A stretch of DNA of 49,025 nt. It comes from Burkholderiales bacterium. GTDB lineage: Bacteria > Pseudomonadota > Gammaproteobacteria > Burkholderiales > Burkholderiaceae_E. The DNA is taken from assembly GCA_003818495.1 (NCBI GenBank), contig RPRK01000012.1, positions 1 through 49,025 on the forward strand, in the 5' to 3' direction. The translations under genes were made by a program, and so were the position numbers. Under the pieces are notes generated by a model. The model worked only from the letters and a program-made list of their open reading frames with translations. It was not told the DNA's origin and did not search any database. The number at the start of each line of letters is the position of its first letter. Position 1 is the stretch's first letter. Below are positions 1-49,025 of the stretch, one piece after another.

Positions 1-1
1 C

Positions 2-208
2 GTCGCCGCCGCCCCCCGCCCGCTGCTCGCGCTGCTCTCCGACGCGATGCTGGACCTGCTCGAGCCGCTGCAACGCACGGCGCCCGGAGCCCCGCCCGTC
101 CGGGTGGTGTTCGGCGCCTATGCCGCGTTCGAGGCCCCGACCTACCAGCGCCGCGGCATCCGGATCGCCGGGCTCGACGAGGCGGGCGCCGACACCGCAG
201 CGGCCTGA
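2..208 (+). CDS. 3' end of an unidentified protein (partial)
   Basis: The frame opening at base 2 is open to a TGA at 206-208 and gives about 68 C-terminal residues. They include a leucine-rich stretch (PLLALLSDAMLDLLEPLQ), then VRVVFGAYAAFEAPTYQRR, and an acidic/Ala-rich end. The start lies outside the window. It converges on the Mla-type lipoprotein gene with only 4 bases between the stops. Codon use is GC3-rich like its neighbours, which supports real coding. I do not recognise the family and assign no function. Confidence 0.45.
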   Translation, partial: VAAAPRPLLALLSDAMLDLLEPLQRTAPGAPPVRVVFGAYAAFEAPTYQRRGIRIAGLDEAGADTAAA

Positions 209-212
209 CCGC

Positions 213-1004
213 TCACGGTCGGCGTATCCCGGGCGCAACGACGGACGCCGGCGCCGCACCCGGCGACCCGATCGGCGCGGCCCCCGCGCCCGCAGACGCG
301 CCCGCCGGTCCGCCGACGGCGGACATGGCGGGACCGGCGGGACCGGCCGGCATCGCGGCGACGCTCGCCTCGGTCCACGTCGCGATCTCGTCGAGGAGTT
401 CGGTGACCGCCACGCTCGCGGCCCGTGCGGCACCCTTGGCGTCGCGCGACCCGACGGTGGCGACGCGTGTGAACGTGCGACGCGCGGCCATCGTCCGGGT
501 GCGCCAATCGAGCAGTTCCGCGATGACCGTCAGGCGCAGCACGCCCGGCGACATCGAATCGTCGTGCACCAGTTCCTCCAGCCGCAGGCTCAGCACCTGC
601 TCGCCGCGCACGCCCGCCACCGTCTGCGCGACCGCCCGGAAGCCGCCGCCCTGCGCCAGCCGCGCTTCGGCGAGCGACACGATCCGGCGCGCCGGCCGCT
701 CGCTCCAGTTCGAGTACTGGTAGTACGCGCGGCCGATGCCGTCGCGGGTGAAGACGATCCGATCGCTGTCGAACAGCGCCTGCGCCGCACCGGTGGTCAG
801 CAGCAGCGTGCGGTCGACGCGGGGCGGGGCCGTCGGTGCCGGCGCCGACGCTGCGGGTCGCAGGTCCTCGATGACGTAGAAGTCGAAGCGCGGCGCATCG
901 CTGGTCAGCGTGCCGCAGGCGCCGAGCGCGGCGAGCGCGAACGCCGCCGCAGCTGCGACGCCGGCGCGGCGTGCCCGGCCGGACGGTGCGGTGTTCGGGG
1001 TCAT
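213..1004 (-). CDS. ABC-type transport auxiliary lipoprotein (PqiC/YmbA-like)
   Basis: 263 aa. The N-terminus has basic residues, an Ala-rich hydrophobic stretch and a lipobox (LGAC, Cys about residue 30), so an outer- or inner-membrane-anchored periplasmic lipoprotein is predicted. The body (FDFYVIEDLRP ... YYQYSNWSERPARRI ... LRLTVIAELLDWRTR) matches the family of small lipoproteins that accompany MCE/Mla-type lipid transporters. The last ~45 residues are Ala/Gly/Pro-rich and probably disordered. Its ATG overlaps the mlaD-like stop by 4 bases (ATGA), so it is the last, translationally coupled gene of the operon. By family it is expected to contact the MCE protein and help bridge lipid transport across the periplasm; the cargo cannot be told from sequence. 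Confidence 0.85.
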   Translation of the reverse strand: MTPNTAPSGRARRAGVAAAAAFALAALGACGTLTSDAPRFDFYVIEDLRPAASAPAPTAPPRVDRTLLLTTGAAQALFDSDRIVFTRDGIGRAYYQYSNWSERPARRIVSLAEARLAQGGGFRAVAQTVAGVRGEQVLSLRLEELVHDDSMSPGVLRLTVIAELLDWRTRTMAARRTFTRVATVGSRDAKGAARAASVAVTELLDEIATWTEASVAAMPAGPAGPAMSAVGGPAGASAGAGAAPIGSPGAAPASVVAPGIRRP

Positions 1005-2005
1005 CGCCGATCCTCCTCGCCCGGACCCATCTGGCGGGAGCTCGGGCCGAGCAGCAGCGCCTTCGGATCCTGCAGCCGGTCCAGGGTGCGCGTGATCAGC
1101 TCGACGCTCGAGCGCAGCTCCTCGGAGGTCGCGCGAAGCTCGTGCACGCCGATGTCGAGCGCATCGTCGGTCCGCCGCGCGAGCCCGCCCGCATCGCGCT
1201 CGAGCCGCTGCACGGCGCCGAGCAGCTCGCGCTCGAGCGACTGGCTGCTGCGGGTGAACTCGCGCAGCGTGGTCTGCGCCTCGCGCAGGGCGTCGCCCGC
1301 GTTGCGGCCGACCGGCTCCACGGTGGTCGCCACCCGGTCGACGGCCTGCGCGATCTCGCGGCCCGAGCGCGCGAACGCATCCGCGGTGCGGCGGATGCTC
1401 GTGGCGGTGTCGTCGAGCGAATCGAGCCGCTTGCTCAGTCCGGTGGCCAGATCCCGCACGGCGGTCAGCGCCTCCGCCACCGCCTGCTGGTTCTGCGGTC
1501 CGAGCACGCGGTTGAGGTTGTCCAGCGCCGAGTCCGCCTGCACCGCGAGGCGGCTGACCGAATCGGCGATCTGGTCGAGGTTCGAGGTGCCCTCGGGGAT
1601 CACGGGATAGCGCTCGCCCGTGGCGACGGCCACCAGCTCAGGGCCCGGCGTACCGGGCGTCTCGAGATTGATCCGCGCGATGCCGGTGAGGAAGTTGCGG
1701 GCGACGACCGCGGTGGTGTTCTCGCTGACGGGGGTCTCCCGGGCGACGCGGATCTTGACCGCCACGCGGTTGATGTTGGCCCGCGCGATGGTGTAGTCCT
1801 CGACCCGCCCGACCTTGACCCCGCGCATGTTGACGTCGCCGCCGATCTGCAGGCCCTCGAGCGACTGGCGCTCGAAGTAGACGGTGTAGAACCGGTAGTC
1901 GGCCGCACGGCCCGAGCTGGTGAGCCAGACGAACACCGCGATCGCGGCGACGATCAGCGCCAGCAGCACGGCGCCGATCGTGGTGTATCGGGCTTCAGGC
2001 TCCAT
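1001..2005 (-). CDS. MCE-family (MlaD-like) lipid transport protein
   Basis: 334 aa from the ATG at 2003-2005. One N-terminal membrane helix (about residues 8-28, AVLLALIVAAIAVFVWL) is followed by a single MCE domain (about 38-115, with LEGLQIGGDVNMRGVKVGRV). A long Ala/Leu/Arg/Asp-rich helical region (about 150-310) looks like a coiled coil. This is the architecture of MlaD-like subunits, which form hexameric rings on the periplasmic face of an ABC transporter and bind lipid in a central channel. At 334 aa it is much longer than E. coli MlaD (183 aa); the extra length is the helical tail, suggesting a needle- or barrel-like extension. It overlaps the ATPase gene upstream by 11 bases and the lipoprotein gene downstream by 4. 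Confidence 0.9.
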   Translation of the reverse strand: MEPEARYTTIGAVLLALIVAAIAVFVWLTSSGRAADYRFYTVYFERQSLEGLQIGGDVNMRGVKVGRVEDYTIARANINRVAVKIRVARETPVSENTTAVVARNFLTGIARINLETPGTPGPELVAVATGERYPVIPEGTSNLDQIADSVSRLAVQADSALDNLNRVLGPQNQQAVAEALTAVRDLATGLSKRLDSLDDTATSIRRTADAFARSGREIAQAVDRVATTVEPVGRNAGDALREAQTTLREFTRSSQSLERELLGAVQRLERDAGGLARRTDDALDIGVHELRATSEELRSSVELITRTLDRLQDPKALLLGPSSRQMGPGEEDRR

Positions 2006-2840
2006 CGCGCTTCTCGGGTGCTGCCGGGTCGGAGGGGGAGGGCGCGGCCTTGACGGCGCGCGACGAGAAGTACGATTGTATCCACGGGTCGTCGACGCGC
2101 ACGACCTCGTCGAGCGGGCCGTCGGCGATGACGCGGCCGCGGCCGAGCACCACCACGCGCCTCGCGATGCCGAACAGGGTGTCGAGGTCGTGCGTGACCA
2201 CCAGCACCGTGATGCCGAGGTCACGGTTCAGGAATGCGAGCAGCGCGTCGAAGGCGCGTGCGGTGATCGGGTCGAGCCCCGAGGTCGGCTCGTCGAGGAA
2301 CAGCACCTCGGGTTCGAGAGCGAGCGCGCGCGCGATCGCCGCGCGCTTGCGCATGCCGCCCGACAGCTGGCTGGGCAGCTTGGCGCCCGCCTCCGGCGGC
2401 AGTCCGGCGAGCGCCAGCCTCAGTCTCACCAGTCGCTCGACGATCGCTTCCGGCAGGTCGAGGTGCTCGCGCAGCGGCGTCGCGACGTTGGTCGCGACGT
2501 CCAGCGAGGAGAACAGCGCACCTTCCTGGAACATCATGCCGAAGCGTCGCCGCATCGCCGCGAGCTCGGCCTGCGGCGCGCGCCAGACGTCGGTGCCGAG
2601 CAGGCGGACCTCGCCCGTGTCGGGCCGGTGCAGCCCGATGATCTCGCGAAGCAGGACCGACTTGCCGCTGCCGCTGCCCCCGATCAGCGCGACGAGATCG
2701 CCCCGCCGCACGTCGAGATCCAGCCCGTCGTGAACCACCTGGCTGCCGAACCGCGTTCCGACCCCGCGCAGCGAGATCACCGTCTCGGCGGCGGGCCCCT
2801 CGGGCGCGGGCCGGGTGACCGTGTCCGCCCCGGCGCTCAC
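1995..2840 (-). CDS. Mla-type ABC transporter ATP-binding protein (MlaF-like)
   Basis: 281 aa from a GTG (2838-2840) whose last two bases begin the permease stop (GTGA overlap). All ABC ATPase motifs are visible: Walker A GGSGSGKS (about 54-61), Q-loop in MMFQEGALF, signature QLSGGMRKRAAIARAL, Walker B VLFLDEPTSGLDP, and switch His in VVTHDLDTL. GALFSSLDVATNVATPLRE is characteristic of the MlaF/Ttg2A subfamily. It powers lipid movement by the STAS-MlaE permease and MCE protein encoded next to it. An in-frame open region extends far upstream but overlaps the permease in a shadow frame, so the short GTG start is preferred. Confidence 0.92.
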   Translation of the reverse strand: MSAGADTVTRPAPEGPAAETVISLRGVGTRFGSQVVHDGLDLDVRRGDLVALIGGSGSGKSVLLREIIGLHRPDTGEVRLLGTDVWRAPQAELAAMRRRFGMMFQEGALFSSLDVATNVATPLREHLDLPEAIVERLVRLRLALAGLPPEAGAKLPSQLSGGMRKRAAIARALALEPEVLFLDEPTSGLDPITARAFDALLAFLNRDLGITVLVVTHDLDTLFGIARRVVVLGRGRVIADGPLDEVVRVDDPWIQSYFSSRAVKAAPSPSDPAAPEKRDGA

Positions 2841-3982
2841 CAGCCCATCCTCTGCAGCAGCACCGCGAACACCGCGTCGAGCACGATCACCGCGACGATG
2901 CCCTGCACGACGGTGGAGGTGGTGTTGATGCCGATCGAGCGGGTGTCGCGGTCGACGTCCATCCCCATCCGGCAGCCGATCACCGCGATCGCGAGCGCGA
3001 AGAACGGGGCCTTGCCGAGACCGATCAGGTAGTGCGACGGATCGAGCGCCACGTGCAGGCGCTCGAGGAACGTGTGGGGCGTGACGTCGAGCATCACGCT
3101 GGCGATGCCCATCGCGCCGACCAGGCCGGCGACGTCGCCGACGAACACGAGCAGCGGCAGCGCCACCATCAGCGCCAGGACCCGGGGCAGGACCAGGACC
3201 CGCTCGGCCGACAGGCCCAGCGTGCGGATCGCGTCGATCTCCTCGGTCAGCTTCATCGTGCCGAGCTGGGCGGTGAACGCCGCACCCGAGCGGCCGGCGA
3301 CGATCGTCGCGACGATCAGCGGCGAGAATTCGCGGGTCATGCCGAGCGCCACGCCATCGACGACGAAGATGTTCGCGCCGTACTGCTCGGCCTGCAGGCC
3401 GAGGAGGTAGGCGAACACGACGCCGATCAGGCAGGCGACCAGCGCCACCACCGGCAGGGCGGTCACGCCCGCCTGCGACAGCTGGGCCGCGAGCTCGTGG
3501 CGGCGCAGCGTCGACGGATGGCGGACGGTGCCCGCCAGCTCCACCACCACGCGCCCGAAGAATCCGACATGCCCGACGAGCATCCGGCCCAGCCCGTCGG
3601 CCGCCGCCCCCAGCCGCGCGAGTCCGGTGAGCGGCGCCGTGCGCAGCGGGGCGTCGGCCTCCGGCAGGCGGGCCCGGACCACCTCGACGATGCGGGCGTG
3701 ACGGGGATCGAAGCCGGTGAGCGCGATCCCGGCCGCGTCGGCGCCGCAGGCCTGGAGCCGCGCCAGCACGATCAGCGCGCCGGCCGTGTCGATCGATTCC
3801 AGCGGCGTGCCGTCGATCGTCCCCACCCGGCCCAGCTCGGCGCCGAGCGAGGCGAGGCAGGCGTCGAGCGTCCCCGCGTCGTGAAGGCGCCACGCGCCCG
3901 ACAGGACCAGCGCGTCGGCCCCGTCGCGACGCTCGATGCGGCAGGCATCCCCGGGCGTGACCATGAGCGCCGAGGCTATCAC
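2837..3982 (-). CDS. MlaE-type permease with N-terminal STAS domain
   Basis: 381 aa (M1 at 3982, or M7 at 3964). About residues 10-110 resemble a STAS domain of the MlaB type (LVLSGAWRLHDAGTLDAC ... DGTPLESIDTAGALIVLARL). From about 130 the MlaE permease domain follows, with conserved GLQAEQYGANIFVVDGVALGMTRE and PLIVATIVAGRSGAAFTAQLGTMKLTEEIDA and about five membrane helices. MlaB, a separate gene in E. coli, is thus fused to the permease; such fusions are known in this family. It is the first gene of a four-gene overlapping operon (permease, ATPase, MCE, lipoprotein). No periplasmic MlaC carrier is encoded in the visible operon. Confidence 0.9.
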   Translation of the reverse strand: MIASALMVTPGDACRIERRDGADALVLSGAWRLHDAGTLDACLASLGAELGRVGTIDGTPLESIDTAGALIVLARLQACGADAAGIALTGFDPRHARIVEVVRARLPEADAPLRTAPLTGLARLGAAADGLGRMLVGHVGFFGRVVVELAGTVRHPSTLRRHELAAQLSQAGVTALPVVALVACLIGVVFAYLLGLQAEQYGANIFVVDGVALGMTREFSPLIVATIVAGRSGAAFTAQLGTMKLTEEIDAIRTLGLSAERVLVLPRVLALMVALPLLVFVGDVAGLVGAMGIASVMLDVTPHTFLERLHVALDPSHYLIGLGKAPFFALAIAVIGCRMGMDVDRDTRSIGINTTSTVVQGIVAVIVLDAVFAVLLQRMGW

Positions 3983-4107
3983 AGCGTCCGGTGCGTCCGC
4001 CTGCAGCTTCGGGGCCCGGCGAGTCCGCGCGCCCGGTGTGGGGAGGTCGACACCGGGCGCGCGGCGGGTGAAGATGAGGCGCGCGTTCGCACCGACGAGG
4101 AGGCTGC

Positions 4108-4665
4108 ATGAAACTTCGAAGCAGACACGTCCAGCTCCGCCAGGGGGCCGCCGCCGTCGGCGACCTCCCGTTCGAATCGGGCTCGGCCCGCATCGGCCGC
4201 CGGCGGCTGATGACCGCCGCGGCGATCGCCGGGCTCGGCGTCGCGCCGGCCCGCGCGCATCACGGCTGGAGCGGCTTCGATGCCGACCGGCCGCTCTATG
4301 TCGAAGGCCGCGTGTCCCGGGTGCGCTGGCAGAACCCGCATGCCGAGCTCGAGCTCGAGCTGCCCGCCGGGCTGAAGCTGCCGGCGGACCTGTCGAAGCG
4401 TCCGGTTCCGACGCAAGGCGCCCAGGTCGATGGGCGCAAGCTGCTCTCGAGCGCCCAGGTGCCGCGCCGTGCGGACCGGCGCTGGACGATCGAGCTGGCG
4501 CCGCTCACGCGGATGGACGCCTGGAAGGTGCCCGAGCTCAAGGTCGGCGACACGGTCTCGGTCGTCGGCTTCGCCTATCGCGACGAGGTGGGCGAACCGG
4601 TGATCCGCGCGGAGTACCTGTTCGTCGCGGACAAGGCGTACGGGCTGCGCTCGTCGCCGACCTGA
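4108..4665 (+). CDS. DUF6152 family exported protein
   Basis: 185 aa. An N-terminal region with GRRRLMTAAAIAGLGVAPARA (about residues 30-50) resembles a twin-arginine-type signal cleaved before HHGWSGFDAD. The mature part (LYVEGRVSRVRWQNPHAELELEL ... VGDTVSVVGFAYRDEVGEPVIRAEYL) is typical of DUF6152, a small periplasmic OB-like domain of unknown function. The first ~29 residues precede the Arg-Arg, so a later start is possible, though no better-placed ATG is visible. It converges on the redoxin gene with 7 bases between stops. No biochemical role is established for the family. Confidence 0.8.
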   Translation: MKLRSRHVQLRQGAAAVGDLPFESGSARIGRRRLMTAAAIAGLGVAPARAHHGWSGFDADRPLYVEGRVSRVRWQNPHAELELELPAGLKLPADLSKRPVPTQGAQVDGRKLLSSAQVPRRADRRWTIELAPLTRMDAWKVPELKVGDTVSVVGFAYRDEVGEPVIRAEYLFVADKAYGLRSSPT

Positions 4666-4672
4666 AGCGCCC

Positions 4673-5284
4673 TCAGCGGTACTTCACCGAGCAGCCGTAG
4701 GGCGGTGCGGTGGCGGTGGCCACCGGCCGGCCCGCCTGCATGTCCTCGAGCGCCGCGGCCACGTGGTTGCGCGCGAGCTTGACGTCTTCGGGGTTCGCGC
4801 TGCGGCGGTCGTCGATGCCACCGGCGAAGCGCACGACGCCCTTCGCGTCGATCACCCACATCTGCGGCGTCGTGCGGGCGCCGTACGCGCGGCCGGCCGT
4901 GCCTTCGGGGTCCATCAGGATCGCGGTCGGCACGGCCTTCCAGTCCTTCATGGCCCGGTCGAGCTCGGCCGGGGCGAGGTAGTCGACGTGCTCGGGGTTG
5001 GTGGAGTTGACCGCGAGCCAGACCACGTCGGTGCGCGCCGCCTTCGACTGGAGACCGGGCAGGTTGCCGGTCACGTAGTGCTTGCGCACGAACGGGCAGC
5101 CGGGGTTCGTCCACTCCAGCACGACGGTGCGGCCCTTGAAGTCGGACAGCGACACGGTGCGCCCGGCGGTGTCGCGCAGGCTCAGCGCCGGGGCGGGCGC
5201 GCCGGGCACGGCGTCGGCGAGCGCGGCGCCTGCCGCGGCGAGGAGCAGGGCGCCGAGCGCGGCACGGACGGCGAGGACGGTCAT
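4673..5284 (-). CDS. Exported redoxin (AhpC/TSA-like thioredoxin-fold) protein
   Basis: 203 aa with a cleavable Sec-type signal peptide (about residues 1-23, ending ALA-DA). The mature protein has a thioredoxin fold: TVSLSDFKGRTVVLEWTNPGCPFVRKHY places one active-site Cys in a GCPFV context rather than CxxC, and RTTPQMWVIDAKG supplies the cis-Pro loop. A second Cys near the end (YGCSVKYR) could resolve the first. This resembles a family of periplasmic peroxiredoxin-like proteins; the substrate is unknown. It lies 24 bases downstream of the glutathione peroxidase gene on the same strand, so the two form a likely peroxide-defence pair. Confidence 0.85.
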   Translation of the reverse strand: MTVLAVRAALGALLLAAAGAALADAVPGAPAPALSLRDTAGRTVSLSDFKGRTVVLEWTNPGCPFVRKHYVTGNLPGLQSKAARTDVVWLAVNSTNPEHVDYLAPAELDRAMKDWKAVPTAILMDPEGTAGRAYGARTTPQMWVIDAKGVVRFAGGIDDRRSANPEDVKLARNHVAAALEDMQAGRPVATATAPPYGCSVKYR

Positions 5285-5308
5285 GGTCGGGCTCCTTCGA
5301 TGCCGGGC

Positions 5309-5803
5309 TCAGCCGAGCAGCTTCTCGATGTCGGCGGCGAGCGCCTCGGGTTCGGTGGTCGGTGCGTAGCGGTCGACGACCTTGCCGTCGCGGCCGACCA
5401 GGAACTTCGAGAAGTTCCACTTGATCGCCTCGATGCCGAGGGCGCCCGGCTTCTCGGCCTTGAGCCACTTGAAGAGCGGGTGGGCGGCGTCGCCGTTGAC
5501 GTCGACCTTGCCGAACATCGGGAAGGTCACGCCGAAGTTCATCTCGCAGAACTGCGCGATCTCGTCGTTGGTGCCCGGCTCCTGCTGGCCGAACTGGTTG
5601 CTCGGGAAGCCGAGCACGACGAAGCCGCGATCCTTGAATCGGTCGTGCAGTGCCTGCAGACCGCGGTACTGCGGCGTGAGTCCGCACTGGCTCGCGGTGT
5701 TGACGATCAGCGCGACCTTGCCGCGGAACGCCGACAGCGGCGCGGGCTTGCCGGTCAGCGTCTGCGCGTCGAAATCCCAGGCGGCGGCGGCGGGGGTGCT
5801 CAT
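5309..5803 (-). CDS. Glutathione peroxidase (Cys type)
   Basis: 164 aa from the ATG at 5801-5803. It reduces hydroperoxides using glutathione or thioredoxin in the cytoplasm. Family motifs are in order: KVALIVNTASQCGLTPQY (catalytic Cys where animal enzymes have selenocysteine), VLGFPSNQFGQQEPG (Gln), and IKWNFSKFLVGRDG (Trp and Asn of the catalytic tetrad). The open frame extends ~60 codons upstream, but that stretch is Arg/Pro-rich with no family resemblance. The redoxin gene follows 24 bases downstream. Divergent from the M81 peptidase gene. Confidence 0.93.
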   Translation of the reverse strand: MSTPAAAAWDFDAQTLTGKPAPLSAFRGKVALIVNTASQCGLTPQYRGLQALHDRFKDRGFVVLGFPSNQFGQQEPGTNDEIAQFCEMNFGVTFPMFGKVDVNGDAAHPLFKWLKAEKPGALGIEAIKWNFSKFLVGRDGKVVDRYAPTTEPEALAADIEKLLG

Positions 5804-5931
5804 CGGGGCGGCTCCTTCTGCGGCAGACCAGTATGCCGCAAGGCCGCGCGGGTCCGCGATGCCCGGGCGCCGTCCGGGGAGATCGGTCGGCGGCTCGGAA
5901 CGCGCGCTCCGTGCCGCAGCGGGGTGCGTGC

Positions 5932-5937
5932 TACCGT
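5932..5937 (+). promoter_or_regulatory. Candidate -10 element for the M81/Fe-ADH operon
   Basis: TACCGT preceded by TGC (5929-5931) looks like an extended -10 of a high-GC sigma-70 promoter. No good -35 is visible. It lies about 90 bases before the ATG at 6025, and a strong hairpin follows at 5947-5973. Confidence 0.25.
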
Positions 5938-5946
5938 TGCCGCCCC

Positions 5947-5973
5947 GGGTGGGCCCGGTCCGCCGGGCCACCC
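5947..5973 (+). promoter_or_regulatory. Strong hairpin in the leader of the M81 peptidase gene
   Basis: An 11-bp GC stem (GGGTGG and CCCGG against CCGGG and CCACCC) has one bulged G (5953) and a TCCG tetraloop (5959-5962). It lies in the divergent region, 51 bases before the ATG at 6025, downstream of the candidate -10. There is no T-run, so it is more likely a leader structure than a terminator. Confidence 0.4.
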
Positions 5974-6024
5974 ACCGCACGAGCCCGCGCGCAGCCCCTG
6001 CGCCGTCGACGAGGAGTCCCCCGA

Positions 6025-7530
6025 ATGCGCCTGCTGGCCGCGATGTTCAAGCACGAGACCAACACCTTCTCGCCGGTCCCCACGCCGGTCGAGCGCTTCT
6101 TCGGCTACCGCCCCGGCATGCTGGTCGGGCAGGCCGCGATCGACGCGCACCGCGGCACCGGCAGCGGCGTCGGCGGATTCCTCGACGTGGCCGACGAGGC
6201 CGGCGCGACGGTCGAGATCGCGGTCGCGGCCGAGGCCAGTCCGAGCGGCGTGATCGAGGACGCGACCTTCGAGGCGATCGCCGCACCGATCCTCGCGGCG
6301 GTGCGGGCGGGCGGCTGGGACGGCATCCTGCTCGACCTGCACGGCGCGATGGTCGTGCGCAGCCACGAGGACGGCGAGGGCGAGCTGCTGCGGCGCATCC
6401 GCGCGATCGACCCGAAGACGCCGATCGGCGTCGTGCTCGACATGCACGCCAACCTCTACGACGACATCGTGCGCTGCGCGACGGTGGTCACCGGCTACCA
6501 CACCTATCCGCACGTCGACGTGCGCGAGGCGGGCGCGCTCGCCGCGCGCGTGATCGTGCGCACCCTCCGCGGCGAGGTGAAGCCGGTGATGCGCTGGGCC
6601 AACCGGCCGATGCTGCCGCACGTGATGCGACAGGGCACGCACGCCGAACCCAACCGCTCGCTGCAGGCGGCCTGCATCGGGCACGAGCAGGCGGCGCGCG
6701 CGCTCGCCTGCTCGGTGTTCGTCGGGTTCCCCCATGCCGACATCCGCGAGGCCGGTCTGTCTGCGGTGGTCTGCACCGACGGCGACGCGGCCGGCGCCGA
6801 GTCGATCCGCGATGCGCTGCTCGATCAGGCCTGGGCCGCGCGCGAGGCCTTCGTCTACCGCGCCGAGCCGCTCGCCGAGTCGGTGGCGCGCGCCAAGGCG
6901 CTCGGCGACGCGCCGCTGGCCGCCGGCGCGCAGGGTGGCCCGGTCGTGATGCTCGACCACTGCGACAACGTCGCCTCCGGCGGCACGATGGACACCACCG
7001 CGGTGCTCGCCGAGGTGCTGCGCCAGGACCTGCGCGACGTGGTGTTCTACGCGATCCACGATCCGGAGTCGGTGCGCGCGGCGATCGCCGCGGGCGTCGG
7101 CGCCGAGGTCACGCTCGACGTCGGCGGGAAGTCGGCGATGCCCTCGATCGGCGCGCCGGCCACGCCGCTGCGCGTGACCGGCACCGTCAAGCGGATCACC
7201 GACGGCGTCTACACGCTGCGCGGTCCGATGGGCGCCGGCTCGAAGACCAACAACGGCCCGACGGTGGTGCTGCGGGTCGGCGGTGTCGACCTCGTCCTGA
7301 TCTCGCTCTACCAAGAGCCGTTCGACCTCGAGTGCTTCATCACCGCGGGGATCGACCCGACGCGCAGGCGCTTCGTCGTCATCAAGAGCCGCGTGCACTG
7401 GCGCGCCGGCCTGGGCGGGCTCGCGCGCGAGGTCGTCGAGTGCTCGGGCGTCGGCGTCACCACCTCCGACTACTCGCTGCTGAAGTTCGAGCGCGTGCGC
7501 CGGCCGGTGTTCCCGCTCGACGCGATCTGA
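6025..7530 (+). CDS. M81 family metallopeptidase (MlrC-like)
   Basis: 501 aa. The ATG at 6025 is preceded by GAGGAG. The family includes MlrC, the zinc hydrolase that finishes degradation of linearised microcystin, but most members act on unknown small peptides or amides. Visible family signatures: N-terminal LLAAMFKHETNTFSP, GGWDGILLDLHGAMVV, TPIGVVLDMHANLYDDIV (metal-ligand Asp/His region), TGYHTYPHVDVREAG, VVMLDHCDNVASGGTMDTT, and the C-terminal MlrC domain from about residue 300. Full length, no signal peptide, so cytoplasmic. The Fe-ADH gene starts 24 bases after its stop with its own AGGAG site, so the two are probably co-transcribed. Substrate cannot be told from sequence. Confidence 0.88.
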   Translation: MRLLAAMFKHETNTFSPVPTPVERFFGYRPGMLVGQAAIDAHRGTGSGVGGFLDVADEAGATVEIAVAAEASPSGVIEDATFEAIAAPILAAVRAGGWDGILLDLHGAMVVRSHEDGEGELLRRIRAIDPKTPIGVVLDMHANLYDDIVRCATVVTGYHTYPHVDVREAGALAARVIVRTLRGEVKPVMRWANRPMLPHVMRQGTHAEPNRSLQAACIGHEQAARALACSVFVGFPHADIREAGLSAVVCTDGDAAGAESIRDALLDQAWAAREAFVYRAEPLAESVARAKALGDAPLAAGAQGGPVVMLDHCDNVASGGTMDTTAVLAEVLRQDLRDVVFYAIHDPESVRAAIAAGVGAEVTLDVGGKSAMPSIGAPATPLRVTGTVKRITDGVYTLRGPMGAGSKTNNGPTVVLRVGGVDLVLISLYQEPFDLECFITAGIDPTRRRFVVIKSRVHWRAGLGGLAREVVECSGVGVTTSDYSLLKFERVRRPVFPLDAI

Positions 7531-7553
7531 CCGCGCCCCCACAGGAGACCGCC

Positions 7554-8720
7554 ATGCAGGCAGGCAGCCACGAATTCCTCGCCCAGGACCGGGTGATCTG
7601 GGGCCGTCCCGCGGCGCAGGCCGCGGTCGAGGAGGCCGACCGGCGCGGGGCGAAGCGCGTCTTCGTCGTGACCTCGAAGACGCTCAACCGCAAGACCGAC
7701 GCGGTCGCCGCGATCGTCGCCGCGCTCGGGGCGCGTCACGTCGGCACCTTCGACGAGTGCGTCGAGCACACGCCGCGCCCGAGCGTGATCGCCGCCGCCG
7801 AGGCCGCGCGCGCCGCGGCGCCGGACCTGGTGCTGACCGTCGGCGGCGGCACCGCGATCGACACCGTCAAGGTGATGCTGATCGCGCTCGCGCACGACGT
7901 GCGCACGCCCGAGGGGCTGTCCGACTGGCACCTGAAGGTCAACCCGGATGGCAGCCGTCACGTCCCCGCGGTGCAGCCGCCGCCGTTCCGGCAGGTGGTG
8001 GTGAGCACGACGCTGGGCGCGGCCGAGTTCTCCGACTTCGGCGGCTGCACCGACCCGGTCCGCAAGATCAAGGACGGCTATGCGGGCAAGTACGTCGGCG
8101 CGGCCGCGGTGATCCTGGACCCGGCGGTCACCGTCCACACCCCGTCGTGGCTGTGGCTGTCGACCGCGGTGCGCGGCATCGACCATGCCGTCGAGGGCCT
8201 GTGCTCGATCGCGCCCTCGCCGCTGATCGACGCGACCTCGCTCCAGGCGCTGCACCTGTTCGCCGGCGCGCTGCCGGCCACGCACGCGGACCCGGCCGAT
8301 CTCGATGCGCGGCTGCGCTGCCTGCAGGCGGCATGGATGGCGGGCTTCGGCATCCTGCGCGTGCCGTACGGCGCGAGCCACGGCATCGGCCACAGCCTGG
8401 GCGCCGTCACCGGCATCAGCCACGGCTACACCTCCTGCATCATGCTGCCGCACGTGATGCGCTGGAACCTCGAGCGCACCGGCGTCCAGCAGGCGCGGAT
8501 CGCGCACGCGCTGGGTGCTGCCGACGGCGACGCGGCGGGCGCGGTCGCCCGCCTCGTCGGCGGACTCGGCGTGCCGACCCGGCTGCGCGACCTCGGCGTG
8601 GACCGTGCGCAGTTCGACGCGATCGCCGCGGGCGCGCTGCAGAACATGTGGGTGAAGACGAACCCCAGGCCGCTGGCGACCGCGGACGACGTGCGGGGTC
8701 TGCTCGAGGCGGCGTGGTGA
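7554..8720 (+). CDS. Iron-containing alcohol dehydrogenase / maleylacetate reductase-like
   Basis: 388 aa from the ATG at 7554 (AGGAGA 10 bases upstream). Group III Fe-ADH fold: an N-terminal dinucleotide-binding half with LVLTVGGGTAIDTVK and VSTTLGAAEFSDFGG, then a metal-binding helical half with RGIDHAVEG and GASHGIGHSLGAVTGISHG, which supply the Asp and His ligands. The sequence resembles maleylacetate reductases and related NAD(P)-dependent dehydrogenases of aromatic or lactone breakdown. Pairing with an M81 peptidase gene is unusual; it may reduce an aldehyde or ketone released by the same pathway (inference). It ends 55 bases before a convergent glycosyltransferase. Confidence 0.87.
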   Translation: MQAGSHEFLAQDRVIWGRPAAQAAVEEADRRGAKRVFVVTSKTLNRKTDAVAAIVAALGARHVGTFDECVEHTPRPSVIAAAEAARAAAPDLVLTVGGGTAIDTVKVMLIALAHDVRTPEGLSDWHLKVNPDGSRHVPAVQPPPFRQVVVSTTLGAAEFSDFGGCTDPVRKIKDGYAGKYVGAAAVILDPAVTVHTPSWLWLSTAVRGIDHAVEGLCSIAPSPLIDATSLQALHLFAGALPATHADPADLDARLRCLQAAWMAGFGILRVPYGASHGIGHSLGAVTGISHGYTSCIMLPHVMRWNLERTGVQQARIAHALGAADGDAAGAVARLVGGLGVPTRLRDLGVDRAQFDAIAAGALQNMWVKTNPRPLATADDVRGLLEAAW

Positions 8721-8732
8721 GTCGGGAGCGAC

Positions 8733-8768
8733 GTCGCTGACGTCGCTTAAGTCGCTGAAGTCGCTGAC
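8733..8768. repeat. Four 9-bp tandem repeats between convergent genes
   Basis: Four head-to-tail copies of GTCGCT followed by GAC, TAA, GAA and GAC fill most of the 55-base gap between the Fe-ADH stop (8720) and the glycosyltransferase stop (8776). Only the last three bases vary. No hairpin or T-run accompanies them. Confidence 0.8.
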
Positions 8769-8775
8769 GGAGGCG

Positions 8776-10155
8776 TCAGCCCGCCACCGCCTCCGGTGCG
8801 GTCCGCAGGGCCGGCTGCGCCGCCAGCGAGCGGGCGAGCGCGTGCGCCGCCATCGTCTCGAAGCGCACCGCGTCCTCGTTCGCGCCGAGCGCCCGCGCGA
8901 TCAGCCCGCCGCGCTCCCAGGGCAGATGGAAGTCCGGATGCCGGTCGAGCACGTCGAGGTAGCCGGCCAGCGCCGCGTCGAGCCGGCCCTGGCCGTGGTG
9001 GACCGTGGCGTCGGCGAGCGCCGCCTCGTCGGCATCGACCCGCGTGCGCAGCGACGAGGCGACCGGCGCCGCGTCCAGCCCGGCGCGCTCGAGCAGCCAG
9101 CGGTAGAGCGCGAAGCGTCCCGACGCTGCGGCCGCGTGGGTCCGCTCGCGCAGCAGCGTCGCATGCGCGGCCGCGCGCATCGCCAGGCGTGCCGGCGCGT
9201 CGTCGATCGCCTGCGACAGCGCCCGCACGAAGCCGTCGTTCCCGGCGTACAGCAGCCCGGTCTCGCCGGCGCGCATGCCGTGCAGGTACTCGCCGCGCGC
9301 GCTCGCGATGCACAGCACGCCGCGCGAGGCGTATTCGAGGAACTTGCCGTCGGAGCGGCCCTCGGCGAAGGCCGAGTCGCCCAGCGGCGCGAAGCCGATG
9401 TCCATCCCGTCGAGGAAGGCCAGGTACTCGTCGAACGCGGCGGGCGCGTGCCAGTCGACGGGCAGCCCGACGCGCTCGAACACGCCGCGGATCGAGGTCG
9501 GAGCCATCAGCCTGAGCACCGGCGCCTCGTGCGGCGCGAGCCCGCGCGTCGTGCACCAGGCGAGCAGCGCGCCGGCCAGGCCGCGTGCGTCGTCGAAGTG
9601 ACCGGCCGAGGCAGCCCAGCCGAGCACGGGGGCGCGCAACCGGGCCTCCGTGACGGGGGGCAGCGGCGGCACGTCGCAGAGCTGGTTCGGGAGCACCGCG
9701 CAGCGCGGATTCAGCGCGCCGTAGCGGGCGCGCAGGCCGTGGCTCGAGCACTGCAGCAGGTCGGCCGCTCGCGCCAGCCGCTCGATCCGGGCCTGATGCT
9801 CCGGTACCCGGTAGAACGCGTGGCCCGGCAGGCTCTTCGGGAACGCGCGGTAGTCGTCGGAGAGCTCGTAGACCGTCGGCAGGCCGCGCCGCGTGCGCTC
9901 GGCCATCACCGGCTCGAGCGTCGCGTCGGCCACCATGCAGACGACCAGCAGGTCGGTCGCCACGCAGTGCGCGACCCAGTCCGGATGCGTCGTCTGCAGC
10001 TCGACGACCTCCATGGAGCCGGCGAGCGCACGGCCCGGCAGCGTGATCCGATGGCGGTAGTCGCCGGAGTCGCGCGGCTGGGGGTGGGCGAGGAAGGTGC
10101 ACTGGGCCATGGGGGTCACGTCGGTCCGGGGTCGGCCCGCAGATCGGCCGCTCAT
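8776..10155 (-). CDS. Glycosyltransferase (GT4-like) with C-terminal helical repeat region
   Basis: 459 aa (or 444 aa from the ATG at 10110, MAQCTFLAHPQP, which starts nearer the fold). An N-terminal Rossmann-like half (DLLVVCMVADATLEPVMAERTRR, YELSDDYRAFP) is followed by APVLGWAASAGHFDDA. The donor-binding half has FAEGRSDGKFLEYASRGVLC, the E-x7-E-like loop of GT4 enzymes. The last ~95 residues (ADATVHHGQGRLDAALAGYLDVLDRHPDFHLPWE) look like a TPR pair. No signal peptide; cytoplasmic. It stands alone with no sugar-nucleotide or polysaccharide genes beside it, so acceptor and sugar are unknown. Confidence 0.75.
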   Translation of the reverse strand: MSGRSAGRPRTDVTPMAQCTFLAHPQPRDSGDYRHRITLPGRALAGSMEVVELQTTHPDWVAHCVATDLLVVCMVADATLEPVMAERTRRGLPTVYELSDDYRAFPKSLPGHAFYRVPEHQARIERLARAADLLQCSSHGLRARYGALNPRCAVLPNQLCDVPPLPPVTEARLRAPVLGWAASAGHFDDARGLAGALLAWCTTRGLAPHEAPVLRLMAPTSIRGVFERVGLPVDWHAPAAFDEYLAFLDGMDIGFAPLGDSAFAEGRSDGKFLEYASRGVLCIASARGEYLHGMRAGETGLLYAGNDGFVRALSQAIDDAPARLAMRAAAHATLLRERTHAAAASGRFALYRWLLERAGLDAAPVASSLRTRVDADEAALADATVHHGQGRLDAALAGYLDVLDRHPDFHLPWERGGLIARALGANEDAVRFETMAAHALARSLAAQPALRTAPEAVAG

Positions 10156-10221
10156 GCGCGACAGCGTGCCGCGCCGTCCCCCCGGGGCATGCCCCGATCA
10201 GCGGGCCCCGACCCGGGCTTC

Positions 10222-11790
10222 TCAGTTCACCGCCCGTGCCGACCCGCCCCAGTACCGTGCCCGCAGCACCTTCTTGTCCGGCTTGCCCAGGCCGGTCACC
10301 GGCAGGTCGTCGGCGAAGTCGACCGATTTCGGCGCATGCACCACGCCCTTGGCGTCGCGCACCAGCGCGATCAGGGCCTCGGCGCTGACCTCGGCGCCCG
10401 CGCGACGCACGACGACGGCCTTCACCGCCTCGCCCCACTTCGCGTCCGGCACGCCGATCACCGCGGCGGCGGCGACCGCCGGATGCCGCGTCAGCACGTC
10501 CTCGACCTCGCGCGGGAACACGTTGAAGCCGCCGCTGATGATCATGTCCTTGCTGCGATCGACGATGTAGAGGAAGCCGTCGGCGTCGCGTCGCGCGAGG
10601 TCCCCGGTGTAGAGCCAGCCGTGGCGGAACGCCCGCTCGGTCTCCTCGGGCTTGTTCCAGTAGCCGGCCATCACCAGCGGGCCGCGGCAGCAGATCTCGC
10701 CGACCTCGCCCTGCGGCACCTCGTGGCCGTCCTCGTCGAGCAGCTTGACCTGCAGGCCCGCGACCGGTGCGCCGCAGGAGGCGAGCCGCTCCGGATGCGC
10801 GACCGGGTCGTGGTCGTCCCGGCGCAGCACCGTGATGCAGTTGGGCACCTCGGACTGCCCGTAGAGCTGCATGAACACCGGGCCGAAGTGCCGGATGCCT
10901 TCGACCAGGCGCGCCGGCGCCATCGGCGAGGCACCGTAGATGATCGTGCGCAGGCTCGAGAGGTCGGCCTGGGGCAGGCCGGGGTGGTCGAGCAGCACGT
11001 AGATCATCGTCGGCACGAGGAAGGTGCAGGTGATCCGGTGCCGCTCGACGGTGTCGAAGAAGCGCTGCGGATCGAAGCCGCGGTCCATCACGAAGGTGCC
11101 CGAGCGCAGCATCACCGCGAGGATCATCGCCCCGGTGGCATGCGAGATCGGCGTCATCGCGAGGAAGCGGACCTCCTCGGGCCAGTCCCATTCGGCCAGC
11201 TCGGTCATCGCCATCGTGACGTGCACGCGGTGCGTGTGCATCACGCCCTTGGAGCGTCCGGTGGTGCCGCCGGTGTAGATCAGCGTGCAGACGTCGTCGA
11301 CATGGGCCCGGGACACCAGCGGCTTCGGATCGAACGCCGCGCCGGCCGCCAGGATGTCCTCGCCGTCGCTGCCTGGACCCAGGCCGTAGAGCCGGCGCAG
11401 GCCGGGCAGCCGGGCCTTGAGCGCGGTCGCGCGCGCGGCGAACGGGCCGGGATCGACGAACAGCGTCTCGACCGCCGAGTCCTCGAGCAGGTAGGCGTGG
11501 TCGTCCTCGGAGGCGAGCGGATGCATCCAGGTGACCCGCATGCCCATCAGGTAGGCGGCCGCGGTGACCATGAACGCCTCGGGCCGGTTCGACGACAGCG
11601 TCGCGATCGCGTCGCCGCGGCGAAGCCCGCGGGCCTCGAGCGTCTGGACCAGCCGGCTCAGCGACTCGCCGAAGCGGCGGTAGGTGATCGACCGATCGTC
11701 CAGCACGAACGCCACCTGGTCGCCGCCGCGCTGGATCGCGCGGATGACCAGGTCGGCACAGGTGCAGCCCTCGTACGGAGTCCCCGCCAC
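10222..11790 (-). CDS. AMP-forming acyl-CoA synthetase (fatty-acid--CoA ligase family)
   Basis: 522 aa from a GTG at 11788-11790 preceded by a GGGGAGAGAC Shine-Dalgarno-like stretch. The open frame continues 42 codons upstream without family resemblance. It activates a carboxylic acid with ATP and joins it to CoA. Motifs: A3 LIYTGGTTGRSKGV, A5 MQLYGQSEVPN, A7 HGWLYTGDLARRD, A8 RSKDMIISGGFNVFPREVEDVL, and the catalytic Lys in GLGKPDKKVLRA near the C-terminus. Closest in style to medium/long-chain fatty-acyl or dicarboxylate ligases; the substrate is not determined by these motifs. Monocistronic, divergent from the hypothetical gene at 12032. Confidence 0.9.
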   Translation of the reverse strand: MAGTPYEGCTCADLVIRAIQRGGDQVAFVLDDRSITYRRFGESLSRLVQTLEARGLRRGDAIATLSSNRPEAFMVTAAAYLMGMRVTWMHPLASEDDHAYLLEDSAVETLFVDPGPFAARATALKARLPGLRRLYGLGPGSDGEDILAAGAAFDPKPLVSRAHVDDVCTLIYTGGTTGRSKGVMHTHRVHVTMAMTELAEWDWPEEVRFLAMTPISHATGAMILAVMLRSGTFVMDRGFDPQRFFDTVERHRITCTFLVPTMIYVLLDHPGLPQADLSSLRTIIYGASPMAPARLVEGIRHFGPVFMQLYGQSEVPNCITVLRRDDHDPVAHPERLASCGAPVAGLQVKLLDEDGHEVPQGEVGEICCRGPLVMAGYWNKPEETERAFRHGWLYTGDLARRDADGFLYIVDRSKDMIISGGFNVFPREVEDVLTRHPAVAAAAVIGVPDAKWGEAVKAVVVRRAGAEVSAEALIALVRDAKGVVHAPKSVDFADDLPVTGLGKPDKKVLRARYWGGSARAVN

Positions 11791-12031
11791 GCCGTCTCTC
11801 CCCGTTCTGTCGCGGTCGATGTGCCGCGATGTCTTCAAATCGTAACAGTGTCGGCGGCGGTCGGTGCGAGCTTGGCCGTGACGATCGGTATCCGCTGCAC
11901 GGCACCGGCCCCGCACCGCGGCCGTCCGGACGTCGTGGTGCCATCGGATCGAACATCGTTAAATCGACATCGAAGCGTGTCCGCCTTTGCGACAATGTGC
12001 GCCCCGACGCAACGGCTTCCCATCGCCCCGC

Positions 12032-12601
12032 ATGAGCGCGTCCGCAGTTCCCGAGCGCATGTCTCCCGAGCGCTTCGAGCGCACCATCGCCCACCGCCTC
12101 GCCGACGACCCCGACCTGGTGAGGCTGCTCGCGCGGCTCGGCGCGCGTCTCGACTTCGAGGACCCCGAGGCGCACGACGGCGAGGGTCACCATGCGCCGC
12201 TCGCGCTCGTCGCGCGGCCGGTCAAGCTGCACGTCAGGCTCGAACCGACGGGTGCGCCGGGCTATCTGCAGGCCGCGCGCTTCGCGCTCGCCGCGCCCGA
12301 CGGGCCGTCGGCCGCGAGCGCCTGGCTGCCGATCCTCGACGTCCCGCCCGAGCAGTCGAACCGCTGGGTCACGTCGCGGCCCTTCGGTGCGTGGAGCCGC
12401 GACGAAGGTCGCCTGCTCGCCTACCAGGGCTGGTGGCAGCACAGTCCGGGCGTCGGCAAGGCCGACATCTCGACACGCGTGATCGCGCATGCCCGGCACC
12501 GGCACGGCCGCCTCCTGTGGCTCGGCTCGCGCACCAACGTCGAGACGCCGGGCGACCTGCACAAGCACGTCATGGTCGCGCTGGTCGACGACGATCGCTG
12601 A
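12032..12601 (+). CDS. Conserved-looking hypothetical protein
   Basis: 189 aa from the ATG at 12032 (alternatives at 11987 and 12059). No signal peptide or membrane helix. Segments such as ARPVKLHVRLEPTGAPGYLQAARF, WLPILDVPPEQSNRWVTSRPFGAWSRDEGRLLAYQGWW and NVETPGDLHKHVMVAL read as a compact beta-rich, Trp-containing protein. I do not recognise the family. The 241-base divergent region upstream is relatively AT-rich by local standards (TTAAATCGACA at 11959-11969, GACAAT at 11991-11996) and may hold its promoter, but the spacing is not canonical. The SDR gene begins 67 bases downstream. Confidence 0.65.
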   Translation: MSASAVPERMSPERFERTIAHRLADDPDLVRLLARLGARLDFEDPEAHDGEGHHAPLALVARPVKLHVRLEPTGAPGYLQAARFALAAPDGPSAASAWLPILDVPPEQSNRWVTSRPFGAWSRDEGRLLAYQGWWQHSPGVGKADISTRVIAHARHRHGRLLWLGSRTNVETPGDLHKHVMVALVDDDR

Positions 12602-12668
12602 GCGGCCGCCCCCGGGTCCGGATGCTGCCTCGCCGACGGGATCGAAAACGATCTCCCGGAGGACCGTC

Positions 12669-13607
12669 ATGGGCCAGGCCATTCCCCCGCAGTCGCAGCA
12701 GCAGGGGCGCGCTGCACCGCCGGGCGCGGCGCGTCCGCCCGACCGCCCCGTGCCGCCGTTTCCCGAGCAGCACCAGGACGGCACGGGCCTCGAGTCCCGG
12801 CTCGATCCGCATCCACGCTTCGAGGCGGCGGCCTACCGGGCCGCCGGCAAGCTCGAGGGACGCGCCGCGCTGATCACCGGCGGCGATTCGGGGATCGGCC
12901 GTGCGGTCGCGGCGCTCTACGCGCGCGAGGGCGCCGACGTGGCGATCGCCTACCTGCCCGAGGAGCAGTCCGACGCCGAGGAGACCCGCCGCCATGTCGA
13001 GGCCGCGGGTCGCCGATGCCTCCTCCTGCCGGGCAACCTTCGCGATGCCGGGTACTGCGACGCGATCGTCGCGCGCTGCGTGGCCGAGTTCGGACGGCTC
13101 GACGTGCTGGTCTCGAACGCCGCGCACCAGAATCGGAAGGACTCGCTCGAGCAGGTCACCGACGACGAGTTCGCAGCGACCTTCGAGACCAACGTCCACG
13201 CCTACTTCAGGCTGTCGCGCGCGGCGCTGCGGCACATGGGGCGCGGATCGGCCATCATCGCGACGAGCTCCGAGACCGGCCTCTTCGGCTCGAAGATGCT
13301 GCCCGACTATTCGGCCAGCAAGGGCGCGATCAACGCGTTCACCAAGGCGCTCGGCCAGGCGCTCATCGAGCGGGGGATCCGCGTGAACGCGGTGGCGCCC
13401 GGACCGGTCTGGACGCCGCTGAACCCCTCCGACGCGGGGCTCGATCCGGGGCAGGTCGCCCGCTTCGGGCAGGGCAGCCCGATGGGGCGGCCCGCTCAGC
13501 CGGAGGAACTCGCTCCGGCCTACGTGTTCCTCGCCTCGGAGGCCGATTCGTCGTTCGTGACCGGCACGGTGCTGCAGGTGACCGGGGGCAAGACGGCGGG
13601 CGATTGA
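12669..13607 (+). CDS. SDR family oxidoreductase (YghA-like)
   Basis: 312 aa. The ATG at 12669 follows a GGAGG Shine-Dalgarno. A ~50-residue Pro/Gln-rich N-terminal extension precedes the Rossmann domain, as in YghA / general-stress-protein-39-like dehydrogenases. Motifs: NAD(P)-binding TGGDSGIGRA, LVSNAA, catalytic Ser in IATSSETG, YSASK with catalytic Tyr and Lys, then VNAVAPGPVWTPLNP. The C-terminal FVTGTVLQVTGGKTAGD ends the classical SDR fold. Substrate unknown; relatives are linked to stress and osmotic response. Monocistronic. Confidence 0.88.
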   Translation: MGQAIPPQSQQQGRAAPPGAARPPDRPVPPFPEQHQDGTGLESRLDPHPRFEAAAYRAAGKLEGRAALITGGDSGIGRAVAALYAREGADVAIAYLPEEQSDAEETRRHVEAAGRRCLLLPGNLRDAGYCDAIVARCVAEFGRLDVLVSNAAHQNRKDSLEQVTDDEFAATFETNVHAYFRLSRAALRHMGRGSAIIATSSETGLFGSKMLPDYSASKGAINAFTKALGQALIERGIRVNAVAPGPVWTPLNPSDAGLDPGQVARFGQGSPMGRPAQPEELAPAYVFLASEADSSFVTGTVLQVTGGKTAGD

Positions 13608-13643
13608 GGCCGCGGCCCGCATCGGTCGGCCCCGAGACGGTGC

Positions 13644-13649
13644 TACGCT
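13644..13649 (+). promoter_or_regulatory. Candidate extended -10 for the DUF3014 gene
   Basis: TACGCT preceded by TGC (13641-13643), about 33 bases upstream of the ATG at 13682. The -35 region is poor. The form resembles the TGCTACCGT candidate at 5929-5937. Confidence 0.3.
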
Positions 13650-13681
13650 CGGCCGGGACCGATTCGCAACGGGAGACACAC

Positions 13682-14518
13682 ATGGAACGCTCACGTTCGT
13701 TGGCGATGCCGATGGCGGTGGTGGCGGCGCTGATCGTCGTCGTGCTGGGGGCCTGGTACGCCCTCACGCAGCGCACGGACCCGCAGCCGAGTCCGGTCGC
13801 GACCGCGCCCCAGGCGGCGCCCGCACCGGCACCGGCCGCGCCCACCGAGCCGGCCGTCGCGCACCCGCTGCCCGGGCTGGTTCCGGAGGCGGCGATGGCG
13901 GCGCCGGTCGAGCCGTCGCCCGATGCGCTGGCCGCGTTCCAGCGCGACCTCGCCGCCCTCGGCGACGCCGGCGTGCTGGCCCGGTTCATCGATCCGGCCT
14001 CGATCGTGCGTCGGGTGGTCTCCACGGTCGACAACCTCGCCTCCGACGAGCTCCCGATGCGAGCCCGCGCGGTGAACGCGACCCCGGGGGCGTTCGGCGT
14101 GCAGCGACAGGGCGAGACCCTCGTCGTCGACCCGGCCAATGCGCGTCGCTACGAGCCGTTCGTGGCCTGGGTCGAGTCGATCGACACGAAGCGCGCGGTC
14201 GATCTCTACGTCAGGCACTACGCGCTCTTCCAGGGCGAATACCGCGGCCAGGGCAGCCCGAACCGCTACTTCAACGATCGGCTCGTCGCGGCCATCGACC
14301 ATCTGCTCGCCACGCCCGAGCCCGCCGGAGCGATCGGGCTCGTGCAACCCAAGGTGCAGTACCGCCACGCGGATCCGGCGCTCGAGTCGCTGTCGGCCGG
14401 ACAGAAGGCGCTGCTGCGTACCGGGCCGCAGAACGTCGCACGGCTCAAGGCCCGGCTGCGGGCGCTGCGGGCCGAGGTCGCGAAGCAGGGCGGGGCGGTC
14501 GCGGGGGCGTCGCGCTGA
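13682..14518 (+). CDS. DUF3014 domain membrane-anchored protein
   Basis: 278 aa; ATG preceded by GGGAG. One N-terminal membrane helix (about residues 8-27, MPMAVVAALIVVVLGAWYAL) without a clear cleavage site, then a Pro/Ala-rich linker (about 30-75). The DUF3014 domain follows (LARFIDPASIVRRVVSTVDNLASDELP ... FVAWVESIDTKRAVDLYVRHYALFQGEYR ... GLVQPKVQYRHADPALESLS). It is expected to be anchored in the inner membrane with the domain in the periplasm. The family's function is unknown. Stands alone between an SDR gene and the small four-Cys gene. Confidence 0.82.
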   Translation: MERSRSLAMPMAVVAALIVVVLGAWYALTQRTDPQPSPVATAPQAAPAPAPAAPTEPAVAHPLPGLVPEAAMAAPVEPSPDALAAFQRDLAALGDAGVLARFIDPASIVRRVVSTVDNLASDELPMRARAVNATPGAFGVQRQGETLVVDPANARRYEPFVAWVESIDTKRAVDLYVRHYALFQGEYRGQGSPNRYFNDRLVAAIDHLLATPEPAGAIGLVQPKVQYRHADPALESLSAGQKALLRTGPQNVARLKARLRALRAEVAKQGGAVAGASR

Positions 14519-14573
14519 GTGCGTCGCGGCGGTGGGTCGCGTGGCGAGCCAGCGGCGCGCCACGCTGGGCCGG

Positions 14574-14783
14574 ATGCACCCCGTCGCACTCCCGAAGATG
14601 ATCTACCGACCGGGCGCCGTTTCGGCGGCGCACGCGGGATGCCGCACCTGCGAGCATTTCCGCGGCGAATGGATCGCGCGAGGGGCGCACGCGCTGTGCC
14701 GTGTCGGCGGACGGACCTCGGTGCAGGCCCGGCCCGACCAGGGATGCGCCTTCCACCTGCGGGCACCGGGCTCCGACGGCTGA
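14574..14783 (+). CDS. Small four-cysteine protein, putative zinc-ribbon
   Basis: 69 aa (MHPVALPKM start at 14574; MIYRPG at 14598 also possible). Cysteines at 23, 26, 42 and 58 (C-x2-C-x15-C-x15-C), with His28 just after the first pair (CRTCEHFRGEW) and the last Cys in PDQGCAFH. The even spacing and conserved-looking GAHALCRVGGRTSVQARPDQGC context suggest a small metal-binding (zinc ribbon or rubredoxin-like) domain. The reading frame also forms the tail of a longer open frame overlapping the DUF3014 gene, which is a shadow. Function unknown; no partner gene is evident. Confidence 0.55.
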   Translation: MHPVALPKMIYRPGAVSAAHAGCRTCEHFRGEWIARGAHALCRVGGRTSVQARPDQGCAFHLRAPGSDG

Positions 14784-14848
14784 TCCGACCTGCCGATGCG
14801 GCCGTCTCCGACGCATCCCCTCGGCGCGGTCGAATCCGTCCGGTCGGT

Positions 14849-14854
14849 TATGCT
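14849..14854 (+). promoter_or_regulatory. Candidate -10 for the trypsin-like peptidase unit
   Basis: TATGCT (4 of 6 consensus) in GGTTATGCTGG, about 85 bases before the leader ORF at 14939 and 190 bases before the peptidase ATG at 15046. No convincing -35. Confidence 0.25.
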
Positions 14855-14938
14855 GGACCCTGCCGACGACGCACCGCGGCTGCGGGTCCCCGAGCGACCG
14901 CGGCCGACTCCTCACCTCCCACCGCGAGCGGCCCCGAC

Positions 14939-15049
14939 ATGATGATGCCCGTGCCCCGACGCCCGAGCGTCCCCGTCCCGTTCTCCGCCCCGGACCGTCG
15001 GGGCCGATTCGATGCGATCGACGCGATCGTCCGGGAGGCCGCGCGATGA
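14939..15049 (+). CDS. Possible 36-aa leader ORF overlapping the peptidase start
   Basis: ATG at 14939 (with two further in-frame ATGs directly after) runs to a TGA at 15047-15049 that overlaps the peptidase ATG as ATGA. The product begins MMMPVPRRPSVPVPFSAP and ends DAIDAIVREAAR, Arg/Pro-rich then amphipathic. The Shine-Dalgarno is weak. It could be a translationally coupled leader peptide or simply a chance open frame; nothing else supports it. Confidence 0.3.
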   Translation: MMMPVPRRPSVPVPFSAPDRRGRFDAIDAIVREAAR

Positions 15050-15777
15050 CCGAAGCGCTGCTGTTCACCACCACGCAGATCTCCACCTTCGACGGCACCC
15101 GCCTGCTGACCCGGGCGAGCGGCTTCTTCTTCGAGCGCGACCAGCGCCTGTACCTGATCACCAGCGGCCACGTGGTGTTCGACGAGGCGAGCGGACATCA
15201 TCCCGACCGCATCGAGTTCGGCGTGCACCGCGATCGCGTCGATCTCACTGCGACCGTCGGCATCTCCGTGCCCCTGTATCGCGACGGGAAGGCCGCGTGG
15301 CATGCCGCCTCCGACACCGGCGGGCCGATCGACGTCGCCGCGATCCCGCTCGAGCGCGCCGTCCTCGCGGGCACCGACGCCTGGGCGTCCTTCCGACCCG
15401 AGCACCTCGAACCGGCCCTCGACGCGATCGAGGTCGGCACGCCGCTCCTGGTGGTGGGCTTTCCGCTCGGGTTCCACGACACCGTGCATCACCTGCCCGT
15501 GGTGCGCCAGGCGGGCATCGCCTCGTCGTTCGGCGTGCGGTTCCAGGGTCAGGGCTACTTCCTCACCGATGCGCGCACGCACCGCGGCACCAGCGGCGCG
15601 CCGGTCGTGATGCGGGCCGCGCCGCGTCCCGGCGTCGAGGACCCGCTGCCGTGGCGCCTGCTCGGCGTGCATGCCGCGCGGATGGACGTCGGGTCCCGCG
15701 ACCGCGAGCACGACGAGTCCCTCGGCCTGAACTGCGCCTGGTATGCCGACGTGCTGATGGTGCTGACGCGCGAGTGA
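15046..15777 (+). CDS. Trypsin-like serine peptidase without signal peptide
   Basis: 243 aa; ATG at 15046 with GGGAGG 8 bases upstream. A chymotrypsin-fold triad is readable: His42 in ITSGHVVF, Asp96 in GGPIDVAAIPL, and Ser183 in HRGTSGAPVVM. LLVVGFPLGF precedes the oxyanion region. There is no signal peptide or transmembrane helix and no PDZ domain, so this is a stand-alone cytoplasmic (or non-classically exported) protease domain, unlike DegP/HtrA. Similar single-domain proteins occur in many bacteria with unknown targets. It ends 24 bases from the convergent response-regulator gene. Confidence 0.8.
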   Translation: MTEALLFTTTQISTFDGTRLLTRASGFFFERDQRLYLITSGHVVFDEASGHHPDRIEFGVHRDRVDLTATVGISVPLYRDGKAAWHAASDTGGPIDVAAIPLERAVLAGTDAWASFRPEHLEPALDAIEVGTPLLVVGFPLGFHDTVHHLPVVRQAGIASSFGVRFQGQGYFLTDARTHRGTSGAPVVMRAAPRPGVEDPLPWRLLGVHAARMDVGSRDREHDESLGLNCAWYADVLMVLTRE

Positions 15778-15779
15778 AC

Positions 15780-15796
15780 CGCCCCGGTGCGGGGCG
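15780..15796. terminator. GC hairpin between convergent genes
   Basis: A 7-bp perfect stem (CGCCCCG / CGGGGCG) with a 3-base GTG loop lies between the peptidase stop (15777) and the response-regulator stop (15802). There is no T-run, so any terminator activity would be weak or Rho-assisted; it is placed to serve both strands. Confidence 0.4.
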
Positions 15797-15801
15797 CCGC
15801 G

Positions 15802-16242
15802 TCAGTGCGCGCTGCCCTGCGGACCCGCCCAGCGCCTGACCGTCTCGAGAAGCTCGACGAGCCGGATCGGCTTGCCCAGCACCGCCTTGACGTCCTGGGT
15901 CACGAGTCCCCGTCCCGGTTCGTGGGAGGCCGACACGACGATGACCGGCACGTCCGCGAGCGCCGCGACCGTCGCCTTCAGGGTGAGGAAGTCCCGACCG
16001 TTCATCCGCGGCATCATCAGGTCGAGCACGATCAGGCAGAGTGCCTGGGGCCGCAGCCGCAGTTCGTCCAGTGCCGCCTCCGCGCTGCCGGCCACGATGA
16101 TCCGGTAGCCCTCCATCTCGAGGATCAGCTGGCAGGCGTCGCGTGCGTCGTCGTCGTCGTCGATGAGCAGCACGGCCGGCCGCGCCGCCGCGCGGCCCAC
16201 GTCTGCGCGCATCGCTTCGGTAGGCATCGCTTCTGAGCGCAT
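15802..16242 (-). CDS. Single-domain response regulator (CheY-like receiver)
   Basis: 146 aa from the ATG at 16240-16242, preceded by AGGGAAACG; a longer start at 16281 has no comparable site. A receiver domain occupies nearly the whole protein: acidic pocket in VLLIDDDDDARDAC, phospho-acceptor Asp in LIVLDLMMPRMNGRDF, Ser of the switch in VIVVSAS, and the conserved Lys in VLGKPI. No output domain, so it signals by protein-protein contact or as a phosphorelay intermediate. No histidine kinase is nearby, so its partner is encoded elsewhere. Confidence 0.88.
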   Translation of the reverse strand: MRSEAMPTEAMRADVGRAAARPAVLLIDDDDDARDACQLILEMEGYRIIVAGSAEAALDELRLRPQALCLIVLDLMMPRMNGRDFLTLKATVAALADVPVIVVSASHEPGRGLVTQDVKAVLGKPIRLVELLETVRRWAGPQGSAH

Positions 16243-16413
16243 CGTTTCCCTGCCAGTGACCCGGTGCGCGGGACAGACCAAGAACCGATCCCCGAGCCAG
16301 GCCGCGTCATCGCCCCCCGGGATCGGTCGAATGCGATGCGCGTTGCGCTGGCCGATCGGTCGATACCGCCGCCAGGAGACCCTCGGAGGCGCCGGCCGCC
16401 GCGGGAGGGGGGC

Positions 16414-16716
16414 TCAGGCCTCGGGGAACATCGTCGGCAGCAGCCGGATCGGCTCGCCTCGCACGCCCGCGTTGAACGCGCGGGTCGCGACGCCCAGGAT
16501 CTGCTCGCGACGCCCCTCGAAGAGATCCGCCACCGCCGTGTTGCGCGGATGGCCGCTGATCGTGCGCAGCGTCTCGGCGTCGATGGCGAAGCGGATCGGC
16601 ACGCCGGTCTCGCTGACCGCGTCGATCTCGACCCCGTCCGGGCGGACCCGGATGTCGGTGAACCGGATGTCGGCCAGGTGCCGCCAGCCCTGGGTGGATC
16701 CGCGTTGCGTACTCAT
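16414..16716 (-). CDS. Small DUF1488-like protein
   Basis: 100 aa. The pattern VEIDAVSETGVPIRFAIDAETLRTI ... VADLFEGRREQILGVATRAFNAG resembles DUF1488, a short cytoplasmic family of unknown role in Proteobacteria, in which a beta-sheet with an F-x-I-D/S-x-E-x-L motif is followed by an F-x-x-x-R-x-x-I helix. The match is by eye and could be wrong. Its start is 266 bases from the DUF2141 gene (divergent), and the receiver gene starts 171 bases downstream on the same strand. Confidence 0.6.
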   Translation of the reverse strand: MSTQRGSTQGWRHLADIRFTDIRVRPDGVEIDAVSETGVPIRFAIDAETLRTISGHPRNTAVADLFEGRREQILGVATRAFNAGVRGEPIRLLPTMFPEA

Positions 16717-16924
16717 GTCCGTCGACTGTACGCCGACGCGGGGTGAATGCCAGCGTCGTTACACCTGAGCTGAGCCCGAAGAGGGGGGGCCGTCCGGCCG
16801 GTCCGCCATCCAGAGTGCGATCGGGCCGCTCCCTCCCTGCGCGCCGTGCGTCGGCTCCGTTGCGACGAGAAGCGGTCGTCGAGCTGTCTCGGGGACCTAT
16901 ATCTGATCGGTGCTCAATTAAAGC

Positions 16925-16953
16925 TTGACGCTGTCAGGTCGCTTATCTAAGCT
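16925..16953 (+). promoter_or_regulatory. Candidate sigma-70 promoter of the DUF2141/SDR unit
   Basis: TTGACG (16925-16930) lies 17 bases before TAAGCT (16948-16953) in the most AT-rich stretch of the accessory region (about 16885-16980). It is about 30 bases upstream of the ATG at 16983. The -35 is good (5 of 6); the -10 is poor (TA---T). Confidence 0.4.
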
Positions 16954-16982
16954 GTGCTCACATCATTTCAGAGGACGATGTC

Positions 16983-17450
16983 ATGACGCTCGACAGACCG
17001 CACTTCCCCCTCCATGCCCTGCTTGCCGTCGCGCTGCTGAGCGCGTTGCCTGTCCGGTTCCCCGCAGCCGCGCCGAACGACTCGGACGTTCGCCTGGAGG
17101 TGTCCGGGCTGCGCGATGCCAAGGGGCGGGTCGGCTGCCTGCTGTTCGCCACCGGCGACGGTTTCCCGGGCGATCACGCCAAGGCCCATGCCGAGAAGCA
17201 GGCCGTCATCGAGGCGGGGCGTGCGACCTGCGTGTTCGCCGACGTTCCGACCGGAACGTATGCGGCCATCGTCTGGCACGACGAGAACGTCAACGGAAAG
17301 ATGGACAAGAACTTCATGGGCATCCCGCAGGAGGGCTACAGCGCGTCGAACGACGTACGCCCGGCCTTCTCGGCACCGGGCTTCAAGGAGTCGTCGTTCG
17401 CGGTCAAGGCCGGGACGGTGACCCGCATGTCCATCCGCATGGGCTACTGA
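16983..17450 (+). CDS. DUF2141 family exported protein
   Basis: 155 aa. A signal peptide (about residues 1-30, HALLAVALLSALPVRFPAAA) precedes a DUF2141 domain: VRLEVSGLRDAKGRVGCLLFAT, GRATCVFADVPTGTYAAIVWHDENVNGKMDKNF and MGIPQEGYSASN. The HDENVNGKMD segment looks like a calcium-type Asp/Asn loop. Two Cys (GCLLF, TCVFAD) could form a disulfide. The family is periplasmic and of unknown function. The SDR gene starts 6 bases after its stop, so they are one operon. Confidence 0.88.
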   Translation: MTLDRPHFPLHALLAVALLSALPVRFPAAAPNDSDVRLEVSGLRDAKGRVGCLLFATGDGFPGDHAKAHAEKQAVIEAGRATCVFADVPTGTYAAIVWHDENVNGKMDKNFMGIPQEGYSASNDVRPAFSAPGFKESSFAVKAGTVTRMSIRMGY

Positions 17451-17456
17451 GAGGCG

Positions 17457-18266
17457 ATGGCCATGATCGGATCGACTGCACTCGTCACCGGTGCCTCCGG
17501 CGGCATCGGCGCCGCCATCGCGCACCGACTCGCCAGCGAAGGCGTCAGGCTCGTCCTGGTGGCGCGCTCGAAGGACGCGCTCGACGCCCTGGCATCGACG
17601 ATCCACGCGCGCCACGGTGTGCGTCCGACCGTGATCGTCCTGGATCTGGAGCGGCGCGCGTGCGGGGCCTTGCTGCTGCAGCAGGTGCAGGCCGCGGGTA
17701 TCGAGGTGGACCTGCTGGTGAACAACGCCGGCTTCGGCACCTACGGCGCGTTCGAGACCCTCGCGCCGGAACTCGAGCAGGCGCAGATCGCGGTGAACAT
17801 CGGTGCCGTGGTCGACCTCACCCACGCCTTCCTGCCGGGCATGCTCGCGCGCGGCCGGGTTGCCATCCTGAACATCGCCTCCACCGCCGCGTTCCAGCCG
17901 TGTCCGTTCATGGCGGTCTATGCGGCCACCAAGGCCTTCGTGCTCAGCTTCAGCGAGGCACTGTGGGCCGAGTACCGGGGGCGCGGTGTCCATGTCGCGG
18001 CGCTGTGCCCGGGCGCGGTGGACACCGGGTTCATCGGCAAGCTCGGCGATCCCGGGGTCCGCGAGACCGCCGTGTTCTCCAGCACGCTCAGCCCGCAGGT
18101 GGTCGCGGAGCAGGCGATCCGAGCGCTGCGTGGCGGCGGACCCACGCACATCGTCGGCCTGAAGAATGCGCTGCTCGCTAACTCGGCCCGTGTGACGCCG
18201 CGGCGTCTGATGGCGCTCATCAGCGGCGCGATGCTGCGCCCGCGCACGCACGCGCAGCGGGCGTGA
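17457..18266 (+). CDS. SDR family NAD(P)-dependent oxidoreductase
   Basis: 269 aa, M1 at 17457 (or M3 at 17463). Classical SDR: TGASGGIGAAIAHRL (cofactor loop), LLVNNAGFGTYG, catalytic Ser in LNIASTAAF, Tyr and Lys in YAATKAF, and LCPGAVDTGF. VLVARSKDAL after the second strand has Arg at the position that often favours NADP. The C-terminal region (QAIRALRGGGPTHIVGLKNALLANSARVTPRRLM) resembles the DltE/YqjQ-like group acting on acyl or ketone substrates; the real substrate is unknown. Second gene after the DUF2141 gene; a TetR regulator follows 87 bases later. Confidence 0.86.
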   Translation: MAMIGSTALVTGASGGIGAAIAHRLASEGVRLVLVARSKDALDALASTIHARHGVRPTVIVLDLERRACGALLLQQVQAAGIEVDLLVNNAGFGTYGAFETLAPELEQAQIAVNIGAVVDLTHAFLPGMLARGRVAILNIASTAAFQPCPFMAVYAATKAFVLSFSEALWAEYRGRGVHVAALCPGAVDTGFIGKLGDPGVRETAVFSSTLSPQVVAEQAIRALRGGGPTHIVGLKNALLANSARVTPRRLMALISGAMLRPRTHAQRA

Positions 18267-18273
18267 CCCTGCG

Positions 18274-18299
18274 GCGCGACCGCCCGGCTCCGGTCGCGC
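18274..18299 (+). terminator. Hairpin between the SDR gene and tetR
   Basis: A 9-bp perfect stem (GCGCGACCG / CGGTCGCGC) with an 8-base loop starts 8 bases after the SDR stop. A G-rich stretch follows instead of a T-run. It may be a Rho-assisted terminator or processing site separating the SDR transcript from the TetR gene. Confidence 0.4.
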
Positions 18300-18353
18300 G
18301 GGGGCCCGCGACGCGTTGCTTCGCGCGCTGACTTGTCGGACACTCGCCCGGCG

Positions 18354-18989
18354 ATGCGCGTCAAGAAGAAGGCCGGCTATCACCATGGCGATCTGAGGCA
18401 GACCCTGATCGACGTCAGTGTCGACGTCATCGATCGGGAGGGCCTGGAGGCGCTGAGCCTGCGTGCGCTCGCCACCCGTGCAGGCGTGTCGTCGGGAGCG
18501 CCGTACCACCACTTCGCCGACCGCGCGGCGTTGCTCTCGGCCATCGCGCTGGAGGGGTTCGAGCGCCTGGAGCAGGCCATGATCGACCGGCGCGATGCCG
18601 CGCCGGCCGATCCGGTCTCCCGACTCGATGCCATCGGCCAGGCCTACGTGGGATTCGCGGTGACCAACACCGGACACTTTCGCGTCATGTTCCGCGACAA
18701 CAGCCCGGCCGCCCGCAGCCCGGCCCTGAGCGCAGCGAGCCAGAAGGCCTATCGGCTGCTGTACGGAGTCGTCGAGGAGTGCCAGGCCGTGGCCGCCGCA
18801 CCCGCGGGCGACCCGGGCCCGCTGGTGTATGCGGCGTGGTCCCTCGTGCACGGCCTCGCCACGCTGTGGGTGGACGGGGCGCTGCCGACAGCGCGGGTCG
18901 ATCCGGCCGCGCTCGCACCCCGGATCACGGGTCTGCTGGGCAGGATGCTCGTCGCGCTGGCGCGGGAAGAAGGGGCCGCTCAGGCCTGA
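18354..18989 (+). CDS. TetR/AcrR family transcriptional regulator
   Basis: 211 aa from the ATG at 18354; an in-frame TTG at 18333 would add 7 residues. The N-terminal HTH is clear: GYHHGDLRQTLIDVSVDVIDREGLEALSLRALATRAGVSSGAPYHHFADRAALLSAIA. The C-terminal ligand domain (GQAYVGFAVTNTGHFRVMFR ... LVYAAWSLVHGLATLWVDG) matches the TetR_C WHG type. Such proteins usually repress nearby genes until a small hydrophobic ligand binds. The obvious candidates are the DUF2141/SDR operon just upstream and itself. I found no clear operator palindrome apart from the hairpin at 18274-18299. Confidence 0.9.
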   Translation: MRVKKKAGYHHGDLRQTLIDVSVDVIDREGLEALSLRALATRAGVSSGAPYHHFADRAALLSAIALEGFERLEQAMIDRRDAAPADPVSRLDAIGQAYVGFAVTNTGHFRVMFRDNSPAARSPALSAASQKAYRLLYGVVEECQAVAAAPAGDPGPLVYAAWSLVHGLATLWVDGALPTARVDPAALAPRITGLLGRMLVALAREEGAAQA

Positions 18990-19020
18990 GCGGCGCTGCC
19001 GACCGATCGGGCCCGATGCG

Positions 19021-19036
19021 TTCCGGCGAGCCGGAA
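19021..19036. terminator. Short palindromic hairpin after tetR
   Basis: TTCCGGC / GCCGGAA, 7 bp on each side of a GA centre, 32 bases after the tetR stop. Without a T-run on the + strand it is a weak terminator candidate for tetR; on the minus strand it lies just beyond the tRNA-Lys terminator. Confidence 0.35.
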
Positions 19037-19038
19037 TG

Positions 19039-19058
19039 AAAACGAGCCAGGAGGCTCG
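19039..19058 (-). terminator. Rho-independent terminator of tRNA-Lys
   Basis: On the minus strand, CGAGCC-TCCT-GGCTCG forms a 6-bp stem and is followed by GT then further T (TTTT at 19042-19039). It starts 23 bases past the CCA end of the tRNA gene. Confidence 0.7.
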
Positions 19059-19080
19059 CGCCTGCTGACTCGCTTGAATT

Positions 19081-19156
19081 TGGTAGGCCGTGCGGGATTC
19101 GAACCTGCGACCAACGGATTAAAAGTCCGCTGCTCTACCAGCTGAGCTAACGACCC
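19081..19156 (-). tRNA. tRNA-Lys (anticodon UUU)
   Basis: 76 nt with encoded CCA. It has acceptor GGGTCGT, the D-arm (TAGCTCAGCTGGTAGAGCA), the anticodon loop CTTTTAA and the T-loop TTCGAAT. The 3' half is unusual: G1-U72 and U4-G69 wobbles in the acceptor and an A51-C63 mismatch in the T stem, whereas the 5' half looks standard. It is preceded by a near-perfect promoter and followed by a T-run terminator, so it is an independent transcription unit. It lies between tetR and the YeeE/YedE gene. Confidence 0.95.
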
Positions 19157-19208
19157 GTGAATCTGGCTGTTCTTCTTCTTCGTTCTTGTTGTTCTAGTAC
19201 AGCCCACG

Positions 19209-19237
19209 ATTATACGACGGGCTCCTGCCACGGTCAA
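19209..19237 (-). promoter_or_regulatory. Sigma-70 promoter of tRNA-Lys
   Basis: Reading the minus strand, TTGACC (19237-19232) and TATAAT (19214-19209) are separated by exactly 17 bases. This is the strongest promoter match in the window, just beyond the YeeE/YedE stop and about 50 bases before the tRNA 5' end. Confidence 0.85.
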
Positions 19238-19250
19238 ACGGGTCCGGCCG

Positions 19251-20369
19251 TCAGATCATCCGCTCGATCCGCCAGATCTGGTATCGCAGACCTGCCCAGC
19301 CGCCGGCCACGATCGACGCCAGCGCGACGGCGGATCCGAGCGCGAGGGTGGACATGCCGCTCAGGCCCTGGCCGATGGTGCAGCCCAGGGCGGTGACGCC
19401 GCCGACGCCCATCAGCGCGCCGCCGACGAGGTGGTTGGCGGTGTCCTCGGGGCCCTGGAAGCCCTCCCAGCGGAAGCTGCGGGTGGCGAGCGCGTAGGCG
19501 GCGGAGCCGCCCACCAGGCCGAGCACCGAGGCGATCCCCAGGCTCACCGACTTGCTGGCATCGCTCCAGAACATCAGCAGCTCGAGCGCGTACGCGGTCG
19601 GCGCGACGTAGCTCAGCGATTCCATGCGACCGCTGTTGGTGCCGACGAAGGTCTCCTCGAGCGTGCGCGGATCCTCGGCGAGGTGGCCGACGTGGCCGGA
19701 CACGTACCAGACGGCGACGATGCCCGCGCCGACCGCGAGCGCGCCCAGCAGGTTGCCGCGATCGTGACGGAACTCGCGCGAGACCAGCGCGAAGGCGAGC
19801 AGGCCGCCGCCGATCAGCACGCCGAGCACCAGGCGCATCGTCCCGAGGAGGGCGGCATCGCCGCCCGCGAGCAGTCGGGGCAGGTCCTGGCCGCCGGCCA
19901 GCTCGACGGCGACCCGGTCGACGGTGCCGGCACGCAGCACGGCGAACAGGCCCCTGAGCGTCATGTAGGCGAACAGCCCCATCACGACGAACACCACCAG
20001 CGACTTGAGGTTGCCCGCGCCCGCGCGAAGCAGCGTCTTGGTGCCGCAGCCGGAGGCCAGCACCATCCCGAAGCCGAAGAGCGCGCCGCCGACCAGGTTC
20101 GACAGCCAGAGCAGCCGTGGCCCGGCGTAGATGGACTTGCCCGGGTCGATCAGGCCGGCCCACGCGAGACCCTGGGTGCCGAGCACCGCGAGCCCGATCG
20201 CGGCGAGCCACATCCGCATCCGAGTCCAGTCGCCCATGTTCACGATGTCGGCCACGGCGCCCATCGTGCAGAAGTTGCTGCGGCTCATCGCGATGCCGAG
20301 CACGAACGCGATCGCGAAGGTCGCCCAGGCGACGGTGTGCTGCAGCGAGACGACGTCGGCGTCGGTCAT
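19251..20369 (-). CDS. YeeE/YedE family membrane transporter (thiosulfate/sulfur type)
   Basis: 372 aa with about nine to ten membrane helices. The YeeE/YedE signature cysteines are present: SRSNFCTMG (about residue 34), MVLASGCGTKTLLRAG (about 108) and LGCTIGQGLSG (about 335). In TsuA/YeeE these Cys lie along the channel and relay thiosulfate into the cytoplasm; by homology this protein imports thiosulfate or handles a related sulfur species. No TusA-like partner gene is adjacent. It starts 19 bases downstream of the ybgF stop and is probably the last gene of the tol transcript, possibly by chance. Confidence 0.88.
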   Translation of the reverse strand: MTDADVVSLQHTVAWATFAIAFVLGIAMSRSNFCTMGAVADIVNMGDWTRMRMWLAAIGLAVLGTQGLAWAGLIDPGKSIYAGPRLLWLSNLVGGALFGFGMVLASGCGTKTLLRAGAGNLKSLVVFVVMGLFAYMTLRGLFAVLRAGTVDRVAVELAGGQDLPRLLAGGDAALLGTMRLVLGVLIGGGLLAFALVSREFRHDRGNLLGALAVGAGIVAVWYVSGHVGHLAEDPRTLEETFVGTNSGRMESLSYVAPTAYALELLMFWSDASKSVSLGIASVLGLVGGSAAYALATRSFRWEGFQGPEDTANHLVGGALMGVGGVTALGCTIGQGLSGMSTLALGSAVALASIVAGGWAGLRYQIWRIERMI

Positions 20370-20388
20370 CGTGGCCCCGGGACCGGGG

Positions 20389-21240
20389 TCAGCGCTTGGG
20401 CGCGGGGCCGCTCAGCGTGACCAGGCGCTCGCGGGCGGTCTGTGCCGCGCCGCTGCCGTCGAACTTCTCGGTGACGATGCGGAAGGTCTCGGCCGCGGCC
20501 TTGCGGTCGCCCAGGTCGACCTGCGCGTTGCCGACGGTCAGCAGCGCGTCGGCGGCGCGGGGGTGATCGGGATGGCGCTGGACGAAGGCCTGGAGCGTGG
20601 CGATCGCCCCCTTGTTGTCCTTCTGGGCGTACTGGCTGTTGCCGGTCCAGTAGAGCGCGTTCGGGCCATAGGGGCTCTGGGGATAGGCGGTCTGGAACTG
20701 CTGGAACGCGACCTGTGCCCCCTTGAAGTCGCCGCCGCGGAAGGTCGCGAGTGCGGCCTCGTATGCGCGCCGCTCGTTCTGGTCGACGTTGACCTGCTTG
20801 CCGTCGAGCGAGACAGCGACCGGCTCGAAGCGCTTGATCCGCGCGTCGAGCTCGGTGGCGAGATCGCGCTGGCCGCGCTGCGTCTTGGCGAGCTCGTTGG
20901 TCTGCACCTCGAGCGCGCCCCGCAGCGTCGCGATCTCCTGGCGCATCGCCTGGATCTGGTTCTGCAGTTCGAACTGCCCGCGCGTCGTCTGCTCGAGGCG
21001 CTCGACGCGCGTCGACAGGTCCTCGATGCGCTTGACCATCTCGCGCTGCAGCTGCTCGACGCGGCTGCGCACGTCGAGGATCGCACGGCGGGCCTCGTCG
21101 TCCGAGAAGAGCTGGGCGTGCGCCGGGAGCGCCACGACGACGAGCGCGGCGGCTGCAGCGGCGCGCGCAGCGCGCCGCGTGGCCAGCAGCGCCCGGCCGA
21201 GGGCGCCTCGCCGGGGGATCATCGTCAGGGTGTGGCGCAT
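20389..21240 (-). CDS. ybgF: Tol-Pal system protein YbgF/CpoB
   Basis: 283 aa. A long basic N-terminus and hydrophobic segment end in LPAHAQ (about residue 45), a Sec signal; M7 is an alternative start. An N-terminal coiled coil (about 55-130, RVEQLQREMVKRIEDLSTRVERL) mediates trimerisation in E. coli CpoB. The C-terminal TPR domain (about 160-280) has repeats such as YEAALATFRGGDFKGAQVAFQQF and ALLTVGNAQVDLGDRKAAAETF. It coordinates peptidoglycan synthesis with outer-membrane constriction. Starts 10 bases after the pal stop, last of the canonical tol-pal genes. Confidence 0.93.
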   Translation of the reverse strand: MRHTLTMIPRRGALGRALLATRRAARAAAAAALVVVALPAHAQLFSDDEARRAILDVRSRVEQLQREMVKRIEDLSTRVERLEQTTRGQFELQNQIQAMRQEIATLRGALEVQTNELAKTQRGQRDLATELDARIKRFEPVAVSLDGKQVNVDQNERRAYEAALATFRGGDFKGAQVAFQQFQTAYPQSPYGPNALYWTGNSQYAQKDNKGAIATLQAFVQRHPDHPRAADALLTVGNAQVDLGDRKAAAETFRIVTEKFDGSGAAQTARERLVTLSGPAPKR

Positions 21241-21250
21241 CGGGCGGTGC

Positions 21251-21820
21251 TTACTGGTAGGCGAGGTCGGCGCGGCGGTTCTCCGCGAAGGCGGACTCGT
21301 CGGAGCCGGTCGACTTGGGCTTCTCCTCGCCGAAGCTGACCGCCTCGATCTGCGCGTCGGCCACGCCGAGCGAGGCGAGCGCGCGGCGCACGGCTTCCGA
21401 GCGCTTCTGTCCGAGCGCGAGGTTGTACTCGCGGCTGCCGCGCTCGTCGGTGTTGCCCTGGATCACGACCTTGCGGGTCTTGTTGGCCACCAGGTACTTC
21501 GCGTGCGCCTCGACGACTCCGCGGAACTCGTCCTTGATGGTGAAGCTGTCGAAGTCGAAGTAGATGCTGCGCTTGGACAGCGGGCTGTTCGGGTCGTTGA
21601 GCGGATCCTTGGACGGATCGACGGTGACCTGTGCGATCGGGCGCTCGCTGCCGATCGGGGCTCCGCTGGCTCCGCCGGCCGCGCCGCCGGCGCTGCCCGC
21701 GGCACCCGCACCGCGGTTCTCGACCGGCGCGGGGTCGTCGAGCTTGACGGCCGAGCTGCAGGCGGCGAGGGCCAGTGCAGTGGCCAGTGCTGCGAGGGTG
21801 GCGAAGGGGCGTCGGGTCAT
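21251..21820 (-). CDS. pal: Peptidoglycan-associated lipoprotein Pal
   Basis: 189 aa. Signal peptide with lipobox LAAC (Cys about 21), so it is lipid-anchored to the outer membrane. A Gly/Ala-rich linker (about 35-60) leads to the OmpA-like domain: IYFDFDSFTIKDEF, IQGNTDERGSREYNLALGQKRSEAV and SFGEEKPKS, carrying the Asp and Arg that bind the diaminopimelate of peptidoglycan. It partners TolB and TolA during cell division. Sits between tolB and ybgF. Confidence 0.95.
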   Translation of the reverse strand: MTRRPFATLAALATALALAACSSAVKLDDPAPVENRGAGAAGSAGGAAGGASGAPIGSERPIAQVTVDPSKDPLNDPNSPLSKRSIYFDFDSFTIKDEFRGVVEAHAKYLVANKTRKVVIQGNTDERGSREYNLALGQKRSEAVRRALASLGVADAQIEAVSFGEEKPKSTGSDESAFAENRRADLAYQ

Positions 21821-21884
21821 GTTCTGGGGCTCCGGATTCGAATGCGGGATCTGTCGGTGTCTGGGTCAGGGGTGGCCGTTGCGC

Positions 21885-23174
21885 TCAGCGCAGGAACGGC
21901 CCCCAGGAAGGTTCGCGGATGTCGCCGAGCGACGAGCTCAGCCGCTGCTTGACGCGCCCGTCGACGGACGTGGCCATCAGCGAGTCGCGGCCGCCCTGCT
22001 GGGTGGCGTACATGATCCAGCGGCCGTTCGGCGCGAAGCTCGGGGACTCCTCCTGCCCGCTGTCGGTCAGCACCGTCTCGTTGCCGCCCGGCCCGAGGTC
22101 CTTGAGGCCGACGAAGTAGCGGCCGTCCCGGCGCGTCAGGAAGGCGAGGTTGCGGCCGTCCGGGCTCACGCGCGGGCTGACGTTGTAGCTCGAGCCGAAC
22201 GTCACGCGCGTCGCATCGCCGCCCGAGGCCGGCATCCGGTAGATCTGGGGCGAGCCGCCGCGGTCGGAGGTGAAGTACAGCGTGCGGCCGTCGGGCGAGA
22301 ACACCGGCTCGGTGTCGATCGCGTTGGAGGTGGTCAGCCGGCGCGCATTGGCGCCGTCGGCGGCGTTGATCAGGTAGATCTGCGACAGGCCGTTGAGCGT
22401 GAGCGCCACGGCGAGCGTGCGGCCGTCCGGGGACCAGGCCGGCGCGCTGTTGCTGCCCTTGAAGTTGGCGACCGCGACGCGCTGGCCGGTGGCCAGCGTG
22501 TGCACGTAGACGACCGGCTTCTTCTGCTCGAAGGACACGTAGGCGAGGCGCCCGCCGTCGGGGGACCATGACGGCGAGATGATCGGCTCGGGCGAGACCA
22601 GCGGCGACTGGACGTTCTCGCCGTCCCAGTCGGCGACGTTGAGCCGGAAGCGGTTGCCCTGCTTGCTGACGAACGCGATGCGGGTCGAGAAGACGCCCTT
22701 CTCGCCGGTCAGCTTCTCGATGATCGCATCGGCGATGCGATGGCCGGCCAGCCGCAGGTCGGCCTCCGGCGCGACCAGCGATTCGCCTGCGATCGGCGCC
22801 TGCTTCACCGCATCGTAGAGGCGATAGCGGATGTCGTAGCGGCCGTCGGCGAGCTTCGCGACCGAGCCCGCGACGAAGGTGTCCGCACCGCGCGTGCGCA
22901 GCGCGGCGAAGTCCACGGGCGCCGTGTCCGACAGCGTCTGCTGCGGGTCGATCACACGGAACGCACCGCTGCGGGCGAGGTCGCTGCGCACGACGGCGGC
23001 GATGTCCTGCGGGGCACGCGCGTCGTTCACGAAGCCGGCGATCGCGATCGGCAGCTGGGTGGCGCCCACGCCGGATACGTCGATGCGCATCTGGGCGAGG
23101 GCCGGACCTCCGAGCAGGGACAGCGTGCCGGCAAGGAGGGGAAGGAGGCGAAGGAGGCGGAGGAGGCGCTTCAT
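21885..23174 (-). CDS. tolB: Tol-Pal system translocation protein TolB
   Basis: 429 aa from the ATG at 23172-23174; an in-frame extension of 19 residues upstream has no signal character. The signal peptide is a Leu/Arg repeat (MKRLLRLLRLLPLLAGTL ... ALA). The N-terminal TolB domain (about 30-160) precedes a six-bladed beta-propeller with repeated WSPDGxxLA / FSPDGRTLYFTSDRGG / VSPDGRNLAF motifs (about 190-425). It is periplasmic, bridging Pal and TolA. Standard length for the family. Confidence 0.95.
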   Translation of the reverse strand: MKRLLRLLRLLPLLAGTLSLLGGPALAQMRIDVSGVGATQLPIAIAGFVNDARAPQDIAAVVRSDLARSGAFRVIDPQQTLSDTAPVDFAALRTRGADTFVAGSVAKLADGRYDIRYRLYDAVKQAPIAGESLVAPEADLRLAGHRIADAIIEKLTGEKGVFSTRIAFVSKQGNRFRLNVADWDGENVQSPLVSPEPIISPSWSPDGGRLAYVSFEQKKPVVYVHTLATGQRVAVANFKGSNSAPAWSPDGRTLAVALTLNGLSQIYLINAADGANARRLTTSNAIDTEPVFSPDGRTLYFTSDRGGSPQIYRMPASGGDATRVTFGSSYNVSPRVSPDGRNLAFLTRRDGRYFVGLKDLGPGGNETVLTDSGQEESPSFAPNGRWIMYATQQGGRDSLMATSVDGRVKQRLSSSLGDIREPSWGPFLR

Positions 23175-23288
23175 CGTGGCCGGATTATAAGTCGGGGTGA
23201 AACGGCGCGACCGCTTGACCGGGCCGGGCATCGGTCGGACGGCACCCGGTCGGGTGGCGCGGCGGGACGCCGTCGGGGGAAAGGGGGC

Positions 23289-24575
23289 TCATCGCTCGTC
23301 CCGCGGGCCGCTCGCGATCTCGACCTCGCCCTGGCAGCGGCCATCGGCCGGCTTCGGGAACGGATCGGTCGCCTGGATCCCGCGCTCGGCCGCCTGGTCC
23401 CAGGCCGGCACGCCGCTGGTGCGCCGAAGCCGGATCCCGGCCACGCTGCAGTCGGGCCGCAGCTGCACCAGGAACACCGCCTTCGGATTGCCGTCGAGAT
23501 CGGGCGGGATCCGGAAGGTGGTGTTCGCGCGGATCGCGGCCGCGACCCGGGCACCGTAGCCTGCGTCGATGCGGCCTGCGGCAGCGCCTCGGACCACCTG
23601 GTCGCTCGGAATGCCCGAGGTGCCGGCCTGGGTCTGCAGACGGCGGATGTCCTCCGCGCGCCGCTGATCGGCCGCCTCGGCCTCCTTGCGTGCCTGCTCG
23701 GCGCGGCGCTTGTCGTCGGCGGCCTTCCGGTCGGCGTCCTTGCGGGCCTGCTCCTCTTTCTGGCGCTTCTCGTCGGCCGCCTTCTGCTCGGCGAGCTTCT
23801 GCTCGGCCGCACGGCGCTTGTCCTCGGCCCGCTTCTCCTCGGCCTTGCGCTCGGCGTCCTTGCGATCGGCCTCCTTCTTCTCAGCCGCCTTCTGCTCGGC
23901 GAGCACACGCTCGGCCTCCTTGCGCTCGGCCTCGCGCCGGGCCTGCTCGACCTTGATGTCGGGCTCGGCCTTCGGCGGCGGCGGCGGGGGCTCCGGTTTC
24001 GGCGGCGGCGGCGGCGGTTCGGGTTTCGGCGGCGGAGGCGGCTCGGGCTTCGGCACGGGTGGCGCCGGCGTCGCCCGGGGCGGCGGCGGCACCCACAGTT
24101 CCGCCTGGACCGGCTCGGGCTCGCGGTGCGTCCACTGCAGGCCGAACACGAGCAGCCCGATCAGGAGCGCGTGGATCGCGAGCGCCAGGCCGATCGCACG
24201 CAGCTTGCCGCCCGCCCGCGGCGGGCGCTTCGGCCGACCGGAGCGGGGCGGCGGCGCGGAGGCGTCCGAGGGCGCGGGGCCGAACGACGGCGCCGGGTCG
24301 GCGCGTGGATCCGCGCTCGGGCCGGGGCGCAATTCCGGGCGCGATGCCGGACGCGATTCCGGGCGCGATTCCGGGCGCGGAACGGAACGCGGTTCGGCAC
24401 CGGGCGGCCGGGCGCCGGGGTGCTGAGGCGGCCACGACGGTGGCGGGGGCGGCGAGGGCGGGGCGCCCGCTGCCCGTGAGCCGCCCGCCCGCGGGTCGAC
24501 GCCCGTGCCGGATCCTCCGGACGGACGCTGCCCGGGCGGCGGCGAGCCGCCCGCCGGAGGGCGCGGCGTGCTCAC
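23289..24575 (-). CDS. tolA: Cell envelope integrity protein TolA with long cytoplasmic extension
   Basis: 428 aa. Domain order: an unusual ~122-residue Pro/Arg/Ser-rich cytoplasmic N-terminus containing an RPES/RPAS/RPEL repeat (about 67-83), one membrane helix (about 126-147), a Pro-rich KPEPPPPP stretch (about 165-205), a long charged helix rich in AERKEAE/ADRKDAE (about 207-320), and the globular TolA-III domain with two Cys (RPDCSVAGI, DGRCQGEV). In E. coli the cytoplasmic part is only about 13 residues. It transmits proton-motive force from TolQR to Pal/TolB. Its ATG overlaps the tolR stop (ATGA). Confidence 0.92.
   Translation of the reverse strand: MSTPRPPAGGSPPPGQRPSGGSGTGVDPRAGGSRAAGAPPSPPPPPSWPPQHPGARPPGAEPRSVPRPESRPESRPASRPELRPGPSADPRADPAPSFGPAPSDASAPPPRSGRPKRPPRAGGKLRAIGLALAIHALLIGLLVFGLQWTHREPEPVQAELWVPPPPRATPAPPVPKPEPPPPPKPEPPPPPPKPEPPPPPPKAEPDIKVEQARREAERKEAERVLAEQKAAEKKEADRKDAERKAEEKRAEDKRRAAEQKLAEQKAADEKRQKEEQARKDADRKAADDKRRAEQARKEAEAADQRRAEDIRRLQTQAGTSGIPSDQVVRGAAAGRIDAGYGARVAAAIRANTTFRIPPDLDGNPKAVFLVQLRPDCSVAGIRLRRTSGVPAWDQAAERGIQATDPFPKPADGRCQGEVEIASGPRDER
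24325..24372. repeat. 12-bp tandem repeat inside tolA
   Basis: Four near-identical 12-bp units (consensus GGGCGCGATTCC) are followed by a diverged fifth (24373-24384). On the coding strand they encode R-P-E-S type tetrapeptides in TolA's cytoplasmic extension. Because the unit is divisible by three, copy changes keep the frame. Confidence 0.8.
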
Positions 24576-25009
24576 GAGTCCTTGCCCCGCACCATCAGTC
24601 CGACCCGACCGGCGCCTGCGGCACGCACCCGGTCCATCAGCTTCACCACATCGCCGTAGGGCACCTTCTGGTCGGCCGCGATCAGCACCGCCAGCGTGCC
24701 GGGCTCGCCGAAGCTGCGCAGCGTCGGCGCGATGTCGCGCTCGCCGACCGTACGGTCGAACTGCTGGGGCATGTTGCGCGTGACCATGCGCAGCTCGCCG
24801 CCGGCGCCCAGGCGGATCTCGACCAGCGCGTCGGGCGGCGTCGTGCTCTGTCCGGCGCCGGGCACGTCGATCTGACCCGGCGGCTGCAGCGGTGCGGTGA
24901 CCATGAAGATCACCAGCAGCACCAGCATCACGTCGATGTACGGCACGACGTTGATCTCGGACACGAACCGGCGCCGGCCGCCGCGGCGGGACGAGGAGAC
25001 GCTGGGCAT
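24572..25009 (-). CDS. tolR: TolR inner-membrane protein
   Basis: 145 aa. A short basic cytoplasmic start (RRGGRRRFVSEINVVPYIDVMLVLLVIFMV) contains the single helix with the essential Asp (YIDVMLV, about residue 27) of the ExbD/TolR proton channel. The rest is periplasmic (VDVPGAGQ, VLIAADQKVPYGDVVKLMDRVRAAG). It works with TolQ to energise TolA. Starts 16 bases after tolQ and overlaps tolA by 4. Confidence 0.95.
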   Translation of the reverse strand: MPSVSSSRRGGRRRFVSEINVVPYIDVMLVLLVIFMVTAPLQPPGQIDVPGAGQSTTPPDALVEIRLGAGGELRMVTRNMPQQFDRTVGERDIAPTLRSFGEPGTLAVLIAADQKVPYGDVVKLMDRVRAAGAGRVGLMVRGKDS

Positions 25010-25025
25010 CGCGGGGCTCCGGTGC

Positions 25026-25700
25026 TCAGCGCGCCTGGCGCTGCAGGATGTTGGAGAACTCCTCGACGAAGGTGTCGAAGCGGTTCGACAGCCGCTCGAC
25101 GTCGTACGCGAAGCGGTTGTAGGCGACGAAGGCGGGGATCGCGGCGAACAGGCCGATGGCGGTCGCCACCAGCGCCTCCGCGATGCCGGGCGCCACCGCG
25201 GCCAGCGTCGCCTGCTTGACGTTGGCCAGCCCGCGGAACGAATTCATGATGCCCCACACCGTGCCGAACAGGCCGATGTACGGGCTCACCGAACCCGCCG
25301 ACGCCAGGAACGCGAGGCTCGACTCGAGCGCGTCCATCTCGCGCTGGTAGGCCGCGCGCATCGCGCGGCGCGCCGCCTCGAGCATCGCGTTCGCGTCGCC
25401 CGGCTTCTGCTGGCGGGTCTTGAGGAACTCGCGCATGCCGGACTCGAAGATCCGCGCGAGCGGTCCGTGGTCCCCGGGCTGTTCGGCGGTGCGCGTGTAG
25501 AGCGCATGCAGGTCGCCGGGGCGCCAGAACTCGGACTCGAAGCGCTCGGTGGCGGCCCGGGCGGCTCGGATCTGGAAGCCCTTGCGGAAGATCACCGTCC
25601 AGGAGGCGATCGAGATCGCGAGCAGTCCGGCCATCACGAACTGCACGAGGACACTGGCGTTGAGCACCAGCGAGAGGATCGACATGTCGTTGTTGTTCAT
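25026..25700 (-). CDS. tolQ: TolQ proton-channel subunit
   Basis: 224 aa; the ATG at 25698-25700 overlaps the ybgC stop (ATGA). Three membrane helices: about 11-33 (LVLNASVLVQFVMAGLLAISI), and the MotA/TolQ/ExbB core with SVSPYIGLFGTVWGIMNSF (about 135-155) and APGIAEALVATAIGLFAAIPAFVAYN (about 165-190), which carry the conserved Thr and Gly residues lining the channel. A TolQ5-TolR2 motor drives TolA. Confidence 0.95.
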   Translation of the reverse strand: MNNNDMSILSLVLNASVLVQFVMAGLLAISIASWTVIFRKGFQIRAARAATERFESEFWRPGDLHALYTRTAEQPGDHGPLARIFESGMREFLKTRQQKPGDANAMLEAARRAMRAAYQREMDALESSLAFLASAGSVSPYIGLFGTVWGIMNSFRGLANVKQATLAAVAPGIAEALVATAIGLFAAIPAFVAYNRFAYDVERLSNRFDTFVEEFSNILQRQAR

Positions 25701-26110
25701 GGGGCTCCAAGCATATCGAGCAGCCGCTTCGGCATCGGCGCGGGTCGGCCGGTGTGCCGATCCATCACCGCGACGCGCACCGTCGCATCGGCGAGCAGGG
25801 ATCCGTCGTCGGCGCCGCGCGTGCGCTGCGTGAGCCGCAGCGACGCGCGCCGGACCTCGAGCACCTCGAGGTCCACGTCGAGCAGGTCGTCGAGCCGTGC
25901 CGGACGCCGGTATCGGATGTCGACCTCGCTGACGACGAACTGCAGCCCCTGACCGGCCATCGCGTCGTGGCGCTCGCCGAGCGCGCGCAGCCAGTCGCTG
26001 CGGGCGCGCTCCATCCAGCGCAGGTACGTCGCGTGGTAGACGATCCCGCCCGCGTCGGTGTCCTCGTAGTACACGCGCACGCGGATCGAGAAGCTGCGGG
26101 CCTCGCTCAT
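25697..26110 (-). CDS. ybgC: Acyl-CoA thioesterase YbgC (tol-pal associated)
   Basis: 137 aa from the ATG at 26108-26110 (a 10-residue longer start exists at 26140). Hot-dog fold with the catalytic Asp in VYYEDTDAGGIVYHATYLRWMERARSDWLR, typical of 4-hydroxybenzoyl-CoA-thioesterase-like YbgC. It hydrolyses short-chain acyl-CoA and in E. coli associates with the membrane and phospholipid synthesis. It is the usual first gene of the tol-pal operon and overlaps tolQ by 4 bases. Confidence 0.93.
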   Translation of the reverse strand: MSEARSFSIRVRVYYEDTDAGGIVYHATYLRWMERARSDWLRALGERHDAMAGQGLQFVVSEVDIRYRRPARLDDLLDVDLEVLEVRRASLRLTQRTRGADDGSLLADATVRVAVMDRHTGRPAPMPKRLLDMLGAP

Positions 26111-26146
26111 CGGGGCCGATTCTACCAAGGCCCGTGCCACCGTCCG

Positions 26147-26884
26147 TCAGGTCGCGCGGGGCACGAGCATCGCCCACACCCCGCCGAGCAGCAGCACCGC
26201 GATCGCGATCGCGGCCACGCCCCGCACCAGGCCCTGGCGCCGGAACTCGTCGGCATCGAACTTCTCGGCCATCACGAGGCCCATCAGATAGCCGCCCGCC
26301 AGGCCGCCGATGTGCGCGGCGTTGTCGATGAAGCCCGCCGTGAAGCCCAGGACCAGCGACAGGGCGACGAAGGTGAGCATCGACGATCGCATCGATTTCG
26401 CAAGCTCGGCCGGCAGCTTGCCGGCCTTGGTGGACAGCGCCGCGAGCAGGCAGCCCACCACGCCGAAGATCGCCCCGGAGGCGCCGACCGACACCCCCGT
26501 CCGGGCCGCGAAGAACAGGCTCGCCATCGAGCCGGCGAGGCCCGCGACCAGGTAGATGACCGCGAGCTGGGTGTTGCCGTAGAAGCGCTCGGCGAGCCGT
26601 CCGGTGTTCCACAGCGCCCACATGTTGAAGCCGAGGTGCACGATGCCGCCGTGCAGGAACATCGCCGACAGCAGGCGCCACGGCTGCTCGAGGGTCATCG
26701 GCAGGAAGTTGCCCCCCCACATGGCGAGCTCGCGGGCGCCCGGCGACATCGGCGACAGGCCGCTCACGATGTTCAGCAGCCAGACCGCGAGGTTGAGCGC
26801 GATGAGCGTCGGCGTGACCCAGGTCCGGGGCGTGGCCTCGTGGAGCCGCCAGACGAATTCGTTGTGATCGACCGGTGCGCTCAT
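26147..26884 (-). CDS. Rhomboid family intramembrane serine protease
   Basis: 245 aa; the ATG overlaps the ruvB stop (ATGA). Six or so membrane helices. Catalytic features: [18 protein letters not shown] (His/Asn oxyanion region), [11 protein letters not shown] (Ser nucleophile, about residue 135) and [16 protein letters not shown] (catalytic His, about 190). Rhomboids cut membrane-spanning substrates within the bilayer; the substrate here is unknown. Position between ruvB and ybgC suggests co-transcription without functional link. Confidence 0.92.
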
Positions 26885-27936
26885 GCGGCACCGCCGTCGT
26901 CGCCGCCGAACAGGTCCGAGGCGGCCTGGCGGTCGGGCGCGGCGAGGCCGAAGTGCCGCCACGCGGCGGCCGAGGCGACGCGGCCGCGTGGCGTGCGCTG
27001 CAGGAAGCCCTGCTGGATCAGGTAGGGCTCGAGCACGTCCTCGATGGTGTCGCGCTCCTCGCCGATCGCAGCAGCGACGTTGTCCAGGCCCACCGGGCCG
27101 CCCGAGAACTTCTCGATGACCGCGAGCAGCAGCCGGCGGTCCATCGTGTCGAGACCGATGCGGTCGACGTCGAGCATGGTGAGCGCACGGTCGGCGACCT
27201 CGGCGGTGACCACGCCCTGCGCCTTGACCTCGGCGTAGTCGCGCACGCGCCGCAGCAGCCGGTTGGCGATCCGTGGGGTGCCGCGGGCGCGCCGCGCGAT
27301 CTCGCGGGCGCCGCCCTCGTCGGTCGGCGCCTTGAGCAGGGCCGCCGAGCGCGTGACGATCCGCGTGAGGTCGTCGACGTCGTAGAACTCGAGCCGGGCC
27401 ACGATGCCGAACCGGTCCCGCAGCGGATTGGTCAGCATGCCGGCCCGGGTGGTCGCACCGACCAGCGTGAACGGCTGCAGGTCGAGCTTGATCGAGCGCG
27501 CGGCCGGCCCCTCGCCGATCATGATGTCGATCTGGAAGTCCTCGAGGGCGGGGTACAGGATCTCCTCGACGACCGGGCTCAGCCGGTGGATCTCGTCGAT
27601 GAAGAGCACATCGTTCTTCTCGAGGTTGGTCAGCAGGGCCGCGAGGTCGCCGGGCCGCTCCAGGACCGGCCCCGAGGTCTGGCGCAGGTTCACGCCCATC
27701 TCGGCGGCGACGATGTGCGCGAGCGTGGTCTTTCCGAGTCCGGGGGGGCCGAACAGCAGCAGGTGATCGAGCGCCTCGCCGCGATTGCGGGCCGCGCTCA
27801 CGAAGATCTCGAGCTGTTCCCGGATGCGCGGCTGTCCGACGTAGTCGGCGAGCGCCTTCGGGCGCAGCGCGCGCTCGACCGCCTCTTCTGCCGGCGAGGC
27901 CGGGCCCGGCGCGATCAGGCGGTCGTGTTCGATCAT
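26881..27936 (-). CDS. ruvB: Holliday junction helicase RuvB
   Basis: 351 aa. AAA+ ATPase that drives branch migration together with RuvA and RuvC. Walker [13 protein letters not shown] (about 63-74), Walker [12 protein letters not shown], sensor 1 VGATTRAG, arginine finger region NPLRDRFGI, sensor 2 in [16 protein letters not shown], and the C-terminal winged helix ([12 protein letters not shown]). Full length. It is separated from ruvA by four redox genes; in many Proteobacteria ruvA and ruvB are adjacent. Confidence 0.97.
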
Positions 27937-27977
27937 CGCCGCATTCTATCGGACCGGCGGGCCCGACCCGCGCCGCT

Positions 27978-28877
27978 TCAGCGCTGCCCGGGCGACGCCT
28001 GCAGCGCGCCATCCGGGCCGATGGCGAGCCAGGGCAGCCCGGTGCGATCGAGGAGCGCCGGCGCGTCGGCCTCCAGCAGCATCGCGATCGTCGTGTAGCC
28101 GCCGGCCGCGACCGCGACCGGCGCGACCACCGTCACCGACCGCCAGTGGCGCACGGAGCGGCCGCTGCGCGGATCGAGCACATGGCAGTGGCGCACGCCG
28201 TCGCGCTCGAAGAAGCGCTCGTAGTCGCCGCTGGTGCAGACCGCTCCGTCGGACAGCTCGAAGGCGGCGACCGTGCCGGCGGCGTCGCGCGGGTCCTGGA
28301 TCGCGATCGACCAGGGCGCGCCGTCGGGCTGGGGGCCGATCGCGCGGATGTCGCCGCCCAGGTCGACGAAGCCATGGCGGGCACCGGCCGTGCGCAGCGC
28401 CTCGGCGGCCCGGTCGGCGGCGTACTCCTTGCCGAAGCCGCCGAAATCGAGCTCCATGCCGGGCCGGGGCAGCCGCAGGGACGCGCCGTCGCGCATGACG
28501 TCCTGCCAGCCGATCAGCGGGCGCAGCGCATCGAGCGCGGCCTCGTCCGGCACGATGCCGAGGCGAAAGTCCCAGGCCCGGCGCAGCACGCCGGAGGTGG
28601 CGTCGAAGCGCCCGCCGCTCTCGCGCCACAGTGCATCGGCATAGCCGAGGAGCGCCTGCGTCTCCGCATCGACCGTCACCGGGGCGGCACCCGCGGCGCG
28701 GTTGATCGCGGCGACCACGCTGTCCTCGCGGTAGCGCGAGTACTTGGCCTCGATGCGGCGCACCTCGTCGATCGCGGCCTGCGCCCAGGCCCGGGCCCGC
28801 GCCTCGTCGGGCGCGGCCAGTCGGACCTCGCAGCGGCTCGCCATCGCGTCGAACCCGAAACCGAACGGTCGCAGCAT
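27978..28877 (-). CDS. apbE: FAD:protein FMN transferase (ApbE family)
   Basis: 299 aa from the ATG at 28875-28877; the open frame upstream overlaps the DUF3570 gene in a shadow. ApbE transfers FMN from FAD to a Thr/Ser of target proteins. Motifs: N-terminal FDAMASRCEVRLA, IEAKYSRYREDSVVAAINRAAG, FDATSGVLRRAW, LDFGGFGKEYAADRAAE, FVDLGGDIRAIGPQ, HVLDPRSGRSVRH and GGYTTIAMLLEAD with the Mg-binding Thr region. There is no signal peptide or lipobox, so it seems to act in the cytoplasm, unlike many periplasmic ApbE proteins. Last gene of the tlpA-DUF4266-DUF3570-apbE cassette. Confidence 0.92.
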   Translation of the reverse strand: MLRPFGFGFDAMASRCEVRLAAPDEARARAWAQAAIDEVRRIEAKYSRYREDSVVAAINRAAGAAPVTVDAETQALLGYADALWRESGGRFDATSGVLRRAWDFRLGIVPDEAALDALRPLIGWQDVMRDGASLRLPRPGMELDFGGFGKEYAADRAAEALRTAGARHGFVDLGGDIRAIGPQPDGAPWSIAIQDPRDAAGTVAAFELSDGAVCTSGDYERFFERDGVRHCHVLDPRSGRSVRHWRSVTVVAPVAVAAGGYTTIAMLLEADAPALLDRTGLPWLAIGPDGALQASPGQR

Positions 28878-28894
28878 CACCGATGCTCGCCGGA

Positions 28895-30103
28895 TCAGAA
28901 CAGGTGGGTCAATCCCACCTGCAGGATCGTGGCCCTGAGCGGGGCGAGACCGGCGGTTCCGGGGCCGCCGAGCCGCCATTCGCCACGCTGCTCGTAGTAC
29001 TCGGCCTTGAAGTCGACCAGGTTCGAACGGTCGATGGCCTTGGCCACGCGGAACCCGATGGCCGCCGCGCCGAAGGCCGCCAGCCGCGCATCGGGCGAGC
29101 GCGGCGCGCCGAGGTCGGTCAGGTAGCCCTCCGGGAACGGCGCGCCGAGGGTCGGATCGTAGACCGGCGCATAGAAGAAGCTGGCCGCGCTCTGCGTGTA
29201 GTAGCGCAGGGACGGCGTGAGCGTCCAGCCGCCGGCCACCGGCTGCACCCATTCGCCGGTCAGCGTGTTCGAGCGCACGTCCCAGCTGTCCGCATAGGTG
29301 CGCCAGCCCAGGCGCATCGTCGCGCCCGGACCCTGGAAGTGATGGTTCCAGCGCAGCAGCACGGCGGTCTGCACCCGCTCCCGCGGTCGCGAGTCGATCG
29401 TCTTGTAGGGATCGGAGTAGTAGCCGCTGCCGCGGGCGTGGGTCACGTTGAGCTGCACGATGTCGACCGGGGTCAGCACCTGCGTCACGCCGAGCAGCAC
29501 GTCCGTGGTCTTTCGGCGTTCGTCGACGACGATGCGATTGACCGGATCGATGCGGTCGTCCGCGCGCCCGAGACCGAAGCTCCAGGTGCGGTTGTTGTCC
29601 GCGCTGGAGACGCTGCCGCGCAAGGACAGTGCCCGCGACACGTAGTCGTTCTCGCTCGAGTAGGCGCCGCCGACCGACAGGGTCGCGCGGTCCCAGTGAC
29701 GGGTGACGCGCAGGTCGCCGGCAGTGCGCTCGTCGCTCATCCGCGATGCGCTCGAGACCGAAGAATGCCAGCGCGGCGACGCGCCCGACACCGAGTCGTA
29801 GCTGGTGACGCCCTCGAAGGTCCAGCGACCCGCCACCGGCACGCGCAGACCGATCGAGGGCGTGTCCACGCGGATGCGCTTGAGACCGGGCTGCGAGTCC
29901 TGGTAGTGCAGCCAGCGCACGTCGAGCTGCGCGCGCTCGGGCGGCGCCTGCGCCGCGACCGGCGCGGACACGCCGGGCAGCGCCAGCGCGGCCGCCAGCA
30001 GCGCCGGCGCGAGGGGCGCGCCGCCGCGCGGGGCGGGCAGCGTCGCGCAGGCGGCGTCCGTGCCCGCTGCGTTCGATGCGTTCGATGCGTCAGAAGTGGT
30101 CAC
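28895..30103 (-). CDS. DUF3570 outer-membrane beta-barrel-like protein
   Basis: 402 aa from a GTG at 30101-30103 with TGAGG about 12 bases upstream, inside the DUF4266 gene's end. A signal sequence (about 30-52, LAPALLAAALALPGVSAPVAAQ) is preceded by a long Ser/Ala N-region. The mature part is made of alternating amphipathic strands (RATLSVGGAYSSENDYVSRALSLRGSV, ILQVGLTHLF at the C-terminus, ending in Phe), as expected of an outer-membrane barrel. Near its N-terminus DSVSGAS (103-109) and SSVSSAS (114-120) resemble the ApbE flavinylation consensus. DUF3570 proteins are recurrent neighbours of DUF4266 and ApbE; their function is unknown. Confidence 0.85.
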   Translation of the reverse strand: MTTSDASNASNAAGTDAACATLPAPRGGAPLAPALLAAALALPGVSAPVAAQAPPERAQLDVRWLHYQDSQPGLKRIRVDTPSIGLRVPVAGRWTFEGVTSYDSVSGASPRWHSSVSSASRMSDERTAGDLRVTRHWDRATLSVGGAYSSENDYVSRALSLRGSVSSADNNRTWSFGLGRADDRIDPVNRIVVDERRKTTDVLLGVTQVLTPVDIVQLNVTHARGSGYYSDPYKTIDSRPRERVQTAVLLRWNHHFQGPGATMRLGWRTYADSWDVRSNTLTGEWVQPVAGGWTLTPSLRYYTQSAASFFYAPVYDPTLGAPFPEGYLTDLGAPRSPDARLAAFGAAAIGFRVAKAIDRSNLVDFKAEYYEQRGEWRLGGPGTAGLAPLRATILQVGLTHLF

Positions 30104-30114
30104 GGTCGTCGGCC

Positions 30115-30336
30115 TCAGTTGCAGCCGCAGCCGCCGCCGCCCACGCCGGTGCCGCCCGACGAGCCTTCCTTGCTCGGGTAGACCTGCTCGCTCATCCGGC
30201 TCTCGAGCGAGCCGGTGTCGAAGCGCATCTCGGGGCGTGCGAGCTCGCCCTTCTCCCAGGCCTCGACGACGACCGGACCGCTGCATCCCGCGCCGGCCAG
30301 GCATGCCGCGAGCAGCAGCAGCGCGTGTGCCCTCAC
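30115..30336 (-). CDS. DUF4266 small lipoprotein with C-terminal Cys-Gly-Cys tail
   Basis: 73 aa from a GTG at 30334-30336 that overlaps the tlpA stop (GTGA). The N-terminal signal has two possible lipoprotein cysteines: Cys12 in LLAAC (a good lipobox) and Cys18 in AGAGC. The body has VEAWEKGELARPEMRFD, then QVYPSKEGSSGGTG and finally a Gly-rich end with Cys70-Gly-Cys72-Asn. This matches DUF4266. The paired tail cysteines are a likely substrate for the TlpA-like thioredoxin encoded just upstream, or a metal/cofactor ligand (inference). Function unknown. Confidence 0.85.
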   Translation of the reverse strand: MRAHALLLLAACLAGAGCSGPVVVEAWEKGELARPEMRFDTGSLESRMSEQVYPSKEGSSGGTGVGGGGCGCN

Positions 30337-30932
30337 GAAGCTTTCGCCATGCTGGCCCGCGCTGCGAGCGCGTCGCGCAGCGCGGCTTCGAGGGTCGGGC
30401 GATCGGCGTCGCGAAAGCCGGCGTGGACCGTGCGCACCCGGCCGTCGGCGCCGATCAGCACCGAGGTCGGCATCGCCCGGACCGCGTACCGACGGGCGCT
30501 GTCGCCGCTCGGATCGAAAGCGACGGTGAACGTCGCCCGGTGTTCGGCCAGGAACCGGCGGGCGGACTCCGCCTTCGCGTCGAGGTTGAGCGCGACCACC
30601 TGCAGGCCCTGCGACCCGTAGCGCTGCTGCATCGCCTCCATCCAGGGGAACGACTGCCGGCACGGACCGCACCACGATGCCCAGAAATCCAGCCACACGA
30701 CCCGTCCGCGAAGCTCGGAGAGCGTGCCGGTGCCGCTGTCGGTGCGCAGGGCGAGGTCGGGCGCCTGCTCGCCCGTGGGCAGGGCGTCGGCCAGGATCGG
30801 GCGCAGCGCGATGCCGGCGACCGCGATCGCGCCCAGGCGCATCAGCGTGCGGCGGCCGCGCGCCCGTGCGGAGGGCGGCAGGGCGTGTTCGGGCAGCACG
30901 GGAGGCGGCAGTCGGCGGGACATGGCGGGCAC
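30333..30932 (-). CDS. TlpA-like thioredoxin (thiol:disulfide oxidoreductase)
   Basis: 199 aa (M1 at 30932 or M4 at 30923). A long basic N-region with GRRTLMRLGAIAVAGIALRPILADA (about 26-50) resembles a Tat-type signal, so it is exported. Thioredoxin fold with active site WASWCGPCRQSFP (Cys88, Cys91) and cis-Pro loop VRAMPTSVLIGADG. TlpA/ResA proteins usually keep specific periplasmic cysteines reduced. It is the first gene of the four-gene redox cassette and overlaps DUF4266, whose CGC tail is the obvious candidate partner. Confidence 0.9.
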   Translation of the reverse strand: MPAMSRRLPPPVLPEHALPPSARARGRRTLMRLGAIAVAGIALRPILADALPTGEQAPDLALRTDSGTGTLSELRGRVVWLDFWASWCGPCRQSFPWMEAMQQRYGSQGLQVVALNLDAKAESARRFLAEHRATFTVAFDPSGDSARRYAVRAMPTSVLIGADGRVRTVHAGFRDADRPTLEAALRDALAARASMAKAS

Positions 30933-30943
30933 CGTCGGAGGAT

Positions 30944-30960
30944 CGGCCGATCATCGGCCG
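30944..30960. promoter_or_regulatory. Perfect 17-bp palindrome upstream of the redox cassette
   Basis: CGGCCGAT and ATCGGCCG flank a single central C, 11 bases upstream of the tlpA-like ATG (30932, minus) and within the 123-base gap after the ruvA stop. It could be an operator for a dimeric regulator of the cassette or a terminator hairpin for the ruvCA transcript; there is no T-run. Confidence 0.45.
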
Positions 30961-31055
30961 CACTCCCACGCGAGGCGCGCGACCCGCCGACGGGCGGTCG
31001 ACGGCGGGGGATCGGCGCGCCGGCCGCCGCCGGAGCGCCCGTCCCGCGCGACCGC

Positions 31056-31637
31056 TCAGCTGCGGGCGAGGAGCTTGAGGGCCTGCCGGATGCCGTCGGA
31101 GACGCCGGTGTCGGGCGGCACCTGCTTGGCCGCCACCGTCGCCTCGCGCTCGGAGTAACCGAGCGACAGCAGCGCGCGCAGGATGTCGGCGGCGTGGTCC
31201 GGCACCGGCGGCTGGCCCGCGACCGCGGGCAGCTCGGGCCCCAGCTTGCCCTTGAGCTCGAGCAGCAGTCTCTCCGCGGTCTTCTTGCCGATGCCGGGCA
31301 CCTTCACCAGCCGCCCGGCCTCCTGCAGCGTGACCGCCTGCGCGAGGTCCGCCACCGACATGCCCGAGAGGACCGCGAGCGCCGTGCGCGGGCCGACGCT
31401 CGAGATCTTGATGAGCGCGCGGAACGCCGTGCGTTCGCCCTCGGTGAGGAAGCCGTAGAGGAGCTGCGCGTCCTCCCGGACCACGAAGTGCGTGAGCAGC
31501 ACGACGCGCTCGCCCGCCGGCGGCAGGTCGTACAGCGTGCTCATGGGCACGTCGACCTCGTAGCCGGTGCCCTGCACGTCGATCAGCACCTGGGGCGGCG
31601 ACTTGGACAGCAGCACCCCGGAGAGGCGCCCGATCAC
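31056..31637 (-). CDS. ruvA: Holliday junction branch-migration protein RuvA
   Basis: 193 aa from a GTG at 31635-31637 that overlaps the ruvC stop (GTGA). Domain I OB-fold ([28 protein letters not shown]), domain II with two HhH motifs ([19 protein letters not shown] and [23 protein letters not shown]), and domain III UBA-like end ([24 protein letters not shown]). It binds the four-way junction and loads RuvB. Standard length. Confidence 0.97.
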
Positions 31638-32203
31638 GAGTGCACCAGCCTGCCGCGCCGCACGCGGGCGCCACGGCGCGCGAGCACGGACGGCGCCGCG
31701 TGGCTCGCCGCGCCGGCCACCAGTGTCTCGACAAGCGTCATGGATTGCGCCTGGCAGGCCGCGCAGGCCAGCGCGTCGGCGGCATCCTTCGACGGCGTGC
31801 CCGGCAGCCCGAGCAGCCGCACGACCATCGCCTGTACCTGCTGCTTGGTCGCGCGGCCGTAGCCGACGACCGCCTGCTTGATCTGCATCGGGGTGAATTC
31901 GGCGACCGCGAGGCCGGCGGTCGCGGCCGCGCAGATCGCGGCGCCCCGCGCCTGGCCGAGCAGCAGCGTGGTCTGCGGGTTCACGTTGACGAACACCCGC
32001 TCGATCGCGGCCGAGGCCGGCTGGTACTCGTCGATGACCTCGCGCAGCTGCGAGAAGATCGTGGCCAGCCGTGCGGGCAGCTCGCCGTCGGGCACGCGGA
32101 TCACCCCGCTCGCCACGTAGACGAGGCGGCCGGCGGCGTGCCGTTCGACGATGCCGAAGCCGGTCAGCCGCAGGCCGGGGTCGATACCGAGGATCCGTTC
32201 CAT
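31634..32203 (-). CDS. ruvC: Holliday junction resolvase RuvC
   Basis: 189 aa; ATG at 32201-32203. RNase-H-like endonuclease that cuts Holliday junctions. The acidic catalytic residues are visible: Asp7 in [15 protein letters not shown], Glu in [15 protein letters not shown], and Asp pair in [27 protein letters not shown] is also typical. The last ~20 residues are Arg/Ala-rich ([15 protein letters not shown]), somewhat longer than in E. coli. Follows purH by 50 bases and overlaps ruvA. Confidence 0.96.
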
Positions 32204-32253
32204 CGGTCCGGATGATACGCGTCTGACCCGAGGGGCCGCGCCGCCCCCGGGAA

Positions 32254-33813
32254 TCAGTGCCGGAAGTGGCGCACGCCCGAGAACACCATCGCGACGCCGC
32301 GCTCGTCGGCCGCCGCGATCACCTCCTCGTCGCGCACCGAGCCGCCGGGCTGGATCACCGCGACCGCGCCGGCATCGACCACCACGTCGAGGCCGTCGCG
32401 GAACGGGAAGAACGCGTCGGAGGCGACCACCGAGCCGGCGAGCGTGAGGTTCGCGTGCTCGGCCTTGATCGAGGCGATGCGCGCGGAATCGATGCGGCTC
32501 ATCTGGCCGGCGCCGACGCCGAGCGTGCGGCCGTCGCCGCAGAACACGATCGCGTTGGACTTCACGAACTTCGCCACCCGCCAGGCGAACAGCAGGTCGC
32601 TCAGCTGCGCCGGGCTCGGCGCGCGCTTCGTGACGATCTTCAGATCCTCGGGCGCGAGGTTCCATTCGTCCGGCGTCTGCACCAGCAGGCCGCCGCCGAC
32701 GCGCTTGAGGTCGACGTGGTTCGTCGAGCGGGCGATCGGGATCTCGAGGAGGCGCACGTTCTGCTTGGCCGCGAACACGCGGCGCGCCGCATCGTCGAAT
32801 CCGGGCGCGATCAGGACCTCGACGAACTGCTTGGAGACCTGCTCGGCCGCGATGCCGTCGAGCGGCCGGTTGAACGCGATGATGCCGCCGAACGCCGAGG
32901 TGGGGTCCGTTGCGAACGCCTTCGCATAGGCGTCGCCGCAGTCGCGGCCGATCGCGACGCCGCAGGGGTTCGCGTGCTTGACGATCACGCAGGCGGCTTC
33001 CTCGAACGTCTTGACGCACTCCCAGGCCGCGTCGGAGTCGGCGATGTTGTTGTACGACAGCTCCTTGCCCTGGAGTTGCCGGTAGTGAGCGAGCGTGCCG
33101 GTCGCCGGCGCGACGTCCCGATAGAACGCCGCGCCCTGGTGCGGGTTCTCGCCGTAGCGCATCGGCTGCACGCGCTCGAACTGCATCGTCAGCGACTGCG
33201 GGAACGCGTCGCGCGTGCCGTCGGTGCGCACGCCCCCCAGCCAGTTGGCGATCGCCCCGTCGTACTGCGCGGTGTGCGCGAACACCTTGCGGGCGAGCTC
33301 GAAGCGGGTCGCGTCGGCGACCACGCCGTGCTCGCGGATCTCGCCGAGCACGCGCCGGTAGTCCTTCGGGTCGACAACGACGGCCACGCCGGAATGATTC
33401 TTCGCCGCGGCCCGCAGCATCGCCGGCCCGCCGATGTCGATGTTCTCGATCGCGTCCTCGAGCGTGCAGTCGAGCCGCGCGACGGTCTGCTGGAACGGAT
33501 AGAGATTGACGACCAGCAGGTCGATGCGGCCGATGCCGTGCGCCTCGATCGCCGCCATGTGCTCGGGCGAATCCCGGCGGGCGAGCAGACCGCCGTGCAC
33601 CTTCGGATGCAGCGTCTTGACGCGCCCGTCGAGCATCTCCGGAAAGCCGGTGTAGTCCGAGACCTCGGTGACCGCGAGCCCCGCCTGCTGCAGCAGCTTC
33701 GCGGTGCCGCCGGTCGACAGCAGCTTCACGCCGAGCGCGGCGAGCTGCGAGGCGAGCTCGACGACGCCGTCCTTGTCCGAGACGCTGATCAGGGCGCGTT
33801 CGACGCGATGCAT
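32254..33813 (-). CDS. purH: Bifunctional AICAR transformylase / IMP cyclohydrolase PurH
   Basis: 519 aa. Catalyses the last two steps of IMP synthesis in the cytoplasm. The N-terminal MGS-like cyclohydrolase domain (about 1-150) has [47 protein letters not shown]. The C-terminal transformylase domain contains the Lys-His pair in [29 protein letters not shown], and the closing [14 protein letters not shown] and [15 protein letters not shown]. Full length. Lies between fis and ruvC, the usual betaproteobacterial position. Confidence 0.97.
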
Positions 33814-33838
33814 GGTGAGGCTCTCCGGGTGGGGCCGC

Positions 33839-34081
33839 TCAGAGCAGGCCGTAGTGCTGCAGCTTCTTGCGAAGCGTGTTGCGGTTGATGCCGAGCATCT
33901 CGCTCGCCCGCAGCTGGTTGCCGTGCGCCTGCTTCATCACGACCTCGAGCATCGGCCGCTCGACCGAGGCGAGCACCATGTCGTAGATCGCGCTCGGCCG
34001 TGCGCCCTCGAGGTCCCGGAAGTACTTCTCGAGACTGCGGGTCACCGCCTGGTCAATGGACTGCGATTCGGTCATCTGCAT
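33839..34081 (-). CDS. fis: Nucleoid-associated regulator Fis
   Basis: 80 aa (or 78 from the second Met at 34075). The C-terminal HTH is diagnostic: [37 protein letters not shown]. The N-terminal arm is shorter than E. coli Fis (98 aa), normal for beta-proteobacteria. Fis bends DNA and regulates rRNA/tRNA and growth-phase genes. The start overlaps the dusB end by 29 bases, so it is translationally coupled to dusB as in E. coli. Confidence 0.95.
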
Positions 34082-35108
34082 GGTCGAGATAGTCGTCGAG
34101 CAGGGCGAGCTGCACGTCGGGCCGCTCGGCGCGATTGATCGCGTCGCGCAGCCGGACCGCGTCGCCGCGGTCGTCGGTGCCTGCCTGCGTGGGGTCCGTG
34201 GCGTGGGCGCGGGCGGCGGCGAAGCGCCGGTCCTCGCACCAGCCGTCGATGTACCAGCCGATGTGCTTGCGCGCGATCCGCGGGCCCTGGAGCTCGCCGT
34301 AGAACGCGTAGTGGTCGATCAGGTGACCGCGCAGCACGCTGCGGATCTCGGCGAGGTCGGGCGGCGCGAGCAGCTCGCCCGTCCTCAGGAAATGGTCGAT
34401 CTCGCGGAAGATCCAGGGCCGCCCCTGCGCGGCCCGTCCGATCATCACCGCGTCGGCGCCGGTGCGCGCGAGGACGAACGCCGCCTTCGCCGGCGAGTCG
34501 ATGTCGCCGTTGGCCACCACCGGCACGTCCACCGCCTGCTTGACCTCGGCGATGGTGTCGTACTCCGCGTGTCCGCCGAACGCGCAGGCCCGGGTACGGC
34601 CGTGGACGGTGATCATCGCGGCTCCGGCCGATGTCAGCGCGCGGGCGAGCGCCACCGCATTGCGCCGGGCCGGCGAGGGGCCGGTGCGCAGCTTCACCGT
34701 GACCGGCACGTCGACCGCCGCCGCCACCGCCGCCACGATCGCGATGGCCAGCGGCTCGTCGGCCATCAGCGCCGAGCCGGCCGCCACGTCGCACACCTTC
34801 TTGGCCGGACAGCCCATGTTGATGTCGATCACCTGGGCGCCGCGGTCGACGTTGAAGCGGGCGGCCTCGGCCATCATCGCCGGGTCGGCGCCGGCGATCT
34901 GCACGGCCTTCGGGGTCGGCTCGCCCTGGTGGTCCAGACGCCGCGCCGTCTTCACCGATGCCCACAGCCGCGGGTTGGAGGCGGCCATCTCCGACACCGC
35001 GTAGCCGGCGCCGAGCGCGCGGCAGAGCTGTCGGAACGGCCGGTCCGTGACGCCGGCCATCGGCGCGACGAACACGTTGTTGGGCAACCGGTACGGGCCG
35101 AGGTGCAT
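34053..35108 (-). CDS. dusB: tRNA-dihydrouridine synthase DusB
   Basis: 351 aa. FMN-dependent reduction of specific uridines in the tRNA D-loop region. TIM-barrel motifs: NVFVAPMAGVTDRPFRQLC, VQIAGADPAMMAEAARF, VIDINMGCPAKKVCDVAAGSALM (catalytic Cys region), VTVKLRTG, ITVHGRTRACAFGGHAEY, VVANGDIDSPAKA, DAVMIGRAAQGRPWIFREI. The C-terminal helical domain recognises tRNA (HIGWYIDGW). First gene of the dusB-fis unit; a candidate promoter lies 80 bases upstream. Confidence 0.96.
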   Translation of the reverse strand: MHLGPYRLPNNVFVAPMAGVTDRPFRQLCRALGAGYAVSEMAASNPRLWASVKTARRLDHQGEPTPKAVQIAGADPAMMAEAARFNVDRGAQVIDINMGCPAKKVCDVAAGSALMADEPLAIAIVAAVAAAVDVPVTVKLRTGPSPARRNAVALARALTSAGAAMITVHGRTRACAFGGHAEYDTIAEVKQAVDVPVVANGDIDSPAKAAFVLARTGADAVMIGRAAQGRPWIFREIDHFLRTGELLAPPDLAEIRSVLRGHLIDHYAFYGELQGPRIARKHIGWYIDGWCEDRRFAAARAHATDPTQAGTDDRGDAVRLRDAINRAERPDVQLALLDDYLDHADDRIAVH

Positions 35109-35186
35109 GGCGTGGACGGGGCGGGGAGCTGCGGGCCACGCGGGGCGAGCGTGTGGCAGGGCGGTGGCGGGCCAGGGGGGGAGCGG

Positions 35187-35192
35187 ATTCTA
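35187..35192 (-). promoter_or_regulatory. Candidate -10 of the dusB-fis operon
   Basis: On the minus strand TAGAAT (5 of 6) lies about 80 bases before the dusB ATG, in an AT-richer stretch (GGATTTTCGCTAGAAT). The -35 hexamer at 17-base spacing (TTCTTG) is weak. Two short inverted repeats overlap it: 35183-35204 (GCGGATT/AATCCGC) and 35203-35221 (GCCTGC/GCAGGC). The rest of 35109-35327 shows nothing else I can name. Confidence 0.45.
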
Positions 35193-35327
35193 GCGAAAAT
35201 CCGCCTGCACAAGAAGCAGGCAGCGCGACCCCGTTCCGAAGCCGGTGAGGGTGAGCGGACGCTATCGTGCGGTGCCGCCGCAGGGCGCGCGTCCCGCCGC
35301 CCCCGCGCAGACGCTCCCGGCGCCGGC

Positions 35328-36514
35328 TCAGCGGTGGCCGAACATCAGGTGAAGCGCGAGCGGGCGACGCAGCGGCGCGATCGCGTCGAGCGCCGCGAGC
35401 ACCGGTGACTGCAGCGGGCGGGCCAGCGGCCAGGTGAAGCTCGCCGCCATCAGGTCGGTCAGCGCGATCGTGACCGTCCGGTCCAGCCGCCGGCCCCGGG
35501 CCCAGCGCTCGAGCGCCTGCGGCAGGGGCACGCCACGCAGGTGCACCGGCGCGAGCGCATCGGCGAGCTCGAACGCATCGCGCAGGCCGAGGTTCAGCCC
35601 CTGTCCGGCGACCGGATGCAGCGATTGGGCGGCGTTGCCGATCCAGGCCTCGCCGGTCGCGGAGAGGGCGCGGCGGGCCCGGCGCGCGAGCGGCGCGACC
35701 GCGAGCGGCCCGTCGACCTGGAGCGGGCCCAGCGCGTCCCCGAAGCGCTGCTGCAGCGCCGCCGACAGCGCAGGGAGGTCCGTGTTCCGGCGTGCCTCGC
35801 AGCGTTCGGGCCGGTCGCACCACACCAGTGTCCAGCGGCCGGGTTCCGGCAGCGGCAGCAGTGCGAGCGGGCCGTCGGGGGTGAACCGCTCGAACGCGGT
35901 GCCGTGCAGCGTCGAGGGCGCCCGCGGCGCGCCGACCTCGCCGAGCAGCGCGCACTGGTCGAACTCGCGGGTATCGGCATCGTCGCCGGCGTCGCCCTCG
36001 GCATGCACGACCAGGGCGACCGGAGTGCCCGCGGCGGGCGGCGACGCCCAGCGATGGGCGCGTGCCGCGAGGCGCAGCGCGCGCGTGAGGGGGCCGTAGC
36101 GCATCACGTACCCGAGCGCCGGCATCCCCAGGTCGGTCGCGACGATGCGGGTGCGGCCGGCGTGCCCGCGCAGCGACACCTCGACCCGCTCGATGCGGCC
36201 GGCCGCAGGCATCGCGGCGATGCGCTCGAGCAGCTGGGTCGTGCCCTGGGAGATCGCCAGCGTGCGGGCCGCGAGCGCGGGCGGCACCGGTGCGTCCGCG
36301 TCGGGGGGCGGGTCGAGCGCGATCGTCGAGGCCGGCACGCCGCGCCGCACGAGGAAGAGCGCGAAGGCGAGCGCGACCGGTCCGGCGCCGACGACGTGCC
36401 AGCGCGGGTCGGGCGCATCGGTCGCATCGGTCGCAGCAGGCGAGCCGGCGTCCCGGTGGTCCGGGCCGTGCGCGTCGTGGGGAGCGTCCTCGACGGACGC
36501 GGTGCCGCCCGCGC

Positions 36515-36518
<4 letters not shown>
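35328..36518 (-). CDS. UbiH/UbiF-type FAD-dependent monooxygenase
   Basis: 396 aa from the ATG at 36516-36518, overlapping the pepP stop (ATGA). Probable ubiquinone-ring hydroxylase. An acidic/His-rich ~38-residue N-terminus precedes the FAD loop WHVVGAGPVALAFALFLVRRGV. The second FAD motif reads GNAAQSLHPVAGQGLNLGLRDAFELAD, with Asn-Ala-Ala-Gln as in betaproteobacterial UbiH homologues rather than GDAAH. The central DG motif of the class is replaced by LVVHAEGDAGDD. Position downstream of pepP matches the conserved pepP-ubiH pair. Which ring position it hydroxylates cannot be told. Confidence 0.87.
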
Positions 36519-39586
<3,068 letters not shown>

Positions 39587-39605
39587 GCGTATCCGGGTGG
39601 CTCCC

Positions 39606-39612
39606 TATAATA
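39606..39612. promoter_or_regulatory. TATAAT box between amgK and lptD
   Basis: A perfect TATAAT (39606-39611) on the + strand lies 48 bases before the lptD ATG. The overlapping complement reads TATTAT (39612-39607), also usable for amgK on the minus strand, leaving a leader of only ~15 bases. Neither direction has a convincing -35, so the orientation is inferred from spacing. Confidence 0.55.
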
Positions 39613-39658
39613 CGGGATCGAACCGCAGCGCCCCGGAGCGCCCCCGAAGCCGCCTCGA

Positions 39659-41965
39659 ATGCGCCGCCCCCTTCGACCCCCGTCCGCCGCCGGTCCGCTC
39701 CTCCTCGCCGCGCTGCTCGCCGTGCCGGTGGGGGGTGCTCGTGCGCAGGGCGCGTCCGGTCCGCTCGAACCGGGGGGGGCCCGGCTGCGCCTCGAGACCG
39801 AGCTGCGCGAGTCGAACCTCGATGCCGACGCGCCCCGTCCGACCTTCGCGCGCGGCGATTCGGTCGACGGCCGCACGAACCGCGAGACGACGCTCGAGGG
39901 CAATGCCGAGGTGCGGCGCGGCGGCACGGTCATCCGCGGCGACCGGCTGACGATCTACGAGGCCGACGACGAGGTGGTCGCCGTGGGCAACGTCCGCATC
40001 GCCCGCGAAGGCACGGTCTTCACCGGCCCCGAGCTGATCCTCAGGCTCGACGCGAACGAAGGCTCCTTCGCCTCGCCCCGCTACTACGTGCCGGCCACCG
40101 GTGCCCGGGGCGAGGCCGAGCGGGCCGACTTCCTCGGCCGCGGCGAGGTCGAGATGACCAACGCCACGTACACCACCTGCAAGCCCGACGATCCGGACTG
40201 GTACCTGCGGGCGGAGTCGTTCACCCTCGACCGCAGTGCCGACGAGGGTTCGGCGCGCTGGGCCACGCTCTACTTCAAGGACGTGCCGATCTTCAAGGCG
40301 CCTGCGGTCGCGTTCCCGCTCGGCGACGAGCGGCGCAGCGGCTTCCTGCCGCCCACGCTGTCGATCTCCAGCACCTACGGTACGGAGGTCCGCGTGCCGT
40401 ACTACTGGAACATCGCGCCCAATCGCGACTTCACGCTCTACACGAACGCGACCGCCCGCCGCGGCCTGCAGGTCGGCGGCCTGGCGCGCTACCTCGAGCC
40501 GCAGTCGAACGGCGCCACCCGGTTCGAGTACAACCCGAACGACATCGAGGCCGCGGCGTCGCGGTGGATGATCGACAGCACGCACACCGTCACCAACTGG
40601 AACGGCTTCTCCGGCGGCTGGGTGGTGCGTGGCGTCTCGGACGACAGCTACTACGTCGACTACTCGCGCACGATCGCGCAGAGCGCCGAGCGCAGCCTGC
40701 CGCGCAGCGTGTTCGTGACCCGCGCGTTCGGCGACACGGTGGTCACCGCCCGGGCGCTGGCCTACCAGAACATCCTCGAGGCGCGCAGCGCGCCGGCCTA
40801 CGACCGGATGCCGCAGATCACCGCGCTCCATTCCAAGCGGGACCTCGCCGGCTTCGACTTCCTCGTCGCCGCCGATGCCAGCGATTTCCGCCGCGACCTG
40901 GCCAACAGCGCCCAGGGCGCGCGGATGATCGTCAATCCCTCGATCGCCTATCCGTTCGGCGGCCCGGCCTGGTTCCTCACGCCCAAGGCCTCGGTGCACG
41001 CGACCTCGTACCGGCTCGAGGTCAACCCGGTCGGGCCGGAGTCGATCGACCGCGTGGTGCCGACGTTCTCGCTGGATTCGGGGCTGGTGTTCGAGCGCAC
41101 CACCACGCTCGGCAGCCGCGACATGATCCAGACGCTCGAGCCGCGCCTGCTGTACGTCTACACGCCGTATCGCGACCAGAGCCAGATCCCGGTGTTCGAC
41201 TCGGCCGTGGCCAACCTGAGCTTCGCGACGCTGTTCAACGAGCAGCTCTTCGTCGGGGGCGACCGGATCGCCGACGCCAACCAGATCACCGCCGGCGCGG
41301 TCTCGCGCTTCATCGAGCCGTCGACCGGCATCGAGTCGCTGCGGCTGGGCGCGGCCCAGCGCGTCTACTTCAACGAGCAGCGGGTCACGCTGCCGGGCGT
41401 GCCGACGCGGACCTATTCGCGTTCCGACGTGCTGCTGGTCGCCTCGGGCAACCTCGGCGGCGGCCACAACATCGACGCCGGGGTGCAGGTGTCGGTGGCC
41501 GAGGGGGCCGTTCCGCGATTCGGCGTGTCGTGGCGCTTCTGGCCGGCCCACGACCGGCTGTTCAACGTGGCGCTGCGCTACCAGGAGCGCGACTACGCGC
41601 AGATCGACACCTCGTGGCGATGGCCGATCTCGCGCCGCTGGAACACGCTCGGTCGCGTGAACTATTCGGTCCTGCGCGAAGGGGTCGACCCGGCCACCGG
41701 GGTGCTCGGCCCCACGCGGCCGCAGCTGCTCGAAGGGGTGTTCGGACTCGAGTACGCGGCCGACTGCTGGATCACCCGCTTCGTCGCCCAGCGCTACGTG
41801 ACCACCACCGCGCAGCGGACCAGCGCGTTCTTCGTGCAGCTCGAGCTCAACGGGCTCGCGAGGATCGGGCTGGACCCCTTCGATATACTGACGCGCAACA
41901 TCCCCGGCTATCGGCCCCCCTCGACGCGGCCGGCCACGCCGTCCAGATTCTTCGGATACGAATGA
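39659..41965 (+). CDS. lptD: LPS-assembly protein LptD
   Basis: 768 aa. Signal peptide (about 1-30, LLLAALLAVPVGGARAQ). N-terminal OstA/jellyroll domain (about 75-180: LEGNAEVRRGGTVIRGDRLTIYEADDEV) that receives LPS from LptA, then a large 26-strand barrel with many aromatic strands and typical YNPNDI, FEYNPND and RVPYYWNIAPNRD segments. Only two cysteines are present, Cys174 (TTCKPDD) and Cys703 (ADCWITR); E. coli LptD has four. It inserts LPS into the outer leaflet with LptE. Overlaps surA by ATGA. Confidence 0.95.
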   Translation: MRRPLRPPSAAGPLLLAALLAVPVGGARAQGASGPLEPGGARLRLETELRESNLDADAPRPTFARGDSVDGRTNRETTLEGNAEVRRGGTVIRGDRLTIYEADDEVVAVGNVRIAREGTVFTGPELILRLDANEGSFASPRYYVPATGARGEAERADFLGRGEVEMTNATYTTCKPDDPDWYLRAESFTLDRSADEGSARWATLYFKDVPIFKAPAVAFPLGDERRSGFLPPTLSISSTYGTEVRVPYYWNIAPNRDFTLYTNATARRGLQVGGLARYLEPQSNGATRFEYNPNDIEAAASRWMIDSTHTVTNWNGFSGGWVVRGVSDDSYYVDYSRTIAQSAERSLPRSVFVTRAFGDTVVTARALAYQNILEARSAPAYDRMPQITALHSKRDLAGFDFLVAADASDFRRDLANSAQGARMIVNPSIAYPFGGPAWFLTPKASVHATSYRLEVNPVGPESIDRVVPTFSLDSGLVFERTTTLGSRDMIQTLEPRLLYVYTPYRDQSQIPVFDSAVANLSFATLFNEQLFVGGDRIADANQITAGAVSRFIEPSTGIESLRLGAAQRVYFNEQRVTLPGVPTRTYSRSDVLLVASGNLGGGHNIDAGVQVSVAEGAVPRFGVSWRFWPAHDRLFNVALRYQERDYAQIDTSWRWPISRRWNTLGRVNYSVLREGVDPATGVLGPTRPQLLEGVFGLEYAADCWITRFVAQRYVTTTAQRTSAFFVQLELNGLARIGLDPFDILTRNIPGYRPPSTRPATPSRFFGYE

Positions 41966-43374
41966 ACACTCGCCGTTCGCCCTCGTGGACGCTCGTGCTG
42001 CTGCTGCTGCTCGCAGCGCTGCCGTGCGCGCACGCGCAGCTGCGCCTGCCCGGCGCCGGCCCGTCGCCCCTGGCCGTCCCCGCGCCGCCGCCGCCCGCGG
42101 CCGCGCCCGCCGGCGGTGCGCGGGCCGGCGAGCCGCTGCTCGTCGACCGCGTGGTCGCCGTCGTCAACAACGAGGCGATCACGGCGCGCGAGCTCGAATC
42201 GCGCACCCGCTCGATCGAGCAGCGCCTGCGCAGCCAGAACGTGCAGCTGCCGCCGATGCAGGAGCTGCAGCGCCAGGTGCTCGAGCGGATGATCGTCGAC
42301 CGTGCCGCCACCCAGGCGGCGCGCGAAGCGGGCATCCGGATCGACGACGCGGCGATCGACCGCGCGATCGCCCGGATCGCGCAGGAGTCCAAGCTGAGCG
42401 TCGCCCAGCTCCGCCAGCGCGTCGAGGCCGATGGCCAGCCCTTCGCCGCCTTCCGCCAGGAGGTGGCCTCCGAGATGACGATCGGCCGGATGCGCGAACG
42501 CGACATCGAGGGGCGGGTGCAGGTCTCCGAAGCCGAGGTGGACGCGCTGCTCGCCGAACAGGCCAGCGGCGGCGGCGCCGCGGCGGCCGAGTTCAACATC
42601 GCGCAGCTGCTCGTCCGCGTTCCCGAGAGCGCGTCGCCCGAGGTGGTCGAACGGGCCCGCCTGCGCGCCGAGGCGGCCGCCCGCGAGGCCCGCGGTGGCG
42701 TCGATTTCAGCCGACTGGTCGCGAACCTGTCCGACGGCACCGATGCGATCAGCGGCGGCGTGCTCGGCATGCGCACCGTCGACCGTCTGCCGCCGATGTT
42801 CGTGCAGGCGGTCGAGCCGCTGTCGCCCGGCGAGGTCGCGCCGGTGCTGCGCAGTCCCGCGGGCTTCCACGTCATCAAGCTGATCGACCGCCGCAACGGC
42901 GGGCTCGCCAAGCTCGCCGGCGCGCCGGTGCGCCAGACGCGCGCCCGGCACATCCTCGTGCGCGTCGACGAGCTGAACCCCGAGTCCGAGGTGATCCGCC
43001 GACTGACCGAGATCCGGCAACGGATCGAAGGCGGCTCGGTGAGCTTCGCCGACATGGCGCGTCAGTATTCGAAGGACGGCACCGCGTCCTCCGGCGGCGA
43101 TCTCGGCTGGGTGTACCCGGGCGACACGGTGCCCGAATTCGAGCGCGCGATGGACGAACTCGCCCCGGGCAAGATCGCCGGGCCCGTCCAGTCCCCCTTC
43201 GGCTACCACCTGATCGAGGTGCTCGAGCGGCGCACCGACGGTGCCTCGCCCGATCGCGTGCGGGCCGCGGCCCGCAACGCCATCCGCGAGCGCAAGGCGG
43301 CCGAGGCCTACCGCGAGTGGCTGTCGCAGGTCCGTGACCGGGCGTACGTCGTCATGCGCCTCGAAGAGCGGTGA
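41962..43374 (+). CDS. surA: Periplasmic chaperone / peptidyl-prolyl isomerase SurA
   Basis: 470 aa from the ATG at 41962. Signal peptide (about 1-25, ending ALPCAHAQ), then a Pro/Ala-rich stretch, the SurA N-domain (VDRVVAVVNNEAITARELESRTRSIEQRL ... LERMIVDRAATQAAREAGI), two parvulin domains (about 195-305: FNIAQLLVRVPE; about 318-425: RARHILVRVDELNPESEV ... GWVYPGDTVPEFERAMDEL) and a short C-terminal helix. It escorts outer-membrane proteins such as LptD. Coupled to lptD upstream and rsmA downstream. Confidence 0.96.
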   Translation: MNTRRSPSWTLVLLLLLAALPCAHAQLRLPGAGPSPLAVPAPPPPAAAPAGGARAGEPLLVDRVVAVVNNEAITARELESRTRSIEQRLRSQNVQLPPMQELQRQVLERMIVDRAATQAAREAGIRIDDAAIDRAIARIAQESKLSVAQLRQRVEADGQPFAAFRQEVASEMTIGRMRERDIEGRVQVSEAEVDALLAEQASGGGAAAAEFNIAQLLVRVPESASPEVVERARLRAEAAAREARGGVDFSRLVANLSDGTDAISGGVLGMRTVDRLPPMFVQAVEPLSPGEVAPVLRSPAGFHVIKLIDRRNGGLAKLAGAPVRQTRARHILVRVDELNPESEVIRRLTEIRQRIEGGSVSFADMARQYSKDGTASSGGDLGWVYPGDTVPEFERAMDELAPGKIAGPVQSPFGYHLIEVLERRTDGASPDRVRAAARNAIRERKAAEAYREWLSQVRDRAYVVMRLEER

Positions 43375-44180
43375 AGCACGCGCCGCGCAAGCGGTTCGGC
43401 CAGCACTTCCTGACCGATGGCTCGGTGCTGCAGCGGATCGCCGATGCGGTGTCGCCGCGTCCGGGCGAGCGCCTGGTCGAGATCGGGCCGGGGCTCGGCG
43501 CGCTCACCGCGGTGCTGCTGCAGCGGACCGACCGGCTCGAGGCGGTCGAGATCGACCGCGACCTGGTCGCCCGACTGCGCCAGCGCTGGCCGGAGCCGGC
43601 GCTCGTCGTGCACGAGGCCGATGCGCTCGCCTTCGATTTCTCGGCGCTCGCCGCGGAGGATCGCATCCGGCTGGTGGGCAACCTGCCCTACAACATCTCG
43701 AGCCCGCTGCTGATCGGGCTGCTCGAGCACCGCGAGCGGATCGTCGACGCCCACTTCATGCTGCAGAAGGAGGTGGTCGACCGGATCGTCGCGCCTCACG
43801 GCGTCGCCGACTACGGCCGCCTGGGCGTGATGCTGCAGGCCTTCCACCACGTCGAGCGGCTGTTCGGCGTCCCGCCCGAGGCCTTCGACCCGCCGCCGCG
43901 CGTCGATTCCTCCGTGGTGCGCATGCGCCCGAGGACCGAGCCCCTCGTGCGGGACCGTGCGACGCTCGAGCTGCTGCTGGCGGTCGCCTTCGGTCAGCGT
44001 CGGAAGATGCTGCGCGGCACCTTGCTGCCGTGGCTGCGCAGCCAGGGCGTCGACCCCGACCTGCCCGCCTTCGGGCTGACGCCCACGGCGCGTCCGGAGG
44101 AAGTGCCGGTGGTGCAGTGGGCCCGGATCGCCGATGCCCTCGTCGATGCCCGTGGCGCGGCACCGGCCGCGCCGGACTGA
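43371..44180 (+). CDS. rsmA: 16S rRNA dimethyladenosine transferase RsmA/KsgA
   Basis: 269 aa from a GTG at 43371 that overlaps the surA stop (GTGA). Methylates two adenines near the 3' end of 16S rRNA using SAM. Motifs: RKRFGQHFLTDGSVL, LVEIGPGLGALTAVLL (SAM loop), LEAVEIDRDLVARL, RLVGNLPYNISSPLL (catalytic NLPY), LQKEVVDRIVA, FDPPPRVDSSVV. In many Burkholderiales pdxA lies between surA and this gene; here the overlap leaves no room for it. Ends at a palindrome shared with gloA. Confidence 0.96.
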   Translation: MKHAPRKRFGQHFLTDGSVLQRIADAVSPRPGERLVEIGPGLGALTAVLLQRTDRLEAVEIDRDLVARLRQRWPEPALVVHEADALAFDFSALAAEDRIRLVGNLPYNISSPLLIGLLEHRERIVDAHFMLQKEVVDRIVAPHGVADYGRLGVMLQAFHHVERLFGVPPEAFDPPPRVDSSVVRMRPRTEPLVRDRATLELLLAVAFGQRRKMLRGTLLPWLRSQGVDPDLPAFGLTPTARPEEVPVVQWARIADALVDARGAAPAAPD

Positions 44181-44198
44181 CCGGCCGGCCGGCCGGTC
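44179..44198. terminator. Perfect 20-bp GGCC palindrome between convergent stops
   Basis: The sequence between the rsmA stop (44178-44180) and the gloA stop (44199-44201) is a perfect 20-bp inverted repeat built of CCGG/GGCC units, starting GACC and ending GGTC. It fits exactly in the gap and could end transcription from both sides, though there is no T-run and the loop would be small. Confidence 0.45.
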
Positions 44199-44579
44199 TC
44201 AGCGCTGGATCAGCTCGATCTTGTAGCCGTCCGGGTCCTGGACGAACGCGATGACCGTCGTGCCGCCCTTGACCGGGCCGGCTTCGCGGGTGATGGTGCC
44301 GCCGGCCGCCCGGATCTTCTCGCACGAGGCGACGGCGTCCTCGACCTGCAGCGCGATGTGCCCGTACGCGGTGCCGATCTCGTACTGCGTGACGCCGTAG
44401 TTGTAGGTCAGCTCGATCTCCGCCTGTGCGGGATTCGACTCGTACCCGACGAAGGCCAGCGAGTACTTCTGGTCGGGCCGGTCGGTCTGGCGCAGCAGGC
44501 TCATGCCGAGCACGCGCGTGTAGAAGTCGATCGAACGCTGCAGGTCGCCGACCCTCAGCATGGTGTGCAGCAGTCTCAT
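44199..44579 (-). CDS. gloA: Lactoylglutathione lyase (glyoxalase I)
   Basis: 126 aa. Converts the methylglyoxal-glutathione hemithioacetal to S-lactoylglutathione in the cytoplasm. All four metal ligands are present: His5 ([10 protein letters not shown]), Glu56 ([10 protein letters not shown]), His74 ([11 protein letters not shown]) and Glu122 (GYKIELIQR). Substrate motifs [16 protein letters not shown] and SLAFVGYE also fit. Typical length. It follows the M48-type gene by 13 bases, the usual order downstream of glyS in Burkholderiales. Confidence 0.96.
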
Positions 44580-44592
44580 CGTCAGGCCTCGT

Positions 44593-45498
44593 TCAGCTCA
44601 GCGTCAGATCGTCGGGAAAGTCCTTGAGGCGGCTGCGCGCCGCCTCGAACTCCGGCAGCAGCATCTGGACCGTGGCCCAGAACCGCGGACCGTGGTTCAT
44701 CTCCTTGAGGTGCGCCAGCTCGTGGGCGATCACGTAGTCGACGATCTCGATCGGGAAGTGCACCAGCCGCCAGTTCAGGCGGACCGAGCCGTCGGGTGCG
44801 CAGCTGCCCCAGCGCGTGCGCGCCGAGGACAGGCGCCAACGGCTCGGGGCGCGGCCCAGCCGCTCGGTGTAGATCGGCAGCCGCTGCGCGAACACGTCGC
44901 GCGCGCGCGCCTGCAGCCACGCCTGCACGGCGTCGCGGAGCTGGGCCTCGCCGGCGCCCGCGGGCAGCGCGACACGCAGCACGTCGCCCTCGAGCGCGAC
45001 GGTCGGGGTGCCCGCATGCAGGCGCATCGTCAGGTCCCGGCCGAGGTAGGTGACCGTGCCGCCGTCCTCCCAACGGACCGCGAGCCGTTCGCGGCGCTGC
45101 GCGTGGTCGCGCCACTCGACCAGCTTGCGCAGGATCCAGCGTTCCTTGTCGGCCAGCGCGGCGTCGATCTCGGTGAGCGTGACCCAGCGCGGCGCGGTGA
45201 CGCGCAGGCCGGTGTCGTCGACGTAGAAGCCGATCGTGCGGCGTCGCGAGCGACGCAGCTCGTACTCGACCGCGTGCTCGCCGAGCCGCGCGACCCGACG
45301 GCCCCGTGCCGGCGGCGCGGCCCGGGGCTCGGACGGTGGCGGCACGGTCCGCGCGACGGGGCCGCGCGGCGACACGTCGGGGCGCGGCGGGCGTGCGGGC
45401 GCACGCGGCGGCGCCGACGGCGGCGCGTCGAACAGCGGGAGCGTCAGTTGCAGCGCGGCATCGCCCGCTGCACGGACGAGTTCACGAAGTCGCTTCAT
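44593..45498 (-). CDS. YgjP-like M48 metallopeptidase (DUF45/SprT-like)
   Basis: 301 aa from the ATG at 45496-45498. A Pro/Arg-rich N-terminus (about 24-68, [21 protein letters not shown]) is longer than in E. coli YgjP. The YgjP domain follows: [44 protein letters not shown], and the zinc motif [22 protein letters not shown] (HExxH plus second His). Predicted cytoplasmic protease of unknown substrate. Overlaps the plsC end by 17 bases. Confidence 0.9.
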
Positions 45499-46243
45499 GC
45501 AGGGCGGGCGGAGAAGAGGGGCTGCGGTAGGCGTGCGGGCTGATGCGGCGCATCTCGGCTTCGATCCAGCGCTCGGCTTCGTCGTTGACCTCGTCGGGCT
45601 CGCGCCCCGCGGTCGGGATCGGCGGACCCACCGAGACGACGACCCGTCCCGGGCGCTTGATGATCGGCTTCTTCGGCCAGCACTCGCCGGCGTTGACCGC
45701 GATCGGCACAACCGGCGCGCCGGTGCGCACCGCGAGGCGCGCGCCGCCGCTCTTGTACTTGCCCTGCGAGCCGACCCGGGTGCGCGTGCCCTCGGGGAAC
45801 ATGACGATCCAGCGCCCCTCGTCGAGCTTGCGCTGACCCTGACGCACGACGGATTCGAAGGCGTCGCGGCCCTGCCGCCGATCGATGTGGATCATCTTCA
45901 GCAGGCCGATGCCCCAGCCGAAGAACGGGATCCAGAGCAGTTCGCGCTTGAACACGAAGCACACCTCGCGCGGCAGCCAGGACACGTAGAAGAACGTCTC
46001 CCAGGTCGACTGGTGCTTCGAGAGGATGATCGCCGGGCCGTCGGGGAAGTTCTCGCGACCGCGCACCTCCCAGCCGATGCCGCAGATCACGCGGGCGGCC
46101 CAGAGCACCATCTTCGTCCAGCCGATGGTGAACTGGTAGCGCAGGTGCAGCGGCAGGGGGGCGATCAGCAGGCAGCACAGCCCCCATGGCACGACCGTGA
46201 CGGCCTGGAACAGCAGGAAGAGGGCGGTGCGGACGGCGAGCAT
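45482..46243 (-). CDS. plsC: 1-acyl-sn-glycerol-3-phosphate acyltransferase (PlsC family)
   Basis: 253 aa. Makes phosphatidic acid from lysophosphatidate at the inner membrane. An N-terminal membrane helix (TALFLLFQAVTVVPWGLCCLLIAPL) precedes the acyltransferase motifs: ILSKHQSTWETFFY (motif I with Glu in place of the usual Asp of H-x4-D), LWIPFFGWGIGLLKMIHIDR, MFPEGTRTRVG (motif III) and GAPVVPIAVNAGECWPK (motif IV). Between gmhB and the M48 gene as in other Burkholderiales. Confidence 0.92.
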   Translation of the reverse strand: MLAVRTALFLLFQAVTVVPWGLCCLLIAPLPLHLRYQFTIGWTKMVLWAARVICGIGWEVRGRENFPDGPAIILSKHQSTWETFFYVSWLPREVCFVFKRELLWIPFFGWGIGLLKMIHIDRRQGRDAFESVVRQGQRKLDEGRWIVMFPEGTRTRVGSQGKYKSGGARLAVRTGAPVVPIAVNAGECWPKKPIIKRPGRVVVSVGPPIPTAGREPDEVNDEAERWIEAEMRRISPHAYRSPSSPPALHEATS

Positions 46244-46254
46244 CTGCGGGCGAC

Positions 46255-46803
46255 TCAGGGGGCGAGTTCGGCGGCGAGCGCCGAGAGGTCGGGGCGCACC
46301 ACGGTGCCCGGCGGGAGTCCGTCTGCATCGAACGCCGCGCAGCCGTGTCCGCTCAGGACCAGCACCGGCCGGCAGCCCGCGGCGTGGCCGGCCTCGAGGT
46401 CGGCGCAGGTGTCGGCCACCAGCACGGTGTCGGCCGGGGTCGCCCCCATCCGTGCCAGCGCATCGCCGAGCGACGCGGCTGCGTGTTCGAGGCGCGCGGG
46501 CGCGTCGGCCGGCGGGACGAAGACCACCGCGTCGACATGACCGCCCGCGGCCTCGATCTCGTCGAGCAGGCGACCGTGCATCGCGTTGAGCCCGGCCATG
46601 TCGGTCGCCCCGCGCACGAGCGGGCCGCTGTCGGCCATCATCGCGACCCGCCAGCCGCCGTGCACGAGCCGCGCGATCGCGGCCGCGCTGCCCGGCTGCG
46701 ACTGCCAGCCGTCGGTGCGCGCGGTGCGACCGTCGGGGTCGCGCGCGACCACGCCGTCACGATCGACGATGAGGAGTTTCACGTCGCGCAGTGTAGCCGT
46801 CAC
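46255..46803 (-). CDS. Diverged GmhB-like HAD phosphatase
   Basis: 182 aa; overlaps the glyS stop by 4 bases. The position (after glyS, before plsC) and the layout of IVDRDGVVARDPDG ... DGWQSQPGSAAAIARLVHGGWRVA and LNAMHGRLLDEIEAAGGHVDAVVF identify it as the GmhB (heptose-1,7-bisphosphate phosphatase) orthologue. However, motif II, normally NQSG-like, is ADSG. The zinc loop with three or four Cys/His and the RKPxPG Lys motif are absent, replaced by VPPADAPARLEHAAAS. Motif IV keeps an Asp pair (VADTCADLEAG). It may have lost or changed activity. Confidence 0.7.
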   Translation of the reverse strand: MTATLRDVKLLIVDRDGVVARDPDGRTARTDGWQSQPGSAAAIARLVHGGWRVAMMADSGPLVRGATDMAGLNAMHGRLLDEIEAAGGHVDAVVFVPPADAPARLEHAAASLGDALARMGATPADTVLVADTCADLEAGHAAGCRPVLVLSGHGCAAFDADGLPPGTVVRPDLSALAAELAP

Positions 46804-48914
46804 GAGGCGAGTTTCGACAGGTCCGCGACGCGATTCATGAGTCGATGCAGCCCTTCGAGCAGCGCGAGGCGGTTGCCCTTCAGTCGCGCGTCGTCGGCGT
46901 TGACCATCACGCCGTCGAAGAAGGCGTCCACGGGCGCGCGAAGTGCGGCCAGCGTGGTGAGCGCACCGGCGTAGTCGAGCGCCGCGAGCCGCTGCTCGGC
47001 ACGCGGCGCGATCTCGGCGAGGGCAGCGTCCAGCGCCCGTTCCGCGGGCTCGACCAGCAGCGACCGGTCGATCGCCACCCCTGTCGCCGCGCCGTCGGCC
47101 TTGCGCAGGATGTTGCCGATGCGCTTGTTCGCCGCGGCGAGGCTCTGCGCCTCGGGCAGCGCGCGGAACGCCGCGATCGCTTCGAGACGCGGCAGCACGC
47201 GATCGAGGCGGTCGGCGTCGACCGCGAGCACCGCGTCGATGTCCGCCACCGGATGTCCGCGCTCGCGCAGCCAGCCGCGCAGCCGGTCGACGACGAAGGC
47301 GTGCAGCGCATCGGTGGCCGCCGTCACCGCGGGGACCGCCGAGAACTGCGCGAAGGCGAGCTCGAGCAGCCCGCGAAGCGTCGGTGCCTCGGCGCCGGCC
47401 GCACTCGGGCGCTCGATCAGCATGCGGACCACGCCGAGCGCATGCCGCCGCAGCGCGAAGGGATCACGGTCGCCGGTCGGGATGGAGCCGATGCCCCAGA
47501 TCCCCGCGAGGGTCTCGAGCTTGTCCGCCAGCGCCACCGCCGTGCCGGTCACGGTCGCGGGCAGCGCGTCGCCGGCGAAGCGCGGCTGATAGTGTTCGGC
47601 GATCGCCTGCGCGATCTCGGCGGACTCGCCGTCGTGGAGCGCGTAGTGCCGCCCCATCGAGCCCTGCAGCTCGGGGAACTCGCCGACCATGCCGGTGAGC
47701 AGGTCGGCCTTGGCGAGCAGTGCGGCACGGTCCGCGGTCTCGGCGTCGCCGCCGAGCGCGGCGGCGAGGTGGCGGGCGAGGGCGCGCACGCGATCGGTCC
47801 GCTGCGCCTGCGTGCCGAGCTTGGCGTGGTAGACCACCGAGCCGAGCTGCGGCGTGCGGTCGACGAGACGGATCTTCTTGTCCTGCTCGAAGAAGAAGCG
47901 GGCGTCCGCGAGCCGCGGCCGCACGACGCGCTGGTTGCCGTCGACGATCAGCGACGGATCGGCGACCTCCATGTTCGAGACGATCAGGAACCGATGGTCG
48001 AGCCGGCCCTGCGCGTCGAACAGCGGGAAGTACTTCTGGTTGGTGCGCATCGTCAGGATGAGGCACTCCTGCGGCACCGCGAGGAACTCGCGCTCGAACG
48101 CCCCGACGTAGACGGCGGGCCATTCCACCAGCGCACAGACCTCGTCGAGCAGCGGCGCGACCTGCGACTCGTCGCCGAGCGAGACGCCGAGCGCGGCGGC
48201 CCGCTCGCGCAGTGCCGCGTCGATGCGTGCGCGCCGTTCGGTGAACGAGGCGACCACGTGGCCGCGGCCGGCCAGCAGCGACTCGTAGTCGTCGGCGTGC
48301 GGCAGCTCGATGTCCGCCTCGCCCTGGAAGCGGTGGCCGTGGGTCAGCCCGCCCGACTGCAGACCGAGCACCGAGGCCGGCACCACCTGCGAGCCGTGCA
48401 GCACCACCAGCCCGTGGGCGGGGCGCACGAAGCTGACGTTGGTCCGGCCGTCGGCGAGCTGGTACTGCATCACCTTGGGGATCGGCAGCTTCGCGAGCGC
48501 CTGCTCGATCAGCGGCTGGACCGCCTGCGCGAGGCTCGAACCCGACGCGGTGCTGCGGTGGAAGAAGCACTCCTGCTTGCCGTCGGAGGCACGCACCAGG
48601 TCCTCGACCCGCGCGCCCTGCTTGTCGGCCCACTTGCGCAGCGCGAGCGTGGGCGCTCCCGCCGCGTCGAGCGCGACCGCGACCGACGGGCCCTTGACCT
48701 CGACCGCCCGATCCTCGGCGCGGCCCCGCACGTCCGCGATGCGCACCGCGAGGCGGCGCGGCGTCGCGAACACGTCGAACGTGCCGCCGGCGGGTGCGAG
48801 GCCCTGCGCGCGCAGTCCGTCGACGAGGGTGGTGGCGAAGGAGTCGCCCAGGCGCGCGAGGGCCTTGGGCGGCAGCTCTTCGGTGAACAGTTCGATCAGC
48901 AGCGGCTGGTTCAT
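46800..48914 (-). CDS. glyS: Glycine--tRNA ligase beta subunit
   Basis: 704 aa from the ATG at 48912-48914; the frame extends further upstream over the glyQ end. It pairs with GlyQ to charge tRNA-Gly. Recognisable segments: LLIELFTEELPPKALARLG at the N-terminus, FVRPAHGLVVLHGSQVVPA, LVEWPAVYVGAFEREFLAVPQECLILTMRTNQKYFPLFD, LTGMVGEFPELQGSMGRHYA, GSIPTGDRDPFALRRHALGVVRMLIE, and the C-terminal DALR-like anticodon region ending VDAFFDGVMVNADD. Full length. Confidence 0.97.
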   Translation of the reverse strand: MNQPLLIELFTEELPPKALARLGDSFATTLVDGLRAQGLAPAGGTFDVFATPRRLAVRIADVRGRAEDRAVEVKGPSVAVALDAAGAPTLALRKWADKQGARVEDLVRASDGKQECFFHRSTASGSSLAQAVQPLIEQALAKLPIPKVMQYQLADGRTNVSFVRPAHGLVVLHGSQVVPASVLGLQSGGLTHGHRFQGEADIELPHADDYESLLAGRGHVVASFTERRARIDAALRERAAALGVSLGDESQVAPLLDEVCALVEWPAVYVGAFEREFLAVPQECLILTMRTNQKYFPLFDAQGRLDHRFLIVSNMEVADPSLIVDGNQRVVRPRLADARFFFEQDKKIRLVDRTPQLGSVVYHAKLGTQAQRTDRVRALARHLAAALGGDAETADRAALLAKADLLTGMVGEFPELQGSMGRHYALHDGESAEIAQAIAEHYQPRFAGDALPATVTGTAVALADKLETLAGIWGIGSIPTGDRDPFALRRHALGVVRMLIERPSAAGAEAPTLRGLLELAFAQFSAVPAVTAATDALHAFVVDRLRGWLRERGHPVADIDAVLAVDADRLDRVLPRLEAIAAFRALPEAQSLAAANKRIGNILRKADGAATGVAIDRSLLVEPAERALDAALAEIAPRAEQRLAALDYAGALTTLAALRAPVDAFFDGVMVNADDARLKGNRLALLEGLHRLMNRVADLSKLAS

Positions 48915-48924
48915 CGCGGCGGCC

Positions 48925-49025
48925 TCAGACGACGCCGGCCGCACGGGCCCGCATCGGGAAACCGAGCCGCTCGCGCGAGGTGTAGTAGGCCTGCGCGACC
49001 GCACGCGCCAGTGCCCGCACCCGGC
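48925..49025 (-). CDS. glyQ: Glycine--tRNA ligase alpha subunit, C-terminal end (partial)
   Basis: Only the last ~33 residues are in the window: RVRALARAVAQAYYTSRERLGFPM then RARAAGVV and a TGA (48925-48927). ARAVAQAYYxSRExLGFP is the conserved C-terminus of GlyQ. It is 10 bases upstream of the glyS ATG, consistent with the universal glyQ-glyS operon. Confidence 0.9.
   Translation of the reverse strand, partial: RVRALARAVAQAYYTSRERLGFPMRARAAGVV

Follow-up and report, generated by a model that had tools for sequence, protein, structure and literature searches.

What do four genes for redox and envelope proteins do between ruvA and ruvB? The question is raised by a 49,025-nucleotide stretch of DNA from a Burkholderiales bacterium (contig RPRK01000012.1; hereafter the window), where a TlpA-like thioredoxin, a DUF4266 protein, a DUF3570 protein and an ApbE transferase are encoded in one run. 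An earlier note on this DNA had taken the set for a possible envelope electron- or thiol-transfer system, an idea that we judge to be right.

The cassette and its site

Open reading frames and Pfam searches place the four genes on the minus strand between ruvA (31637-31056; TIGR00084, 192 bits) upstream and ruvB (27936-26881; NF000868, 538 bits) downstream, two flanks on the same strand that are certain in identity and outside the system. The first gene encodes the TlpA/ResA-like thioredoxin (30932 with a GTG start, or 30923 with ATG, to 30333), which scored above cut-off with Redoxin (PF08534, 1.7e-24), AhpC-TSA (PF00578, 2.2e-21), Thioredoxin_8 and Thioredoxin; PF13899 was not listed at E 0.01. 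It is followed by the small lipoprotein DUF4266 (30336-30115; PF14086, 2.8e-19, 70 bits), by DUF3570 (30103-28895; PF12094, 1.5e-62, 212 bits), a predicted 16-stranded outer-membrane beta-barrel and ApbE substrate, and by an ApbE FAD:protein FMN transferase of the cytosolic type, lacking a signal peptide (28877-27978; PF02424, 8.8e-75, 252 bits). The first two genes overlap by 4 bases (GTGA), and gaps of 11 and 17 bases separate DUF4266 from DUF3570 and DUF3570 from ApbE. Gene identities, the single minus-strand operon, its spacing and the separation of ruvA from ruvB are thus exactly as first described. A crude scan of 27800-31300 gave neither a sigma-70-type promoter nor an intrinsic terminator.

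ruvA and ruvB lie on one contig in 55 of 61 genomes (the window's own and 60 relatives). Between profile matches, their spacing is below 500 bases in 42 of the 55, 500-1500 bases in six and above 1.5 kb in seven. This cassette lies inside four of the seven wide splits; the other three (G033, G037 and G060), which belong to the family or the order, are split by something else. Within the genus, five of 12 members carry the cassette at ruvAB, and ruvA and ruvB are adjacent in seven. The separation of the two genes is therefore no clue in itself. A functional link with ruvAB was rejected on this survey of 55 genomes. In the tree the ruvAB copies form one clade (99/100), with the same species pairing as the second copies. 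The ruvAB location is one insertion that was vertically inherited, a historical detail of the lineage.

The cassette had also been called a likely mobile functional unit. This did not hold up: besides the single ruvAB clade, distant DUF3570 was found on four of 72,556 plasmid records, none of the four mobilizable, and by eye no transposase or integrase was noticed beside the cassette. A mobile element as the main reading was rejected on the plasmid search and the tree. Module neighbourhoods do differ between lineages, which argues that the module moved or was rebuilt as a unit.

In one related genome (G005) the reading frame of DUF3570 in the ruvAB copy is broken, and the family search gave no DUF4266 match there, as would be expected if the ruvAB copy were a decaying passenger without function. 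We give this reading almost no credence. In the other copies, dN/dS is 0.11-0.25 for all four genes (window genes compared with three sister genomes), and no ApbE other than that of the cassette was found in the window's genome.

Recurrence and partner genes

Of the 61 genomes, 12 have both DUF3570 and DUF4266 and the other 49 have neither; if relatedness is ignored, the chance of such a coincidence is 1/C(61,12) = 6e-13. Named genomes were scanned with one DUF3570 peptide pattern, and the best 80 of 192 confirmed stretches were analyzed, all of them beta- or gammaproteobacterial. The full four-gene order was found in 68 of these 80. The recurrence of DUF4266, DUF3570 and ApbE that the earlier note had named is borne out, and DUF3570 and DUF4266 occur together beyond chance (12 of 12 genomes).

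This recurrence is not new, nor is flavinylation of DUF3570, since both were published in 2021 (Meheust et al. 2021, PMC8238504). The text of that study describes clusters of ApbE, DUF3570, a thioredoxin and DUF4266 with and without DsbD (316 without), and a DUF3570 protein was shown to be flavinylated in an experiment using Chlorobium luteolum, a species outside our sample. As described there, the DsbD/DUF3570 clusters share with the window ApbE, DUF3570, a thioredoxin-like protein and a DUF4266 with a C-terminal CXC, DsbD being optional. They differ in that their thioredoxin is PF13899, whereas that of the window is Redoxin/AhpC-TSA, and in that their DUF3570 has two flavin motifs, whereas that of the window has one canonical motif. 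The available text of PMC8238504, figures and supplements aside, holds nothing on the cellular place of ApbE, the barrel fold or a JDVT-CTERM cytochrome, and DUF3570 has no occurrence in the available text of PMC11334425.

In Burkholderiales the module usually stands behind a class-I cytochrome c with an Ig-like stalk and a JDVT-CTERM tail, and its neighbours often include the MrtJ protease and DsbD and sometimes TrxB. Among the best 80 of 192 loci, 62 of 70 have the cytochrome domain or JDVT tail upstream, 52 of 72 have DsbD no more than 3 kb downstream (the remaining 20 do not) and 16 of 69 have TrxB within 5 kb, as counted with cytochrome, JDVT tail, MrtJ, DsbD and TrxB profiles that were built from the same loci, NCBIfam being run on representatives only. 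The cytochrome profile matches cytochrome c6 at 3e-9. In 17 of the same 80 loci (best 80 of 192) the JDVT tail and TlpA share one open reading frame with the tail internal, and 15 of these joint frames also hold a haem motif.

These partners resemble the JDVT-CTERM/MrtJ sorting system, as the cytochrome carries the tail and MrtJ is adjacent in relatives of the window (PMC11980579, NCBIfam). The available part of PMC11980579 describes that system as MrtJ with a single target. In the present loci this target is a cytochrome c encoded within a flavin-thiol operon, and its tail, unlike in the described system, can lie internally, with the cytochrome on one side and TlpA on the other. The main text of the JDVT-CTERM paper mentions neither cytochrome nor ApbE nor flavin. 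MrtJ scored above cut-off in three of the 61 genomes, and DUF3570 is absent from two of the three, so the link between MrtJ and the module is not strict. The MrtJ-bearing regions of genomes without DUF3570 are L132 and L133 (also L134 of genome G051), and L133 holds a JDVT-like tail.

A DsbD family protein and a ResA-like thioredoxin beside a cytochrome c recall the CcdA/DsbD-ResA/CcmG pathway of cytochrome c maturation, in which DUF4266, DUF3570 and ApbE have, to our knowledge, no part. ResA is a reductant for haem attachment, and ResA is the best NCBIfam match of the window thioredoxin, below cut-off. Together with the frequent upstream cytochrome and the frames shared by haem motif and TlpA, this would suit a reading in which DsbD and TlpA do no more than hold the CXXCH cysteines of the adjacent cytochrome in reduced form for haem attachment, and DUF3570-FMN is a separate function in the same operon. 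We regard it as unlikely. TlpA and DUF4266 stay with DUF3570 where no linked cytochrome was seen (the window cassette and loci L071 and L084), and a DUF4266 with an invariant C-terminal CGC does not fit haem attachment as known; we know of no place for it there.

DsbD and TrxB are suppliers of reductant. The presence of DsbD downstream of the module and of TrxB near it, at the frequencies given above, argues against the opposite direction of flow, in which a surface cytochrome and FMN would oxidise an outside substrate and send electrons inward via DUF4266 and TlpA. The available text of Meheust et al. grants that reversal is possible in principle (PMC8238504); we consider inward flow highly unlikely.

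The window's genome splits the system over two loci. A second locus on contig C248 carries a cytochrome-like domain, TlpA, DUF4266 and DUF3570 and no ApbE. Instead of CX2CH or CX4CH, its cytochrome-like domain carries CX5CH, an unusual spacing that leaves haem binding unsure, and its JDVT tail is borderline (27.7 against a cut-off of 27; 25.5 and 24.7 in other runs). MrtJ is not convincing in this genome (23 bits against a cut-off of 75), and a DsbD relative, here named ScsB-like, lies unlinked on contig C6, where its score of 116 bits falls short of the cut-off (330). The window cassette itself has no linked DsbD or cytochrome: ruvB directly follows ApbE, and by eye none of the four window proteins has a CXXCH, unlike a porin-cytochrome conduit with its multihaem cytochrome within or next to the barrel.

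The predicted flavin barrel, its transferase and the thiols

By sequence, DUF3570 has no solved relatives at E 0.1. Its AF2 model (pLDDT 92.8, pTM 0.87) has 16 strands, and the structural matches among the rows listed by Foldseek and VIA-align are outer-membrane barrels; those of BamA, PgaA, PelB, BcsC and CymA match at Z 18.9-22.5 over 254-289 residues. An aromatic C-terminal residue is the usual signal of outer-membrane barrels. Indeed, DUF3570 ends in W or F in 81 of 81 proteins (the best 80 of 192 loci and the window) and in F, W or Y in 29 of 30 phylum-wide loci. Both flavin motifs (model residues 57 and 68) lie in the loop between strands 3 and 4, on the long-loop side. DUF3570 is confidently modelled as a 16-stranded outer-membrane barrel with both motifs in one outward loop; the orientation is predicted by a strand/loop pattern rule.

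From the alignment, motif 1 is S-G-A-S within D-S-V-S-G-A-S (29777..29788, minus strand), with Ser109 as the predicted acceptor, and S-G-A-[S/T] occurs at this place in 81 of 81 aligned DUF3570 proteins (best 80 of 192 loci plus window). Motif 2 is a degenerate S-S-A-S (29744..29755, minus strand) with Ser120 as a possible acceptor; in the same alignment it is canonical in 76 of 81 and S-S-A-S or T-S-A-S in five. The degenerate second motif of the window was counted against the explanation that we prefer. Phylum-wide, the flavin motif of DUF3570 follows the presence of ApbE: [ST]GA[ST] was found in 19 of 20 DUF3570 proteins with ApbE vs 4 of 10 without (p = 0.002), and the strict D..[ST]GA[ST] in 18 of 20 vs 4 of 10 (p = 0.007).

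In the window ApbE, the domain opens with its conserved F-x-A-M at residues 9-12, too near the N-terminus for a secretion signal or lipobox, features that ApbEs typically but not always have. No signal peptide was seen on the cassette ApbE in 70 of 70 ApbE-bearing loci (of the best 80 of 192) or, by eye, in the 20 of 30 phylum-wide loci that have ApbE, as judged from an in-frame stop, from how close the DUF3570 stop lies and from hydropathy rather than by a predictor. An in-frame stop lies within 30 residues of the domain in 26 of the 70 (best 80 of 192). In G005, G007 and G011, as in the window's genome (G000), only one ApbE was found, and the substrates FMN_bind and DUF2271 gave no match in five of five genomes, the window's included. 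As the cytosolic-type ApbE is the sole one found and these other substrates gave no match, the flavin is probably put on DUF3570 in the cytosol, prior to export. All 11 genomes with ApbE-less cassettes that were checked hold one ApbE of the cassette type (416-507 bits; next at most 247), which on sequence grounds may serve those cassettes in trans.

The catalytic triad of Vibrio cholerae ApbE includes Asp285 according to the available text of PMC12052999. By alignment and spacing, the window ApbE has Gly259 at this place (28101..28103, minus strand), and glycine stands there in each of the 79 cassette ApbEs, among 82 rows, that have a letter in that column; Ser216 and His232 are kept in all 79. 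Given glycine for the catalytic Asp, activity of the subfamily is assumed by analogy with the published C. luteolum pair.

The TlpA-like protein begins, by eye, with RGRR and a hydrophobic segment, a signal or membrane anchor. Its translated active site is C-G-P-C (30660..30671, minus strand), and WCxPC was found in 79 of 79 TlpA-holding loci (of the best 80 of 192). DUF4266 has a non-canonical lipobox in the window, GAGC, whereas a pattern tally gave a canonical one in most relatives. Its translation ends in Cys-Gly-Cys-Asn (30118..30129, minus strand), as it does in relatives: CGC plus one last residue was present in 92 of 92 rows above 30 bits from L033-L128, a tally that counts some genomes twice, with N last in 88, and all 30 phylum-wide loci have GGCGCN.

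CGCN is kept even where the DUF3570 flavin motif is lost (6 of 10 phylum-wide cassettes without ApbE), which puts the flavin outside the core of the module and leaves room for another task of the thiol pair. This retention would suit metal handling, with CGCN as a metal-carrying tail, the barrel as an iron or copper port, and thiol and flavin as reductants of the ion. In L166 the module comes after a cupredoxin, and VIT1 is reported for 25 published clusters (PMC8238504, text). Against it, we noticed no metal transporter, either within the window cassette or in the partly annotated, conserved Burkholderiales neighbours. We consider metal handling quite unlikely.

A proposed route for electrons

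The likely role of the module, as we propose it, is NADPH-driven electron transfer from thiol to flavin to heme across the outer membrane. ApbE would attach FMN in the cytosol, by a phosphoester bond, to one and perhaps two serines of the DUF3570 precursor. Exported outer-membrane barrels pass via the Sec and Bam machinery; the loaded precursor would do so too and fold as a 16-stranded barrel with its FMN loop outward. A DsbD-family protein (here the ScsB-like one on C6) would bring thiol reducing power from the cytosol to the anchored TlpA-like thioredoxin, and this would in turn reduce the C-terminal Cys-Gly-Cys of DUF4266. From there electrons may pass to the barrel FMN, where a two-electron thiol carrier would meet one-electron chemistry, and then, in the order we infer, to the monoheme class-I cytochrome c. 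In the window's genome the DUF3570 of C248 would depend on the ruvAB ApbE, and the cytochrome-like domain would likewise come from the C248 cassette. The final acceptor outside the cell could be Fe(III) or another oxidant.

MtrCAB and Cyc2 are porin-cytochrome conduits, and they likewise combine redox cofactors, an outer-membrane barrel and a cytochrome. The barrel module of the window differs from them in having no haem motif, with a predicted covalent flavin and cysteines instead.

For the explanation as a whole (loading before export, thiol relay, barrel FMN and cytochrome), and jointly for the view that the window cassette is a functional example of the DUF3570 flavinylation module described by Meheust et al. 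2021 (their 'DsbD system'), we hold the case to be evenly balanced. Against it count the window cassette's want of a linked DsbD or cytochrome, the glycine in ApbE, the CGCN tails kept without a flavin motif, the loci with no DsbD or TrxB nearby, and the doubtful CX5CH, MrtJ and JDVT matches of the window's genome. A more detailed version is tentative and rather doubtful: a haem-free crossing of the outer membrane from NADPH through TrxB, DsbD and thioredoxin to the Gly-rich DUF4266 CGCN tail inside the barrel, then to outer-face FMN loaded before export and to the stalked cytochrome c, with the cytochrome-thioredoxin polyprotein cut at the internal JDVT-CTERM by the intramembrane protease MrtJ.

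If the explanation is true, ApbE would be seen to follow a new logic, loading flavin ahead of export, which would also account for the signal peptide that the transferase has lost. A cytosolic ApbE would appear to serve a protein destined for the outer membrane, and DUF3570 would gain a predicted fold, membrane and outward flavin loop. The JDVT-CTERM/MrtJ sorting system would acquire a redox partner set. A list of DUFs would thus become an electron-transfer chain that can be tested in named, mostly isolated species of Duganella, Massilia, Janthinobacterium and Undibacterium.

The cassette between ruvA and ruvB and its descent

The earlier note had placed a tlpA-like thioredoxin gene, a DUF4266 lipoprotein gene, a DUF3570 barrel-like gene and apbE in one minus-strand run (27978-30932) between ruvA and ruvB, with the first two genes overlapping and the other gaps measuring 11 and 17 bases. 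This arrangement was recovered in full, with ruvA at 31637-31056 and ruvB at 27936-26881, and the identities of all four genes were backed by Pfam. DUF3570 and DUF4266 indeed co-occur, being present in the identical 12 of 61 genomes (own genome and 60 relatives). Comparison with three sister genomes revealed purifying selection on the cassette in the window lineage (dN/dS 0.11-0.25). Meheust et al. 2021 (PMC8238504) showed for one DUF3570 protein that the partner ApbE modifies it at [S/T]GA[S/T] motifs. They describe 285 flavinylation clusters with DsbD, in which ApbE, DUF3570, a thioredoxin and a DUF4266 protein bearing CXC at its C-terminus are typical; in another 316 clusters the four occur without DsbD. 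The window set is thus of a known kind, and we consider it near certain that the cassette belongs to this published system. No naming of DUF3570 or DUF4266 beyond that paper was found in the literature searched.

Of 12 genomes of the genus, counting that of the window (G000), four carry the cassette between ruvA and ruvB: G000 itself, G005, G007 and G011. In G009 it is located directly 5' of ruvB, on a contig that starts inside tlpA, and in the remaining seven the profile matches of ruvA and ruvB are spaced by 137-394 bases. A DUF3570 tree of 48 rows, from which the frame-broken ruv copy of G005 was omitted, placed the ruv copies of the window, G011, G007 and G009 in a single clade (99/100), pairing G000 with G011 and G007 with G009. 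The second copies also grouped together, with that of G005 apart on an open fork. From this tree, the ruvAB cassettes read as one insertion that was later inherited. The ruv copy of G005 (L037, contig C152, 6.0-8.9 kb) looks degenerate, with DUF3570 in two frames, WCDLC in TlpA and no match to DUF4266 in a family search. In other lineages the module occupies several other chromosomal neighbourhoods; among 72,556 plasmid records DUF3570 was detected in four, all distant. A rhomboid-family gene right behind ruvB (26147-26884) is retained in the genus loci L037, L038, L040 and L042.

The wider operon and its cytochrome partner

The wider operon was analyzed in named genomes, mainly Oxalobacteraceae and other Burkholderiales, using the best 80 of 192 loci, to which the locus counts in this paragraph refer; judged by length, seven of the 80 are the same contigs as loci of the 61 genomes. 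TlpA was present in 79, DUF4266 in 78, an ApbE adjoining DUF3570 in 70 and all four in 68. Of the 72 loci whose sequence reaches 3 kb or more downstream, 52 encode DsbD within that distance (L064: NF001419, 572 bits), and TrxB was encoded within 5 kb downstream in 16/69. Among the 70 loci covered for 4 kb or more upstream, 62 showed a cytochrome domain or JDVT tail on that side, by profiles built from the same loci that they counted and with weak scores for L080 and L126. Outside the 62, an upstream ORF with CXXCH was seen in L100, L113 (also with DUF4214), L114 and L120, and a cytochrome-like stretch lies downstream in L093; neither cytochrome nor JDVT tail was seen near L050 (a ruvAB copy), L071 and L084. 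The JDVT tail itself was upstream in 55/70. An upstream MrtJ-like protease was found by our own profile in 51/67, strongly in 39 (L096: NF033192, 89.8 bits). MrtJ also scored above the cut-off in two relatives without DUF3570 (2/61), so its link to the module is not strict.

Several further gene arrangements were observed. On the opposite strand upstream of L055, L062, L096 and others, genes for an ECF sigma factor, for what by inspection is an anti-sigma-like protein, and for a subtilase adjoin MrtJ. This block is conserved in many Oxalobacteraceae loci and is possibly co-regulated. In L166, from another order, a cupredoxin-like protein (1705-2106) is encoded upstream of the module, beside a gene whose product matched no Pfam family. 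In L047 and L048 (genomes G050 and G051), DUF3570 opens an ORF that, at 912-1002 residues, is far longer and includes another, C-terminal part; G051 carries two such genes, which face opposite ways and are each accompanied by a gene for DUF4266.

The partner domain matched cytochrome c6 at 3e-9 in a profile search against the PDB, stayed below the Pfam cut-off, and carries CX2CH in 56/64 and CX4CH in 8/64 cases; on this profile evidence, the partner is a class-I cytochrome c. In the representatives scanned it is followed by choice-of-anchor D repeats and a JDVT-CTERM tail (L056: NF033191, 51 bits). JDVT tail and TlpA share one open reading frame in 17 of the best 80 of 192 loci, and the genus loci L033, L039 and L041 show the same. 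Of these 17 frames, 15 contain the haem motif and two end at a contig edge. In the fused ORF the cytochrome and a stalk come first; a JDVT motif bearing a Cys, its hydrophobic helix, arginines and another hydrophobic segment follow, and TlpA comes last. The fusion ties the cytochrome together with the thioredoxin. Of 10 fused ORFs scanned with NCBIfam, nine had JDVT-CTERM above the cut-off at an internal site, L033 falling below it, and we infer that MrtJ cuts the fused protein at this internal signal. The main text of the myxosortase paper, as far as seen, presents MrtJ/JDVT-CTERM as a two-gene neighbourhood, with no cytochrome, ApbE or flavin (PMC11980579). In L033, the second cassette of the window genome (contig C248), a cytochrome-like domain with an unusual CX5CH (53 bits, own profile), a borderline JDVT tail and TlpA lie in a single frame (140-1369). 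No convincing MrtJ was found in G000.

ApbE, its substrates and the DUF3570 barrel

ApbE N-termini were inspected by eye in the sequence ahead of the domain, in the 70 loci with ApbE among the best 80 of 192. In 26 of them a stop interrupts the frame no more than 30 residues from the domain; in the others the frame stays open further upstream, but only a few codons lie between the start of the domain and the DUF3570 stop. A signal peptide or lipobox was seen in none of the 70, nor in any of the 20 ApbE-bearing loci of a Pseudomonadota sample (30 loci from 27 of 29 DUF3570-bearing genomes among 398). Most known ApbEs are described as lipoproteins of the periplasm, but some are cytosolic, e.g. 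one serving a soluble fumarate reductase (PMC12052999). Judged by its N-terminus, the cassette ApbE is cytosolic. It was the only ApbE found by profile search in the window genome (572 contigs, 97% complete, 5.7% contaminated) and three sisters; the profile detects other ApbEs in other genomes. FMN_bind and DUF2271 had no match in 5/5 genomes, compared with matches in 4/14 and 1/14 control genomes, respectively. Thus, no substrate from these known classes is left besides the two DUF3570 barrels, and flavin is probably attached before export. The published flavinylation of a DUF3570 in E. coli, where the protein was largely insoluble, is in keeping with this order, though the constructs described were truncated (PMC8238504).

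Alignments with solved ApbEs located the catalytic triad (Ser, His, Asp) described in PMC12052999. Ser and His are kept in 79/79 cassette ApbEs with letters there, while Asp is replaced by Gly in 79/79 (window 28101-28103), which marks a subfamily.

An extra DUF3570 without adjoining ApbE is present in each of G000, G005, G007, G009 and G011, that of G011 being cut by a contig edge, so that neither TlpA nor DUF4266 is visible there. All 11 tested genomes with an ApbE-less cassette, a set leaving out G009, encode one ApbE of the cassette type, which scored 416-507 bits against no more than 247 for the runner-up; a single ApbE seems to serve several barrels. In the Pseudomonadota sample the flavin motif occurs in 19/20 DUF3570 proteins with ApbE versus 4/10 without (p = 0.002), whereas DUF4266 ends in GGCGCN in 30/30 loci. 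Hence the thiol-barrel core also occurs in the absence of flavin, which counts against a reading centred on flavin alone. TlpA-DUF4266-DUF3570 sets without ApbE also occur in another kind of cluster (L181, L182, L186, L188-L193), with a big upstream ORF bearing two or three haem motifs (Pfam on L181, others by eye). In L181 this ORF has HZS_alpha and PD40 domains (Pfam), and an SH3-domain protein, a small barrel-like protein (below the Pfam cut-off) and a TPR protein are also encoded.

The AF2 model of DUF3570, for which 65 of the 81 available related sequences were used (the window and 64 loci), is a 16-stranded barrel (mean pLDDT 92.8, pTM 0.87). The structural matches listed by Foldseek and VIA-align are barrels of the outer membrane, such as BamA (an integrative model; Z 22.5), 4y25 (20.9), which we take to be PgaA, PelB (20.7), BcsC (19.1) and CymA (18.9). 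The last residue is W in 48 and F in 33 of 81 proteins (window and best 80 of 192 loci). Odd-to-even strand loops span 2-39 residues and even-to-odd loops 2-5, which by the usual barrel rule puts the odd-to-even loops on the outer side. The flavin motifs at Ser109 and Ser120, numbered 57 and 68 in the model, share the loop that follows strand 3, where the model is least confident, and this loop is predicted to face outward. In the same 81 proteins motif 1 is intact in 81 and motif 2 in 76, the window reading S-S-A-S. A Gly-to-Ala change within the motif of another ApbE substrate is reported to lower flavinylation to about 50% (PMC12052999); by analogy, site 2 of the window may still be used.

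A possible electron relay

Gene content, conservation, motifs, N-termini without visible signal peptides, linkage and fusion are read from the sequence, the barrel and its outward loop are predicted, and that a DUF3570 protein is flavinylated by the partner ApbE is taken from PMC8238504. Flavin loading before export, electron direction, relay order, a surface place of the cytochrome and the function of the system are inferred. In the strongest form, NADPH would drive a haem-free crossing of the outer membrane, MrtJ would cut a cytochrome-TlpA polyprotein and flavin would be loaded before export. We regard this form as unlikely, rating it very slightly lower because of the CX5CH of L033. The main mechanism, in which FMN would be loaded before export and electrons would pass from DsbD via TlpA, DUF4266 and the barrel FMN to cytochrome c, stands about evenly between right and wrong.
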